64,000 nucleotides of DNA from Novosphingobium sp. (GTDB taxonomy: Bacteria > Pseudomonadota > Alphaproteobacteria > Sphingomonadales > Sphingomonadaceae). The notes beneath the pieces are model-generated. The model was not told the origin of the DNA. It did not search any database and saw only the letters and a list, made by a program, of their open reading frames with translations. Positions 1-64,000 of the stretch are shown piece after piece. A program made the position numbers and the translations under genes. How positions within the stretch are numbered: position 1 is the first letter of the stretch; every line of letters starts with the position of its first letter. Location: contig NZ_JAUYNB010000010.1 of the NCBI RefSeq assembly GCF_030699305.1, forward strand, positions 248,001 to 312,000. Direction: 5' to 3'.

Positions 1-206
1 AGGTTCGACACGTGCATCAGCGTTGCCGCCTGCCGCTGGATCGCGCCGATCAGGCCCTCGTGCGAATGGCCCAGCAGGTTCACGGCGATGCCGCTGGCGA
101 AATCCAGGCATCGGCGGCCATCCTCCCCGATCAGGTGGCAGTGCTCACCGCGCACCGGACGAAAGCCGCAGCGGGGATAGACTGGCATCAACGGGGTAAT
201 CGACAT
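1..206 (-). CDS. argD: acetylornithine/succinyldiaminopimelate aminotransferase, N-terminus (runs off window)
   Basis: Reverse translation MSITPLMPVYPRCGFRPVRGEHCHLIGEDGRRCLDFASGIAVNLLGHSHEGLIGAIQRQAATLMHVSN matches the N-terminal pattern of class III aminotransferases (ArgD). Confidence 0.85.
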   Translation of the reverse strand, partial: MSITPLMPVYPRCGFRPVRGEHCHLIGEDGRRCLDFASGIAVNLLGHSHEGLIGAIQRQAATLMHVSN

Positions 207-386
207 CGCACAGGTCCTTTTCGTAACGATGAAATGCAGGGGAAATGCGGGGCCGGGGTTTCCGGCATTCAAATCGGAAAAGACAAATGGCGGCCCCCCT
301 GCCGTTGAAGGAGGGGACCGCCATTGCCGTGTTCTCGAATTTGTTGCGTGGGTGCGGTCAAATCCGACTGCGCCCAAGCCGACTGG

Positions 387-1178
387 TCAATCCTGACGCG
401 GCACCAGGTTGACCGCCGAGTACTTGCCTCGTCGATCGACCTCGATGTCAAACTCCAGCCGGTCGCCTTCGTTCAGGCCAGCCATGCCCGAACGTTCCAC
501 CGCGCTGATGTGCACGAAGGCATCGGCCTGACCATCATCGCGCGTGATAAAGCCGAAGCCCTTCATCGCGTTGAAGAACTTGACCGTTCCGGTTGACCGT
601 TCGCCGGTCAGCTCGCGCTGCGGCGGGGCTTCACGCTGGGCCACTGCGATCACTTCGCCGACGACCTTGAGGTCGCTGGCTGAAACCTTGCCGCCGCGAT
701 CGACCAGAGTAAACTCCAGCTGCTGACCTTCGGCCAGCCCTTCCAGGCCGGCACGCTCAACCGCGCTGATGTGGACGAACACGTCCTCACCGCCGCCATC
801 CTTCTGGATGAAGCCGAAGCCCTTGCCTGCGTTGAAAAACTTTACCGTGCCGGTGCCTTCGCCAACAACCTGGGCGGGCATTCCGCCACCGCCGCCGCCG
901 CCAGCACCACCGCGCGGGCCGCCGAAGCCGCCACCACCGCCGCGCGGCGCACCGCCGCCACCGAAGCCGCCGCGATCACCGCCACCGAAGCCGCCACGAT
1001 CACCACCGCCGAAGCCGCCGCGATTCCCGCCGCCGCCAAAGCGATCGCCGCCGCCAGCAAAGCGGTCACCACCGCCAGCAAAACGATCGCCGCCACCGGC
1101 AAAGGGATCGAAAGTTTCTTCACCGAAACCATCCCGCTTGTCGCGCCCCCGGCCACGACGCCCTCTATCAAAACCCAT
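387..1178 (-). CDS. cold-shock protein with two CSD domains and a Gly/Arg-rich N-terminal low-complexity region
   Basis: Two copies of [15 protein letters not shown]..D.[11 protein letters not shown]; N-terminus [18 protein letters not shown] then [14 protein letters not shown] repeats. Start placed at the internal ATG (1178) rather than the ORF maximum. Confidence 0.9.
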
Positions 1179-1539
1179 AAACCCGAACAAACCTTCGCTT
1201 CGCCGCAATTCGCGCAGTCCGGCGGCGCGGACGATTCGCGCCGGACGACAGGGCGAAATGCCGAAAGGCAAACTCCGCTGCACCACGTCTATTATCCGAT
1301 ATTGTGCAAGTTGGCGAACGGATTCCTGCAAAGGGCCGATTCCGTAGGGTTGAGGCGGGCAGGTGTGACATTTCTGCCAGTCCGGTTGGAGCATTCCGGA
1401 CGGCGATTTACCTTTCGGGCGCGGAACTTGCACCGTGCCGGGCGCTGCTGGCTTGCCAGTCCCGGTCCGGCTTGGCAGAGAGTCCTGCAAGCGCTGGAGG
1501 CGCGTGTGCCATCCAGCCCAGCCGAGGGAAGCACCTGTC

Positions 1540-1971
1540 ATGTTCCGCCAGCTTTCGCCGCGCATTTTCGCCAGTCCGCAGATCGGCCTTGCCGAAGTGG
1601 CTGAGGCCAGGGCGCAGGGCATTGGCCTGATCATCAACAATCGCCCCGAAGGCGAGAGCGACGATCAGATCAGCGGGGCCGAGATCGCGGCCGCTGCTGC
1701 TGCTGCCGGGATCGCCTATGTCGCAATTCCGGTCACCCACGCCGGGTTTTCCCAGCCGCAAGTGACCGCCATGGCCGCCGCGCTCGCGTCGACCGATGCG
1801 CCGGTGCTGGCCTATTGCCGGTCGGGCACGCGGTCCACTTTGCTGTGGGCGCTGGCAGAGGCAAGCCGGGGCGAAAGCCCGGATGCGCTGACTGCCGCTG
1901 CCGCCAGCGCGGGCTACGATGTTGCCCCGGTGCGCGCGGTCATGGATATGCTGGCCAGCCCGAAGAGCTGA
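1540..1971 (+). CDS. TIGR01244-type sulfur transferase / beta-lactamase hydrolase-like (DSP-like phosphatase) protein
   Basis: [39 protein letters not shown]...[17 protein letters not shown]; CxxGxRS phosphatase-like loop. Confidence 0.8.
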
Positions 1972-1977
1972 ACGCAG

Positions 1978-2388
1978 ATGCCGTTCATCGCGATCCAACT
2001 GGTCGTTTCGGTCGGGCTGATACTGCTGGTCAGCGGCCTGGCGCTCTATCTCAAACTGGGTGACGACGTGCGGCTGCGCGGTGAGGCGGAGGCGCGCGAG
2101 CTGGCTGCGACTGCCGTCTGCGGGTTTGATCCGGTCGACCTGACGCTGGACCGGGCCGGGATCGGGGCGCTGCTGCGCGATTCGCAAGGCCGGGTGATGT
2201 TGCTGCGGCGGCACGGCGCGCAGTTTGCCGTGCGGCTGCTGGACAGTCACGCCTTTGCCCGGCTGGACCGCAACTTCCTGACCATCGGGACCGGTGAGAA
2301 GACCTTTGGCCAGGTCACGCTGGATCTGGGCGATCAGGCGCAGGTCTGGGCTGCCAGCTTGCGCAGACTGGGGAACAACCATGCCTGA
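1978..2388 (+). CDS. hypothetical protein with N-terminal TM segment
   Basis: 136 aa ORF, hydrophobic N-terminus, collinear and slightly overlapping the next CDS. Confidence 0.55.
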   Translation: MPFIAIQLVVSVGLILLVSGLALYLKLGDDVRLRGEAEARELAATAVCGFDPVDLTLDRAGIGALLRDSQGRVMLLRRHGAQFAVRLLDSHAFARLDRNFLTIGTGEKTFGQVTLDLGDQAQVWAASLRRLGNNHA

Positions 2389-3277
2389 ACTGGGTCCGGT
2401 CGAATACGCCATTCCGCTTTTCATCCTGCTGATCCTGCTGGAAATGGTCTGGGCGCGCCGGAACGCGCCGCAGAAATATGAACCGCGCGATACGCTGACC
2501 TCGCTGGCGCTGGGGGTCGGCAGCACGGCGGCGGGGGCCTTGACCGCCGGGGTGGTGGCCGTTGCCGCGGTCTGGCTGTTCGAACACCGGCTGGTGACGA
2601 TCAGCTGGGCCTGGTGGGCGTGGATCGCCTGCTTCGTGCTCGATGATTTCAATTATTACTGGGCGCATCGCACCGGGCACCGGGTGCGGTGGTTCTGGGC
2701 GGCGCACGTCAACCACCATTCCAGCCAGCACTACAACCTGTCGACCGCGCTGCGCCAGACCTGGACCGGGTTTGTCGCGCTGTCGTTCGTGTTCCGGATC
2801 TGGCCCGCATTCATCGGCTTTGATCCGCTGATGATCGCTGCGTGCGGGGCGGTGAACCTGGTCTACCAGTTCTGGATTCATACCGAGGCGATCAACCGCC
2901 TGCCGCGCTGGTTCGAAGCGGTGATGAACACCCCCAGCCACCACCGCGTTCACCACGCGATCAACCCGGTCTACCTTGACCGCAACTATGCCGGGGTGTT
3001 CATCGTCTGGGACCGGATGTTCGCCACGTTCCAGCCAGAGCGGGACGATCAGCGCATCCAGTATGGAATCGTCCGGCAACTGGGCAGCTTCAACGTGCTG
3101 TGGGCGGTGTTCCACGAATGGATCGGGATGGCGAAGGACGTCTGGCGCGCGCCCTGGCGGCACAAGCTGTCCTATCTGGTCCGCGTGCCCGGCTGGACCC
3201 ATGACGGCAGCCGCGACACCTCCGACACGATCCGCGCCCGCTGGCAGGACCGCCAGGGACTGACGCCAGCCGAATAA
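2381..3277 (+). CDS. sterol desaturase / fatty acid hydroxylase family protein
   Basis: Histidine boxes HRTGHR, HVNHHSS, HHRVHH in a membrane protein; start [14 protein letters not shown]. Confidence 0.88.
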
Positions 3278-3368
3278 CTGTCGCCCGCAAAGTCGTTTGC
3301 CCAAATTCGATTGCGTGAATTTAAGCGACCGATTAAACCTGCGCGGAAATACAACACCGGAGTGGGCC

Positions 3369-4946
3369 ATGGAAGAATTCGACGTCATCGTGATCGGCGG
3401 TGGCAGTGCAGGCAGCGCGGTGGCCGGACGGCTGGCCGAGGATGGCCGGCGGCGGATCTGCCTGCTCGAAGCGGGCGGCACCAACGACAACATCCGGGTC
3501 AAGACGCCGGGCTTCATGCCCTGGCTGCCGAAGAATTCGAACTGGCGGTTTGAAACCGTCCCGCAGGCCGGGCTGAACGGCCGCCCCGGCTATCAGCCGC
3601 GCGGCAAGGGGCTGGGCGGATCGAGCGCGGTCAACGCCATGCTCTATGTCCGGGGCAATGCCTTCGATTACGATCAGTGGGCCGAACTGGGCTGCACCGG
3701 GTGGAGCCACGCCGATGTCCTGCCCTGGTTCCGGCGGTCGGAAGGCAACGAGCGCGGGGCGAGCGAGTTCCACGGCGGGGACGGGCCGCTTTCGGTATCG
3801 GACCAGCACTGGTCCAACCCCGGCAGCAACGCGTTTGTCGCCAGCGCCAGCGCGCTGCAATTGCCGCGCAACGATGATTTCAATGGCGCGCGGCAGGATG
3901 GCTTCGGGGTCTATCAGGTGACGCAGAAAGGCGGCGAACGCTGGACGGCGGCGCGGGCCTATCTCTCGCCGCGGCCCAACCTGGCGATCCGCACCGGAGC
4001 GCTGGTCGAGCGACTGGTGATCGAGCAGGGCCGCGTCACGGGCGTGGCGGTGCGGTTTGACGGACGGTCCGAAGTGCTGCGCGCGCGCGGCGGGGTGGTC
4101 CTGTCCGCCGGGGCGTTCGGCAGCCCGCAGATCCTGATGCTGTCCGGCATCGGCCCGGCCCGGCACCTGACCGAACACGGCATCCCCGTATCGGTTCACC
4201 GCGATGCGGTCGGGTCTGACTTGCAGGACCACATCGACTATGTGTCGAGCTGGCAAACCCAGTCGACCGACTTCATCGGTGACAGCCTGACGGGCGCGTG
4301 GAAGATGCTCAAGGCGATTGTCCAGCACCGCGTCAACCGCACCGGCATGATGACCACGCCCTTTGCCGAAGCCGGCGGCTTCTGGCGTTCCTCGCCCGAT
4401 CTGCCCGCGCCCGATATCCAGTTCCATTTCGTGCCCGCGATGCTGGAAGACCACGGGCGGACTTCGGTCCATGGTCACGGCTTTTCCTGCCACGCCTGCG
4501 TGCTGCGCCCGGAAAGCCGGGGGACCGTGCGGCTGGCCTCCAGCGATCCGGCGGCAGCGCCCGCGATCGATCCCAACTTCCTCGACGATCCGCGCGATAT
4601 CGCCACGCTGCGCCGGGGCGTGCGGCTGATGCACCGCATCGTCGATGCGCCGCCGGTCAGCGATTACGCGCCGAAGGACCGCTATCCGATCGACCTGAAC
4701 GATGATGCCGCGCTCGATCACCTGATCCGCAGCCGCGCCGACACGGTTTATCACCCGGTCGGCACCTGCCGGATGGGCGGGGATGAGGACAGCGTGGTCG
4801 ATCCGACGCTGAAGGCGCGCGGGCTGGACGGGCTGTGGTTGGCCGATGCCTCGATCATGCCGCGGTTGATCTCTGGCAACACCAACGCGCCCTCGATCAT
4901 GATCGGCGAGCGCGCGGCCGACTTCGTGAAGGCGGCGCTGGCGTAA
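3369..4946 (+). CDS. GMC family oxidoreductase (choline dehydrogenase-like)
   Basis: [28 protein letters not shown] motif; [15 protein letters not shown]-terminal [10 protein letters not shown] and [15 protein letters not shown]. Confidence 0.93.
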
Positions 4947-4976
4947 GAACAGGCCTTGCCTCGCAATGCACGGTGG

Positions 4977-5070
4977 TCACCCCTCTCCAGCGCGGAGGGG
5001 CTGGGGGTGGGGGCCTAACCTTGCGAGGGCGGGAAACCCCCATCCCAACCCTTCCCCACCGGGGAAGGGC
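4977..5070. repeat. GC-rich dispersed intergenic repeat, two half-elements in inverted orientation
   Basis: cacccctctccagcgcggaggggctgggggtggggg and, inverted, gaaacccccatcccaacccttccccaccggggaagggc. Confidence 0.75.
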
Positions 5071-5078
5071 TATCGGGT

Positions 5079-5861
5079 TCAATGCTGGCAGGCGAGCGCT
5101 TCGATCACGTCTTCCAGTCGGGCCGGATCGCCCAGCGCCAGCACGCGGCCATCGCTGGCGGCGTGAAGCGGATCGCCGTTCCAGTCGCACATCGTGCCGC
5201 CCGCGCCTTCGACGATCGGGACCAGCGCGGCATAGTCGTGCAGCTTGAGGTTCGCCTCGCACACCAGGTCCAGATGGCCTGACGCGAGCATCGCGTAGTT
5301 GTAGCAATCGCCGCCCATCACCATCCGCTTGTGGTCGGTCGTCGCGGCCAGTCCCATGAAGTGTTCGCCGTCATGGCTGTCGAAATAGTGCGGCCCGGTG
5401 GTCGCCAGGGTGGCGTCGGCCAGCGCGGCGCAGGGCCGGGTCCGGACCGGCTGGCCGTTCAGCGTGGTCGGCTTGCCCGTCACCCCCAGCCAGCGTTCAT
5501 CCAGGATCACCTGATCGAGCACGCCCAGCACCGGCCAGCCTTCGACCACCAGCGCAATCAGCGTGCCGAACAGCGGCCGGCCAGCCAGAAAGGCGGCAGT
5601 GCCATCAATCGGGTCAAGCACCCAGGTTCGGCCCGAAGTGCCATTGGTGGCCCCGAACTCCTCGCCATGGATCGCATCATCCGGGGCTTCGGCCACCAGA
5701 ATCGCCCGCATCGCCTCTTCGGCGGCGCGATCTGCCAGTGTCACCGGGGTCGCATCGCCCTTGCGCTCCGCCGCCAGCCCGCTGCGGAAATGGGGCCGGA
5801 TCGCGGCCCGCGCAGCATCGGCCAGGCGATGGGCGAGCGCGATGTCAGCGGTCAGGTTCAT
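5079..5861 (-). CDS. hisN: inositol monophosphatase family / histidinol-phosphatase
   Basis: WVLDPIDGTAAF motif; HGEEFG motif. Confidence 0.85.
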   Translation of the reverse strand: MNLTADIALAHRLADAARAAIRPHFRSGLAAERKGDATPVTLADRAAEEAMRAILVAEAPDDAIHGEEFGATNGTSGRTWVLDPIDGTAAFLAGRPLFGTLIALVVEGWPVLGVLDQVILDERWLGVTGKPTTLNGQPVRTRPCAALADATLATTGPHYFDSHDGEHFMGLAATTDHKRMVMGGDCYNYAMLASGHLDLVCEANLKLHDYAALVPIVEGAGGTMCDWNGDPLHAASDGRVLALGDPARLEDVIEALACQH

Positions 5862-6796
5862 CAGTCGAACAGGCTCGAAACCGAGCTTTCGTCGGCGATC
5901 CGGCGGATTGCCTCACCGATCAGCGGCGCGACTGAGAGCACCCGGATGCGGTCGGAGTTCTGGGTCGCTTCGGTCGGCTGGATGGTGTCGGTGATCACCA
6001 GTTCCTTCAGCGCCGACTTGCTCACCCGCTCAACCGCGCTGCCCGACAGGACGCCGTGGCTGAGATAGGCGGTGACGCTGGCCGCGCCCGCTTCCATCAG
6101 TGCCTGCGCCGCGTTGCACAGCGTGCCGCCCGAATCGATGATATCGTCGATCAGGATGCAGGCGCGGCCCTGCACGTCACCGATGATGTTCATCACTTCG
6201 GACTGACCGGGCTTGTCGCGGCGTTTGTCAACGATCGCCAGCGGGGCATTGTCCAGCCGCTTGGCCAGCGACCGGGCGCGGACCACGCCCCCAACGTCGG
6301 GCGAGACGACCATCAGCGCCTCTCCGCCATACCGGGCCTGCACATCGGCCGCCATCACCGGTGCGGCGAACAGGTTGTCGGTCGGAATGTCGAAAAAGCC
6401 CTGGATCTGCCCGGCGTGCAGATCGACCGCCAGCACGCGGTCGGCCCCGGCCGTGGTAATCAGGTTGGCCACCAGCTTGGCCGAAATCGGCGTGCGCGGG
6501 CCGGGTTTGCGGTCCTGCCGGGCATAGCCGAAATAGGGGACGACCGCCGTGATCCGCTTGGCTGATGCACGGCGCAGCGCATCGATGCAGATCAGCAGTT
6601 CCATCAGGTTGTCATTGGTCGGAAAGCTGGTCGACTGGACGACGAACACGTCTTCGCCGCGCACGTTCTCGTGGATTTCGACGAACACTTCATCGTCGGC
6701 AAAGCGGCGGACGCTGGCGTCGGTCAGCGGCAATTCCAGATAGGCGGCGACCGCCCGGGCCAAAGGCAGATTGCTGTTGCCGGCCATGATCTTCAT
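5861..6796 (-). CDS. prs: ribose-phosphate pyrophosphokinase
   Basis: [20 protein letters not shown]...[26 protein letters not shown]...[14 protein letters not shown]. Confidence 0.97.
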
Positions 6797-6886
6797 TGCG
6801 CTGTCCCTCTACACGCCAAAGCACCCGCGCCCGGCTCTAGTGAAGCAGGGCGCGAATGCAATATCGCGGCGCAGACTTTTTGGGGA

Positions 6887-7876
6887 TCAGCGCGACTTGC
6901 GGTGCTCACCCTTGACCCAGCGGACCGTGCCGGAGCTGGCGCGCATCACCACGGTGTGCGTGGTCATGGTGCCGTCCTTGCGGTGCCGCACCCCGTCCAG
7001 CAGCGAGCCGTCGGTCACCCCGGTGGCGGCAAAGATGCAATCGCCCTTGGCCAGTTCGTCGCGGGTGTAGATCTTGTTGAGATCGGTGATGCCCCACTTG
7101 TAGGCGCGCTGGCGTTCGTCGTCGTTGCGGAACAGCAGGCGGCCGTTGAACTGGCCGCCGACGCAGCGCAGCGCGGCTGCGGCCAGCACGCCTTCCGGCG
7201 CTCCGCCCGAACCCATGTAAAGGTCGATCGTGGTGTCCTCGTTGGTCACCGCGATCACGCCCGCCACGTCGCCGTCGCCGATCAGCACCACGCCGCAGCC
7301 CAGGCTGCGCAGTTCCGCGATCAGGTCGGCATGGCGCGGGCGATCGAGCACGCAGACGATGATTTCGTGCGGCTCCACACCCTTGGCCGCAGCCACGGCC
7401 CTGACGTTCTCGGTCGGCGACTTGTTGAGATCGATGATCCCGTCGGGATAGCCGGGGCCAACCGCCAGCTTGTCCATATAGACGTCCGGCGCGTTGAGCA
7501 GGTTGCCTTCTTCGGCGCAGGCCAGCACGGCCAGCGCGTTCGGGCCGGCCTTGGCCGTGATCGTGGTGCCTTCCAGCGGATCGAGCGCAATGTCGATCTT
7601 CGGCCCGGTGCCCTGCGCACCGCCAACCTTTTCCCCGATATACAGCATCGGCGCTTCGTCGCGCTCACCTTCGCCGATCACCACGGTGCCGTCGATGGGG
7701 AGCCCGTCAAATGCCTTGCGCATCGCTTCGACTGCCGCAGCGTCAGCCGCCTTTTCATCGCCCCGGCCAACCAGTGCCGATGCCGCAATCGCCGCCGCTT
7801 CGGTTACCCGGACCATTTCCATAACGAGGACGCGGTCGAGGACATCGCTGGGCGGCGTGGCAGAAGTCTTGCTCAT
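6887..7876 (-). CDS. glpX: class II fructose-1,6-bisphosphatase
   Basis: VIGEGERDEAPMLYIGEKVG; DPLEGTTITAKA; GSGGAPEGVLAAAALRCVGGQ. Confidence 0.96.
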   Translation of the reverse strand: MSKTSATPPSDVLDRVLVMEMVRVTEAAAIAASALVGRGDEKAADAAAVEAMRKAFDGLPIDGTVVIGEGERDEAPMLYIGEKVGGAQGTGPKIDIALDPLEGTTITAKAGPNALAVLACAEEGNLLNAPDVYMDKLAVGPGYPDGIIDLNKSPTENVRAVAAAKGVEPHEIIVCVLDRPRHADLIAELRSLGCGVVLIGDGDVAGVIAVTNEDTTIDLYMGSGGAPEGVLAAAALRCVGGQFNGRLLFRNDDERQRAYKWGITDLNKIYTRDELAKGDCIFAATGVTDGSLLDGVRHRKDGTMTTHTVVMRASSGTVRWVKGEHRKSR

Positions 7877-8026
7877 GTGGTGTGGTTCCGTTGAAAACGT
7901 AAGTCGCGACAGCGCTTAAACAGCGGACGCGGGCTTGTCGAGTGGGCCGCCGTTACGCAGCGCGGTTCAGCGGCGATTAACCGCCCGGTGCGCTTGTGAC
8001 TGCCATTACTTTTGGTGGGGTGAACA

Positions 8027-8491
8027 GTGCGCAATCAGGGTCTGGTGATGATCGCGGTATGGGCGGCACTGATCCCGGCCGAGTCGCGCGCCCAGTCGCC
8101 GGCTGAGCCAGTCCAGCCGGACAGCGTCGATCAGCGAGTAGCGGAAATGCTCGATTCGGCCCGCGCCGCGTATGGCGTGCGCGATCCGCGCGACCGGTGC
8201 CGCCGTTCGGCCGATGGAGAGATCGTGGTCTGCGTTGATCGCGGAGAAGACTTGCGCGTGCCATCAACCGCTGAATCCGATCCCAATTCGCGGGAGGCGC
8301 GCCACGCCCGCGACGCCGACGTGATGCGCGCACCGCAACTCGATCGCGGCTCGTGCCGGGGCCAGCCGGGCTGTGTGGTCGGCGGCTGGGCACCGCCGCC
8401 AGTCTACGTCGTGGACGTCAGCCAGTTGCCACAGGCCCCTGAAGGATCAGACGCCGACCGCATCGCCAAGGGCGAGATTCCGGCACCCTGA
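8027..8491 (+). CDS. hypothetical exported protein
   Basis: N-terminal signal-like segment; DRCRRSADGEIVVCVDRGEDLRVPST. Confidence 0.6.
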   Translation: MRNQGLVMIAVWAALIPAESRAQSPAEPVQPDSVDQRVAEMLDSARAAYGVRDPRDRCRRSADGEIVVCVDRGEDLRVPSTAESDPNSREARHARDADVMRAPQLDRGSCRGQPGCVVGGWAPPPVYVVDVSQLPQAPEGSDADRIAKGEIPAP

Positions 8492-8498
8492 CGGCGGA

Positions 8499-9806
8499 TC
8501 AATCGCCCAGCAAGTGCAGCACCAGCGGCGGCTCGGTCAGGCTTTCGGACCCGTCGAGCAGGCGAATCGCCTCGGCCACGGCGCGCTCGGGGCCTTCGTG
8601 GGTGACCATCGACACCATCACTGCCCCGGCATCGCCCGCCCGGCCCTTCTGGATCAGGCTCTCGATCGAAACGCCCGCGTCACGCAGCGCGGCGGTGATT
8701 TCGGCCAGCACGCCGGGCCGGTCGGCAACCATGAAGCGCAAGTAGGACCGGCCCAGCCGGTGGCCGGTTTCCGCGCGCGGCATTGCCTCCAGCTCCGCGA
8801 CGGGGACCGAGAACGGCGCCCCGATTTCGCCGCGCGCCAGATCGATCAGATCGGCCACTACCGCACTGGCGGTGGGGCCATCGCCCGCACCGGCACCCTG
8901 GAACAGCAGGCGGCCAGAGAAGTTGCCTTCGGCGACCACGGCGTTGGTTGCGCCATCGACATGCGCCAGCGGATGATCAAACGGCACCAGGTGCGGCTGA
9001 ACGCGCTGGAACAGGTGGTGAGTGCTGCCGTGTGCCTCGGTGTCGGCCATCCCGATCAGCCGGATGACAAAGCCCAGCGCGTCGGCCTGGGCGATATCCG
9101 CCGCGCGCAGCCGGGTGATTCCGGCGGTTTCGACCGACGCGAAATCGACCTGCGCCCCGAACGAGATTGCCGCCAGGATCGACAGCTTGTGGGCGGCGTC
9201 GGTCCCCTCGATGTCAAACGCAGGGTCTGCCTCGGCAAAGCCCTTGGCCTGCGCTTCGGCCAGGACATCGGCGAAATCGCGGCCGGTATCCTCCATGGTG
9301 GACAGGATGAAATTGCAGGTGCCGTTGAGAATGCCGTAAACCCGCTCGATCTCGTTCGCCGCGGCCCCTTCGCGCAGACCCTTGATCACCGGGATACCGC
9401 CCGCGACCGCCGCTTCGAACTTCAGCCCGACTTTGGCAGCTTCGGCCTTGGCGGCCAGTTCCAGCCCGTGGTGCGCGATCATCGCCTTGTTTGCGGTGAC
9501 CAGCGATTTGCCTGCCTCGAACGTGGTGCGCGCCAGCGCCAGTGCCGGGCCGTCAGACCCGCCGACCAGTTCGACCACGACGTCGACATCGTCGCGCTCG
9601 CCCAGGATGACCATGTCATCGACCCAGGCATAAGGTGAGAGGTCGACGCCGCGATCCTTGTTGCGATCGCGCGCGCTGACTGCGGTAATCTGCAACGGAC
9701 GGCCCGCGCGGCGCGCGATCAGCGCGGCGTTGGCCTCCACCAGGCGGATGACCCCGGCCCCGACCGTGCCCAGTCCTGCAAGTGCGATACGAAGCGGTTC
9801 GGCCAT
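8499..9806 (-). CDS. hom: homoserine dehydrogenase
   Basis: LAGLGTVGAGVIRLVEAN; VTANKAMIAHHG; GILNGTCNFILSTME; C-terminal ACT-like domain. Confidence 0.97.
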   Translation of the reverse strand: MAEPLRIALAGLGTVGAGVIRLVEANAALIARRAGRPLQITAVSARDRNKDRGVDLSPYAWVDDMVILGERDDVDVVVELVGGSDGPALALARTTFEAGKSLVTANKAMIAHHGLELAAKAEAAKVGLKFEAAVAGGIPVIKGLREGAAANEIERVYGILNGTCNFILSTMEDTGRDFADVLAEAQAKGFAEADPAFDIEGTDAAHKLSILAAISFGAQVDFASVETAGITRLRAADIAQADALGFVIRLIGMADTEAHGSTHHLFQRVQPHLVPFDHPLAHVDGATNAVVAEGNFSGRLLFQGAGAGDGPTASAVVADLIDLARGEIGAPFSVPVAELEAMPRAETGHRLGRSYLRFMVADRPGVLAEITAALRDAGVSIESLIQKGRAGDAGAVMVSMVTHEGPERAVAEAIRLLDGSESLTEPPLVLHLLGD

Positions 9807-9931
9807 GATGCCCCCTTAGATACTGGTCCGGCGCAATACTGGTCCGGTGTTGGCGCGCCCATGCCAAGCCCCGGCGCGCTTGGAAAGCCAGTTGTGCCTG
9901 GGCAGCTGCTATTTCCGCGTACGCGGGCTGA

Positions 9932-10783
9932 TTATTTCCGCGTGCGCGGGCAGGGGCCAAGCCGTTCAAGCAAGGCGCGGTAATCGGCGCTGGCGGCAGC
10001 GCGGTCGGCCGCGCCGCCGGAAATGCTGGCTCCCGCCGGCAGGCCGGGGGCCAGGAAGCACGCCAGCCGGTACCACGCCAGCGAATCGCGCGGCGGTGTG
10101 CCGCCGTCCGTGCCGACCAGTTCGGAAAACGACACGCTGATCCGCGCGGGCTGGCCCGGCGTGCGCGCAATCGTGGCGGCGGCGGGGTCGCCGCTGGCAG
10201 TCGACAGGAACACCTGCGTCTCGCCTTCCCCGGCCAGTGTGCCGGTAACGTGGATCGCTTCGCGCACCCCGGTTATCCGCTGCGGTGCGCCCGGCGACAG
10301 CAATTCGCCCAGCACGCTGCGCAGCCGGGCATCCAGCGCGGTGTCCCACAGCAATTGCCCGTCCGGCGCGACCAGTTGCAGTTCACCGGGCCGCCCGGCG
10401 ACCGTCCGGGCAAAGATCACCACGCTTTTCTTCCGGATCGCCGGGGGCTTGCCCTTGGCGTCCAGCGGCAGGTCGACCAGATAGCGCACCTGCTCACCCA
10501 TCAGGCCGCGCCCGCTGACCAGAGCCTCGACCCGGCCTTCGACATAGAACCGGCCCCACCCGGCGCGCACGCCGCGTGCGCGTTCCGGTTCGACTGCGGC
10601 CAGTTTGCGCGGCTGGACCCGGATGACCAGCGGAGCGCCGTCGGCAAGGTCCGCCAGATCGGCGTAAGTCGGTGCGGGCAGCACTGGTATCGCTGGCCGC
10701 GAATCGGCCACGGCGGGGGCAATTGCCGCCGCAGCCGAAGCAAGTGCGAGAATCTGGGCAAAAGTGCTGGTAAGCGTGGGCAT
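9932..10783 (-). CDS. conserved hypothetical exported protein
   Basis: 283 aa with signal-peptide-like N-terminus MPTLTSTFAQILALASAAAAIAPAVADS. Confidence 0.65.
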   Translation of the reverse strand: MPTLTSTFAQILALASAAAAIAPAVADSRPAIPVLPAPTYADLADLADGAPLVIRVQPRKLAAVEPERARGVRAGWGRFYVEGRVEALVSGRGLMGEQVRYLVDLPLDAKGKPPAIRKKSVVIFARTVAGRPGELQLVAPDGQLLWDTALDARLRSVLGELLSPGAPQRITGVREAIHVTGTLAGEGETQVFLSTASGDPAAATIARTPGQPARISVSFSELVGTDGGTPPRDSLAWYRLACFLAPGLPAGASISGGAADRAAASADYRALLERLGPCPRTRK

Positions 10784-11118
10784 CTTCGGTCAAGTTCCAG
10801 TACGTGACGGGGCGATTACCCCACTAGGAAACGGATTCCCGGGGGTCTTTGTATGAAATGAGACATTAACACACTTGAATCGGCCGTTAATGGATAAAGC
10901 GTTGCGCGCTTGCCGCCTCGCGGTTAAAGCACACGGAAAACCGGGCTTATAAACAAAAAATGCCCGCGATCTGGCCAAGTCGGCGTCGGGCGTCGATGTG
11001 GTTTCCCGGATTGATCCGCAGGGTGGTAGTTAAGTTTTGAGCGGCCGAATCCGTCAGTGGGTTCGGGCGTTAGGTCCGGGTCTTGGCCCGGGGGGACTGT
11101 TAGGAGTGATCCGTCTGA

Positions 11119-11778
11119 ATGGCTTACGCTGACCAGGAGATGAGCGGTAACAAGGTTACCGCATTTGTCATCGTTGCCTTGATCCACGTCGTCGTCGGCT
11201 ATGCGCTGGTGACGGGGCTTGCCTATGAAGGCATTCGCCAAGTGGTGAAAAAGGTAACGACCGTCGACATTAAGAAGGAAGAGCCGAAGAAGGAAGAGCC
11301 GCCGCCACCGCCTAAACAGCAGGCAGCGCCTCCCCCGATCGTGGCTCCGCCGCCGAAGATCAATGTGAGTGTGGCTCCGCCGCCGATCACGACTGTGGTG
11401 ACGGCTCCGCCGCCGCCGCCTGTTATCGTGCCGGTGCTGGCTCCGCCTGCTCCGGTGGCTCCGCCGCCGCCGCGGGTGCAGCCCAAGTCGGCTTCGCCCA
11501 GGGGCAATCCGGCAAACTGGGCGACGACCAACGATTACCCGACTCGCGCGCTGCGTGAAGAACGCGAAGGCACTACCAGCTTCCGCGTAACGGTCGGGGC
11601 CGATGGCCGTGTTACCAGCTGCGATATCACCGGTTCCAGCGGGAGCGACGATCTTGACGCTGCCACCTGCTCGAACGTGACGCGTCGCGCGCGGTTCAAT
11701 CCCGCAACCGACGGCGATGGCAACCCGACTTCGGGCAGCTACTCGAACCGCGTCCGCTGGGTGATCCCGAAAGATTGA
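11119..11778 (+). CDS. tonB: energy transducer TonB (TonB family C-terminal domain)
   Basis: Single N-terminal TM, long [18 protein letters not shown] proline-rich linker, C-terminal YPTRALREEREGTTSFRVTVGADGRV. Confidence 0.93.
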   Translation: MAYADQEMSGNKVTAFVIVALIHVVVGYALVTGLAYEGIRQVVKKVTTVDIKKEEPKKEEPPPPPKQQAAPPPIVAPPPKINVSVAPPPITTVVTAPPPPPVIVPVLAPPAPVAPPPPRVQPKSASPRGNPANWATTNDYPTRALREEREGTTSFRVTVGADGRVTSCDITGSSGSDDLDAATCSNVTRRARFNPATDGDGNPTSGSYSNRVRWVIPKD

Positions 11779-11848
11779 TTCACATTGACCGCTCGGCTGG
11801 CTGAGCCGGGTTTTTCCAGACACCATTCTTCTCTGAGAGGACTATCGC

Positions 11849-12613
11849 ATGTTTATCGTTGACCTTCTGGCCGCTGCTGCAGACGCGGCTGCTCCGCAGA
11901 ACAAGTTCGGCTTCGCCGAAGCCCTGGAACAGGGCGGTTTCATCGCATACGCCACCGTCATCATTCTGGGCGTGATGTCGTTCGGTTCGTTCTTCATCCT
12001 GTTCACCAAGTGGATTGAACAGTCCAAGGTGCTGAAGCAGTACAACGAACTGAAAGCCGCCTTCTGGAAGGCTCCCGATCTGAAGACGGGTGCGGCCAAG
12101 CTCGACAAGAACAGCGCCTGGCGCCAGGTGGTCGACGATGGTCTGGCCGCTGAAGAAGCCCACGGCAAGATGACCGATGCCCTGGAAGCCCATGACTGGC
12201 TGCACGGCTCGCTCGCCCGTTCGGAAGCGAACATCAACTCGCGTCTGGCCACCGGCCTGCCGTTCCTTGCCACCGTTGGTGCAACCTCGCCGTTCATCGG
12301 TCTGTTCGGCACCGTGGTCGGCATCTACCGCGCGCTGATCGCCATCGGCATCGCCGGTTCGGCTTCGATCGATAAGGTCGCTGGCCCGGTCGGTGAAGCA
12401 CTGATCATGACCGCGCTGGGTCTGCTCGTCGCCGTTCCGGCCGTGCTTGCCTACAACTACCTCCAGGCTCGCAACAAGCGCATCGCCGAACTGCTTTCGG
12501 GCTTCTCGACCGACGTGCTCGCGAACATCAACTCGAAGGGTGCGGTCAAGCCGGCCGTAACCGCTGCTCCGGCCGCGGCTGCGAAGCCTGCTGCTCCGGC
12601 TGCCAAGGCCTGA
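11849..12613 (+). CDS. exbB: MotA/TolQ/ExbB proton channel family protein
   Basis: GLPFLATVGATSPFIGLFGTVVGIYRAL; GPVGEALIMTALGLLVAVPAVLAYN. Confidence 0.95.
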   Translation: MFIVDLLAAAADAAAPQNKFGFAEALEQGGFIAYATVIILGVMSFGSFFILFTKWIEQSKVLKQYNELKAAFWKAPDLKTGAAKLDKNSAWRQVVDDGLAAEEAHGKMTDALEAHDWLHGSLARSEANINSRLATGLPFLATVGATSPFIGLFGTVVGIYRALIAIGIAGSASIDKVAGPVGEALIMTALGLLVAVPAVLAYNYLQARNKRIAELLSGFSTDVLANINSKGAVKPAVTAAPAAAAKPAAPAAKA

Positions 12614-12734
12614 AGTCGCCAACCCGGCGCCGGTGTGGGGTTGGCCCCACCCGGCGGCGGTTCCAACCGGCCCGCGGCAACCGATCAGCCGATCGATCTG
12701 CGGGCGGGGGAAACGTTAGAATAGGATGTAACAC

Positions 12735-13271
12735 ATGGCGATGTCAGTAGGCGGCGCCGGCGGCGATGAGAAGCCGATGTCGGACATCAACACCACGCCC
12801 CTTGTGGACGTGATGCTGGTGCTTCTGATCATCTTCCTCATCGCGGTTCCGGTCGCGATCCAGACGATCCAGAAGCTGAAGATCCCCGTCATCGTCTCGG
12901 CGGAGTCCAAGGACAAGGTCGAAAACCTGCTCCTGACCGTGAGCACCACCGATGCTGCCGGTCGCAGCGCCGGTGATCCGGGCTTCGAAGGGGCGTATCT
13001 GGGCGGTGATTGCCGGATCTATTTCAACAACATCACGGCGGTCGATTCGAACGAGCTACGTGATCAGGCCTTCAAGCGGCTCGACAGCATCGTGAAGCGT
13101 GCTGGCGGTCCCGAAGCGCTGCGCGACAATCCGGAACTGATTCCGGAAGTGCACATTCGTGGTGACGTCAGCGCCCCGTGGCGCTGCGTGGCTGGTGCGA
13201 TCTATAACGTGCAGATCTCCGGCTATCCGACCGTCGGGTTCATTTCGACCCCGGTTGATCCGAACGGCTAA
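12735..13271 (+). CDS. exbD: biopolymer transporter ExbD (paralog 1)
   Basis: MSDINTTPLVDVMLVLLIIFLIAVPV. Confidence 0.94.
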   Translation: MAMSVGGAGGDEKPMSDINTTPLVDVMLVLLIIFLIAVPVAIQTIQKLKIPVIVSAESKDKVENLLLTVSTTDAAGRSAGDPGFEGAYLGGDCRIYFNNITAVDSNELRDQAFKRLDSIVKRAGGPEALRDNPELIPEVHIRGDVSAPWRCVAGAIYNVQISGYPTVGFISTPVDPNG

Positions 13272-13303
13272 GCCCGGCCTGACCAGAATTTAGGAGCAAA
13301 ACC

Positions 13304-13759
13304 ATGTCAATGTCAGCCGGCAGCGATGATGGCGAACCGATGATGGAAATGAACACGACGCCGCTTATCGACGTCATGCTCGTTCTGCTCATCATGTTCA
13401 TCATCACCATCCCCGTGGCGACCCACGCGATCAATATCGATCTGCCCTCGCCGCAGCCTGTCACTCCGGACGTTCCGATCGAACGCCAGAAGAACAAGCT
13501 CGTGATCATGCCGAACAGTGAAATCCTTTGGAACGGTGCTGCAATCAACACCGGTCAGCTGGTGACATTGTTGCAGGCCACTCTGGCGATCAAGCCGGAG
13601 CCGGAACTGCAGTTCCAGCCTGACCCCCAGGCCCCGTATGAAACATCGGCCAACGTGCTGAACATCATCAAGGGTTCGGGCGTGACGGCATTCGGCTTCG
13701 TCGGGAACGAACAGTTCTCGGAATTCAGCAAGCCGGAAAATGCGCCGGAAGGCAATTAA
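13304..13759 (+). CDS. exbD: biopolymer transporter ExbD (paralog 2)
   Basis: MMEMNTTPLIDVMLVLLIMFIITIPVATHAINIDLP. Confidence 0.95.
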   Translation: MSMSAGSDDGEPMMEMNTTPLIDVMLVLLIMFIITIPVATHAINIDLPSPQPVTPDVPIERQKNKLVIMPNSEILWNGAAINTGQLVTLLQATLAIKPEPELQFQPDPQAPYETSANVLNIIKGSGVTAFGFVGNEQFSEFSKPENAPEGN

Positions 13760-13789
13760 GCCGCGAGCGGCTTGATCGACCGATAAATC

Positions 13790-13817
13790 GGGGGCGGAGC
13801 GATCCGCCCCCTTTTTT
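13790..13817 (+). terminator. intrinsic terminator downstream of exbD2
   Basis: gggggcggagcgatccgccccctttttt hairpin followed by T-tract. Confidence 0.88.
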
Positions 13818-13831
13818 GTGCTGATTGCGGA

Positions 13832-16312
13832 TCAGTCGCCATCCGGCCAGTGATCGACCGCCTGCCCAGGCCCGTCATCTTCAAGCGACATGGCTCGCGC
13901 CGCCAGGCCTTCGGCTTCGATCAGCAAATCCTCATCCGCGCTGCCCTGGGGCAGGCTTTCGCGGCCGATCATCACCAGCAGCGGAACGGCCAGCGGGCTC
14001 ACCCGGTCCAGCACGACGTGGCAAAGCTGGGATGCAGCGCGGTTCAGCACCCCGCTCAATCGCCCGACATCGGTCATGCGTTCGCGCGCGTCCGCCCAGG
14101 CTGCCTCGATCAACACGTGGTCCGGCTCATATTTGCGCAGCACATCGTAGATCAGGTCGGTCGAGAAGGTCACTTGCCGCCCGCTCTTGCGCTTGCCCGG
14201 ATGATACCGTTCCACCAGTCCGGCAATCACCGCGACTTCGCGGAAGGCGCGGCGCAGCAAGTAGCTGTCCTGCACCCAATCGACGAATTCAGCCGTCAGG
14301 ATATCGGGGGACAGCAGCGCGCCGGGATCGCTGATCGGCCGCGTGCTCCAGACCGCAAAGCCGTAATCGTTGGCGACGAACCCCAGCGGACCCAGTCCGC
14401 GATCTTCCATCCGCCGGGTCACCAGCATCGCCAGCGACTGATGGGCCGGCCAGCCTTCGAAGGTGTAGAACACCGTGTAGTGCCGGTCCCTGTCCGGAAA
14501 GCTTTCAACCAGCAATTTTCCGGGCTCGGGCAGCTGCGAACGCCAGTCCTGCACTTCCAGCCATTCGCGCACATCGTCGGGAAACCGCGCCCAACCGGGC
14601 CGGTCGGCGAGCATCGCCTGAACCCGGTCGGCAAGATGCGTCGTCAGCGGCATGCGCGCACCCATGTAGCTGGGTATCTGCCCCGTTTTCCGGGCCGCGC
14701 GAACCACCAGTTCGGTCTCGCGCATGGCCTCTACTTCAAGGTCCAGTCCCGCAAACCGGAAGGTCGATCCCGGTGAGAGGCTGGCCGCAAAGCCTTCCTC
14801 CACCCGCCCTAGCGCGCGACCGTTGCGGAACCGCACGTCCAGCATCTCGCTGTCGAGGATGATACCCGCGTTCAGCCGATAGCGTGCAGCATGATCCGGG
14901 TGGGTCAGCCGCCACAACCCGTCCCGCCCGCAAACGATCCGCTGAAACCGGTCATAGGCTTTCAGCGCATAGCCGCCGGTCGCGACAAAGTTCAGCACCC
15001 GCTCCCACCGCGCCGCGTCGATCCAGCGATAGGCCGATGCCGACTGCACTTCGGCCAGCAGGGCTGCGCCGTCAAATGGTCCGGCGCAGGCCGTTGCCAT
15101 GACATGCTGCGCGAGCACATCCAGCCCGCCGGGGCGAAATCCCTCGCCGTCGCGCTGCCCCGCTTCAACCGCATCCTGCGCGGCCATCGCCTCCAGAAAC
15201 TCGAACCGGTTGCCGGGAGCAAGCAGCGCCCGGCTGGGGCAGTCGAGCCGGTGATTGGCGCGCCCGATCCGCTGGAGCAGCCGGGATGACCCTTTCGGCG
15301 CGCCCATCTGCACCACCAGATCGACATCGCCCCAGTCCACCCCCAGATCGAGACTGGCCGTTGCCACCAGCGCGCGCAGCCGCCCTTCCGCCATCGCGGT
15401 TTCGACCTTGCGCCGCGCCTCTTTGGAAAGGGAGCCGTGGTGAATTCCGATCGGCAGGTGATCGTCGTTCACGTCCCAGAGCAGTTTGAAGATCAGTTCG
15501 GCCAGGAACCGGGTGTTGCAGAACACCAGCGTGGTCCGGTTGTCGCGAATCGCCTGATACAACTGCGGCACCGCCCATGCAGCGGCGTGACCGCCCCACG
15601 GCACGCGGGCATCGTCCGGCAGCAGTATCGCCAGTTCCGGCGGCGCGCCCGGCTCCCCTTCGACCAGGGTCACGTCGTCCGCATCGCCGCCGGGGGCCAG
15701 CCAGCCGCGGAAGGCATCGGGATCGGCCACGGTCGCTGACAGTGCGGTCCGGCGCATCGCCGGTGCCAGCGTTTGCAGCCGTGCCAGCGCGAGCGCGAGC
15801 AGATCGCCGCGCTTGCCGGTGGCAAAGGCATGCACCTCGTCGATCACCACCCGCTTCAGGCTGCCGAACATCACTGCGCTTTCGGGATAGCTCAGCAGCA
15901 AGGACAGCGATTCGGGCGTGGTCAGCAGGATATGCGGCGGATTGGCGCGCTGGCGGGCCTTGCGATCGGACGGGGTATCGCCGCTGCGGGTTTCAACCCG
16001 GATCGGCAGGCACAGTTCGGCAATCGGCGTCATCAGGTTGCGCTGCACATCGTGTGCGAGCGCTTTCAATGGCGAAACATACAGCGTGTGCAGGCCATCA
16101 GGCGGCGGCGCACCGTCCAGCCGTTCGGGGCAGAACGCCGCCAGCGTCGGCAGAAACCCGGCGAGCGTCTTGCCCGCGCCGGTATCGGCCACCAGCAGGG
16201 CGTGGCGCAGGGCGTCTGCGGCAGCCAGCATGTCCAGCTGGTGCCGCCGCACGCGCCAGCCACGCGCCGCAAACCAGTCGGCCAGCAGGGCAGGAGGTGC
16301 GGTCGCGGACAT
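13832..16312 (-). CDS. ligase-associated DEXH-box (Lhr-family) DNA helicase
   Basis: LVADTGAGKTLAGFLPTL; VIDEVHAF; TALSATVADPDAFRGWL; ATASLDLGVDWGDVDLVVQMGAPKGSSRLLQRIGRANHR. Start MSATAPPALLADWFAARGWR. Confidence 0.92.
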   Translation of the reverse strand: MSATAPPALLADWFAARGWRVRRHQLDMLAAADALRHALLVADTGAGKTLAGFLPTLAAFCPERLDGAPPPDGLHTLYVSPLKALAHDVQRNLMTPIAELCLPIRVETRSGDTPSDRKARQRANPPHILLTTPESLSLLLSYPESAVMFGSLKRVVIDEVHAFATGKRGDLLALALARLQTLAPAMRRTALSATVADPDAFRGWLAPGGDADDVTLVEGEPGAPPELAILLPDDARVPWGGHAAAWAVPQLYQAIRDNRTTLVFCNTRFLAELIFKLLWDVNDDHLPIGIHHGSLSKEARRKVETAMAEGRLRALVATASLDLGVDWGDVDLVVQMGAPKGSSRLLQRIGRANHRLDCPSRALLAPGNRFEFLEAMAAQDAVEAGQRDGEGFRPGGLDVLAQHVMATACAGPFDGAALLAEVQSASAYRWIDAARWERVLNFVATGGYALKAYDRFQRIVCGRDGLWRLTHPDHAARYRLNAGIILDSEMLDVRFRNGRALGRVEEGFAASLSPGSTFRFAGLDLEVEAMRETELVVRAARKTGQIPSYMGARMPLTTHLADRVQAMLADRPGWARFPDDVREWLEVQDWRSQLPEPGKLLVESFPDRDRHYTVFYTFEGWPAHQSLAMLVTRRMEDRGLGPLGFVANDYGFAVWSTRPISDPGALLSPDILTAEFVDWVQDSYLLRRAFREVAVIAGLVERYHPGKRKSGRQVTFSTDLIYDVLRKYEPDHVLIEAAWADARERMTDVGRLSGVLNRAASQLCHVVLDRVSPLAVPLLVMIGRESLPQGSADEDLLIEAEGLAARAMSLEDDGPGQAVDHWPDGD

Positions 16313-16455
16313 GCAGTGGACAAGGCTTCCGAGTGCGAAGATGGCAAGTCCACCCTGCCGGGGCCGTGCCAATCGCGCAACCGCCGTGCGGCGGGCTGGT
16401 CGGCAATGCCGTAAACGCCCTTCCATCACAGGGCTGCGCCTGCCATCAGCATTGG

Positions 16456-17730
16456 ATGGAGATTGCCACCCTGCTTGATGACCCAGCCCCGGCAGCGCTC
16501 GGTCTGGCGTTGGCGCTTGGCTTGCTGGTCGGCATCCAGCGGGGCTGGGCCTTGCGCGCCTCGCAGGACGGCAAGCGCTTTGCCGGGATTCGCACGTTCG
16601 GCCTGATCGGGCTGGCAGGCGGCATCGCCGGCACGTTGCAGGCACGCGCAGAGGGGCTGGCCACGGTGTTGCTGGCGGCCACGGCGGCACTCGTGGTGAT
16701 TGGATACTGGCGCAGCACCCAGCGCGGGCCGTCGGTCAGCGGGACAGCCAGCATGGTTGGCCTTTTGACCATGGCATTCGGATTCGTGGCGGGCAGCGGC
16801 AACTTTGCCCTGGCCAGCGCCGCGACCGGGGTGATGGTGCTGGTTCTGGCGATGCGCCACCAGCTGCACGATTGGGTGGCGGCCCTCGACGAGGGCGAGA
16901 TGCTGGCAATCGCCCGGTTCGCGCTGATCGCGCTGGTGATTTTGCCGCTGCTGCCCAACACGCCGTTCGGACCTTATGACGCCTGGCGACCGCGGGAATT
17001 GTGGCTGGTGGTGGTGCTGGTCTGCGGATTTTCGCTGGCGGGATATGTTGCGGCCAAACGGCTGGGCGCATCGCAGGCGACACTGGCGACGGCGGCGGCC
17101 GGGTCAATGGTGTCCTCAACTGCCGTGACCGCAGCGCTGGCGGGGCGCTTGCGCAGCGGCGATGGTGACGCCGCCGTGCTCAACGCCGGGGTTGCGCTGG
17201 CATCCGCCGTGATGTTCGCGCGGGTGATCGTATTGACCGGCGCGCTGGCCGGATTTGCCCTGCCAATGCTGATGCTGTGGGCGGTGCCGGGCATGGTGGT
17301 CAGCCTGATCGGCACAGCCGTGCTGATCCGCCGACGCCAGGATGGCGCGGGCAGCGGCAATGTCGCCCCCAGCTTGCGCAACCCGTTCGCGATCAAGCCC
17401 GCGCTGGTGCTGATGGTGCTGGTCATGGTGCTCAGCGCGGTCTCGCACTGGGTGCTGGAACGCTATGGCAATGCCGGTCTGGCGACTGTTCTGGCACTGT
17501 CCGGGATGGTCGACGTCGATTCGGCGATCATCACCATGGGGCACCTGCCGGTCGGGGCGCTTGCGCCGCACACCGCCGCGCTGGTGCTGATGCCGCCAAT
17601 CCTGCTCAACACCCTGTTCAAGGCCGGGGCCGCACTGGGCATGGCCGGGTGGCACCGGGCGTGGCCGGGGGCTGCGGTGCTGGCGGCGAGCTGCATTGCC
17701 GCGCTGGGGACGCTGCCGCTGCTGCTCTAA
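16456..17730 (+). CDS. MgtC/SapB N-terminal + DUF4010 family membrane protein
   Basis: MEIATLLDDPAPAALGLALALGLLVGIQRGW...RTFGLIGLAGG; many TM segments. Confidence 0.82.
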   Translation: MEIATLLDDPAPAALGLALALGLLVGIQRGWALRASQDGKRFAGIRTFGLIGLAGGIAGTLQARAEGLATVLLAATAALVVIGYWRSTQRGPSVSGTASMVGLLTMAFGFVAGSGNFALASAATGVMVLVLAMRHQLHDWVAALDEGEMLAIARFALIALVILPLLPNTPFGPYDAWRPRELWLVVVLVCGFSLAGYVAAKRLGASQATLATAAAGSMVSSTAVTAALAGRLRSGDGDAAVLNAGVALASAVMFARVIVLTGALAGFALPMLMLWAVPGMVVSLIGTAVLIRRRQDGAGSGNVAPSLRNPFAIKPALVLMVLVMVLSAVSHWVLERYGNAGLATVLALSGMVDVDSAIITMGHLPVGALAPHTAALVLMPPILLNTLFKAGAALGMAGWHRAWPGAAVLAASCIAALGTLPLLL

Positions 17731-19136
17731 TGATCGATTTGCGGCCCGCGGGACACGCCGGACAGCGCCAGCTGCGCATCCACTTCGGCCAGCAGCCGTC
17801 CCAGCCCGGCCGCGTCGCCGCTTTCGGCGCGGACCACCAGCACATCCTGCGTGTTCGATGCGCGCAGCAGCCACCAGCCATCGGGCGTGGTCACCCGGAC
17901 CCCGTCGATCGGGTTGACGTCTGCGCCTGCACGCTCCAGCCGTTCGCGGACTTCATCCACCACGGGGAACTTGCGCAGATCGTCGACTTTGAATCGCAAT
18001 TCGGGCGTGTTGACGACGGCGGGGATCGCATCGCGCAGCTGCGTAACGGACCGTCCCAGCCGGACCGATGCGGCGATCAGCCGGACGGCGGCGTAAAGCG
18101 CATCGTCAAACCCGTAAAAATCATCGGCAAAACAGACATGGCCGGTCATCTCCCCGCCCAGAGGGGCAGCAATCCGTTTCATTTCGGATTTAATCAGGCT
18201 GTGTCCGGTTTTCCACATATGCGGCCGGCCTCCCAATGTTGCGATCCGGTCGAATAAGACACCGGAAGCCTTCACATCCGCGACAATCGTGGACCCTGGC
18301 AGGCGTTGCAGGAGGTCTTCGGCATAGATCATCAGCAACTGGTCCCCCCAGATTACCCGGCCGGTGCTGTCGACCGCCCCGATCCGATCGCCGTCACCAT
18401 CGAAAGCCACGCCAAAATGGAGTGACTTGGCCGCGACCAGCGCGCGCAGATCGTCCAGATTGCGCTCTACCGTGGGGTCCGGATGGTGGTTCGGGAACGT
18501 CCCGTCCACCTGGGTGAAAAGCAGATGATGTTCGCCGGGCAGTTTCCGCGTCAAACATTCAATCGCGGGACCGGCGGCCCCATTACCCGCATCCCAGCCG
18601 ATCCGAAGCGTAGCCAGCGCAGCGTGGTCGATCCCGGCGAGTCCGGCAGCCAGCCGGTCGACATAAGCGCCGAGGACATCGCGCTGCTCAACGCGGCCCA
18701 TTCCTTCCTGCCAGTCGCCCGCAGCGGCCATTCGGCCAAGCTGCTGAAGCTCGTCTCCGAACACCGGAAGGCCTTCATGTACTATCTTGAAGCCATTGTG
18801 ATCGGCGGGATTATGGCTGCCGGTTACCTGAATGCCGCCCTGCACAGCTGGTAACGTGGCTTCGGCGTAATACAGCATCGGGGTTGGTCCCAGCCCGATC
18901 TGCACGACGTCCGCGCCGCTGGCGGTCAGTCCGGCGACCAGGGCTGCTTCCAGTTCGGGCGAACTGATGCGCCCATCGCGGCCAACCGCCACTGCGCGGC
19001 CGCCCGTGCGCCGTACCATCGTGGCAAAGCTGCGTCCGATGGCGTGGGCGTCGTCCGGCCCCAGCGTTTCCCCCACCACGCCGCGCACGTCGTATTCACG
19101 CAGGATCGAGCGGTGGAACCGGTGCGCCATGGTCAA
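17727..19136 (-). CDS. manB: phosphomannomutase/phosphoglucomutase
   Basis: REYDVRGVVGETLGPDDAHAIG; VTGSHNPADHNGFK; FDGDGDRIGAVD; RASNTQDVLVVRAES. Confidence 0.94.
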   Translation of the reverse strand: MTMAHRFHRSILREYDVRGVVGETLGPDDAHAIGRSFATMVRRTGGRAVAVGRDGRISSPELEAALVAGLTASGADVVQIGLGPTPMLYYAEATLPAVQGGIQVTGSHNPADHNGFKIVHEGLPVFGDELQQLGRMAAAGDWQEGMGRVEQRDVLGAYVDRLAAGLAGIDHAALATLRIGWDAGNGAAGPAIECLTRKLPGEHHLLFTQVDGTFPNHHPDPTVERNLDDLRALVAAKSLHFGVAFDGDGDRIGAVDSTGRVIWGDQLLMIYAEDLLQRLPGSTIVADVKASGVLFDRIATLGGRPHMWKTGHSLIKSEMKRIAAPLGGEMTGHVCFADDFYGFDDALYAAVRLIAASVRLGRSVTQLRDAIPAVVNTPELRFKVDDLRKFPVVDEVRERLERAGADVNPIDGVRVTTPDGWWLLRASNTQDVLVVRAESGDAAGLGRLLAEVDAQLALSGVSRGPQIDH

Positions 19137-19423
19137 TCAAGGGCCTGCCGGTCGATCCGGTCGAGCAACACGTCACGCGCGGCGTTGGCGGCGTGGACCT
19201 GTTCGCTGGTGCCGCCGCGATCCGGGTGAACGCGGGTGATCAGCCGCCGGTGAGCATCGATGATCGCCTCACGCGCGGCAGACCGTTCCACCCCCAGCAG
19301 CGCGCGGGCCTGCGCTTCCTTCTGGCCGCGTTCCGATGCGCGCCACAACTGCCAGGGCCATTTGCCGGTAAAAATCCGGCAAGCGAGGCAGGCCAGCACC
19401 GCGATCAGGATAATCCGGCCCAT
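19133..19423 (-). CDS. membrane-anchored J-domain protein
   Basis: N-terminal TM; RSAAREAIIDAHRRLITRVHPDRGGTSEQVHAANAARDVLL contains HPD. Confidence 0.85.
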   Translation of the reverse strand: MGRIILIAVLACLACRIFTGKWPWQLWRASERGQKEAQARALLGVERSAAREAIIDAHRRLITRVHPDRGGTSEQVHAANAARDVLLDRIDRQALD

Positions 19424-19429
19424 GCCGGG

Positions 19430-20284
19430 TCAGGCCGCTGAGGCCGGCGCGCCCGCCAGCACCAGTTCCGGCTGGGGGGTGCGTGGCATCGGCAGGTTCA
19501 GCCCTTGCAGCAGCGCGCGCAGCTCCTGGCGGGCGACCAGATGGCTGGTCCCCAGTTCGCCCAGATGGCCCTTGTCGAGCAGGGTCAGGCCAGAGGGGAA
19601 CAATTCGCGAAAGATCACGCGTTCGGACAGGCCATTGGCGACGCGGAAACCAACGCGCTTGGACAGTTCGGTCAGCGCATTGTCCAGGCGGCGCATGTTG
19701 CGCGCTTCGGTATGCTGGGTGCGGTTGCGCACCACCACCCAGTCCATCTCGCGCTTCTTGTCCTTGATCGTCGCCATCGCCCGCTTCTTGCGCGCTTCCC
19801 AGATCAGCTCGGCATAGAACGACAGGCGGCGGACCTTGAACGTTTCGGCATCGACCTGCCCGATCAGGTCGAAATCGACGAAGCTGTCATTCAGCGGCGT
19901 CACCAGCGTGTCCGCGCCGGTCGCCACGTGGCGGGCGAATTCGTCGTCGCGGCCGGGGGTGTCGAAGATCAGGAAATCGGCCTCTGCGCCAAGTTGCGCG
20001 GTCAGCGCGTCCAGCTCCTCGACCGTGGTGCCGGTGAATACGGCGAACTGCGCATTGGGCAGGGTGATCTCACGCCGCCGCTCGGTCTCGGCGCGGTTTT
20101 CGAGATAGCGGTGCAGCGTGCGCTGGCGCGGATCGAGGTCGATCGCCGCGACGCGCGCCCCCTGATAGGCCAGCGCGATGGCGACATGGACCGCGGTGGT
20201 CGATTTGCCCGTCCCGCCCTTTTCATTGGCGAACACGATTCGATGCGGCGCATTGGCACTGGACGCGGAGGGGGCGTTTGACAC
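19430..20284 (-). CDS. mipZ: ParA-family ATPase, MipZ-like division-plane positioning protein
   Basis: HRIVFANEKGGTGKSTTAVHVAIALAYQGARVAAIDLDPRQRTLHRYLENR; GTG start VSNAPS. Confidence 0.9.
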   Translation of the reverse strand: MSNAPSASSANAPHRIVFANEKGGTGKSTTAVHVAIALAYQGARVAAIDLDPRQRTLHRYLENRAETERRREITLPNAQFAVFTGTTVEELDALTAQLGAEADFLIFDTPGRDDEFARHVATGADTLVTPLNDSFVDFDLIGQVDAETFKVRRLSFYAELIWEARKKRAMATIKDKKREMDWVVVRNRTQHTEARNMRRLDNALTELSKRVGFRVANGLSERVIFRELFPSGLTLLDKGHLGELGTSHLVARQELRALLQGLNLPMPRTPQPELVLAGAPASAA

Positions 20285-20374
20285 GTGGGTTTCCCGGCTT
20301 TTCAAAGGTTGCTGCGAACGCCTGCCTGCGGCAAGGGCGCTGTTCAGACCTGCTTTATCCAAGGGGAATCGTGC

Positions 20375-21223
20375 GTGCAAACGATCAGCCAGCTTGTTCC
20401 ACTGCGCAGTGCGGTCGATGCCCTCAAGGTCGATGGTCCGCTGGCGCTGGTGCCGACGATGGGTGCGCTGCACGACGGGCATCTGACGCTGGTGCGCGAA
20501 GCCCGCAAGCACGCCGCGCACGTGGCCGTTTCGATCTTCGTGAACCCCCGCCAGTTCGGCCCGAACGAGGATCTGGACGCCTATCCCCGCCAGCTGGCGC
20601 GCGATTCTGCGCTGCTGCAAGCCGAAGGCGTCAGTCTGTTGTGGGCGCCGACGGCAGAGGCGATGTATCCGGCTGGCTATGCCACCAACATTTCGGTCGA
20701 TGGCGTCAGCGCCGGACTGTGCGGTGCGGCGCGGCCGGGGCATTTCGACGGTGTGGCGACCGTGGTGTGCAAGCTGTTCAACCAGGTCCGCCCGGACTGC
20801 GCGCTGTTCGGCGAAAAGGACTGGCAGCAGCTGGCCGTGATCCGGCGGATGGCGCGCGATCTGGACCTGACCGCGCCGCATGTCGATGGAATCATCGGCG
20901 TGCCCACCGTGCGCGAGGCGGATGGTCTGGCGATGAGTTCGCGCAACGCCTATCTCGACCCTGCCCAGCGCGCGCAGGCCGCGTGCCTGCCGCGCGCGAT
21001 GCAGGCGGCCATCGCGGCGATGCGGGGCGGCGCGGACTATGCCGCGGCGCTGGCCGCGCTGCGCGGCGAATTGCTGGCGGGCGGGTTTCACACGGTCGAT
21101 TATGCCGAAGTGCGCGGCGCGGATAGCATCGCCTTGCAGGCTGGTCCGGGAGCGGAGGCCGGACGGCTGTTTGTGGCGGCACGGATCGGTTCCACCCGGC
21201 TGATCGACAACCTGCCGGTCTGA
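20375..21223 (+). CDS. panC: pantothenate synthetase (pantoate-beta-alanine ligase)
   Basis: LVPTMGALHDGHLTLVREARK; VSIFVNPRQFGPNEDLDAYPR; FGEKDWQQLAVIRRM; SSRNAYL. Confidence 0.96.
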   Translation: MQTISQLVPLRSAVDALKVDGPLALVPTMGALHDGHLTLVREARKHAAHVAVSIFVNPRQFGPNEDLDAYPRQLARDSALLQAEGVSLLWAPTAEAMYPAGYATNISVDGVSAGLCGAARPGHFDGVATVVCKLFNQVRPDCALFGEKDWQQLAVIRRMARDLDLTAPHVDGIIGVPTVREADGLAMSSRNAYLDPAQRAQAACLPRAMQAAIAAMRGGADYAAALAALRGELLAGGFHTVDYAEVRGADSIALQAGPGAEAGRLFVAARIGSTRLIDNLPV

Positions 21224-21363
21224 CTCTTTGCTGTTCCGGGCTGGCGCGAATGTGCAAGCCAAGCCGGGAAATCGTGCTTATAATTCATCGGCTGGGTCGC
21301 GCCCAGGACCACAGGGGGGGTAAGCCCAACCGGGCACCGTCCGCAGGGATGATGGAGATTTTC

Positions 21364-22146
21364 ATGCGCAAAACCATTGCCAGCGCCATTGCGCTGGCGC
21401 TGCTCGCCACCGGTTCCCCCGCTTTCGCTGCGAAGGAAAAGGGTTCCTCCGGGCGGCAAGCCCAGGCCAACGGCACTCGCGAAATTCCAGTTTGCACCCG
21501 CAAGCTGGGCGCGATCGCGATCGTCGAACCCGACAACCAGTGGTGGCGCGAATTCAATCTGGGCAGCCCTGAGGCGATCCTGAAAGTGTTCGTGCAGAAG
21601 TCCGGCTGCTTCACGCTGGTCAACCGCGGCCGCTCGATGGGTAGCCGCGCGATGGAGCGGGCGATGGCCGACAATGGCGAGCTGCAGTCCGGATCGAACC
21701 TCGGCAAGGGTCAGGTCAAGGCGGCGGACTATTTCCTTGAACCCGATATCGTCTCGGCCAACCGCAATTCAGGCGGCAATGCCGTCGGCGGCCTGCTCGG
21801 CGGGATCGGCGGCGGGCTGTTTGGCCGTGCGGCGGGCGCGATCGCTGGCGGAATCAGCATCAAGAAGGGCGAAGCCAACGTGACGCTGTCCGTCGTCAAC
21901 GCCCGCACGACCGAGGAAGAAGCCCTGGTCGAAGGCTATTATCGCAAGTCCGACCTCAGCTGGGGGGCGGGCGGCGGCCTGTTCAGCGGCGGCACGTTCG
22001 GCGCGGCTGGCGCTGGCGGGTATCAGGATACCGCGATTGGCCAGATCATCGTGCTGGCCTATCTCGATGCCTATACCAAGATGGTGACCCAGCTGGGCGG
22101 TCTGCCTGAAAACGCAGCCGCTGCGGCCCCGCAGGCCAAGCCCTGA
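21364..22146 (+). CDS. CsgG/HfaB-like secreted protein
   Basis: Signal peptide MRKTIASAIALALLATGSPAFA; CFTLVNRGRSM...KAADYFLEPDIVS...TEEEALVEGYY. Confidence 0.72.
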   Translation: MRKTIASAIALALLATGSPAFAAKEKGSSGRQAQANGTREIPVCTRKLGAIAIVEPDNQWWREFNLGSPEAILKVFVQKSGCFTLVNRGRSMGSRAMERAMADNGELQSGSNLGKGQVKAADYFLEPDIVSANRNSGGNAVGGLLGGIGGGLFGRAAGAIAGGISIKKGEANVTLSVVNARTTEEEALVEGYYRKSDLSWGAGGGLFSGGTFGAAGAGGYQDTAIGQIIVLAYLDAYTKMVTQLGGLPENAAAAAPQAKP

Positions 22147-22156
22147 ATCACATGAA

Positions 22157-22193
22157 TTGACCGCGTCCGCCTGTTCACGGGCGGCGCGGTCAA
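22157..22193. terminator. GC-rich hairpin between convergent genes (possible bidirectional terminator)
   Basis: ttgaccgcgtccgcctgttcacgggcggcgcggtcaa inverted repeat, no clear T-tract. Confidence 0.55.
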
Positions 22194-22201
22194 GTCCGCG
22201 A

Positions 22202-23155
22202 TCAGCGGCGGTCGGTCCGCTTGATCCCGGCGCCCAGCTTGTTGGCGCCAATCTGCACCGCATCGTCGGTCCAGTTGGCGACGAACGTGCTTTCCCAGTT
22301 CACCCCCGGCGCAAACCGCGCGTCATTCCCGTCGATCACCAGCCCGGCCGAGCTGTACTGCTTGCCCTCTGGCGCGACGGTGATGAAGGCCGAATGGTTT
22401 TCCTTGTTCGGACCCTGCACGAACCAGTTGTTGGCGATCCGGCCCGATGATCCGCCCGGCAGGTCGATCATGTAATTCGTGCCGCGCCCGGCGGTGTCGT
22501 CGAAGCTGGAATTGAGCACGGCAACCCGGCGGCTGCGGCTTTTCAGGTAATGCCCGCCGCGTCCCGCCTCGAACCGGCTGCGGGTGACCGACAGCGATCC
22601 ATAGTCACCGATGTAGACCGAATGCGCGCAGCCGCCCGGCCCGTCGCACGTGCCAAGGCGGGTGAAAGTGGACTTGTCGATGGTGATGCTCGATGCGGTA
22701 TCGACCCCGGCCAGGATGCCCTGCTGGCTGTCGCGAAACCAGCTCTGGCTGACGGTCAGGTTGCCCTTTTCCAGCCGGATGCCGGACCCGTTGAAATCAG
22801 GCACGCGGATATTGCTGAAGACCAGCCCGGTGATCTTGGCACTGCGCCCGCGCAGTACCAGCGCGGCCTTGCCTTCGCACGCCACGTTGTCGAACACGGC
22901 CTGCCCCGGCGTCGCCGCGACATAGGATATGTCGCCCGCGCCCTGCACGGCGCAATCGGTGTGCCGACCATCGCCAACCTGGATCGTCCCCATCCCGTCG
23001 CCGATGGCATTGACCGCGTCCTGCAGGCGGGCAAAGCCCTGTCCGCTCTCAACGACAACATAAGGCGCGCCCGGCTGGGCAGCGGCGATGCCCATTGGCA
23101 GGATCAGCACACCAAGCGCGGCGGCGGCGAGCGGGAGGATCGAGGGGTTTTTCAT
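22202..23155 (-). CDS. right-handed parallel beta-helix repeat protein, exported
   Basis: Signal peptide; FARLQDAVNAIGDGMGTIQVGDG; KITGLVFSNIRVPDFNGSGIRLEKGNLTVSQSWFRDS beta-helix coil pattern. Confidence 0.82.
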   Translation of the reverse strand: MKNPSILPLAAAALGVLILPMGIAAAQPGAPYVVVESGQGFARLQDAVNAIGDGMGTIQVGDGRHTDCAVQGAGDISYVAATPGQAVFDNVACEGKAALVLRGRSAKITGLVFSNIRVPDFNGSGIRLEKGNLTVSQSWFRDSQQGILAGVDTASSITIDKSTFTRLGTCDGPGGCAHSVYIGDYGSLSVTRSRFEAGRGGHYLKSRSRRVAVLNSSFDDTAGRGTNYMIDLPGGSSGRIANNWFVQGPNKENHSAFITVAPEGKQYSSAGLVIDGNDARFAPGVNWESTFVANWTDDAVQIGANKLGAGIKRTDRR

Positions 23156-23209
23156 GCCTGCCCATATGGCAGGCGCGGGTTAAAATCGCGCAAAGGCCGG
23201 TTCTGGGGC

Positions 23210-23467
23210 CTAACCCCGCTTGCCCCAGCGCCATTTCCAGCCGCCCCGCGTGCGCTGCGCGGCGATCGACAGGAAGGTCGCGGTCGCGCTGACGAACAGC
23301 GCAAAGGCGGCGATCCGGGTCGAGCCGAACCCCAGTTGGTCGAGCCAGCCTGCCACCCCCAGCACGGCCAGATAGGCCGCGATCAAGGCCCAGCCCTGCC
23401 ATGCAATCGGCCAGCCCGCGCCATAACCGTGGGTCTTGGCGGAAAACCAGGGCGTGCGTTCAGTCAT
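23210..23467 (-). CDS. small hypothetical membrane protein
   Basis: MTERTPWFSAKTHGYGAGWPIAWQGWALIAAYLAVLG...; two TM segments. Confidence 0.7.
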   Translation of the reverse strand: MTERTPWFSAKTHGYGAGWPIAWQGWALIAAYLAVLGVAGWLDQLGFGSTRIAAFALFVSATATFLSIAAQRTRGGWKWRWGKRG

Positions 23468-23669
23468 CGGTGTGCTCCTTTGGCGGGCGGCCCCGGCGCG
23501 GCGGATCGGCGGCGGCGAGCTTGATGCCGCGCCGGGCCAGCGCCTCGCGCAGCAGGACTTCGACTTGGGCGTTGACCGATCGGAAATCGCCCGCGGCAAC
23601 CCGCTCCAGCGCCGCATAGAGCGCCGGATCGAGCCGCAGGGGGAAGGATTTCTTGATCGGTCCGGACAT
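23460..23669 (-). CDS. Arc-type ribbon-helix-helix DNA-binding protein
   Basis: MSGPIKKSFPLRLDPALYAALERVAAGDFRSVNAQVEVLLREALARRG resembles Arc/MetJ-like RHH. Confidence 0.8.
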   Translation of the reverse strand: MSGPIKKSFPLRLDPALYAALERVAAGDFRSVNAQVEVLLREALARRGIKLAAADPPRRGRPPKEHTDD

Positions 23670-23678
23670 GGGCGGCGC

Positions 23679-24590
23679 TTAGTAAAGCGATCCGGCGTTG
23701 ACCACTGGCTGGGTATCGCGTTCCCCGCACAGCACGACCATCAGGTTGGACACCATCGCTGCCTTGCGTTCGTCATCGAGGTGGACGACGCCCTTTTCGG
23801 ACAGCTGGTGCAGCGCCATTTCTACCATCGTTACCGCGCCTTCGACCAGCTTCTTGCGCGCGCTGATCACGGCTTCGGCCTGCTGGCGGCGCAGCATCGC
23901 CCCGGCGATTTCGGGGGCATAGGCCAGGTGGGTCAGCCCGCAATCGTCCACGGTCAGCCCGGCCACCACCATCCGGCGGTTCAGTTCGGCGCGCAGTTCC
24001 GCGTTCACTTCGTCGTGGCTGCCCCGCAGCGTGGTTTCGCTGTGCTCGATGTCATCATAGGGATAACGCGAACCGATCGCGCGCACGGCCGCTTCGATCT
24101 GGACTTCGACGAAGGCCTTGTAATCGTCGACGTCATAGAGCGCCTGCGCGGAATCGGCCACGCGCCAGACCACATTGGTGGCAATCTCGATCGGGTTGCC
24201 GCGCAAATCGTTGACCTTGAGCTTTTCGGATACGACGTTGTTGGCCCGGACCGAGATCTTGGTCTTGCCCATCCACGGCCAGACCCAGCGCAGTCCGTGG
24301 CTGCGGTCGGTCCCCTGATAGGCGCCGAACAGCGTGATCGCGGCGGCCTGGTTGGGCTGGATCATGTAGAACCCGGCGGAAATCACGATCAGCGCCAGCA
24401 CCGACAGGAAAGTCGGGATCAGGAATGCCCAGACTTCCCCTTCGCTCAGGTTCGGGCCGGACGCGACCCACACCACGCGGATGATGGTCAGCGCCAGCAG
24501 CGCCAGGAACACGATGAACATCAGATAGCCGCTGGTGCTCCACACGCCTTTTTCGCGGCTGGTGGTCATGGCGGGATGAGAATCAGACAT
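23679..24590 (-). CDS. SPFH domain (band 7 / slipin-like) membrane protein
   Basis: N-terminal TMs; [72 protein letters not shown]. Confidence 0.9.
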
Positions 24591-24604
24591 AAGAACCCCC
24601 TTAA

Positions 24605-24627
24605 TTTGATATCACATTAATATCAAA
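24605..24627 (-). promoter_or_regulatory. operator-like inverted repeat immediately upstream of the SPFH gene
   Basis: TTTGATAT-CACATTA-ATATCAAA, perfect 8-bp arms; AT-rich in GC-rich surroundings. Confidence 0.7.
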
Positions 24628-24867
24628 TGGCGGCCATGTGTCAAATGGGTCTTGAAATGCGAGCGAATCGATCATATAAAAATCAGGCGGAACCGGGCCC
24701 CTCTGGCGCCGCGTGTGGCCTACCCCCTCCAGGCCGTGCGCAGCGTGATGTCGGACCGCATCGGATGTACCGATGCCATGGGTCCGGGTTCAGTTCCCAT
24801 CCCTCTACCCGTCTGTGGCTCGGTGCATCCGATCGTACGTCAACACGTTACGAAAGGGACCGTTATC

Positions 24868-25044
24868 ATGTCCGATCACGTTTACCGTTTGCTTGAGCGT
24901 CACCAGAAGCTGGATGATCTGCTGCGCCGCGTCCAATCGCGGCGGGCGGCCGATCCGTTCGAAGTGCTGCGACTGAAAAAGCTCAAGCTGGCGATCAAGG
25001 ACCGGATCAACTGGCTGATGCAGCGGCGCCAGCTGGCACGCTAA
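24868..25044 (+). CDS. YdcH/DUF465 family small protein
   Basis: MSDHVYRLLERHQKLDDLLRRVQSRRAADPFEVLRLKKLKLAIKDRINWLM. Confidence 0.85.
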   Translation: MSDHVYRLLERHQKLDDLLRRVQSRRAADPFEVLRLKKLKLAIKDRINWLMQRRQLAR

Positions 25045-25059
25045 GCCGTTCACTTCATC

Positions 25060-25096
25060 CCCGGCGCGGCTGCCTTTCCGGCCCGCGCCGGGTTTT
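25060..25096 (+). terminator. intrinsic terminator-like hairpin after DUF465 gene
   Basis: cccggcgcggctgcctttccggcccgcgccgggtttt. Confidence 0.65.
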
Positions 25097-25118
25097 CCTG
25101 TTCCAGGGGCAATTCAAG

Positions 25119-26102
25119 ATGGAATTTCTGTTCATGGACTGGCTGGGGACGCCGGTCTGGTTCTGGCTGGCGTTCGGCGCGCTGGTGCTGGCGCTGACCG
25201 CGTTCGATCTTGGCATCCTGCACAAGGAAGACCGCGAGATGGGCATCGCGGAATCGCTGAAGCTGTCGGCGTTCTATATCAGTGTGGCGATGCTGTTCGG
25301 AATCTGGGTCTGGTATGCCAAGGGCGCCGATCTGGGGATGAAGTATTACACCGGGTTCTTCATCGAAAAGGCGCTGTCGATCGACAACGTCTTCGTGATC
25401 AGTCTGATTTTCACGTTCTTCGCGATTCCGCGGATGTATCAGTACCGCGCGCTGCTGTGGGGCATCATTGCGGTCATCGTGCTGCGCGGCGCCATGATCG
25501 CGGCCGGGGCGGCGCTGGTGGCCGAAGCGTACTGGGTGCTGTATATCTTCGCCGCGTTCCTGGTCTACACCGGGATCCGGATGATGTGGGCCAGCGATCA
25601 TGAGCCGGACCTGTCGAAGAACCCTGCGATCCGCTGGATTTCCAGTCACATGCGGGTGACCAAGACGCATCACGGCCAGCACTTTTTCGTGAAGGTGCAG
25701 GATGAAAAGACCGGCAAGATGGTGCGTGCGGCAACCCCGCTGTTCCTGGCGCTGGTGGTGATCAACCTGGCCGACCTGGTGTTCGCGGTGGACAGTGTGC
25801 CGGCGATCTTCGCGATCACGACCGATACGTTTATTGTCTATACCAGCAACATCATGGCGATCCTGGGCCTGCGCGCGCTGTATTTCGCGCTGTCGGCGAT
25901 GATCCACCGCTTCCATTACCTGAAGTATGCGCTGGCCGCGGTGCTGGTGTTCATCGGGTCGAAGATCTTCGTCTCGGACTTCCTGCTGGATGGGCACAAG
26001 TTTCCGCCGGTCGCCAGCTTGGGCGTGACCTTTGGCCTGATCGCTGCCGGTGTGGGCTATTCGCTGTGGAAGACGCGCGGCGCGGAAGCCCCGGCGGCCT
26101 GA
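25119..26102 (+). CDS. TerC family membrane protein (Alx-like)
   Basis: FDLGILHKEDREMGI; EKALSIDNVFVISLIF; VVINLADLVFAVDSVPAIFAITTDTFIVYTSNIMAILGLRALYF. Confidence 0.95.
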   Translation: MEFLFMDWLGTPVWFWLAFGALVLALTAFDLGILHKEDREMGIAESLKLSAFYISVAMLFGIWVWYAKGADLGMKYYTGFFIEKALSIDNVFVISLIFTFFAIPRMYQYRALLWGIIAVIVLRGAMIAAGAALVAEAYWVLYIFAAFLVYTGIRMMWASDHEPDLSKNPAIRWISSHMRVTKTHHGQHFFVKVQDEKTGKMVRAATPLFLALVVINLADLVFAVDSVPAIFAITTDTFIVYTSNIMAILGLRALYFALSAMIHRFHYLKYALAAVLVFIGSKIFVSDFLLDGHKFPPVASLGVTFGLIAAGVGYSLWKTRGAEAPAA

Positions 26103-26129
26103 GCTTGAACTATCGCGCGGCGGGCGGGC

Positions 26130-26441
26130 CTAGAACCGCTCGCCGCGCACGACCTGCACGTCCTGGATCGCGATCACCAGCCCGCAGCGCTCGATGTCGG
26201 GGGCCAGCCGGTCCAGCAGGGCATCGACCCGGTCGGCATTGGTCAGCGCCACGAACATCCGTTTGGCCACGCTGGCATAGCCATCGTCATCGCGCCACGG
26301 CCCGCCGCGCCCCAATCCGGACTGCACCGGCAGGACCGAATGATGGAGAATGCCCGCCGCGGCGGCCTGCTCCACGACCCATTCGCACAATGGGGCGTCG
26401 ACCAGAATGTCGATGCGCTTGCGAGTGTAGGTTGCAATCAT
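26130..26441 (-). CDS. PII-like (SbtB-like) protein paired with SbtA-type permease
   Basis: 103 aa, MIATYTRKRIDILVDAPLCEWVVEQAAAAGILHHSVLPVQSGLGRGGPW; directly downstream of the permease. Confidence 0.7.
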   Translation of the reverse strand: MIATYTRKRIDILVDAPLCEWVVEQAAAAGILHHSVLPVQSGLGRGGPWRDDDGYASVAKRMFVALTNADRVDALLDRLAPDIERCGLVIAIQDVQVVRGERF

Positions 26442-26450
26442 CGGTTGGTC

Positions 26451-27410
26451 CTATCCAAGCACGAGCGGGGCCAGCTGGGTTATCAGCGGGATACCGATCA
26501 GGATGTTGAAGGGAAAGCTGACAGCCAGCGACATCGACAGGTAGATGCCTGGATCGGCATCGGGCATCGCCAGTCGGACGGCAGCGGGCACCGCGATATA
26601 GGATGCGCTGGCCGCCAGCATGACCAGTGCCGCGCCGGTTCCGGCATCCAGCCCCAGCAGCATCGCCAGCGACAAACCTATGGCTCCGTTGACCAGCGGC
26701 AGGACGATGCCCAGCGCGGCGAGCCGCCAGGTCAGCGCGCGGCTTTCGCGCAGGCGGCGCATCGCGACCAGTCCCATGTCGAGCAGGAACAGGCACAGCA
26801 GACCGGTGAAGCCAGCGGTAAAGACCGGGGCAATCGGCTGGTAGCGGTCCGGCCCCAGCACAAGCCCGATGGTAAACGCGCCCAGCAGCAGCACGACCGA
26901 TCCGTTCAGGAACACCTCGCGCACCAGCTTGCTGCGCTGGCCGGGGGCAACCAGCCCGCTGCCGCGCGCCAGCAGCAGCCCGGTAACGATGGCAGGGGTT
27001 TCCATCAGCGCCATCACTGCGACCATGTAGCCTGCCGGGGCCATGCCGTTGCGGGTCAGCACATCGGCGGTCGTCACGAACGTGACGATCGAGACCGAGC
27101 CGTAGTGCGCGGCGACCGCTCCGGCGTTCAGCCGGTCGAGCCCGGCCAGCGCGCGCAGCAGCGCAAACGCGATCAAGGGCAGGCCAAAGCTGAGCGCGAT
27201 GCCGACAGCGGAGACTTGCAGCAGTTGCGGCGAGAAGCCAGCCTGGGCAACCTGGATGCCGCCCTTCAGGCCAATCGCGGCCATGAGGTAGAGCGAGAGG
27301 CTTTTCGCCAGCGGCTCCGGCACGGACAAGTCCGACCGCGCCGCCGCCGCCAGAACGCCGAGGATGAAAAACAGGATGACGGGGGAAAGCAGGGTCTCGA
27401 ATGCGGGCAT
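26451..27410 (-). CDS. sodium-dependent bicarbonate transport family permease (SbtA-like)
   Basis: LKGGIQVAQAGF...GLDRLNAGAVAAHYGSVSIVTFVTTADVL; MAVMALMETPAIVTGLLLARG. Confidence 0.85.
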   Translation of the reverse strand: MPAFETLLSPVILFFILGVLAAAARSDLSVPEPLAKSLSLYLMAAIGLKGGIQVAQAGFSPQLLQVSAVGIALSFGLPLIAFALLRALAGLDRLNAGAVAAHYGSVSIVTFVTTADVLTRNGMAPAGYMVAVMALMETPAIVTGLLLARGSGLVAPGQRSKLVREVFLNGSVVLLLGAFTIGLVLGPDRYQPIAPVFTAGFTGLLCLFLLDMGLVAMRRLRESRALTWRLAALGIVLPLVNGAIGLSLAMLLGLDAGTGAALVMLAASASYIAVPAAVRLAMPDADPGIYLSMSLAVSFPFNILIGIPLITQLAPLVLG

Positions 27411-27497
27411 CGTAAGCTCCGTGGTTCGAGATCGCCCCCTGACGGCAGATTGCCGGGTCGGTCAAGCGATTTGTTGCAATTGACTTGCAACAGCGAG

Positions 27498-29312
27498 TTA
27501 ATGCTGGCGGATCACCGCCAGGAACGCATCGCCGAACGCTTCCAGCTTGCGGGTGCCGACCCCGCCGATTTCACCTAGCGCGGCGAGCGTGGCGGGACGG
27601 GTTTCTGCCATTTCCCGCAAGGTCGCGTCATGGAAGATGACATAGGGCGGCACGCCCGCTTCCTGCGCCAGATCGCGGCGCAGCGCGCGCAGGGCATCGA
27701 ACAGCGGATCGCCAACCGGGTTCGCCGCGCCTGCCGTCCCCCGCCGTCCGGCGCTGCCGCCGCGCCGGTCCTTGCGGGCGCGTTCCTGTTTGGGGGCGAT
27801 GGCCAGCATGACCGGCACTTCGCCTTTCAGGATGACGCGGGCATCGTCGCCCAGCGCCAGCCCGCCATGTTCAGTCGGCAGCAGGCTGCCCCGTGCCTGC
27901 AAGGCCCGCACCAGCGCCTGCAGCAGCGGCGCCTCTTCCGCGCTGACGATCCCGAACACGCTCAGCTGGTCATGCCCGCGCTGCACCACGCGGTCGTCAT
28001 GCTGGCCCAGCAGCACTTTCTGGATATGGCCAAAGCCATAACTTTGCCCCGTGCGGTACACGGCAGACAGGACCTTGCGCGCAAGCTCGGTCACATCGCG
28101 GATGCCGGGGGCATCCAGGCAGTTGTCGCAATTGCCGCAGGTTTCGGACGGATACTCGCCAAAATGGCGCAGCAGCACCGCGCGGCGGCAGCTGCCGGTT
28201 TCGACCAGCGCGGCCAACGCATCCAGCCGGGTGCGTTCCCCGGCGCGGCGGGCCTCGTCCACTTCATCCAGCCGCTGGCGCGCGCGCGCGAAATCGTCCG
28301 CGCCCCACAGCATCACCGCGACCGAGTCGTCGCCATCGCGGCCCGCGCGGCCGGTTTCCTGGTAATAACCCTCGATCGATTTGGGGATGCCCGCATGGGC
28401 GACGAACCGCACGTCCGGCTTGTCGATTCCCATGCCGAACGCAACCGTGGCGACCATCACCATGTCTTCCGAGGCCACAAACGCCGCCTGGTTGGCCGCA
28501 CGCACTTCGGGCGGCAGCCCGGCGTGATAGGGCCGGACCGGGCGGCCGGTGGCGGCGGCCAGCTTTTCGGCCAGCTCCTCCACTTTCTTGCGGGTTGGGG
28601 CATAGACGATGCCGGGGCCGGACTGCTCTGCCATCAGCGTGGTCAGCTGGCGCACCGGGTTGTCACGGTGGCGGATCGCATAGCGGATGTTGGGCCGGTC
28701 GAACCCGGCGACGATCAACCCGTCGGCGGGAATGCCCAGCTGCGCCAGCACGTCGGCGCGGGTCTGGGCATCGGCGGTGGCGGTCAGCGCGAGGCGCGGA
28801 ACGTTCGGAAACGCGTCCATCAGGGGCCGCAGCGCGCGGTAGTCCGGGCGGAAATCGTGGCCCCATTCGGACACGCAGTGCGCCTCGTCGATCGCGAACA
28901 GGCAGATCGGGGCCCCATTTCTTTCGGCGGCGCTGAGCAGTTCCCGGAAATGGCCCTGACTGGCGCGTTCGGGCGCGATGTAGAGCAAGTCCAGCTCGCC
29001 CGCGCGAAACCGGTCGATGGTCGCCTCGCGGTCGGTATCGACGCTGGTCAGCGTGGCGGCGCGGATGCCGTTGGCCAGCGCCGAGCGCAGCTGATCATGC
29101 ATCAGCGCGATCAGCGGGGAAATGACGACGCAGGTGCCCGGCAGCATCACGGCGGGCAGCTGATAGGTCAGCGACTTGCCCGCGCCGGTCGGCATCACCG
29201 CCAGCGTCGATTGCCCGTCCAGCACGCGGCTGACCACCTGATCCTGCACCCCGCGAAAGGCGGAAAAGCCGAAAGTGGCGTGGAGCTGGTCAAGAACGAG
29301 GGGTTGCGTCAC
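27498..29312 (-). CDS. recQ: ATP-dependent DNA helicase RecQ
   Basis: [68 protein letters not shown]-terminal HRDC. Confidence 0.97.
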
Positions 29313-29350
29313 GTCGCTCGCCTAGCGCCCGGCGCGGCAAAGCGCAAAGG

Positions 29351-30532
29351 TCAGCGCCGCGTTCTCTCCACAACCGCTTCTTCGCGTGCCGTGAAGGCGC
29401 TGCGCCCGCGCGGTTCGTCGTCGGGCACTTGCGTGGTGAAGAAGGCGAGCCCCGTGCCAGTTTTCGGATCGACCCACAGGCCGGACCGCAAGCCATAAGC
29501 CTCGCCCGAATGGCCGATCCGCTGCACCCCATCGCCAAACAGGTCGTCGCGGCAGCCGGGGCCGGCGGCGCCGATCCGGTGCAGGCCCAGCCCATAGCCG
29601 CAGAAAAAGCCGGTGCTCTCGCCATATTCGCCGATCCCGCCCGTGCCGGTCGCGGCGCTCCACTGCGGCCCGGTCAGCGCGGCAAAGCTGGCGGGGGACA
29701 GGAACCCCCGGCCCTCGCGCGCCAGCATCTGGCCGATCCGGGCGAGGCCGCGCATCGCAATGCGCAGGCCGCCTTGCGGGCTGAACAGCGCGCCGTTCCA
29801 GCCGGGGACATAGCGGGCAAGGTCGCAGGGCTGGCCACCCTGCACCACCACCGGACAGGCGGGGCGCTGACCGTGCAGGTCATCGCGCGCCACTTCGCCA
29901 CTGGCGCGATAGAGCACGGCGGCGCGGCTGACGGCTTGTGCGGAGCAGCCATCCCCCCAGTTGAAGCACGCGTCCAGCCGCAGCGGGCGCAGCACCAGCC
30001 GGTGCATCAGCCGGTCGAACCGCTCGCCGCTCACGCGTTCCATCACGCTGGCGGCTACGGGAAAGTTGATGTTGGCATAAGCGAACCAGCCGCTGCCCGG
30101 CGGGTGCGCGGCGTCCCACATGCGCGGATCGGCCAGCCGTTCGCGCAGGGTGACGCCCAGCGGGATGATGTACAGCTCGCCCCCGTCAGACAGGCTGGCC
30201 TGATGCGACAGCAAGTGCCGCAGCGTGATCGGCGCGTCCGGAAAATGCGGATTGCGCAAACGCCAGCCGAGGTAGTCCGACACATCGCGGTCCAGGTCGA
30301 GCCGCCCGGCATCGACCATCCTCAGCACGCCGAGCGCGGTTACCAGCTTCGACACGCTGGCGATCCGCACCGGATCATCGGCGGTAACGGCGCGGGCCGG
30401 GTCCTTGTCGGCAAGGCCTTCCGCCAGCACGGTTTGTATCGAGGTGCGGTCGAACGCGACCGCGACCGTGGCGGGCGGCGTCGCTGCGACCGGCGCGGCG
30501 ATCAGGGCGAGCAGGATGGCAAGGGAGCGCAT
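29351..30532 (-). CDS. serine hydrolase, beta-lactamase family
   Basis: Signal peptide MRSLAILLALIAAPVAA; RIASVSKLVTALGVLRMVDAGRLDLDRDVSDYL; ITLRHLLSHQASLSDG. Confidence 0.9.
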   Translation of the reverse strand: MRSLAILLALIAAPVAATPPATVAVAFDRTSIQTVLAEGLADKDPARAVTADDPVRIASVSKLVTALGVLRMVDAGRLDLDRDVSDYLGWRLRNPHFPDAPITLRHLLSHQASLSDGGELYIIPLGVTLRERLADPRMWDAAHPPGSGWFAYANINFPVAASVMERVSGERFDRLMHRLVLRPLRLDACFNWGDGCSAQAVSRAAVLYRASGEVARDDLHGQRPACPVVVQGGQPCDLARYVPGWNGALFSPQGGLRIAMRGLARIGQMLAREGRGFLSPASFAALTGPQWSAATGTGGIGEYGESTGFFCGYGLGLHRIGAAGPGCRDDLFGDGVQRIGHSGEAYGLRSGLWVDPKTGTGLAFFTTQVPDDEPRGRSAFTAREEAVVERTRR

Positions 30533-30643
30533 CCCCGCACCATATCCAACCCGTTCCGTTCGTGTCGAGCGAAGTCGAGACACGGCGCGCGCCGCCCCGC
30601 TGCCGCCACCGCAAACGCCCCGCCGCCGCCGTCGCCCCTTAAC

Positions 30644-30783
30644 CGTCATGCTGAACTTGTTTCAGCATCCAGTCCTCCGCCGCAACTGCGGTGGCAGGAC
30701 CAGCGCAAACGGCGCGGCAGGGCTTTGCCCGCCACAAACTGCGCCAGCGGCACGTTGGATGCTGAAACAAGTTCAGCATGACG
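30644..30783. repeat. MITE-like element with perfect 27-bp terminal inverted repeats
   Basis: cgtcatgctgaacttgtttcagcatcc at 30644-30670; exact reverse complement at 30757-30783. Confidence 0.88.
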
Positions 30784-30800
30784 ATTGCGGGGAAAGACAA

Positions 30801-33455
30801 TCAGTCCAGATTGGGCCGCAGCCAGCGTTCCACTTCGTTCAGCGGCAGGCCCCGGCGCGGGGCATAGTCTTCCACCTGATCGCGGCCGATCCGGGCCACG
30901 CCGAAATACTGGCTTTCGGGATGCGCGAAATAGAACCCCGATACCGCTGCCGTCGGCAGCATCGCCTGGCTTTCGGTCAGCACGATTCCGGCGTTCTCGG
31001 TGGCGTTCAGCAACTCGAACAGGATCGGCTTCAGGCTGTGGTCCGGGCAGGCCGGATAGCCGGGCGCCGGGCGGATGCCGTGATACTGTTCGCGGATCAG
31101 CGCTTCGTTGGTCAGCTGCTCGCCGGGGGCATAGGCCCACAGCGTGGTGCGGACATGGCTGTGCAGGCGTTCGGCAAAGGCTTCGGCAAAGCGATCGGCC
31201 AGCGCTTTCAGCAGGATGTCGTTGTAATCGTCATGCTCGGCGCGGAAGCGCTCCAGATGCGGTTCGATCCCATGGATGCCCACTGCGAACCCGCCAATCC
31301 AGTCACCATCGGGGTCGATGAAGTCGGCCAGACAGAAGTTGGCGCGGGTCTTGCTCTTGCGGATTTGCTGACGCAGGAACGGCAGGCGGACGTGGCGTTC
31401 CTCCTCGGCCAGATACAGGTCCACATCGTCGCCCCCGTTTTCCATGTCGCGGGCGCAAGGCCAGAAGCCGACCACGCCGCGCGCGGTCAGCCATTTTTCA
31501 CTGACGATCCGGTCCAGCATCGCCTGCGCATCCTTGTAGAGCGACTGCGCGCTTTCGCCGACCACGTGGTCCGACAGGATCGCGGGATAAGTGCCGGCCA
31601 GTTCCCACGCGCGGAAGAACGGGGTCCAGTCAAAGCACTCGACCAGATCGGCCAGATCCCATTCGGGGAAGACGTGGATGCCGGGTTGTTCGGGCGGGGG
31701 GGCCTTTTCCGACAGGTCCGGCTTGAAGCTGTTGGCGCGCGCGTCTGTCAGGCTGAGCAGGACCGACGGGTCCTTGCCCGAACGGACATCGCGGATGTGC
31801 TGGTATTCCTTCGCGGTCGCGATCACGAACGGATCGCGCTGGGTATCGGAGAGCAGCTGGCTGGCCACGCCGACCGCGCGGCTGGCGTCGAGCACGTGGA
31901 TCACGGGGCCGTCATAGGCCGGTTCGATCCGCAGCGCGGTGTGGACCTTGCTGGTGGTCGCCCCACCGATCAGCAGCGGGATCGAGAACTCGGCGCGCTG
32001 CATTTCCTCGGCCACGGTGACCATTTCATCCAGGCTGGGGGTGATCAGACCCGACAGCCCGATGATGTCGGCGTCTTCCTTTTTCGCGGTTTCCAGAATG
32101 GTCGACCACGGCACCATCACGCCCAGATCGATCACTTCATAGCCGTTGCATTGCAGCACGACGCCGACGATGTTCTTGCCGATATCGTGGACGTCGCCCT
32201 TTACGGTCGCCATCACGATCTTGCCTTTGGGCCGTGCGCCCGCTTCCTTGGCCGCTTCGATATAGGGGATCAGGTGGGCAACCGCCTTTTTCATCACGCG
32301 AGCGGATTTGACGACTTGGGGCAGGAACATCTTGCCCGCGCCGAACAGGTCGCCAACCGTGTTCATCCCCGCCATCAGCGGGCCTTCGATCACTTCGATC
32401 GGGCGCGCGTGGATCAGCCGGGCTTCTTCGGTATCCGCGACGATATGGGCGTCGATGCCCTTGACCAGTGCATGTTCCAGCCGCCGCACGACGTCCCAGC
32501 CGCGCCATTCCTCAGCGGCCTTTTCGGCGACCTTGTCCTGGCCCTTGTAGCTTTCGGCCAGATCGATCAGGCGTTCGGTGGAGGTTTGCTCACCCTCGAC
32601 CGAGGGGCGGCGGCACAGCACGACGTCCTCGCACGCCTCGCGCAGTACCGGGTCGATCTGGTCATAGATGTCCAGCTGCCCGGCGTTGACGATCGCCATG
32701 TCCATGCCAGCGGGGATGGCGTGATAGAGGAACACCGAATGCATCGCGCGGCGCACGATTTCGTTGCCGCGGAAGCTGAACGACAGGTTCGATAAGCCGC
32801 CCGAAATGTGCACATGCGGGCAGCGCGCCTTGATCTCGCGCATCGCCTCGATGAAATCGAGGGCGTAGCGATCATGCTCCTCGATCCCCGTCGCCACGGC
32901 GAAGACGTTGGGATCGAAAATCACGTCTTCGGGCGGAAAGCCGATGCCGAGCAGCAGGTTATAGGCGCGCTCGCAGATTTCGACCTTGCGGGCCTTTGTG
33001 TCGGCCTGGCCCTTTTCGTCAAAGGCCATGACGACCACGGCCGCGCCGTATTCCATGCACAGGCGGGCATGATGCAGAAAGGCGTCTTCGCCCTCTTTCA
33101 TCGAGATCGAATTGACGATCGGCTTGCCCGACACGCACTTCAGGCCCGCTTCAATCACTTCCCACTTCGAACTGTCGATCATCACCGGCACGCGGGCGAT
33201 GTCGGGTTCGGCGGCGATCAGCTTCAGGAACGTGGTCATGGCATGGACCGCGTCGAGCAGCCCTTCGTCCATGTTCACATCGATGATCTGCGCCCCGTTT
33301 TCGACCTGCTGGCGCGCGACTTCGACCGCCCTGGCGTAGTCCCCCGCCAGAATCAGCTTCTTGAACGCGGCAGAGCCGGTCACGTTGGTGCGTTCGCCGA
33401 CATTGACGAACGACGATCCGGTCGGGCGGGCGGGGGATTGGTTTGCTTCGGTCAC
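30801..33455 (-). CDS. metH: cobalamin-dependent methionine synthase, pterin-binding/B12-binding/activation part
   Basis: [54 protein letters not shown] (B12 DxHxxG); C-terminal [20 protein letters not shown] start in linker. Confidence 0.95.
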
Positions 33456-33496
33456 TTCAAGACTTCCGTTCGTGTCGAGCGTAGAGGGGGAGTGGC

Positions 33497-34543
33497 TCAG
33501 GCAGCCATCACGAACGGTTCGAGCCCGGCCAGCCGGGTCACGCGTTCCGGCGTGGGCAGGGCGCGCGGGGGCAGGGTGGCCGACGCCTTGGCAATCGCCG
33601 CGATATGCGCGGGGGTAGAGCCGCAGCAGCCGCCCAGCACGTTGACCTGACCGGCCTCGGCCCACTCGCGCACCAGCGCGGCGGTGGTGTCGGGCATTTC
33701 GTCATACTCGCCCAGTTCGTTGGGCAGGCCCGCGTTGGGATAGACCATGATCAGCGTGTCGGCGAGCTGTGCCAGTGCGCGCACGTGCGGGCGCAGCTGG
33801 GTGGCGCCGAACGAGCAGTTCAGGCCCACGGTCACCGGCCTGGCATGGCGCACCGCGCACCAGAACGCCTCGACCGTGTGACCCGACAGGTTGCGGCCCG
33901 ACAGGTCGGTCAGCGTCATCGACAGCATCAGGGGCACTTCGCGGGCGAGGTCGCGCTCCAGCCGCTTGACCGCCATGATCGCGGCCTTGCAGTTCAGGGT
34001 GTCAAATACGGTTTCGACCAGAATGAAATCCGCCCCGCCTTCAACCAGCGCGGCGGCCTGTTCCTGATAGACGTCGACCAGGAAATCCCAGTCGATCTCG
34101 CGAAAGCCGGGATCGTTGACGTCGGGGGAGAGCGACAGGGTCTTGTTGGTCGGCCCGATCGCGCCGGCCACAAAGCGCGGGCGGCCATCCTGCGCGGCGA
34201 ATTCATCCGCGACGCGGCGGGCCATCCGGGCCGATTCCAGATTGATCTCACGCACCAGATGTTCGGCGGCGTAATCGGCCTGGCTGATCCGGTTGGCGGA
34301 AAACGTGTTGGTTTCCGCGATGTCCGCCCCGGCGGTGAAATAGGCGCGGTGGATCGATTCGGGCACTTCCGGCTTGGTCAGCGCCAGAATGTCGTTGTTG
34401 CCCTTCTGGTCCTTGGCCAGCCCCAGCGACCCGGCATAGTCCGCCTCGGTCAGCTTCCAGTTCTGGATTTCGGTGCCGAAGGCGCCGTCGGTGATCAGGA
34501 TGCGCTGGGCCGCCTGGGCCAGCAGGGATTCGCGCGGGGTCAT
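33497..34543 (-). CDS. metH: homocysteine S-methyltransferase part of split methionine synthase
   Basis: [58 protein letters not shown]. Confidence 0.95.
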
Positions 34544-35454
34544 GCAGCATGGTCCTTGGGTCGCAGGCCGAGCAGGTGGCAGATCGCATACGTCTGGTCG
34601 GCGCGGTTGAGGGTGTAGAAGTGGAAGTCGCGCACCCCGCCCTGATAGAGGCGGCGGCACAAGTCGGCGGCGACTGCGGCGGCGATGTGCGCGCGCGGCC
34701 CCGGCAAGGCATCGAGTCCGCCGAACAGGTTCACCATCCAGCCCGGAATTTCGGTGTTCCCGCTCATCCGGCGGATCGCGGCGAAATTGGTGACCGGCAT
34801 GATCCCCGGCAGGATCGGCGCGGTGATCCCGGCGGCCAGGACCTTGTCGATGAACCGGAAATAGGCGTCGGTCGAATAGAAGAACTGGGTGATCGCCCGG
34901 TCTGCCCCGGCATCGAGCTTGCGCTTGAGGTTGTCGAGGTCGGCCTCGGCGCTCAGCGCTTCGGGATGCACTTCGGGATAGGCGGCAACCGAGATTTCGA
35001 AGGGATGGCGCGCTTTCAGCCCGGCCACCAGATCGGCGGCGCTGGCGTAGCCGTTCGGATGCGGCACGAACCGGCCGCCGGTTTCGGGCGGCGGATCGCC
35101 GCGCAGGGCCACAACGTGGCGCACGCCCGCTTCCCAGTAGCGGTCGGCGACTTCGGCGATCTCGTCCTTGCTGGCGGCGACGCAGGTCAGGTGCGCGGCG
35201 GCGGGCAGATCGGTTTCAGTCGCGATCCGGGCAACGGTGGCATGGGTGCGTTCGCGGGTGGAACCGCCCGCGCCATAGGTGACCGAGACAAAGCTGGGCG
35301 CAAGCGGCGCGAGTTCGACAACCGCGTCCCACAACTGCTGCTCCATCTTTTCCGTCTTCGGCGGAAAGAACTCGAACGAAACCCGGAAGTCGCCGGGGAT
35401 GGTGACGAACAGCGGACGGTCTTCAACCCCGCGCAGGGTGGTGGCGGGGCTCAT
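34540..35454 (-). CDS. metF: methylenetetrahydrofolate reductase
   Basis: VSFEFFPPKTEKMEQQLW; SVTYGAGGSTRERTHATV; LRGDPP; QFFYSTDAYFRF. Confidence 0.96.
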   Translation of the reverse strand: MSPATTLRGVEDRPLFVTIPGDFRVSFEFFPPKTEKMEQQLWDAVVELAPLAPSFVSVTYGAGGSTRERTHATVARIATETDLPAAAHLTCVAASKDEIAEVADRYWEAGVRHVVALRGDPPPETGGRFVPHPNGYASAADLVAGLKARHPFEISVAAYPEVHPEALSAEADLDNLKRKLDAGADRAITQFFYSTDAYFRFIDKVLAAGITAPILPGIMPVTNFAAIRRMSGNTEIPGWMVNLFGGLDALPGPRAHIAAAVAADLCRRLYQGGVRDFHFYTLNRADQTYAICHLLGLRPKDHAA

Positions 35455-36449
35455 GGACGGGATTCCTCTGTGGCTGCGAATTTGGGCGCGGGAATGGGGG
35501 AGGCAGACCGGATGGCGGTCCAGATCTTGACGGTCAGCGGCTTGCCCGGCAGCGCGACCGGCGGTGCGGCGGCGAACCCGGCGTTGGACAGCAGCGCCAG
35601 CATCTGTTCGTCGGAAAAGCCCAGGCGGGCGTGGGCGTGCTGGGTGCGCAAGTCTTCGCGGTCATGCGCGGCGAAATCGACCACCGCGACCCGCCCGCCC
35701 GCGCGGGTGACGCGCGCGGCTTCGGCCAGCACTTGTTCGGGGGCCTGGGCATAGTGCAGCACCTGATGGAACAGGAGCGTATCGAAGCTGGCCGGATCGA
35801 ACGGCAGTGCGGTGAAATCGCCCTGCACCAGTTCCACTTGCTCAGCGGGCAGGTTCTGCAACCGGGCGCGGGCGATGCGCAGCATTTCCGGGCTCTTGTC
35901 GAGCGCGGTGATATGGGCGGCGCGCGGCGCAAACAGTTCGGCCATGCGGCCCGTCCCGGTGCCGACATCCAGCAATGCCCCCAACGCGGCACTGCCCAGC
36001 GCATCGGCCAGCGCGGCTTCGACCGGGCCATCCGGGGTGTGCAGCACCCGCAGCGTATCCCATTCGGCGGCATGGCGGGCGAAGTAGGTTTCGGCGCTTT
36101 CCTCACGCGCGGCGCGAATCGCGGCGAGGTGGCGGCGGTCCTCGCCGCAGCGTGCGGCAAACGCGGCGTCGTCGCGCTCAGCCACGGCCAGCAGCTTTGC
36201 GGCAGCAGCGCCCAGCGGCGGAGCGCGGGTTTCACCGATCGCGCTGCGCAGGAATACCCAGCTGCCTTCCTTGCGGCGTTCGGCCAGCCCCGCATCGCAC
36301 AGAATGCGGACATGGCGCGATACGCGCGGCTGGCTTTGCCCCAGGACTTGTGCCAATTCGCCGACCGCCAGTTCCATGTGCGCCAGCAGCCGCATGATCC
36401 GCAGCCGGGTGGGGTCCGCCAGTGCGCGCAGGGTCGGATCGATCTTCAT
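35451..36449 (-). CDS. ArsR-family HTH regulator fused to SAM-dependent methyltransferase; candidate methionine-cycle (SahR-like) regulator
   Basis: N-term MKIDPTLRALADPTRLRIMRLLAHMELAVGELAQVLGQSQPRVSRHVRIL; C-term LLDVGTGTGRMAELFAP...LVQGDFTALPF. Confidence 0.9.
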   Translation of the reverse strand: MKIDPTLRALADPTRLRIMRLLAHMELAVGELAQVLGQSQPRVSRHVRILCDAGLAERRKEGSWVFLRSAIGETRAPPLGAAAAKLLAVAERDDAAFAARCGEDRRHLAAIRAAREESAETYFARHAAEWDTLRVLHTPDGPVEAALADALGSAALGALLDVGTGTGRMAELFAPRAAHITALDKSPEMLRIARARLQNLPAEQVELVQGDFTALPFDPASFDTLLFHQVLHYAQAPEQVLAEAARVTRAGGRVAVVDFAAHDREDLRTQHAHARLGFSDEQMLALLSNAGFAAAPPVALPGKPLTVKIWTAIRSASPIPAPKFAATEESRP

Positions 36450-36456
36450 GGCCGCA

Positions 36457-36480
36457 TCATATAAAGAAATCTTTATATGA
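36457..36480 (-). promoter_or_regulatory. perfect palindromic operator upstream of the ArsR-metF-metH operon
   Basis: TCATATAAAGA-AA-TCTTTATATGA, 11-bp arms, 7 bp from the start codon. Confidence 0.85.
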
Positions 36481-36616
36481 ACTCAAGGCGCAGGTTGCGG
36501 ATTGCCTGATAACCGGCGCGAAAGGCGGTTGGCAGGGGGTTTCCGCTCCGCTAGAATTGCGCGCAACGCGGCGGAAATCCGCCAAGTCTGGTTCCAGAAC
36601 GGGTAAGGTTAAGTCC

Positions 36617-36847
36617 ATGAAGAAATTCACGATTGTTGCTTTTTCGGCGGTAGCAGCGCTGGCCCTTTCGGCTTGCGGCAGCTCCGACAGCGCATCGGAT
36701 GAAGCGCAGGCCGACAACGTCGAAATGCCGGCCGAGGAAGCGATGGTCGATCCTGATGCAACCCCGGTGGCCGATCCTTCGGCCACAGTCGATGCCGGTG
36801 CGGCGATGGAACCGGCTGTTGCTCCGGTCGAAGCGCCGCTGCCGTAA
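36617..36847 (+). CDS. small lipoprotein, acidic/Ala-Pro rich
   Basis: MKKFTIVAFSAVAALALSACGSSDS lipobox. Confidence 0.7.
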   Translation: MKKFTIVAFSAVAALALSACGSSDSASDEAQADNVEMPAEEAMVDPDATPVADPSATVDAGAAMEPAVAPVEAPLP

Positions 36848-36869
36848 CGATCCTTTCCGGACCCAATCA

Positions 36870-36902
36870 CGGGCGGCGTTTCCGGCATGGGAACGCCGCC
36901 CG
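36870..36902 (+). terminator. hairpin terminator after small lipoprotein gene
   Basis: cgggcggcgtttccggcatgggaacgccgcccg followed by ctgttgtttt. Confidence 0.7.
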
Positions 36903-36938
36903 CTGTTGTTTTGCCGTGGGGCTGGTATGATGCCGCCC

Positions 36939-37133
36939 ATGCGCGCCATCCCGATCCTGATCGCCCTGCTCTGCCTGTCCGCTTGCGGCAAGCAGGACAA
37001 CGCCCCCGGCCCCGGCGGGGTCAGCGTGGGTGAGGCGAAGGCACTGGATGAAGCCGCCGAAATGCTGGAGGGGCAGCGCCTGCCCGTGGCCCCCGCCGCC
37101 GCGCCCAGCACTCCGCCCGCAACCAAACCCTGA
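36939..37133 (+). CDS. small lipoprotein
   Basis: MRAIPILIALLCLSACGKQDN lipobox; upstream in-frame start possible at 36927. Confidence 0.6.
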   Translation: MRAIPILIALLCLSACGKQDNAPGPGGVSVGEAKALDEAAEMLEGQRLPVAPAAAPSTPPATKP

Positions 37134-37135
37134 AA

Positions 37136-37561
37136 TCAGTCGAATTTCACCGGTCCGCGCCCGGCCTTGATCGTGGCGCGCTTGACCTTGCCTTCAACCC
37201 GGCGCTGCTGGGATGCCTTGGTGGGCTTGGTCGGGCGGCGTTTCTTGGGGACAATGGTGGCCTCGCGAATCAGTGCGATCAGCCGCTCGCGCACATCCTG
37301 CCGGTTGACCAGCTGCGAGCGCGCGCCTTCGCTGCGCAGGATCAGCACCCCGTCGCGGGTCAGCCGCGATCCGGCCAGCTCGGCCAGCCGCAGCTTGACC
37401 GCTTCGGGCAGATTGGGCGAATTCGCGACATCGAACCGCAGCATCACCGCGCTGTCGGTGGTGTTGACGTGCTGCCCGCCCGGCCCCGACGCGCGGGCAT
37501 AGCTTTCGACCAGCTCGTCGCTGTCGATGGCGATGTGGCGGGTGATGGGGATCAGCACCAT
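37136..37561 (-). CDS. arfB: alternative ribosome-rescue factor / peptidyl-tRNA hydrolase ArfB (YaeJ)
   Basis: ARASGPGGQHVNTTDSAVMLRFDV (GGQ) and basic C-terminus KKRRPTKPTKASQQRRVEGKVKRATIKAGR. Confidence 0.94.
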   Translation of the reverse strand: MVLIPITRHIAIDSDELVESYARASGPGGQHVNTTDSAVMLRFDVANSPNLPEAVKLRLAELAGSRLTRDGVLILRSEGARSQLVNRQDVRERLIALIREATIVPKKRRPTKPTKASQQRRVEGKVKRATIKAGRGPVKFD

Positions 37562-37580
37562 GGCCTGATACTAGCCGATT

Positions 37581-38276
37581 TCAGGCTTCGGCAGAACCAT
37601 CCATTGGCTCTGCCGGGGCTTCATCGGCAAAACCCAGCGCGGCGAAATCGGCGGGCAGCGGCGCGGCGGCGCGGATCGGGGCCTTGCCCGCGCGGTGCAG
37701 CACCAGCCCGGCGGCGTGGAGCATCGTGCGCTTCGCCCCCGGCGCAGTTCCGGCGCCATAGATCGGATCGCCCAGCAGCGGCAGGCCGAGGCCCGATGCG
37801 GCATGGACGCGGATCTGGTGGGTGCGGCCCGTTTCGGGGCGAAACTCCACCAGCGTCAGCCCGCCCTGCACCGCCAGCTTGCGCCAGTGGGTAACAGCAG
37901 GCTTGCCCGCCTTGGCCGGGATCATCCGCCAGCCATCGGCGGCAGAGCTGATCTTCTTGAGCGCGAGTTCGATCGTCCCTTCGTCGCCCGCGACTTCCCC
38001 GGCGACCACGCCGAGGTAGCGCTTTTCGACCTGCTTTTCCTCAAACGCGGCGGAGAACCGTTTCAGCGCCTTGGGGTTGCGGGCCATCAGCAGGCAGCCG
38101 GAGGTATCCCGGTCCAGCCGGTGAACCGGCGCGGGGGAGCGCTGGAAGCCCAGCCGCAATTGCTCCGCGTGGTCTTCGATGCAGGGGCCGCCCGCGCGCG
38201 GCCGGTCCAGCGGCAAGCCGCCGGGTTTGTCGATGACCAGCGCTTCGGCGTCTTCGAACAGGATGGTGAATTGCAT
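37581..38276 (-). CDS. RluA family pseudouridine synthase
   Basis: VIDKPGGLPLDRP; VHRLDRDTSGCLLMARNP; GRTHQIRVHAA. Confidence 0.93.
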   Translation of the reverse strand: MQFTILFEDAEALVIDKPGGLPLDRPRAGGPCIEDHAEQLRLGFQRSPAPVHRLDRDTSGCLLMARNPKALKRFSAAFEEKQVEKRYLGVVAGEVAGDEGTIELALKKISSAADGWRMIPAKAGKPAVTHWRKLAVQGGLTLVEFRPETGRTHQIRVHAASGLGLPLLGDPIYGAGTAPGAKRTMLHAAGLVLHRAGKAPIRAAAPLPADFAALGFADEAPAEPMDGSAEA

Positions 38277-38277
38277 A

Positions 38278-39456
38278 TCAGGGTAGGGCCTTGGCTATGC
38301 GCCGCAGCGCTTCTTCAAGCCGCGCGTCGTCCGCGGCAAAACTGATCCGGAAACCCGCACTGCCGCCAAAGGCGGAGGCGGCAACCACGGCCACCCCGTG
38401 GTCCAGCAAATGCAGGCACAAGGCCTCGTCATCGCCGAACCGGGCCATCAGCGGCGCGGCATCGACCATGCAATAGAACGCACCGTCTGGCACGGGTGTG
38501 TACAGGCCGGGAATGGCATTGAGCGCGGCGACGCACATGTCGCGGCGGACGCGGAACTTGTCGCGCCAGTCGAGCAGAAAGTCCTGCGGGCCTTCGAACG
38601 CGGCCACGGCGGCGGCCTGGCTGATCGAGGCCGCATTGCCCGACGAATGCGATTGCAGCCGCGCCATCGCGGAAATCAGCCAGAGCGGCCCAGCGGACAC
38701 GCCGATGCGGAAACCAGTCATCGCGTGGCTTTTGGATACGCCCGAAACGGTCAGCACCCGCTCGGCCAGATCCGGGCATTCCACTGCCAGCGTGGCGTGG
38801 CTGCCGGGGGTGTAGCGCAGCGGGGCGTAGATATCGTCGCTCATCACCAGCACATGGGGATGGCGGCGCAGCACGTCGCCCAGCGCGCGCAGCTCCTCGG
38901 CCGGATACGTCGCGCCGGTCGGATTGCCGGGGCTGTTGAGCAGCAGCCAGCGCGTTTTCGGCGTGATCGCGGCGTCCAGCTCGGCGGCGGTGATGCGAAA
39001 GCCCCCGGCGGCATCGGTCGGCATGGCCACCACTTCGGCCCCGGCGAACCGCACGATTTCGGGATAGCTGACCCACCACGGCGCGGGGATCAGCACTTCA
39101 TCGCCCGGGTTCAGCGTGGCGAGCAGCGCGTGAAAGATCGCCTGCTTGCCTCCGGCGCTGACGATCACTTGGGCGGGCGGCACGGTCAGCCCCAAATCGC
39201 GCTGGAAGTGCAGCGCGGCGGCTTCGCGCAGGCGCTGGGTGCCGGGGACGGCGGTGTATTTGGTGTCACCCGCATCCAGCGCGGCCTTGGCGGCGGCGAT
39301 CACGTGGGGCGGCGTGGCAAAGTCCGGCTCGCCCACCGACAGAGAGATGATGTCATGGCCCGCCGCACGCAGTTCCATTGCGCGGTCGGTCATGGCGGTG
39401 GTGCGCGATGCAGCCACGCGGGCCAGGGCGTCGGAAATCAGGGCAGCGGAAATCAT
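38278..39456 (-). CDS. pyridoxal phosphate-dependent aminotransferase (aspartate aminotransferase-like)
   Basis: LSVGEPDFATPPHV; NSPGNPTGATY; VSGVSKSHAMTGFRIG. Confidence 0.92.
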   Translation of the reverse strand: MISAALISDALARVAASRTTAMTDRAMELRAAGHDIISLSVGEPDFATPPHVIAAAKAALDAGDTKYTAVPGTQRLREAAALHFQRDLGLTVPPAQVIVSAGGKQAIFHALLATLNPGDEVLIPAPWWVSYPEIVRFAGAEVVAMPTDAAGGFRITAAELDAAITPKTRWLLLNSPGNPTGATYPAEELRALGDVLRRHPHVLVMSDDIYAPLRYTPGSHATLAVECPDLAERVLTVSGVSKSHAMTGFRIGVSAGPLWLISAMARLQSHSSGNAASISQAAAVAAFEGPQDFLLDWRDKFRVRRDMCVAALNAIPGLYTPVPDGAFYCMVDAAPLMARFGDDEALCLHLLDHGVAVVAASAFGGSAGFRISFAADDARLEEALRRIAKALP

Positions 39457-41243
39457 GGCAGCACCGCCGCCGGCATCAATCCGCGCAAGGCATTGCCGAT
39501 CAGGAACCCTTGCCCCAGATCGTCCAGCGTCAGGTCTGCTTCCACTGCGCGGCCCGCCTCGATCAGCGAACGGCGCAGCACGCCCGGCAGCAGGCCCAGC
39601 CCGGCGGGCGGGGTCAGCAGCTGGCCGCCGCGTTCCACGAACAGGTTGGTGAAGCAGCCTTCGGTCAGCAGGCCGTCGTCGCGCAGAAACAGCGCTTCGT
39701 CTGCGCCCGCTGCCCGCGCGGCGTTCAGGCCGGCGTCGTAGAACCCCCGGTCGCTGCTCTTGTGGCGCAGCCGCCAGTCGCCGGTGTCGATCGGCAGGCG
39801 CATCACCGCGCAGACTGCCGGACCGGTGAACGGTGCGGGCAGTTCATCCAGTTCCAGCGTGTAGGCGCCGCTGCGCGCGGCCAGAAGGCGCACTTTCGCG
39901 GGGCCGTCGGCTTCGAAACACAGCGCCTGGATCGCGTTGCGCACTGCATGGCGATCGAACGCGAAGCCCAGTTCATCGGCGCTGGCCTTGATCCGTTCCA
40001 GATGCAGTTCCAGCAGCGGGATGCCGTCTTCCGGTGAGAAGTGCATCGTCTCGATCAGATCGCACCCGGCGGCGTAGAGACGCACGAAACCCCCTTTGAC
40101 CAGACACTCGCGCCATTCGGGCAGTGCCTCACTATCCGCGACAATGGCCGAGCCAACCCCCAGCACCGCCTTGCCGCGCCCGTTTTCGCCCGGCGTCAGC
40201 CGCAGAGTGCGGATTGCCACATTGAACGCGGCATCGCCAGCCGCATCGATCCGACCGATCGCGCCGCAATAGGGGCCGCGCGCATCGCGTTCCACCGCGT
40301 TGATCAGCTCCATCGCCCGGATTTTCGGCGCGCCGGTAATCGATCCGCATGGAAACAACGCGCGCAGCATGTCCGCCGCGCCGCGCCCCGGCTGCAACCG
40401 CGCGCGCACGGTGGTGACCATCTGGTGGACCGTGGGATAGCTTTCGACCGCGAACGGCCGGTCAACCTTGACGCTCCCCGCCTCGGCCACGCGGGAGAGG
40501 TCGTTGCGCATCAGATCGACGATCATCAGGTTTTCGGCGCGGTCCTTGACCGAGGACGACAGTTCGTCGGCCAGCCGCGCATCCTCGGCCGGGTTGCGCC
40601 CGCGCGGGCGGGTGCCTTTCATCGGCTTGACCATCGCGTTGCCGTCGCGCGCGGCGAAGAACAGTTCGGGCGAGAGGCTGAGCAGCCAGTGCGCGCCATC
40701 GCACACGATCCCGCCGTAACCCGCGCCTGCCGCAGGCCGGATCGCGGCGTAGAGCGCCAGCGGATCGCCCCGGAACGATCCCGCCAGCGGGAAGGTCAGG
40801 TTAGCCTGATAGATATCGCCCGCCGAAATCGCGTCCTGGATCGCGCCGAACATCCGGGCATAGCCGCCGGGCGACAACTGCGGTTCGACCGGGCCGATCT
40901 GGGCGATGCCGGGCTTGGCGCGGGCTGCCAGCCAGCCGGGCACTTCATCAGCGGGGATGGTTTCAAAGCGGTCGAACGCGCCAAACCACAGCAGCGGCCC
41001 GGTCGCCCCGGTGCGCGCGGCGGCCAGCGCGGTCAGGCGCGGCTCCAGCGCAAGGCCGGCTTCATAGGCCATGTATCCGGCCAGTTCGAAGCCTTGCGCG
41101 CGCAGTTCCTCGATCCGCTCCAGCGCCGGAGCGACATCTTCCACGCGCCGCGCGACCACGATCTCGCGGGGGGCGCGATAGAGCCGGGCGTCGCTCGCGC
41201 CGCTGGGGCGGGCGTCGTCTAACAGGATGAACGGTTCAGCCAT
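39453..41243 (-). CDS. pabB: aminodeoxychorismate synthase component I fused to aminodeoxychorismate lyase-like domain
   Basis: KPMKGTRPRGRNPAEDARLADEL; LFPCGSITGAPKIRAME; C-terminal aminotransferase class IV EALFLRDDGLLTEGCFTNLFVERGG. Confidence 0.93.
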   Translation of the reverse strand: MAEPFILLDDARPSGASDARLYRAPREIVVARRVEDVAPALERIEELRAQGFELAGYMAYEAGLALEPRLTALAAARTGATGPLLWFGAFDRFETIPADEVPGWLAARAKPGIAQIGPVEPQLSPGGYARMFGAIQDAISAGDIYQANLTFPLAGSFRGDPLALYAAIRPAAGAGYGGIVCDGAHWLLSLSPELFFAARDGNAMVKPMKGTRPRGRNPAEDARLADELSSSVKDRAENLMIVDLMRNDLSRVAEAGSVKVDRPFAVESYPTVHQMVTTVRARLQPGRGAADMLRALFPCGSITGAPKIRAMELINAVERDARGPYCGAIGRIDAAGDAAFNVAIRTLRLTPGENGRGKAVLGVGSAIVADSEALPEWRECLVKGGFVRLYAAGCDLIETMHFSPEDGIPLLELHLERIKASADELGFAFDRHAVRNAIQALCFEADGPAKVRLLAARSGAYTLELDELPAPFTGPAVCAVMRLPIDTGDWRLRHKSSDRGFYDAGLNAARAAGADEALFLRDDGLLTEGCFTNLFVERGGQLLTPPAGLGLLPGVLRRSLIEAGRAVEADLTLDDLGQGFLIGNALRGLMPAAVLP

Positions 41244-41346
41244 CTGAGCGCGCTTCTAGCGAGGGTTTGCCCGCCATGCAAAAAGCCACTCGCACAAGTG
41301 CTTGGCGGCGTTTATTCGCTGGGAGCAGAGTCGCTGGGAGTTGCAC

Positions 41347-42921
41347 ATGACAGAAATCTACCTTGGCCTTGCCGCCAATGGCCAGCGGCAGCACCTGCTG
41401 CTCAGCCGGGCCAACCGTCACGGGCTGATTGCGGGGGCCACCGGGACCGGCAAGACCGTGACTTTGCAGGGCATTGCCGAACAGTTTTCGAAAGCCGGGG
41501 TGCCGGTGTTCATGGCCGATGTAAAGGGCGACCTGGCCGGGATCACGATGGCCGGCAGCAAGGATTTCAAGCACGCGGCCAAGCTGGAATCGCGCGCGGC
41601 GGAACTGGGCATCACCGATTACACCTATCAGGACAACCCGGCGGTGTTCTGGGATCTCTACGGCAAACTGGGTCACCCGATCCGCACCACGATCTCCGAA
41701 ATGGGGCCGCTGCTGCTGGCGCGGCTGCTGGGGCTGAACGAGACGCAGGAAGGCGTGCTGACGATCGCGTTCAAGTGGGCGGATGACAACGGCCTGCTGC
41801 TGCTCGATCTGGAAGACCTGCAACAGGTGCTGATCGCCTGCGCCGAACGCGCGAGCGAACTGGCCACGCAATACGGCAACATCTCCAGGGCCAGCGTCGG
41901 CACGATCCAGCGCCAGCTGCTCGCCTTCGAAAGCCAGGGTGCGGCCAATTTCTTTGGCGAACCGGCGTTCGAAATCAACGATTTCATCCGCTGCGATGAA
42001 ACCGGAAAGGGCGTGATCAACGTGCTGGCCGCCGACACGCTGATGCAGAGCCCCAAGCTGTACGCCACGTTCCTGCTGTGGCTGCTGTCCGAACTGTTCG
42101 AGGCGCTGCCCGAAGTCGGCGATGTCGAAAAGCCCAGGCTGGTGTTCTTCTTCGACGAAGCGCACCTGCTGTTCGACGACGCGCCCAAGGCGCTGTTCGA
42201 CAAGGTGGAACAAGTGGTGCGCCTGATCCGATCCAAGGGCGTGGGCGTGTTCTTCGTCACCCAGAACCCGATCGACATCCCGGAAAAGATCGCGGGCCAG
42301 CTCGGCAACCGGGTGCAGCACGCGCTGCGCGCCTTCACCCCGCGCGATCAGAAGGCGATCCGCGCCGCAGCGGAAACGTTCCGGATCAACCCTGACCTTG
42401 ATGTCGAGGCGGTGATTACCGAGTTGCGCGTCGGCGAAGCGCTGGTGTCCACCCTGGACGAGGAAGGCGCACCCGGCGTGGTCCAGCGCACGCTGATCGC
42501 CCCGCCGCGTTCGCGGCTTGGGCCGGTGACGCCCAAGGAGCGCGCGATCATCCAGTCGATCAGCCCGTTCGACGGCAAGTATGATGCCGCCGTGGACCGC
42601 GAATCCGCCGCCGAAGTGCTGGCGCAAAAGTCCGCCGATGCCGCCTCCGCTGCGCAAGTGGTCGACCAACAGGGCGAGGAAACCCAGCGCGCCCAGCCGC
42701 GTCAGTCACCCAGCCTGTGGGAAAAGGCCGGCAAGGCCGCGTTTGGTGCCGCTGCGGCATCGGCTGGTACCATGATGGCGCGCAAGATCAGCGGCAAGAA
42801 GACCAGCGGCTCACCGATCGCCTCTGCCGCCAGCGCGGCGGCGGGCAGCATCGGCACGGCGCTGGGCGGGCAACTGCTGGGCCGCTTCGCGCGCGGCTTG
42901 CTGGGCGGCCTGCTGCGCTGA
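41347..42921 (+). CDS. HerA-like helicase/ATPase, DUF853 family
   Basis: [82 protein letters not shown]. Confidence 0.93.
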
Positions 42922-43009
42922 GCCGCGCCGCCGGGGCGGTTGATTCAGGACAATGCAGGCCTTAGCGTTAAGTGCGAACCTTTTTCGTGTTGGGAAGGGA
43001 GTATGGTCT

Positions 43010-44497
43010 GTGAGCGATGTACCTCGCGCGTTGGCGGTGCGTCCGCTGGGACTGCTGCGGCTTATGCTGGCGGCCCTTGCGGCGCTGTGGATAGCTGTAC
43101 CGGCGGCGCAGGCCGAAGACCTGTGGGCTTACGAGTATCACTGGTACGAGCCCAAGCCGCTCGCCGATGCGAGTCGGGCGGCCAGCACGATCATCAGCCT
43201 TCAGAAGTTCTTCATCCTCTATGGCGGGATGAACATCGACCAGCTGGTCGTGACGCGGGAAGGGCTGGCGGTCCATGGCAGCCAGACGACGATCCAGTCG
43301 AACAGCCAGTACGTGCCGTCTTATGGCGGATCATGGATCGGCAATCGGTATGTTCCTTATTACGGCGGCTCGACCGTGACGTCGCAAGTTCCCGTAACAA
43401 CACAGCAACAGGCCTACGTCCCGTTCAAGGACGTAACCGGCGTGTACCTGATGTATCTTCCCCACCGGGAGAAGCATTGGGGGGTCCATTTCACTTCCCG
43501 CGAAGACGGCAAGAACGTAACTTTGCGGACCACCGACGAAGGACTGGCCCGCCAATTTGCTGACGCCGCAGTGACGTTGATCGAGCAAGCCAACCCGGCT
43601 TTCATGCTAAACTTCGACGAAGTCGGACTGTGGGGGGTCTGGAACGACGCAAAGGCGTTCAAGAAGGCAAAGTACAAAGGCACGGGCCTCCACCTCGTCA
43701 AGGTCACCAGAGGTAGTCCGGCTGAGCGGGCCGGGATACGCCCCGGTGACATTTGGGTAACGATCAACGGGAAGCCCCGGACGTCGGGACAGTCGTTCAG
43801 CGAAGTCATCGGTCCGGCCTATGACAGCAATCTGGAGTTTTCTTTCGATCTGGAGGTCTGGCGGGACAAGCAACTGATCCCGCTGCGCCTCACCGCGAAG
43901 AATGTCCGGATGACGCATTGGCTGGCCAAGAATCCCAAGTTTCTGGGGGTCAATTTCCGCGAGCTCACCAGTGCCGATCCGCTCGTGCCGGGCGTGACGG
44001 CACCGGCGGGGGTGTTTGTCCGGGCGGTAATGGAAACCACGCTGGCGGCGCGGATGGACATCCGGCCCGGCGACATCCTGTTCGAACTGAACGGTGCTGC
44101 CATAGCAAATGGGGATGCGCTGATAGCTGTCGTCAAAGCCGGCCCCATCACCTCTGCCAAAGTCCTGCGCGATGGCGCTGTGATCGAATTGCGGGCACCG
44201 CCGCCGCCTGCTGCGCCGAAGCCTCCTGCCGCCGCGCCGGAACGGTTGGGGCTGGGAGTGCGCGAAATCCCTGCTGCCGAGGGTCGTCCGGCCTATCTTG
44301 AGGTCGCCGCGGTCGAGCCGGGACTGGCGGCGGCCAAGCTGGATTTGCGAGCGGGGGACAAGCTGATCGAAGTGAACGGCAAGGCCGTGGCTACGACCGC
44401 CGATCTGGCCGCCATTGTCGCGGGCGGTCCGGTGGTCACGGCGAAAGTCGAACGCGCCGGGGTAGTTGTTCCGCTGGGCGGTGTGACGCGGTTCTGA
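43010..44497 (+). CDS. secreted protein with three C-terminal PDZ-like repeats
   Basis: Signal peptide; VTRGSPAERAGIRPGDIWVTINGKP, VMETTLAARMDIRPGDILFELNGAAI, VEPGLAAAKLDLRAGDKLIEVNGKAV; no protease motif seen. Confidence 0.85.
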   Translation: MSDVPRALAVRPLGLLRLMLAALAALWIAVPAAQAEDLWAYEYHWYEPKPLADASRAASTIISLQKFFILYGGMNIDQLVVTREGLAVHGSQTTIQSNSQYVPSYGGSWIGNRYVPYYGGSTVTSQVPVTTQQQAYVPFKDVTGVYLMYLPHREKHWGVHFTSREDGKNVTLRTTDEGLARQFADAAVTLIEQANPAFMLNFDEVGLWGVWNDAKAFKKAKYKGTGLHLVKVTRGSPAERAGIRPGDIWVTINGKPRTSGQSFSEVIGPAYDSNLEFSFDLEVWRDKQLIPLRLTAKNVRMTHWLAKNPKFLGVNFRELTSADPLVPGVTAPAGVFVRAVMETTLAARMDIRPGDILFELNGAAIANGDALIAVVKAGPITSAKVLRDGAVIELRAPPPPAAPKPPAAAPERLGLGVREIPAAEGRPAYLEVAAVEPGLAAAKLDLRAGDKLIEVNGKAVATTADLAAIVAGGPVVTAKVERAGVVVPLGGVTRF

Positions 44498-44547
44498 GCA
44501 CGGCTGGAGCGGTCGCGGCCAGTTCAGGCCAGCGGTCGTGACAGCGA

Positions 44548-44599
44548 CAGTGCGGCGGCGGGCAGCATCGGCACGGCGCTGGGCGGCCTGCTGCGCTAG
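44548..44599 (+). repeat. decayed duplicate of the HerA-like gene 3' end
   Basis: cagtgcggcggcgggcagcatcggcacggcgctgggcgg then cctgctgcgctag; matches 42831-42869 (one mismatch) plus 42907-42919. Confidence 0.85.
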
Positions 44600-44982
44600 C
44601 CGACTTGCGTCAGGCTGAGCAGGTTGCCGTCGGGATCGGCAAACCAGGCCACGTGTGCGCCGCCGTCGGGGGAGCTCCATACCCCGTCGGCGTCCTGCCC
44701 GAACCCGTCATAGATTCGGAACGTCACGCCCTTGTCGGCCAGCGCCTGCACCGCGCTGCGGATGTCGGCGACGTGCCAGCCGACCACCGTGTGTCCCGAT
44801 CCGACATGGCCCGCCACGTCGGTCAGGCGCAGCGGGGTGCGGTTGCCAAGGTCGAACGTCACGGCATGGCCATCTTCACCCATCAGGCGCAGGCCCAGAA
44901 CGTCGGCATAGAACGGTCTGGACTTCGCCCGGTCGGCAGTCAGCACGAAGACAACGGGTTGCGCGGCGGGTGGCAGGGACAT
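44596..44982 (-). CDS. VOC family (glyoxalase/bleomycin resistance-like) protein
   Basis: VVFVLTADRAKSRPFYADVLGLRLMGEDGHAVTFDLG...WFADPDGNLLSLTQ. Confidence 0.88.
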   Translation of the reverse strand: MSLPPAAQPVVFVLTADRAKSRPFYADVLGLRLMGEDGHAVTFDLGNRTPLRLTDVAGHVGSGHTVVGWHVADIRSAVQALADKGVTFRIYDGFGQDADGVWSSPDGGAHVAWFADPDGNLLSLTQVG

Positions 44983-45073
44983 GGCAAGTTGATCCGGGGA
45001 TTGTTGAAGTAACCGGGGCTTACCATCTTTCGTATCAATCGACACCACCATGACATGCGTGTAAGGCACCGAG

Positions 45074-46996
45074 ATGAGTTCAAACCCGGCAACGCCGCTG
45101 CTCGACATTGTCGACACCCCGGAAAACCTGCGCAAGCTTGCCTCTGGCCAGCTCCGCCAACTGGCGGACGAATTGCGTACCGAAATGATTTCCGCCGTCG
45201 GGCAGACGGGCGGGCATCTTGGTTCGGGGCTGGGGGTCGTGGAATTGACCGTGGCGCTCCATTACGTGTTCAACACGCCTGCGGACCGGTTGGTGTGGGA
45301 CGTCGGCCATCAGGCCTATCCGCACAAGATCATCACCGGGCGGCGTGACCGGATCCGCACCTTGCGGCAGGGCGGGGGCCTGTCAGGCTTTACCAAGCGC
45401 AGCGAGAGCGAATACGATCCGTTCGGCACAGCGCACTCGTCCACCTCGATCTCGGCCGCGTTGGGCTTTGCCATTGCCAACAAGCTGGCGGGCACGCCGG
45501 GCAAGGGCATCGCCGTGATCGGCGACGGCGCGATGAGCGCGGGCATGGCCTATGAGGCGATGAACAACGCGCAGACCGCCGGCAACCGGCTGGTCGTGAT
45601 CCTGAACGATAACGACATGTCGATTGCGCCGCCGGTGGGTGGTCTATCGGCCTATCTGGCCCGCTTGGTGTCGTCACGGCCCTTTCTGGAACTGCGTGAA
45701 TTGGCCAAGCGCCTGTCGCGCAAGCTGCCCGAACCGCTGCACCGTGCGGCCAAGAAGACCGACGAATTCGCGCGCGGCATGGCGATGGGCGGCACCCTGT
45801 TCGAGGAACTGGGGTTCTATTACGTCGGGCCGATTGATGGGCATAACCTTGATCAGCTGATCCCCGTTTTGGAAAACGTCCGCGATGCCGCCGAAGGGCC
45901 GTGCCTGATCCATGTCGTGACGCAAAAGGGCAAGGGCTATGTCCCGGCCGAACAGGCGGCGGACAAGTATCACGGCGTGCAGAAGTTCGATGTCGTCACC
46001 GGCCAGCAGGTCAAGGCGGTGCCCGGCGCTCCGGCCTATCAGAACGTGTTCGGCGAAACGCTGGCGATGCTGGCGGACACCGATCCCACGATCTGCGCGA
46101 TCACCGCCGCGATGCCTTCGGGCACCGGGGTGGACAAGTTTGCGAAAGCGCACCCGGATCGTACCTTCGACGTCGGCATTGCCGAACAGCACGCGGTGAC
46201 GTTCGCCGCCGGTCTGGCGGCGCAGGGGATGCGACCGTTCTGCGCGATCTATTCGACCTTCCTGCAACGCGCGTTCGATCAGGTGGTGCATGACGTGGCG
46301 ATCCAGAACCTGCCGGTCCGCTTTGCGATTGACCGGGCCGGGCTGGTCGGCGCAGACGGCGCGACCCATGCGGGCAGCTTCGACATCACCTATCTCGCCA
46401 CCCTGCCCAATCTGGTGGTGATGGCCGCGGCGGACGAGGCGGAGCTGGTCCACATGACCTACACCGCCGCGCTCCATGACAGCGGCCCGATTGCCTTCCG
46501 CTATCCGCGCGGCAACGGCGTGGGCGTGCCGATGCCGGACGTCCCGCAGCGGCTGGAAATCGGCAAGGGCCGGATCGTGCGTGACGGCACCAAGGTGGCA
46601 CTGCTCTCGCTCGGCACGCGGCTGGCCGAAGCGCTGAAAGCGGCTGACGCGCTGGAGGCCAAGGGGCTGTCGACCACGGTGGCCGACTTGCGCTTTGCCA
46701 AGCCGCTCGACCACGACCTGATCCGCCGCCTGATGGCGACCCATGACGTCGTCGTGACGGTGGAGGAAGGCTCGATCGGCGGACTTGGCGCGCACGTGCT
46801 GACCATGGCCAGCGACGAAGGGCTGACCGACGCGGGCCTGAAAATCCGCACGCTGCGCCTGCCCGATGTGTTCCAGGACCACGATTCGCCCGACAAGCAG
46901 TACGACGCCGCTGGGCTGAATGCGCCGCAGATCGTCGAATGCGTGCTGAAGGCGCTGCGCCACAACTCGGCGGGGATTGAGGAAGCGCGGGCTTGA
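45074..46996 (+). CDS. dxs: 1-deoxy-D-xylulose-5-phosphate synthase
   Basis: [72 protein letters not shown]. Confidence 0.98.
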
Positions 46997-47101
46997 CCAG
47001 CGACGCGGTCGCTCCTGAAGCCCCGTTTGAGGCGCGCTGTTCGATTGTCGCCGCCAGGACCTGATGAGCCGCTTCTAGCGCTCCGCTGAATTATCGAAAT
47101 T

Positions 47102-47192
47102 CGTCACCCTGAACTTGTTTCAGGGTCCATCTCACCTCCTGCACGAACCGTGCGGGCCGAGAAATGGATGCTGAAACAAGTTCAGCATGACG
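47102..47192. repeat. second MITE-like element of the same inverted-repeat family
   Basis: cgtcaccctgaacttgtttcagggtcc (47102-47128) facing ggatgctgaaacaagttcagcatgacg (47166-47192). Confidence 0.85.
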
Positions 47193-47227
47193 GTTTAGAC
47201 TTTACGGTGGCGAAGGGGATAAGCGCC

Positions 47228-47244
47228 AACTTGTTCCAGGGTCC
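47228..47244. repeat. partial half-copy of the same repeat family
   Basis: aacttgttccagggtcc resembles the 47102 arm. Confidence 0.6.
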
Positions 47245-47312
47245 ATTGCGCGGTGCATCCGGATCGTGCGGGGGTGGCACTTGTCCTGATATCACGGTGC
47301 AGCGAAGTGTGC

Positions 47313-47999
47313 TCAACCAATCCAGCGCCACAGGCCCGCCGGGATATAAGCCAGCCATACGTGGGCCCAGCTGCCCAGCAACCACAGCACTATGCCGCCG
47401 ATCCACGGCACCGCGCCCGCCTTCGCCAGCCCACCCAGGCGCGGCCAGAAGCTGGTGCGGGCTTCCCAGCCTTGCCAGGCCTCGCCCATTGCCGCTTCCT
47501 TCTTGCGGTCCTGCATGTGCGATCCGACCAGTGCCAGCACGCCCACTGCCAACGTCAGCACGATCACGCGCGGGGTCGGCGACACAAGGAGATGGGCGCC
47601 GCTCCACAGCGCGATGGCCCACATCATCGGGTGGCGGGTCACGTGAAACACCCCGTGCGGGGCCTTCGTGGCCAGCGCCGCGGCGCGCGGATCGGGCAGG
47701 GCGGGGTTGCCGAAGAACGATCCGGCCAGCAGCACGGAGCTGACCAGCATCAGCGCGGTGGCCGCGCCCCAGATCACGTTCCCGCGCCCGTCCCACAGCG
47801 GCCCGGCATCGGGCGTAACCGCCCGGAACGCCATGGCCATCCATGCGAAAGTGCCCAGCGCGACCAGCGAATAGACCGCCTGAAAACCCTTGTCGCCGAC
47901 CACCCGCACGACAGCCCCGCGCAAGGGGTGGGACAAGGCAAAATGGGTTCCGACGAAAGCGACCGCTGCGGCGATCAGGTTGGCAAGTGCGTTGTCCAT
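47313..47999 (-). CDS. NnrU family membrane protein
   Basis: AAAVAFVGTHFALSHPLRGAVVRVVGDKGFQAVYSLVALGTFAWM; FHVTRHPMMWAIALWSGAHLLV. Confidence 0.88.
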   Translation of the reverse strand: MDNALANLIAAAVAFVGTHFALSHPLRGAVVRVVGDKGFQAVYSLVALGTFAWMAMAFRAVTPDAGPLWDGRGNVIWGAATALMLVSSVLLAGSFFGNPALPDPRAAALATKAPHGVFHVTRHPMMWAIALWSGAHLLVSPTPRVIVLTLAVGVLALVGSHMQDRKKEAAMGEAWQGWEARTSFWPRLGGLAKAGAVPWIGGIVLWLLGSWAHVWLAYIPAGLWRWIG

Positions 48000-48027
48000 G
48001 GCGGAACCCTCCCTCGGTTCGTGGTGT

Positions 48028-49359
48028 TTACCAGTCGTAGGCTTTGGGCAAGGCGCCCTCGGTCGGTGTCTGATAGCGGTCGCGCAGACGCGTCTGGCGG
48101 TTGCTCAGCGGTTGTTCAACCCCGTCGATGAACACCTGTGTCACGCCCGACCCGGCTTCCAGCGGATCGCCGTCCCAGATCACGACGTCACCGGCGCGGC
48201 CCGGCTTCAGGCTGCCGAACTTGTCACCCTGCCCGATGATTTCGGCCGGAACCGAACTGATCGCGGCGAAGGCCTTGTCCCATGACAGCCCGGTTGCGCC
48301 GGGCACTTTGGTCAGGCCGACCAGGTTCCCGGCATATTGCGGGGCATGGCGCGGCTGGTCAAAGAACGCGCCCAGCGCCACCTTGACCCCCGCCGCTGCC
48401 ATCCGCCCGACGTTCGACTGGGTTGCCCCCAGCTGTTCGAACGAGGCGGGGAGGTCGTTGAGCGGCGTGGCCAGCACCGGCACGCCCGATGCGGCCAGAT
48501 CGCGTGCGGCCATCCAGCCCTCGGTCGCACCGACGATCACCAGCTTGAGCGCGGGAAAATCGGTCTTCAACGCCAATGCGATCCGGATGTCGGCGGCGCG
48601 TTCAGCCCGGACATAAAGCGGCTGACGGCCCGCGACGACCGGGATCAGCGCAGCGGCATCGAACCGGTTGAGCAGGGCATCGCCCGGCCGTTCCGGTGCG
48701 GTATCGGCCAGGCGCGGATCGGCACCCGTGCCGCCGCCCCGGCGCGCGAGCTCACGCGCTTCGATCAGGGCATTGCGCAGCACGGCATGCACTGCCACGC
48801 GGCTGCCCCCGGCGCGGCGCGCACCGGTTTCGCCCAGATCGACGTACTGGAACGCGCGCGGCTGGGTCACGGCCTGATTATCCGCCCCCAGATCGATGAT
48901 CGCGCCCTGTCCGCCAAAGATCGCGCCGGTATCCAGCGGCGCAACCGCCGCCCGGGTTACCCCGGCAGCGCGGCTGATTGCGATCGGCTGGGCCACCGGG
49001 TTGATTGCGGGGGCGATATCCAGCGCCGCGCTGAACGGGGACTTGCCCGAATTGCCGTCGTTGCTTTCATCGACAGCCTCGACATCGACCAGCCCCAGAT
49101 CGGTTATCGCCACGACGAGGCCGGGCGTAACCCATTTCCCGCCCGCATCGATGGTCCGAATACCAGCGGGCACGGCCACGCCGGCTCCGGCGGCGACGAC
49201 TTTGCCGCTGCGCACGACCACGGTTCCACCGGCAATCGGGGCAGACCCATCGCCGATCACGACGGTGGCATTGGTGATGGCAATATCCTGCGCCAGCGCG
49301 GGAGCGGCGACCGAGGTGAGCAGCGCGGCGAGCGCGAGGGACAGCTTGCGCGCGCTCAT
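48028..49359 (-). CDS. amidohydrolase family protein (exported)
   Basis: Signal peptide; VIGDGSAPIAGGTVVVRSGKVVAAGAGVAVPAGIRTIDAGGKWVTPGLV; C-term KPGRAGDVVIWDGDPLE. Confidence 0.87.
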   Translation of the reverse strand: MSARKLSLALAALLTSVAAPALAQDIAITNATVVIGDGSAPIAGGTVVVRSGKVVAAGAGVAVPAGIRTIDAGGKWVTPGLVVAITDLGLVDVEAVDESNDGNSGKSPFSAALDIAPAINPVAQPIAISRAAGVTRAAVAPLDTGAIFGGQGAIIDLGADNQAVTQPRAFQYVDLGETGARRAGGSRVAVHAVLRNALIEARELARRGGGTGADPRLADTAPERPGDALLNRFDAAALIPVVAGRQPLYVRAERAADIRIALALKTDFPALKLVIVGATEGWMAARDLAASGVPVLATPLNDLPASFEQLGATQSNVGRMAAAGVKVALGAFFDQPRHAPQYAGNLVGLTKVPGATGLSWDKAFAAISSVPAEIIGQGDKFGSLKPGRAGDVVIWDGDPLEAGSGVTQVFIDGVEQPLSNRQTRLRDRYQTPTEGALPKAYDW

Positions 49360-50783
49360 TTCACGTCTCCTTCACCGGGCTGGCCAAGTTCGAAGTCGGT
49401 CACCGGACGGTGCTTCGGATTGCCGGAATCGAACAGCAGCGCGCCGTCGACCCAGACCTTTTCGGGCCGCGAATAGTTGGACAGCGGATTGCCGTTCCAC
49501 AGCACCACGTCCGCCGCCTTGCCCGCGTCGAGGCTGCCGGTCAGCTGGTCGATCCCCACGGCCTTGGCCGGGTTGAGCGTCAGCCAGCGCACCACTTCGG
49601 CGTCGGAAATGTCCACCCCGGCGCGGCGGGCATCGCCCTGCGCCTTGGCGGCTTCCTGATTGAGCCGCTGGATGCCGTTTTCGTCGTCCGAATGGATCAC
49701 CACGCAGGCCCCCGCCTTGTAGAGCAGCCCGGCGTTTTCGGGGATCGCGTCATAGGCTTCCATCTTGAAGCCCCACCAGTCCGCCCAGACCGCGCTGCAG
49801 GTGTCACTGGCCTTAAGCAGGTCGCCGATCTTGTAAGCTTCGACCGCGTGATGGAAGGTCGCGACCTTGTAGCCGAACTCCTTCGCCATATCGAGTACCA
49901 GCGCCATTTCATCGGCGCGGTAGCAGTGGTTCTGGATCAGGATTTCACCTTCCAGCACCCCGGCGAGCGTTTCCATCGCCAGATCGCGGCTTTCCAGTTT
50001 TCCTTCATCGCGCTTGCGGCGATAGTCCTGCGCTTTCAGCCAGGTGGCGCGGTTATAGGCAAAGTTGCCCATCCGGGTGGAGGGGGCGCGGCCCTTGCTG
50101 CCATAAACGCGCTTGGGGTTTTCACCGCAGGCCATTTTCAGCGTGTAGGGTGCGGCCGGGAACTTCATCCCCTGCACCGTGCGCGCGGGCACGTTCTTGA
50201 GCGTTACGCCGCGACCGCCCATCAGGTTGGCACTGCCCGGCAGCACGTGCAGCGCGGTGACCCCGCCGTTGGCCATGGCGCGGGTAAAGCCGGGGTCTTG
50301 CGGCCAGACGCTGTGTTCGGCCCAGACTTCGGGCGTGGTCGGCGCGGTCGCTTCGTTGCCATCGGAATGCGCCTCCACCCCGGGGCTGGGGTAATCGCCC
50401 AGGTGGCTGTGGGCATCGATGATCCCCGGCGTCACGAACTTGCCGGTCGCGTCGACCCGCTGATAGCCCTCGGGAACAGGCAGGTCGGCTCCGCCCAGCG
50501 CAACCACCTTGCCATCGCGGAACAGCACGGTCCCGCGCTCGATCCGGCCCCCCTTGCCATCAAACACGGTCGCGCCGACCAGCGCGGTCGCCGCGCCGGG
50601 ATAGACCCGGTAGCTGGAGGGATAGGGATCCTTGTTGAACTCCCGCGCCGCTTTCACGGCGGCGCTGGACTCCTTCTTGTCCTTGTCCTTGTCCTTGGCG
50701 TCCTTGGCCAGACCCGGCCCGGCGCCGCCCATCACCAGTGCGCAAGCGGCAGCGACCAGCAGGGGGCGATGCAGTTTCTTCAT
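49356..50783 (-). CDS. amidohydrolase family protein (exported)
   Basis: VDATGKFVTPGIIDAHSHLGDYPSPG; DVVLWNGNPLSNYSRPEKVWVDG. Confidence 0.93.
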   Translation of the reverse strand: MKKLHRPLLVAAACALVMGGAGPGLAKDAKDKDKDKKESSAAVKAAREFNKDPYPSSYRVYPGAATALVGATVFDGKGGRIERGTVLFRDGKVVALGGADLPVPEGYQRVDATGKFVTPGIIDAHSHLGDYPSPGVEAHSDGNEATAPTTPEVWAEHSVWPQDPGFTRAMANGGVTALHVLPGSANLMGGRGVTLKNVPARTVQGMKFPAAPYTLKMACGENPKRVYGSKGRAPSTRMGNFAYNRATWLKAQDYRRKRDEGKLESRDLAMETLAGVLEGEILIQNHCYRADEMALVLDMAKEFGYKVATFHHAVEAYKIGDLLKASDTCSAVWADWWGFKMEAYDAIPENAGLLYKAGACVVIHSDDENGIQRLNQEAAKAQGDARRAGVDISDAEVVRWLTLNPAKAVGIDQLTGSLDAGKAADVVLWNGNPLSNYSRPEKVWVDGALLFDSGNPKHRPVTDFELGQPGEGDVK

Positions 50784-50789
50784 CGTTGT

Positions 50790-52397
50790 CTACTCCGCCT
50801 TGGTTTCGGGCCGGTCTTCCAGCGTATCCAGGTGCATCCAGCGCTTCACGATCGGTGAAACCAGCAGCACCGCAACGGCCGCCCCGATCGAAATCCAGCC
50901 GAACATGGTATAGATTTCCAGCAGCTTTTCCTTGCTCATTTCGCCGCCATGGCCGCCGGTTGCTTCACCGATCTTGCCCGCAACGAAATTGCCCACTGCG
51001 GTCATGTAGAACCACGCACCCATGATCAGCGAGGCGAGGTAGCTTGGCGCCAGCCGGTTCATGGCCGACAGGCCAACCGGGGACAGGCACAGCTCACCCG
51101 TGGTGGCCAGCAGGTAATAGAGGAACACGAACAGGACCGGCGTCATCGCGGCGAGCCCAAACGCCTGCGCCCCCCAGACCAGCACCAGGTTGGCGAGGCC
51201 CATCTGGGCCAGTGCCAGACCGAACTTGGCCGGAGCCGACGGTTCCATCCCGCGCTTGCCGAGCCACTGCCACAGGGCGGCGAACAGCGGCGCCAGCAGG
51301 ATGATGTAGATCGGGTTGATCGACTGGAACAGCGAAGCCGGGGTTGCACCGCGATCGACATAGCGATCCGTGAACAGGCTCATCGACCCGCCGGCCTGTT
51401 CGAACAGGCCCCAGAACAGCGGGTTGAGGCTGATCAGGAACAGCACCGCGAACATCCGCTCACGCGGCTCCTTGGGCAGCTTGAAGGTTTCATAAAGGAC
51501 GTAGCCCAGCAGCGCGATGCCCGAAACCAGCAGCAGGTTCTGGATCACCGACTGGTACTGGACCAGCGCCCAGCACACCGCGACCGCGGCAATGCCGATG
51601 CCATAAAGCGTCATTTCGCGCGACTTGGTCAGCGGGGCCGGAGCCTCACCCGCGCCGTTCAGCGCGCCCTTGCCGAGGACGAACACGACCAGACCCAGCA
51701 GCATCCCGATGCCCGCCAGCCCGAAGCCGTAACCCCAGCCGATTGTTTCGCCCAGATAGCCGACCAGGATCGTGCCGATCGCCGCGCCGACGTTAATGCC
51801 CATGTAGAACACCGTGTAGGCACCGTCACGGCGCACGTCGGTCAGCTTGTAGAGCTGGCCGACCATCACCGAAATATTGGCCTTGAGGAAGCCCGAGCCG
51901 ACGATGATGAAGGCCAGCGCGCCCCAGAACACGTTGATGGCCGGATCAGCCTGCTTCACCAGCGGATCGGTGACGCCGTGCATCCCCTCAACCGCCATCA
52001 GGCTGTGGCCAATTGCCAGCAGCAGGCCGCCAAACAGCACCGCCTTGCGCTGCCCCAGATACCGGTCGGCCAGATAGCCGCCCAGCACCGGGGTGATATA
52101 GACCAGGCTGGTGTAGGCGCCATAGATCAGGTTGGCGTTGCCATCGCTGAACAGCCAGTGCTTGGTCAGGTAGAAGATCAGCAGCGCGCGCATGCCGTAA
52201 TAGGAAAAGCGTTCCCACATTTCCGCGAAGAACAGCATGTACAGGCCCTTGGGGTGGCCCGCGAATTCCGGCTCTTTCTGGATGGAGATCTTTGCCCCGA
52301 TTGCCAGGAATATGCCGAGGACGACGACCGCGATGCCCGCGATCCAGTCACCCTCGTTCCACAGCGCCATGTCTTTCATTAAAGCCCCCATCAGCAT
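50790..52397 (-). CDS. POT/PTR family oligopeptide:H+ symporter
   Basis: GHPKGLYMLFFAEMWERFSYYGMRALLIFYL; 12-14 TM segments; start uncertain among three nearby ATGs. Confidence 0.93.
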   Translation of the reverse strand: MLMGALMKDMALWNEGDWIAGIAVVVLGIFLAIGAKISIQKEPEFAGHPKGLYMLFFAEMWERFSYYGMRALLIFYLTKHWLFSDGNANLIYGAYTSLVYITPVLGGYLADRYLGQRKAVLFGGLLLAIGHSLMAVEGMHGVTDPLVKQADPAINVFWGALAFIIVGSGFLKANISVMVGQLYKLTDVRRDGAYTVFYMGINVGAAIGTILVGYLGETIGWGYGFGLAGIGMLLGLVVFVLGKGALNGAGEAPAPLTKSREMTLYGIGIAAVAVCWALVQYQSVIQNLLLVSGIALLGYVLYETFKLPKEPRERMFAVLFLISLNPLFWGLFEQAGGSMSLFTDRYVDRGATPASLFQSINPIYIILLAPLFAALWQWLGKRGMEPSAPAKFGLALAQMGLANLVLVWGAQAFGLAAMTPVLFVFLYYLLATTGELCLSPVGLSAMNRLAPSYLASLIMGAWFYMTAVGNFVAGKIGEATGGHGGEMSKEKLLEIYTMFGWISIGAAVAVLLVSPIVKRWMHLDTLEDRPETKAE

Positions 52398-52568
52398 TGG
52401 TGCGGCGCGCACTGCCGGGAGGCGCGCCAAAGTGGGGGGAGATTAGCGGGGTTTGCGCCGGATAGAAGCAGAATATTGCGCATTTGTGAAACAGGATGAT
52501 TCAGTCGCAATGCCGGATTTGCGCGGTTCCGGCTTGCGTGATGCGCTGTATTATGTCACTGATGCAGC

Positions 52569-52910
52569 ATGCCGAACGCCAGCAAGCCCGTCTATCTCAA
52601 GCTTCGTGACCTGATCGCGGCAGGGATCATTGATGGATCCTATCCGGAAGGGGCAATGCTGCCGTCGGTGCGGGCATTCGCGGCGGAGCAGGGGGCCAAT
52701 CCCCTGACCGTGGCGAAGGCCTATCAGCAGTTCCAGCTCGACGGGCTGGTTGAAGTGCAGCGCGGGGTCGGCATGTTCGTGGCGCGCGGCGCGGCAGACA
52801 AGCTGCGCCGGGCCGAGCGTGACGCATTCCTGGCGGTGGAATGGCCCGCAGTCCGGCAGCGCATGGACCGGCTGGGCATCGTTCCGGCCGATTTGCTGGC
52901 GGAAGGTTAA
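52569..52910 (+). CDS. GntR family (YtrA-like) transcriptional regulator
   Basis: PVYLKLRDLIAAGIIDGSYPEGAMLPSVRAFAAEQGANPLTVAKAYQQFQLDGLVEVQRGVGMFV. Confidence 0.92.
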   Translation: MPNASKPVYLKLRDLIAAGIIDGSYPEGAMLPSVRAFAAEQGANPLTVAKAYQQFQLDGLVEVQRGVGMFVARGAADKLRRAERDAFLAVEWPAVRQRMDRLGIVPADLLAEG

Positions 52911-53066
52911 TTCTGGCTTAGTCCGGTTAACTTTATCCGTTGCACCCCCGCACCGCTTTTGGCACTACCGGATTGTGCAGTGCCGCTTGTACCGGGTCGA
53001 AAGCTGTGCCGCGCTTATTTCCAGACAGGGATAGCTTGCTTCGGCAACTTCCGGAAAGGCGTGAGA

Positions 53067-53348
53067 ATGATCAGATCGGAATTGCTGCAACTGCTGGCGC
53101 GGGAAAATCCCGAGCTGCGTGCGGAAGAGATCGAGAAGGTGGCCAACGTCTTCTTCGATGAAATTGCCGAGCGGCTGGCCCGGGGCGGACGCGTGGAACT
53201 GCGCGGGTTCGGTGCATTTTCCACCCGTGAACGCGATGCGCGCAAGGGCCGCAACCCCCGCACCGGCGACAGCGTCGAAGTGCCGGGCAAGAAAGTGCCC
53301 TATTTCAAGCCGGGCAAGGAAATGCGCGCCAAGCTCAACGCCGATTGA
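53067..53348 (+). CDS. ihfB: integration host factor subunit beta
   Basis: [91 protein letters not shown]. Confidence 0.95.
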
Positions 53349-53481
53349 AACGGCCTGGCGGGACGGGCGTGGCGCTCCGTCCTCGGCCAGTGCTCACTGT
53401 TGCTGATCGGATCGCGCTCACCCATTCCAATCGGCTGGACAACGGCTTGGCCGATCTGCCACAGGCGAACCCCTGCACCGT

Positions 53482-53566
53482 GCGGACGTGGCGGAATGGT
53501 AGACGCAGGGGACTTAAAATCCCTTGATCCTTGATCGTGTGGGTTCGAGTCCCACCGTCCGCACCA
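53482..53566 (+). tRNA. tRNA-Leu (anticodon TAA)
   Basis: Acceptor gcggacg/cgtccgc, anticodon loop ctTAAaa, long variable arm, T-arm gggttcgagtccc, encoded CCA. Confidence 0.95.
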
Positions 53567-53595
53567 GTTTGGCCGCACCAGTTTGGCCGCACCAG
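53561..53595. repeat. tandem 14-bp repeats of tRNA 3' end
   Basis: gcaccagtttggcc x2 plus gcaccag. Confidence 0.9.
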
Positions 53596-53617
53596 CGCGG
53601 GGCGCTCGCGCTGCACG

Positions 53618-55402
53618 CTACAGGTCGTAGCGCAGCACCAGCAGGGTCGATAGCGTGACCACCATCAGGATCACCAGCGGCAGACCGGTTCTGACATAAT
53701 CCCTGAAGACATAGTCCCCTTCGGACATGATCATCATGTTGGTCTGGTAAGCGACCGGCGTGGCATAGCACAGATTGCACCCGAACAGCACGGCCAGCAC
53801 CAGCGGTTCGGCCGGCAGGCCAAGCGACTGGGCCAGACTGAACGCAATCGGCGTTCCGACGGCCGCTGCGGTGGCGTTCGAGGCGAAGTTGGTCAGCACG
53901 GTGACGAACAGCATCATCGCGGCCAGCACCCCGGCGGCGGGCAGGAACTGCAAGCCAATGGCCAGCAATTGCCCCAGCCACTCCGCCGCTCCGGTCACCA
54001 GCACCAGCTTGCCCAGCGCGATGCTGGCGGCGACCAGCACGATGACCTGGGCCGACAGCGCGCGGCCGACCCGTTCGAACTTGACGCAGCCGGTGACGAA
54101 CATCAGCACCGCGCCGGCCAGCGCCGAAATCGCGATGGGCATCAGGCCGATGCTGGCGACGCCGACCGATCCGGCCATGATCGCCAGCGCCAGCCCGGCC
54201 TTGCCACTGCGCGGCATTTCCCGCCCACCTTCCAGCACCAGCAACCCGTCGCGCGCGGCAAAGTCCTGCGCCGTATCGGCGGCAGCGATGACCAGCAGCA
54301 CGTCACCTTCGCGCAAGGGCGCTTCGGCGGTCCGGGCGCGCGCCTGGTGCAGAAACCCGCGCGCCTGGTGGATGCCCAGCACCGCCACGCCTTCCAGTCC
54401 GGCGCTTTGCAGGGTCAGGCCGATCAGCCGGGAATCGGGGGCGATGGTCATTTCCACCAGCGCCAGATCCTGCCGCGCCGCGTCTGCTTCCTGCCGCAGC
54501 CGGGCCAGCAGCCACGGCGGAGCCAGGGTAGCCCCCAGCTTGCGTGCGGCTTCGGTCAGCGCCTCTTGCGGGCCTGACAGGTTGATCCGGGTACCGGGTG
54601 CGATCCGGTCGGGCAAAGGTCCGTCGATCTGAACCCCGGCAGGCAGCATGGCGATGAACTGATCGGCAGTCTTGCCAAACGCCGGGGTTTCCTCGCCAAC
54701 CCGCAAAGTTGCGCAATAGTGGCGCAAGTCGGGATTGGCGGCGCGCGAATTGTCCGGCAGCAGGCGCGGCATGACCAGCCAGAGATAGGGCAGCGCCACC
54801 AGCGCTGCGGTCAACACGATCCCGGTGAAGTGGAACACGCCGATCGGCGCCATGCCCATGTCGGTGGCGATGGAGACGACCAGCAGGTTGGTCGACGTGC
54901 CGATCGTGGTCGCCATCCCGCCGATCAGGATGGCGGAATTGACCGGGATCAGTGTCTTGGAGGCGGGCATTCCGCCTTGGTTGGCCAACTGCGCCAGGAT
55001 CGGCAGCAACAGCACCAGCACCGGCGTATCGTTGATCATCATGCTGAGCGCCAGCGCCAGCATCAGCGTCACGAGCAGGCCGAGCTGCCGATTGAGCCGC
55101 CAGACCCGGTTGAGCGCGCGCGCCGCCGGCTCCAGCGCGCCGGTCACCACCAGCCCGCGCCCCAGGATCATCAGCGCGCAGATCGTGATCAGAGCGTGGT
55201 GCCCGAACCCCCCGAAGGCCAGCGCCAGCCCGTCATTCGGGGCGGTGCCGGGGAGCGGAAAGAAGTATAGCCCCAGCGCGATCACGCCGATGGTCAGCAG
55301 CGAAATGATCTCGACCCGCGCCTTGCCGCTGGCAAAGCCATAGAACATCGCACCGGCGAGGAGGATCGAGGCGAACCCGTGGAGCGATGGAAGGCCGATC
55401 AT
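53618..55402 (-). CDS. SLC13/DASS-type permease with TrkA-C (RCK_C) domains
   Basis: VLVLLLPILAQLANQGGMPASKTLIPVNSAILIGGMATTIGTSTNLLVVSIA; FASNATAAAVGTPIAFSLAQSLGLPAEPLVLAVLFGCNLCYATPVAYQTNMMI. Confidence 0.92.
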   Translation of the reverse strand: MIGLPSLHGFASILLAGAMFYGFASGKARVEIISLLTIGVIALGLYFFPLPGTAPNDGLALAFGGFGHHALITICALMILGRGLVVTGALEPAARALNRVWRLNRQLGLLVTLMLALALSMMINDTPVLVLLLPILAQLANQGGMPASKTLIPVNSAILIGGMATTIGTSTNLLVVSIATDMGMAPIGVFHFTGIVLTAALVALPYLWLVMPRLLPDNSRAANPDLRHYCATLRVGEETPAFGKTADQFIAMLPAGVQIDGPLPDRIAPGTRINLSGPQEALTEAARKLGATLAPPWLLARLRQEADAARQDLALVEMTIAPDSRLIGLTLQSAGLEGVAVLGIHQARGFLHQARARTAEAPLREGDVLLVIAAADTAQDFAARDGLLVLEGGREMPRSGKAGLALAIMAGSVGVASIGLMPIAISALAGAVLMFVTGCVKFERVGRALSAQVIVLVAASIALGKLVLVTGAAEWLGQLLAIGLQFLPAAGVLAAMMLFVTVLTNFASNATAAAVGTPIAFSLAQSLGLPAEPLVLAVLFGCNLCYATPVAYQTNMMIMSEGDYVFRDYVRTGLPLVILMVVTLSTLLVLRYDL

Positions 55403-55464
55403 CTGAACCGTTTAGCCCTTCGCCGCAGGGCAGGTCACCCCCCTTTGCGGCAGGGCGTGCCCGG

Positions 55465-56922
55465 TCAGGGGCATGGCAGCCCCAGCCACGCCGCCAGATT
55501 GCGGCGGTGTTTTTCCACGCCATCGGTCAGCAATGGGCGCAGATCGGGCTGGACGGAAAGGTGCAAACCCTGGGCTGAGCGGGTCAGCGCGGAACCAGCC
55601 AGCACGTGCGGCACGCACAGGCTGAACTTGCGGCACAGCCGGATCGCCAGTCCCCAGCCCACCGCCTGATGCAACAACTCCGGCGGTGCCAGCTGTTGCA
55701 GGACCGGCGGCAATTCGCTGGTTCCGGCATTGGCCAGCGCAGTTGCGGCCAACACCGCACGGTCCCCGGCCGATGCGCCGATCCAGCGTTTGTGCAAGGC
55801 CCAGTCCATCGCTTCGGTCACGCGGCGGTTCGGTTCCGCGCGAAAGCTGGCCAGCGCCAGCATGGTTGCAGCCAGCCGCAGCGGCTCATCCGGGTTCGGG
55901 CCGGACGCAGCAGCGGTCCACTCCGCCACTTTGGCCGCAAGCGCGGGCGGACTGCCGCGCGCTTCGCCGAACGCGGCGACCCCGGCCAGCAGCGGGTGTT
56001 CACGCAATTCCGCGCGGCTCAGCCCGCCCAACAGCACCCCTTCACGCAGCCCCCAGGACGAAAAGATGATCCGGGTCGGCGCGAGTTCCTCCAGCAGCAC
56101 TTCGAGCAGGGCCGCCGCATCGGGCAGCGCGGCCAGCCGCCCGGTCGGGATTCCGGCCGGACCCTTGACCAGTTTGCCCAGTTTCAGCGATTTGGCCAGT
56201 TCGGCAGCGGCGGCGGCGGTCAGTTCGTGGCCGTGCGGATCGTCCAGCGGCCAGCGCGCGCGCTGCATCGCGATCCGCGCCAGCGCCCGCCATGATCCGC
56301 CGACCAGATAAAGCGGTTGCGCCTGGCTGCCAGCCCATCCGGCGGTGGCCAGTTCGCGCCGTACGGCCGCGCCGAACGCTGCCGGGCCCGCTTCGCGCAG
56401 CGCGGTCAGGCGCAAGGTGCCAAGCGGCATGCTGGCGCCGTGTTCGCACCCGTCCGGGCTGATATGGATCAGCTCCAGACTGCCTCCGCCCAGATCGGCC
56501 ACCACCCCGTGCGCGCCGGGGAAAGCCGCCTGCACGCCGCTGGCGCTGGCGAGCGCTTCTTCCGGACCGCTCAGCAGGCGCGGCTTCAGTCCCAGCGCCC
56601 GGATGCGGTCCATCAGTTCGGGACCATTGCTGGCATCGCGCACCGCCGCCGTCGCCACGGCATCGACAGCCGTAATGCCTTGCAGCCGCAGCAGCGCGGC
56701 ATAGCGGGTCAGCGCGGCCAGCGCCTGCGCGGCGGCCTTGTCCGAAATGCGGCCGGTTTCCGCCATTCCCCGCCCCAGCCGGGCGGTGACCTTTTCATTG
56801 TGCAACACCACCGGCGCGCGCGGCGGTCCGCCGTAAATTACCAGCCGGACGGTGTTCGATCCGATGTCGATCACCGCACGCGGGGCAGCGGCGGCGGCAG
56901 ACCGATCGGGCGAGGGGGGCAT
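55465..56922 (-). CDS. ppx: Ppx/GppA family exopolyphosphatase/phosphatase
   Basis: AVIDIGSNTVRLVIYGG; GVVADLGGGSLELIHI; GGSWRALARIAM. Confidence 0.92.
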   Translation of the reverse strand: MPPSPDRSAAAAAPRAVIDIGSNTVRLVIYGGPPRAPVVLHNEKVTARLGRGMAETGRISDKAAAQALAALTRYAALLRLQGITAVDAVATAAVRDASNGPELMDRIRALGLKPRLLSGPEEALASASGVQAAFPGAHGVVADLGGGSLELIHISPDGCEHGASMPLGTLRLTALREAGPAAFGAAVRRELATAGWAGSQAQPLYLVGGSWRALARIAMQRARWPLDDPHGHELTAAAAAELAKSLKLGKLVKGPAGIPTGRLAALPDAAALLEVLLEELAPTRIIFSSWGLREGVLLGGLSRAELREHPLLAGVAAFGEARGSPPALAAKVAEWTAAASGPNPDEPLRLAATMLALASFRAEPNRRVTEAMDWALHKRWIGASAGDRAVLAATALANAGTSELPPVLQQLAPPELLHQAVGWGLAIRLCRKFSLCVPHVLAGSALTRSAQGLHLSVQPDLRPLLTDGVEKHRRNLAAWLGLPCP

Positions 56923-57011
56923 CGGGATACTCCTGCAACAACAACCGGCTGGTCGCACGGCACTCCTTGGGGGCGTTGTGGCGGCGGCGCAAGCACGGGT
57001 TGATCCGTGCG

Positions 57012-57029
57012 CTGACACGAAACCGTCAT
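57012..57029 (+). promoter_or_regulatory. candidate Pho box between ppx and the PhoB-like regulator
   Basis: CTGACAC-GAAA-CCGTCAT resembles CTGTCAT-N4-CTGTCAT with 7-4-7 spacing. Confidence 0.5.
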
Positions 57030-57132
57030 GCACACGACACATCGCATTGGCACAGGCCGATGGCGTGCCAGGTTCACGCTCCAGGTTCGTCCCGGGGTGC
57101 AACTGCCGCGCGGATCAACAGGGTTGGGGCCA

Positions 57133-57807
57133 ATGCAGCATATCGACATCATCCTGACGCGCGAACCGGACGATGGGCTGGCCCCGTATACCCATGACCA
57201 GCTGTCGGTGACGTTCCATCTGTTCGGCCGGACGAGTGACCTGCCCCTGCTGGAAGGCGCAGTGTGGGTGTTTGTCGACTGGGTGCTGCCGAAGATTTCC
57301 GGGCTGGAAATGTGCCGCCAGCTGCGCTGCGATCCGCTGACGGCCAAGGCCCGGATCACGATGGTGCTGGATCAGGACGATCTGGATGCGCGCCGCCGGG
57401 CGTTGCGCGCTGGTGCGGACGATTACCTGATCGGCTTCCCCACCCGGCGGGTGTTGCTGGACCGGGCGCTGTCCAGTCTGGGCAGCATCGGTGAACTGTC
57501 CCGGCGGCAGTCGATCAGCCTGGGCGAACTGACCATCGAGCTGACCGCGTTTCAGGCCCGCTGGCAGGGCCAGCCGATCCGGCTGATGCCCAACGAACTG
57601 CGGCTGCTGCGCTTTCTGGTTGAGCATCCGGGACGGGTGTTCACCCGCCAGCAGCTGATCCAGGCGCTGGGCAAGCATGATTCGCCGATTGATGAACGCA
57701 CGGTCGATGTCTGGGTTGGTCGCCTGCGCCGCGCGCTGGTGACGCACGGGGTCGCCCATGAACTGCGCACGGTGCGCTCGCTCGGCTACGTGCTCGATCC
57801 GGCGTGA
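57133..57807 (+). CDS. PhoB/OmpR-type response regulator with degenerate receiver domain
   Basis: Receiver-like VWVFVDWVLPKISGLEMCRQL...RAGADDYLIGFPTRR; C-terminal wHTH LMPNELRLLRFLVEHPGRVFTRQQLIQALGKHDSPIDERTVDVWVGRLRRAL. Confidence 0.9.
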   Translation: MQHIDIILTREPDDGLAPYTHDQLSVTFHLFGRTSDLPLLEGAVWVFVDWVLPKISGLEMCRQLRCDPLTAKARITMVLDQDDLDARRRALRAGADDYLIGFPTRRVLLDRALSSLGSIGELSRRQSISLGELTIELTAFQARWQGQPIRLMPNELRLLRFLVEHPGRVFTRQQLIQALGKHDSPIDERTVDVWVGRLRRALVTHGVAHELRTVRSLGYVLDPA

Positions 57808-57860
57808 TGGCTTGAGCCGCAGTTCGCGGAAGAGCGAACTGCGGGAGCGGGCCGGCCCCT

Positions 57861-57924
57861 GAACTCTCCGAAACGGCAGGTTCGGATAAATCGAACTCTC
57901 CGAAACGGCAGGTTCGGATAAATC
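57861..57924. repeat. perfect tandem duplication of a 32-bp hairpin-containing unit
   Basis: gaactctccgaaacggcaggttcggataaatc x2. Confidence 0.95.
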
Positions 57925-57925
57925 A

Positions 57926-57962
57926 CACAAAAAATGGCCCGCTCCCACTGTGGGAACGGGCC
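57926..57962 (-). terminator. intrinsic terminator for the TonB-receptor operon
   Basis: Minus strand: ggcccgttcccacagtgggagcgggcc followed by attttttgtg. Confidence 0.85.
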
Positions 57963-58012
57963 GTGGAGGTGGTTGCCGGAGGACGGCCAGGCCGCCCTCC
58001 GCGCAGGGATCT

Positions 58013-60682
58013 TCAGAACTTCAATGAGGCCGAGAGCGAGAAGCTGCGCCCGACGTTGTAGGTGTTGATTTCCACCCGGTTGCCGCCGAGTTCCTGGAAC
58101 TCTTCATGGCGACGGCCGGTGATGTTGCGGGCTTCGAACTTCAGGTCGACTTCCTGTCCGGCCAGCTTGATCCCCTGACGCGCGACGAAATCGAGCCGGA
58201 TGCCGGGCCGTTCAACGATGTCCGGCATCCCGCCGCCGCCGCGGCTGACCACGCGGGTGCTGGCATAGGACAGCAGGAAGGTCTGCTGTGACAGCCGGTC
58301 GGTATCTTCAAAGCCGACCTGCAGGTTGGCGATGTGGTCCGACTGGCCGGTCATCGGCGTGCCATCGACGAAGTAGTTGGTGGCCGGCTGAACCGAAATA
58401 CGGCCCAGGAAAACCGCCGCCGTATCGGTCGCATTCACCCCGATTTTCGATTTGGTGTACGTATAATTGGCCACGGTAATGAGGCGGCGGCTGGTCAGCA
58501 GTCCGCCCATTTCCGACAGGTCGATATACTTGGTGACTTCGATTTCCGCGCCATACAAGGTTGAGCGCGGCGCATTGGCATAGCTGGTTTCCAGCGAGTT
58601 GCCGGTGAAGCTGGTATACGCCTCGATCGGCTTGTCGATCTTCTTGTAGAAACCGGCCACGGCGAACCGCTGTTCCGGGGCAAAATACCATTCGAACCGG
58701 GCTTCGGCGTTGGTCAGCTTGCTGTCATTCAGCAGTGGGTTACCGCGATAGAGCCGGTCTGATTCCGGATCGTAATACTGCTGGAACATCATCTCGCGGA
58801 ACTGCGGACGGGCGATCGTCTGCGATCCGTTGACGCGGAACTGCATCTTCGGGGCAAATTCCCACGTCACGGTGGCCGACGGCAGCCAGTGCTCGTTGTT
58901 GAGCAGGGTCGATGCACCGGAGTTCGACGGCACAATGAACTTCTGCAACGGGCTGACCGACTGGCGCGCGGTTTCATAGCGCACACCCAGATCGATGCTC
59001 AGGCCGTCGATCGGCTCGTAATTCACCTTGCCATACGCGCCGTGGATGCGCAGCCCGGCGGCGAAGGCCGGATCGCTCTGCGTGGTTTCGACCAGGTTGA
59101 TCTTGTAAAAGTCGATGATCCCCGGCGCGAGCAGCAGGTCGGGACGCAGCATCGCCACGCCCGCACTTTCCTGGCTGAGGTTGAAATCACCCGGCGCGAT
59201 GAACTGGAATTCGCGGCGGCTGGAGGTCCGCTGGGTGTCGGTAAACGCATAACCGACGCTGGCGGTCAGCCGCGGGGTCAGCAAATAGCTGACGTCGATC
59301 CCGCCATACCACAGATTCTCGTTCAGATCGGAGAACGACACAGCGGCGCTGCCGGTCTGGCCGTTGTTCAGCCGGTTGATGTAATACTGCCCGAAAATGT
59401 CGTTCGCGGAATTGGTGCGGACATACCCGATCGAGGTTTCATACGGGGCTTCGCGCTGCGAATTGGCATAAGTGCCGCGCAAGTCGACGTTCAGGTCGCC
59501 AAACCGCAATTCGCCGACGAACTGGCTGTCGAGCAACTGGCGTTCGAACCAGGCGGTATCCTGATTCATCCGCGAGTAACCGGTCTGGATATCGGTCCCG
59601 GCGGTCAGGCGGCCCTGCTTGATGGTGTCGCGGATATAGAGGTTGGTCAGGCGCAGCTTGTGGCGTCCGATTTCCAGCCCCACCCCGAGCAGGGCGTTGG
59701 CAACCATGCGGTTGTCGGTCACGACCCGGCGGGCATCGGATTCCAGTTCCGACAGATCCTGCGTAGAGGCGCGCTGCTGGATGCTGTCGCGCGTGGTCCA
59801 CTTGTTGCTGAACCCGGCGGTGGCAATCAGACCCAGCGTGGCATCATCGCCGATTTCGACTGCGGTGCCGCCGCTCAGCGAGAGCGAATAATTGACCGGC
59901 AGGTTCTCGGTCTTTTGCAGCGTGGCGCGGCTGAACCGCACCAGCTGACCGGCGATTTCCTGGCGATTGATCGTCGGATCATCGATCGCCAGGCCGCTGT
60001 TGAAGAACGCGTTGAGCGCGGGCGGCGTATCGCGGCTGCCGTTGTCAAAGCCGGTCCAGTCGCTTTTCGCGCCAAAATAGGTGTAGCCGAAGTGGCCGGT
60101 GGTTTCGGTATCACCGCTGATCCCGGAGCTGATCGTCAGGAAGCTTTCCTTCGGAACCGCAGTGGTGGTCAGGTTGATCACGCCGCCGCCGAATTCACCG
60201 GGGAAGTTGGCCGAATAGCTCTTCTGGACCAGCGACGATGCGACCACGTTGGTCGGGAAAACATCCAGCGGAATGACCCGGCGCAGCGGTTCGGGGCTGG
60301 GGAGCGGCGAACCGTTGAGCAGCGCCAGCGAATAGCGATCGCCCAGACCGCGCACGTAAACGAACCCGCTGCCGACGACGCTCAGGCCGGTCACGCGGCC
60401 CAGCGCGCCTGCAATGTTGCCTTCACCCGTGCGGGCGATTTCAGCCGATGACAGCACCGAGACGACCTGATCGGCCGAGCGCGTGATGTTGCGATCGCGC
60501 GCGCCGGTGACCACGATTTCGCCGGGCAGCGAGATATCGATCTGCTCTTCTTCCACCGGTGCTTCGGTGGCCGGTGACGGTTCTTCCACCGGGGGCGCGG
60601 GCTGATCAGACGTCTGAGCCAGCGCAGGGGTGGCCAGGGCGGTCGAAAGCAGCAGCAGGGATGCAAGCCGCGGCGTGTTCAT
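58013..60682 (-). CDS. TonB-dependent outer-membrane receptor
   Basis: Signal peptide; plug EIVVTGARDRNITRSADQVVSVLSSAEIARTGEGNIAGALGRVTGLSVVGSGFVYVRGLGDRYSLALLNGSPLPSPEP; C-terminal VGRSFSLSASLKF. Confidence 0.96.
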   Translation of the reverse strand: MNTPRLASLLLLSTALATPALAQTSDQPAPPVEEPSPATEAPVEEEQIDISLPGEIVVTGARDRNITRSADQVVSVLSSAEIARTGEGNIAGALGRVTGLSVVGSGFVYVRGLGDRYSLALLNGSPLPSPEPLRRVIPLDVFPTNVVASSLVQKSYSANFPGEFGGGVINLTTTAVPKESFLTISSGISGDTETTGHFGYTYFGAKSDWTGFDNGSRDTPPALNAFFNSGLAIDDPTINRQEIAGQLVRFSRATLQKTENLPVNYSLSLSGGTAVEIGDDATLGLIATAGFSNKWTTRDSIQQRASTQDLSELESDARRVVTDNRMVANALLGVGLEIGRHKLRLTNLYIRDTIKQGRLTAGTDIQTGYSRMNQDTAWFERQLLDSQFVGELRFGDLNVDLRGTYANSQREAPYETSIGYVRTNSANDIFGQYYINRLNNGQTGSAAVSFSDLNENLWYGGIDVSYLLTPRLTASVGYAFTDTQRTSSRREFQFIAPGDFNLSQESAGVAMLRPDLLLAPGIIDFYKINLVETTQSDPAFAAGLRIHGAYGKVNYEPIDGLSIDLGVRYETARQSVSPLQKFIVPSNSGASTLLNNEHWLPSATVTWEFAPKMQFRVNGSQTIARPQFREMMFQQYYDPESDRLYRGNPLLNDSKLTNAEARFEWYFAPEQRFAVAGFYKKIDKPIEAYTSFTGNSLETSYANAPRSTLYGAEIEVTKYIDLSEMGGLLTSRRLITVANYTYTKSKIGVNATDTAAVFLGRISVQPATNYFVDGTPMTGQSDHIANLQVGFEDTDRLSQQTFLLSYASTRVVSRGGGGMPDIVERPGIRLDFVARQGIKLAGQEVDLKFEARNITGRRHEEFQELGGNRVEINTYNVGRSFSLSASLKF

Positions 60683-60778
60683 CGTGTTATCCCCCAAGGA
60701 AAACGGGTCATGAAATCAGGTGTGCAAAGGGGGGCAGCCGGGTATCGGCCGCCCCCCGTCACGGTTTCAGGCGGCCGA

Positions 60779-62386
60779 TCAGTTGGTCGGCAGCGAGGTG
60801 CACAGGCCGGTGTTGCCGCTGCCGAACGAGGCGGCGGTCGAGTTGCAGGTCCAGCCCTGATACCAGGTGTCGGCGCTGTCCTTGACCGCACCGATGTAGT
60901 TGGTGGTGGTGAAGAACCCGGCCGGGGTGAGCGTGATCCCGTTGAAGGTCACGCCGTTCAGCGTGGCGGCATCGAACGCGGTGACCGCGTTTTCGTTCGC
61001 ACCGTTGATGAACACGCTGGCCAGCGTCGGCGTGAAGCCGTCGTTGTTGTTGTTGCTGCCGGTGCCGAACAGCGCCGCCACCTGATCAACGGTGAGGCCC
61101 GAACCGACATACTTGGTCGCGCCGCACTGCATCACGACCGAACGGAAGCGCGGAGCGCCGAATTCGTCGATGGTCGCATCCTGCGTGGCGGAAGCGGTCT
61201 GGGTCCGGCTGACGCGCAGGCACGGATAGTTCGGGGAAGAAACGACGCCGTTGACCATGGTATAGTCGGTGCCGCCGCGCAGCAGCATCGCGGCGCTGGT
61301 ATCGCCGGTGTTGTTGCGGTGGATGAAGGTGAAGTTGGCCAGATTCACGTTCTGGCGCGGGGTCTGCCCGTCCAGCGCGTTGTCCGAATCGGCTTCGATC
61401 ATGCCGTTGCCGATGCCCTGGCGCTGTACGCCGATGACGTACTGGAAGTTACCCTTCAGGCCGGTGTCGGTATCCAGGTAATCGTCTTCCGCGCCCACCA
61501 GCACCAGGTGCTTCATGTTGACCCGGCCGCCGAACAGTTCGATCGCATCGTCAGAGCTGTTCACGCTCTGGATGTGATCCAGCACCGTGGCCGAACCGAC
61601 GCCCTGCAGGGTCAGCGATTGCAGTTCGGAGTTGCCCGACAGGACATAGCCCGAATAGCGGATCTGGACATAGCTCATCCGGCCCGAATTGTCGTTGGCG
61701 GTTGCGCCGCCATAGACCGCCGGATCGGTCGCGCCTTCGGTCTGGCGTTCGCAGGCGGTGGTGCCCGGCGTCGCGCCCGAAGCGGAACAGTCGGTGATCG
61801 GCGCACGGCCCGAAAGCACGACACCGCCCCACTGGCCCGACGAATTGTCGGTGTTGAGGCCCAGCACGTTGTCGCGGCTGGTGAAGATGATCGGGGCAGC
61901 GGCAGTGCCGACAGCGCTGATCTTGTTGCCGCGATTGACGTGCAGCCACGAAACGCCGGTGCCGCCATAGATGATCACGCCCGGTTCGATGGTCAGCGTG
62001 ACGTTGCTGTCAGCGGCCGAAGCGGTCGGCCCGCCATCGGTGCCGACATCGACGCGGCCCGGCATCTGGTAAAGCAGGCCCGGCAGCTTGGTGAGGGTGA
62101 TCGACCGGTTGACCCGCGCAGGCAGGCTGCACACGCGCCAGGTTCCGGTCGGGCCGGTGATCGTGCCGGCATCGGTCAGGCCCTGCGGGTCGGCGATGGT
62201 CGGGCAGCCGGACGCGGGCGTCACGGTGCCGCCGGTTGGCGTCGGGGTGGGCGTGGGGGTCGGCGTGGGAGCCGGGGTGATGATGACGTTGCCGCCAGTG
62301 CCGGGCGAAGCGATGTCGCTCGGACCGCAACCAGCGAGCGCCACTGCGCTACAGCCGACCAGGAACAAGCCTTGGATGTTCTTCAC
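60779..62386 (-). CDS. large surface lipoprotein with Pro-Thr linker, first gene of the TonB-receptor operon
   Basis: GTG start VKNIQGLFLVGCSAVALAGCGPSD lipobox, then PAPTPTPTPTPTPTGG; beta-helix-like LSGNSELQSLTLQGVGSATVLDHIQSVNSSDDAIELFGG. Confidence 0.85.
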   Translation of the reverse strand: MKNIQGLFLVGCSAVALAGCGPSDIASPGTGGNVIITPAPTPTPTPTPTPTGGTVTPASGCPTIADPQGLTDAGTITGPTGTWRVCSLPARVNRSITLTKLPGLLYQMPGRVDVGTDGGPTASAADSNVTLTIEPGVIIYGGTGVSWLHVNRGNKISAVGTAAAPIIFTSRDNVLGLNTDNSSGQWGGVVLSGRAPITDCSASGATPGTTACERQTEGATDPAVYGGATANDNSGRMSYVQIRYSGYVLSGNSELQSLTLQGVGSATVLDHIQSVNSSDDAIELFGGRVNMKHLVLVGAEDDYLDTDTGLKGNFQYVIGVQRQGIGNGMIEADSDNALDGQTPRQNVNLANFTFIHRNNTGDTSAAMLLRGGTDYTMVNGVVSSPNYPCLRVSRTQTASATQDATIDEFGAPRFRSVVMQCGATKYVGSGLTVDQVAALFGTGSNNNNDGFTPTLASVFINGANENAVTAFDAATLNGVTFNGITLTPAGFFTTTNYIGAVKDSADTWYQGWTCNSTAASFGSGNTGLCTSLPTN

Positions 62387-62678
62387 GATAGGTCCCCTTG
62401 GGTAAATTCGAGCGACGCGACCGAGTGTGCCGTCGCGACTCGCCAACTAGGGAACCGAGGTGACAGTTTGTTTGCGATTTCTTGACGAAGAATCTATCAA
62501 ACGTGCGACGGAAACGTGACACGCCGTCACACTTCTGCAATTCGAATCAGCCGGTTGCCTGATCCGAACTGCCGAAATCCGGTTTATTGCGCTTTTATGA
62601 CAATTGCGGATTTTTTTTGCACCGCTGCCGGGTTGCCCATACCTTCGCTTCAACAACGTAAAAAAGTGGAGAGATGTC

Positions 62679-63056
62679 ATGGCCCAAACCCTTATCCTCG
62701 CAGTCCTGCTCGCGGCCCAGTCGGCTGCTCCCGCCGTGCTGGTCGAAGCGCGCGGTGGTGACCGGGTGGACGTTGGCTACAGCGAACTCGCCGCCGGTCA
62801 GCCGCAAGCCGCGATTGAGCGGATTCAGGCGAATCGTGAACTCGATGCCAACGATCCGGCCGCGCTGATCAACCTGGGCGCGGCGCACGCGCGGATGGGC
62901 GAAGTGGCCGATGCCCGCGCGTTCCTGTCCGCCGCAATCGCCAGCCCGGACCGCTATGACCTGGAACTGGCCGATGGCCGCTGGATGGACTCCCGCCGCG
63001 CCGCACGGATGGCGATGGGGATGTTGCAAGAAGGCAAGACGCTGGCAGTTCGGTGA
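62679..63056 (+). CDS. small exported TPR-like protein
   Basis: MAQTLILAVLLAAQSAAPAVLVEARGG; YSELAAGQPQAAIERIQANRELDANDPAALINLGAAHARMGEVADARAFLSAAI. Confidence 0.78.
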   Translation: MAQTLILAVLLAAQSAAPAVLVEARGGDRVDVGYSELAAGQPQAAIERIQANRELDANDPAALINLGAAHARMGEVADARAFLSAAIASPDRYDLELADGRWMDSRRAARMAMGMLQEGKTLAVR

Positions 63057-63146
63057 CAATCAGCCGCAACCGGCGTTTCGCGCGCTCGCGCGCACGGACA
63101 CTATAGTTGGCCATTCAGTTCGCATTCTTGTCGGCATGACGAGAGT

Positions 63147-63164
63147 TCGTCACAGAGCTGTCAT
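63147..63164 (+). promoter_or_regulatory. candidate Pho box upstream of the virB1-like gene
   Basis: TCGTCAC-AGAG-CTGTCAT, second half matches CTGTCAT exactly; 35 bp before ATG. Confidence 0.5.
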
Positions 63165-63198
63165 GTAAAAAGCGCATTGCGCCCGCAAGGAGGGCGTA

Positions 63199-63816
63199 AT
63201 GCTGCACAATTCGCCGATTCGAGTACTGTTGGCCGGAATGGTTGCTGCGTGGGCTGTTGCCCCGGCATCCGTCCGTGCCGACGTGCTGGAGATCGGCGGT
63301 GACGGGCATAGCTGGGTTGCGGGTGGTCCCCGCGTGCCTGCGCCCGTTACGTATGCCGCATCTGCCGCGCCCATGGATGGCCCGGCCGCAGCGCAGGCTT
63401 CTCTCACCGAAGTCGATGCCGCTGCCGGTCCGCAGGACTGGCGCGGGCGCGTGGCGGAACTTGCCGCCAAGTATGATATCAGCCCGGCCCTGCTGGAAGC
63501 GGTGGTCTGGCAGGAAAGCCGCTGGCGCACCGAGGCGGTTTCGCCCGTCGGCGCGCGCGGGCTGGCCCAGTTGATGCCGGGGACGGCGCGCGATCTGGGC
63601 GTCAATCCCCACAACCCCAATGCCAACCTGGAAGGCGGCGCACGCTATTTGCGGATGCAGCTCGATGCGTTCGGCGGCGACGTGGAAAAGGCGCTGGCCG
63701 CCTATAACGCCGGGCCGGGCCGTGTGCAGGCCGCCGGGGGAATCCCCGCCATTCGTGAAACCCGGGAATATGTCGCTGCGATTCTGGCGCGCCTGTCCCA
63801 ACCTGTCCGGAGATGA
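63199..63816 (+). CDS. lytic transglycosylase, VirB1-like (SLT domain)
   Basis: ALLEAVVWQESRWRTEAVSPVGARGLAQLMPGTARDLGVNPHNPNANLEGGARYLRMQL...KALAAYNAGPGRV. Confidence 0.92.
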   Translation: MLHNSPIRVLLAGMVAAWAVAPASVRADVLEIGGDGHSWVAGGPRVPAPVTYAASAAPMDGPAAAQASLTEVDAAAGPQDWRGRVAELAAKYDISPALLEAVVWQESRWRTEAVSPVGARGLAQLMPGTARDLGVNPHNPNANLEGGARYLRMQLDAFGGDVEKALAAYNAGPGRVQAAGGIPAIRETREYVAAILARLSQPVRR

Positions 63817-63821
63817 TTGTC

Positions 63822-64000
63822 ATGCGTTCGCTGCGCACCCTGTTTTCCGCCGCCCTGCTTGCTCTTGTGCCGCAAACCGCCTTTGCCCAAACCGCCAACC
63901 CGGCCGGGTCTGGCCCGATCGTGGCCGCGCTTGGCTGGTTGCAGGGCACGCTGCTGGGCAATGTCGCCACTGCTGTCGCGGTGATGGCGGTCGCCGCCGT
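63822..64000 (+). CDS. TrbC/VirB2-like pilin subunit, N-terminus (runs off window)
   Basis: MRSLRTLFSAALLALVPQTAFAQTANPAGSGPIVAALGWLQGTLLGNVATAVAVMAVAAV; signal peptide plus hydrophobic helix, translationally coupled to virB1-like gene. Alternative start at 63813. Confidence 0.75.
   Translation, partial: MRSLRTLFSAALLALVPQTAFAQTANPAGSGPIVAALGWLQGTLLGNVATAVAVMAVAA

Follow-up and report, generated by a model that had tools for sequence, protein, structure and literature searches.

We propose that a type IV secretion system (T4SS) controlled by PhoB, and free of VirB8 and VirD4, has probably replaced the type II secretion system (T2SS) for the release of periplasmic exoproteins in Novosphingobium and its relatives, the secretion step being what we infer. 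Conjugation, DNA uptake and injection are the tasks usually ascribed to T4SSs, and a T2SS-like role in phosphate starvation has not previously been described for such a machine. The operon begins at the end of the window, by which we mean the whole stretch of 64,000 nucleotides that was analysed (bases 248001-312000 of a 582,856-b contig in a genome of 3.36 Mb), and continues into the 271 kb of the same contig that lie beyond it. Its locus is L005, and a window position equals the L005 position plus 60999. The nearest named relative of the window genome is Novosphingobium arvoryzae, with 96% identity in VirB4.

The earlier note, made on the window sequence, had read its last genes as the opening of a virB operon, with an SLT lytic transglycosylase (VirB1-like) overlapping a TrbC/VirB2-like pilin by ATGA. 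The family matches and the overlap agree with this reading (Table 1), and the in-window part of virB2 alone passes the PF04956 cut-off (30 vs 27.9 bits). The operon, followed beyond the window, has the almost gapless gene order virB1-B2-B3-B4-B6-B9-B10-B11; of the genes that the note had suggested looking for there, virB3, virB4, virB6, virB9, virB10 and virB11 were recovered and virB8 was not. VirB4 reaches 723 bits against TIGR00929 (cut-off 643) with its Walker motifs (GPSGSGKT, ILIDEGWKAL) intact in the sequence. The motifs of the ATPases in general are likewise preserved, and so is the Glu of the transglycosylase. With VirB2, VirB3, VirB6, VirB9, VirB10 and VirB11 in canonical order, the system is of the P-type (VirB). 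Between virB3 and virB11 neighbouring genes touch or overlap, so that there is no space for a virB7; a short VirB7 lipoprotein encoded elsewhere would escape detection. As judged from its sequence, the operon is intact and conserved, and it is devoid of virB5, virB8 and virD4. Downstream of virB11 there are genes for a membrane protein, a Dps-like protein, a 6-phosphogluconolactonase, a NUDIX protein and a DinB-type polymerase. The C-terminal part of the membrane-protein gene (L005:9989-10548, window 70988-71547) reads better in another frame, owing to a frameshift or a sequencing error. In Tsuneonella troitsensis two contigs (L057 and L060) end in stretches with near-identical VirB4 genes, reflecting either a duplication or an assembly effect.

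Table 1. Features of the locus in window numbering; the window ends at 64000.
Feature	Position	Strand	Basis and remarks
PhoB-like response regulator, degenerate receiver	57133..57807	+	Trans_reg_C PF00486; start by alignment (mechanical ORF from 57028)
TonB-dependent receptor (TBDR), 889 aa	58013..60682	-	PF00593/PF07715
Putative beta-helix lipoprotein (LIPO), ElpS-like, 535 aa	60779..62386	-	lipobox LAGC, then Pro/Thr-rich tether
Candidate Pho box upstream of LIPO gene, GTGTCACGTTTCCGTCGC	62505..62522	-	11/14
Candidate Pho box upstream of TPR gene, CCGTCACACTTCTGCAAT	62524..62541	+	11/14
Small exported TPR protein, 125 aa	62679..63056	+	PF14559; alignment
Candidate Pho box of T4SS operon, TCGTCACAGAGCTGTCAT	63147..63164	+	12/14, 52 bp before virB1
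virB1, SLT lytic transglycosylase	63199-63816	+	PF01464, E 5e-25
virB2, pilin	63813-64127	+	full protein 104 aa; crosses window end
virB3	64134-64415		assigned by position, size and conservation
virB4	64429-66849		PF03135, TIGR00929
virB6	66846-68045		TrbL
virB9	68042-68833		family match, below NCBIfam equivalog cut-off
virB10	68837-69946		TrbI; family match, below NCBIfam equivalog cut-off
virB11	69943-70938		TIGR02788

VirB8 counts as a core component of the inner-membrane complex, and it is kept by the Ptl system of Bordetella. In the operon none of virB5, virB8 and virD4 was found, and at the usual site of virB8 the genes virB6 and virB9 overlap. We surveyed 201 genomes of the order, 67 of which carry the VirB4 clade (at least 59% identity) and 134 of which do not. 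VirB8 (PF04335) is absent from the entire genome in 48 of the 67, both VirB8 and any PF02534 coupling protein are absent genome-wide in 34, and VirB5 (PF07996) was found neither in the window genome nor in 66 of the 67. Among 26 genomes with the closest sister T4SSs (51-55% VirB4 identity), 25 have VirB8, at most about 2 kb from virB4 in 24 of them. In a tree of VirB4, 48 VirB8-less rows form one fully supported group, with three further VirB8-less rows outside it, the tree being a quick one whose outgroup label is not meaningful. A virB8 hidden in the operon is ruled out by the gene overlaps together with the PF04335 search of whole genomes. The window genome encodes a single VirB8, next to a transfer region of another kind on a separate contig, and two VirD4-type coupling proteins that lie outside the operon on two other contigs (C12, C3). 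At C40:75000-92981 (L104) there is a separate transfer region encoding homologues of VirB8, VirB9, VirB10, VirB4 and VirB11. A VirB8 lent by a second T4SS would be possible in this genome, but 48 T4SS genomes have no VirB8 at all. We found no working T4SS without VirB8 in the searchable literature, and this counts against the explanation that we prefer.

Next to the operon lie an exported TPR protein, a lipoprotein and a TBDR, as the earlier note had described, and beyond them a PhoB-like response regulator. In an alignment with relatives and with canonical PhoB, the receiver of this regulator keeps the phospho-acceptor Asp (VDWVLP) but neither the acidic pair nor the conserved Lys, and the TIGR02154 PhoB model matches it only from model position 50. 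The phoR-pst genes of the window genome are elsewhere (L175), apart from this regulator. No Pfam family was matched by LIPO. Its AF2 model (pLDDT 88, pTM 0.89) is almost all strand and predicts with confidence a beta-helix behind a flexible tether. A Foldseek search of the PDB with this model found nothing but weak matches to beta-helices, all at E of at least 0.001, and we therefore assign no enzyme activity to LIPO; by sequence, neither LIPO nor TBDR has a convincing match in the PDB. LIPO has the features of an ElpS-type lipoprotein, namely a lipobox, a partner TBDR and, in some lineages, linkage to a T2SS. A tandem double-domain form of the lipoprotein, about 910-1040 aa long, is encoded at L108:9287-12184 and in several genomes of family f4, which are T2SS genomes from outside the main family.

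The linkage of TBDR, lipoprotein and T4SS, which the note had offered as an inference, is borne out by conserved gene order in most of 80 relatives of the locus (75-96% VirB4 identity), distributed among Novosphingobium, Erythrobacteraceae, Sphingobium and Caulobacteraceae; one chromosomal neighbourhood recurs in many genera. Its usual order is PhoB-like regulator, TBDR, LIPO, TPR and T4SS, usually with ppk and ppx, and this order is found in nearly all the Novosphingobium loci and most of those of Erythrobacteraceae. In Caulobacteraceae LIPO and TBDR are collinear and upstream of the T4SS. Among the 58 loci with full flanks, TBDR and LIPO are near the T4SS in 49, the PhoB-like regulator adjoins TBDR in 35 (e.g. 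L010-L013), ppx and ppk are present in 47 and at least one phosphate gene in 54, while pst/phoU/phoB, phytase, phnD and pstS occur in a few. As a point against the explanation that we prefer, LIPO escapes detection in about five genomes with the canonical T4SS and lies elsewhere in several others. At the level of gene content, then, the T4SS adjoins a lipoprotein/TonB-receptor/TPR module and phosphate genes, and the conservation of this link indicates the resident envelope system that the note had suspected.

The promoter of the T4SS operon carries a conserved Pho box, in the sense of a match to the sequence pattern. In 78 loci, after fixing the gene starts by alignment, we searched the 160 bp ahead of the opening gene of the T4SS for two CTGTCAY repeats 4 bp apart and scored the match over 14 positions. 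Just upstream of that gene a score of at least 12/14 was obtained in 54 loci and of at least 11/14 in 71, against 0.6% and 3%, respectively, for random stretches of the same loci. For 26 loci without a detected virB1 the region before virB2 was scored instead, and most of them have a box there; no virB1 was detected in the Novosphingobium loci L011, L015-L023, L025-L030 and others, in which the Pho box directly precedes virB2. The VirB8-bearing sister systems have no such box (0/18). Upstream of LIPO a score of at least 12 is reached in 26 of 67 T4SS-linked and 11 of 25 T2SS-linked loci (null 1.8%), and upstream of the TPR gene in 30 of 61 T4SS-linked loci. Over the whole 3.36 Mb genome, the pattern YTGTCAYN4YTGTCAY with at most one mismatch has six matches and a reversed control pattern one. 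The single perfect match precedes pstS in phoR-pstSCA, and the virB1 site is another of the six; besides these two, and leaving out the matches on C8 and C31, none is tied to an exported protein. A PhoD-like phosphatase near one match was rejected, as its promoter would lie elsewhere. Among open papers we found no Pho-regulated VirB system in sphingomonads.

Elsewhere in the class a LIPO homologue is found in the order lipoprotein-TBDR-gspC-gspD-gspE-gspF-gspG, and LIPO-TBDR-gspC/D-E-F-G are collinear in more than 20 loci of the window's own order; some T2SS-linked LIPO copies also have the TPR protein beside them. LIPO lies at most 20 kb from the clade VirB4 in 53 of the 60 genomes that have both, at most 25 kb from GspK in 48 of 65, and never near both. 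T4SS and T2SS nearly exclude each other across the genomes of the order: GspK occurs in 1/67 T4SS genomes vs 77/134 others and GspD in 3/67 vs 99/134, and two of these three GspD-bearing genomes have divergent T4SSs outside the phosphate setting. Among the genera of the main family, 18 have only the T4SS, 16 only the T2SS and two have both kinds. Within the window's genus GspK is missing from all 8 T4SS genomes and present in 5 of the 8 without the T4SS (p 0.026, kinship ignored), although such Fisher values overstate independence because the genomes are related. A tree of LIPO contains at least four changes of T2SS/T4SS label, with T4SS-linked copies nested among T2SS-linked ones. The comparison of sequences thus places the same lipoprotein-receptor pair beside a T2SS in other genomes, and the T4SS seems to replace the T2SS, whose job it has apparently taken over.

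Other VirD4-less T4SSs of the order also adjoin lipoproteins or signal-peptide-bearing proteins. The VirB8-bearing, VirD4-less systems at L097, L099, L110-L112 and L114 lie beside RHS/YD-repeat proteins, several of them with a signal peptide, and frequently have extra virB2 copies. Pairs of DUF1800 (lipoprotein-like) and DUF1501 proteins (L113:944-4227, L117:2254-5892) adjoin two VirD4-less T4SSs, of which a single one has virB8, and the VirD4-less T4SS at L122 stands beside a PLC-type phosphoesterase. VirB8-less T4SSs at L101, L102, L123 and L103 adjoin an EnvZ/OmpR-type two-component system; a dioxygenase-like putative lipoprotein is encoded at the first three, and VirB4 of L103 is broken by a stop.

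On this basis we suggest that, at low phosphate, PhoB would turn on the LIPO module and the T4SS together. Substrates would cross the inner membrane via Sec or Tat, as there is no VirD4 receptor, and a channel of VirB2, VirB9 and VirB10, powered by VirB4 and VirB11, would then move them from the periplasm across the outer membrane, a step as in Bordetella Ptl and the Caulobacter T2SS. The job of the system may be the release or surface display of phosphate-scavenging exoproteins, with LIPO as its leading client or partner and TBDR importing what is released; the bridging role of VirB8 would be dispensable or assumed by another part. The periplasmic uptake of VirD4-less systems such as Ptl, the likeness to a T2SS and the exported neighbours of the sister systems lead us to this PhoB-controlled two-step exporter in the role of a T2SS. 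Pho-type regulation, the missing virB8, virB5 and virD4 and the exchange with the T2SS all go beyond the earlier note. We give an even chance to a wider proposal, in which T4SSs without VirB8, VirB5 and VirD4 form a class built into phosphate nutrition that exports or displays Sec- or Tat-exported periplasmic proteins and was repeatedly swapped with the T2SS at the lipoprotein/TonB-receptor locus, and in which the VirD4-less relatives beside RHS, DUF1800 and phosphoesterase lipoproteins are likewise two-step exporters. If true, a VirB machine can be converted to general secretion in the service of nutrient scavenging, and the system, widespread in culturable, non-pathogenic sphingomonads, offers a natural test of whether VirB8 is needed at all.

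The truncated VirB system might instead import extracellular DNA, to draw phosphate from it or to exchange genes, in the manner of the ComB DNA-uptake T4SS of Helicobacter. DNA import was proposed in 2012 for the same seven-gene operon of Citromicrobium (PMC3338782), Pho control would suit DNA as a source of phosphorus, and ComB has likewise neither VirD4 nor VirB5 (PMC12857230). Unlike the window operon, however, ComB has VirB8 and no VirB11, and the present T4SS trades places with an exporter, the T2SS, beside an extracellular lipoprotein, which makes uptake unlikely in our view. We are similarly sceptical of a starvation-induced, contact-dependent weapon that kills neighbours and frees their phosphate, or of an adhesion pilus that holds cells to surfaces. 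Either would be in keeping with the intact VirB2 pilin and the two intact ATPases, as well as with the exported RHS-repeat proteins of the VirB8-bearing sister systems, but the window locus has no effector/immunity pair, no VirD4 and no VirB5 tip protein, its conserved neighbours are nutrient genes, and the 34 genomes mentioned above have neither VirB8 nor any T4CP.

The homology of the operon to the conjugation components TrwK, TrwE and TrwF could also make it an ordinary relic, left by an integrative conjugative element or by a plasmid transfer region. The locus is however intact and syntenic in dozens of species and has a conserved regulatory site. In agreement with the earlier note, which saw no transfer or integrase genes in the window, the Pfam-annotated or read part of L005, about 16 kb past the window end, showed no relaxase, T4CP or integrase, nor was any close relative seen to have the locus together with a relaxase, oriT and an integrase. 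In a comparison with 72,556 records, the plasmid VirB4 that came closest is only 54.7% identical. With no transfer genes alongside and no plasmid relative of at least 60% identity, the reading as a conjugative element was rejected and that as a remnant is highly improbable; the note's view of a resident envelope system holds, and the locus is a fixed chromosomal one.

Compared with known systems, the operon has its sequence relatives in the R388 Trw T4SS (PDB 7o41, 7o3j), where VirB4, VirB6, VirB9 and VirB10 match TrwK, TrwI, TrwF and TrwE, but Trw is a complete conjugation system and the window locus has no homologues of VirB5, VirB8 and VirD4. Its gene content has been noted before: a T4SS that 'lacks VirB8' is tabulated for two Erythrobacter genomes (PMC2702493), probably of the same kind as that of the window, and the seven-gene virB operon of Citromicrobium JLT1363 (PMC3338782) is the same locus (L064). 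No function beyond the guess of DNA import is given in these papers, nor do they mention a Pho box, the linkage to lipoprotein and TBDR, an exchange with the T2SS or the breadth of the VirB8 absence. A review (PMC12857230) describes VirD4-less T4SSs such as Ptl as taking their substrates from the periplasm. Bordetella Ptl resembles the present system in having neither VirD4 nor VirB5 and in the prior Sec export of its substrates, but it exports a host-directed toxin and has no link to phosphate.

The closest parallel is the elpS locus of Caulobacter crescentus (ElpS/CC0171/T2SS), with its lipoprotein-TBDR-T2SS gene arrangement (PMC2996285) and a T2SS in the PhoB regulon (PMC11208175). In both cases an extracellular lipoprotein and a TonB receptor stand beside a secretion system under phosphate-starvation control via PhoB, a control that is predicted for the window locus; LIPO is likened to ElpS (CC0170) through homologues in the same gene order. 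Deletion of the Caulobacter T2SS blocks the release of ElpS, which still reaches the cell surface (PMC2996285); LIPO thus need not be a direct substrate and may be a partner rather than cargo. What sets the two loci apart is the machine itself, a T2SS in Caulobacter and a VirB-type T4SS in its place here.
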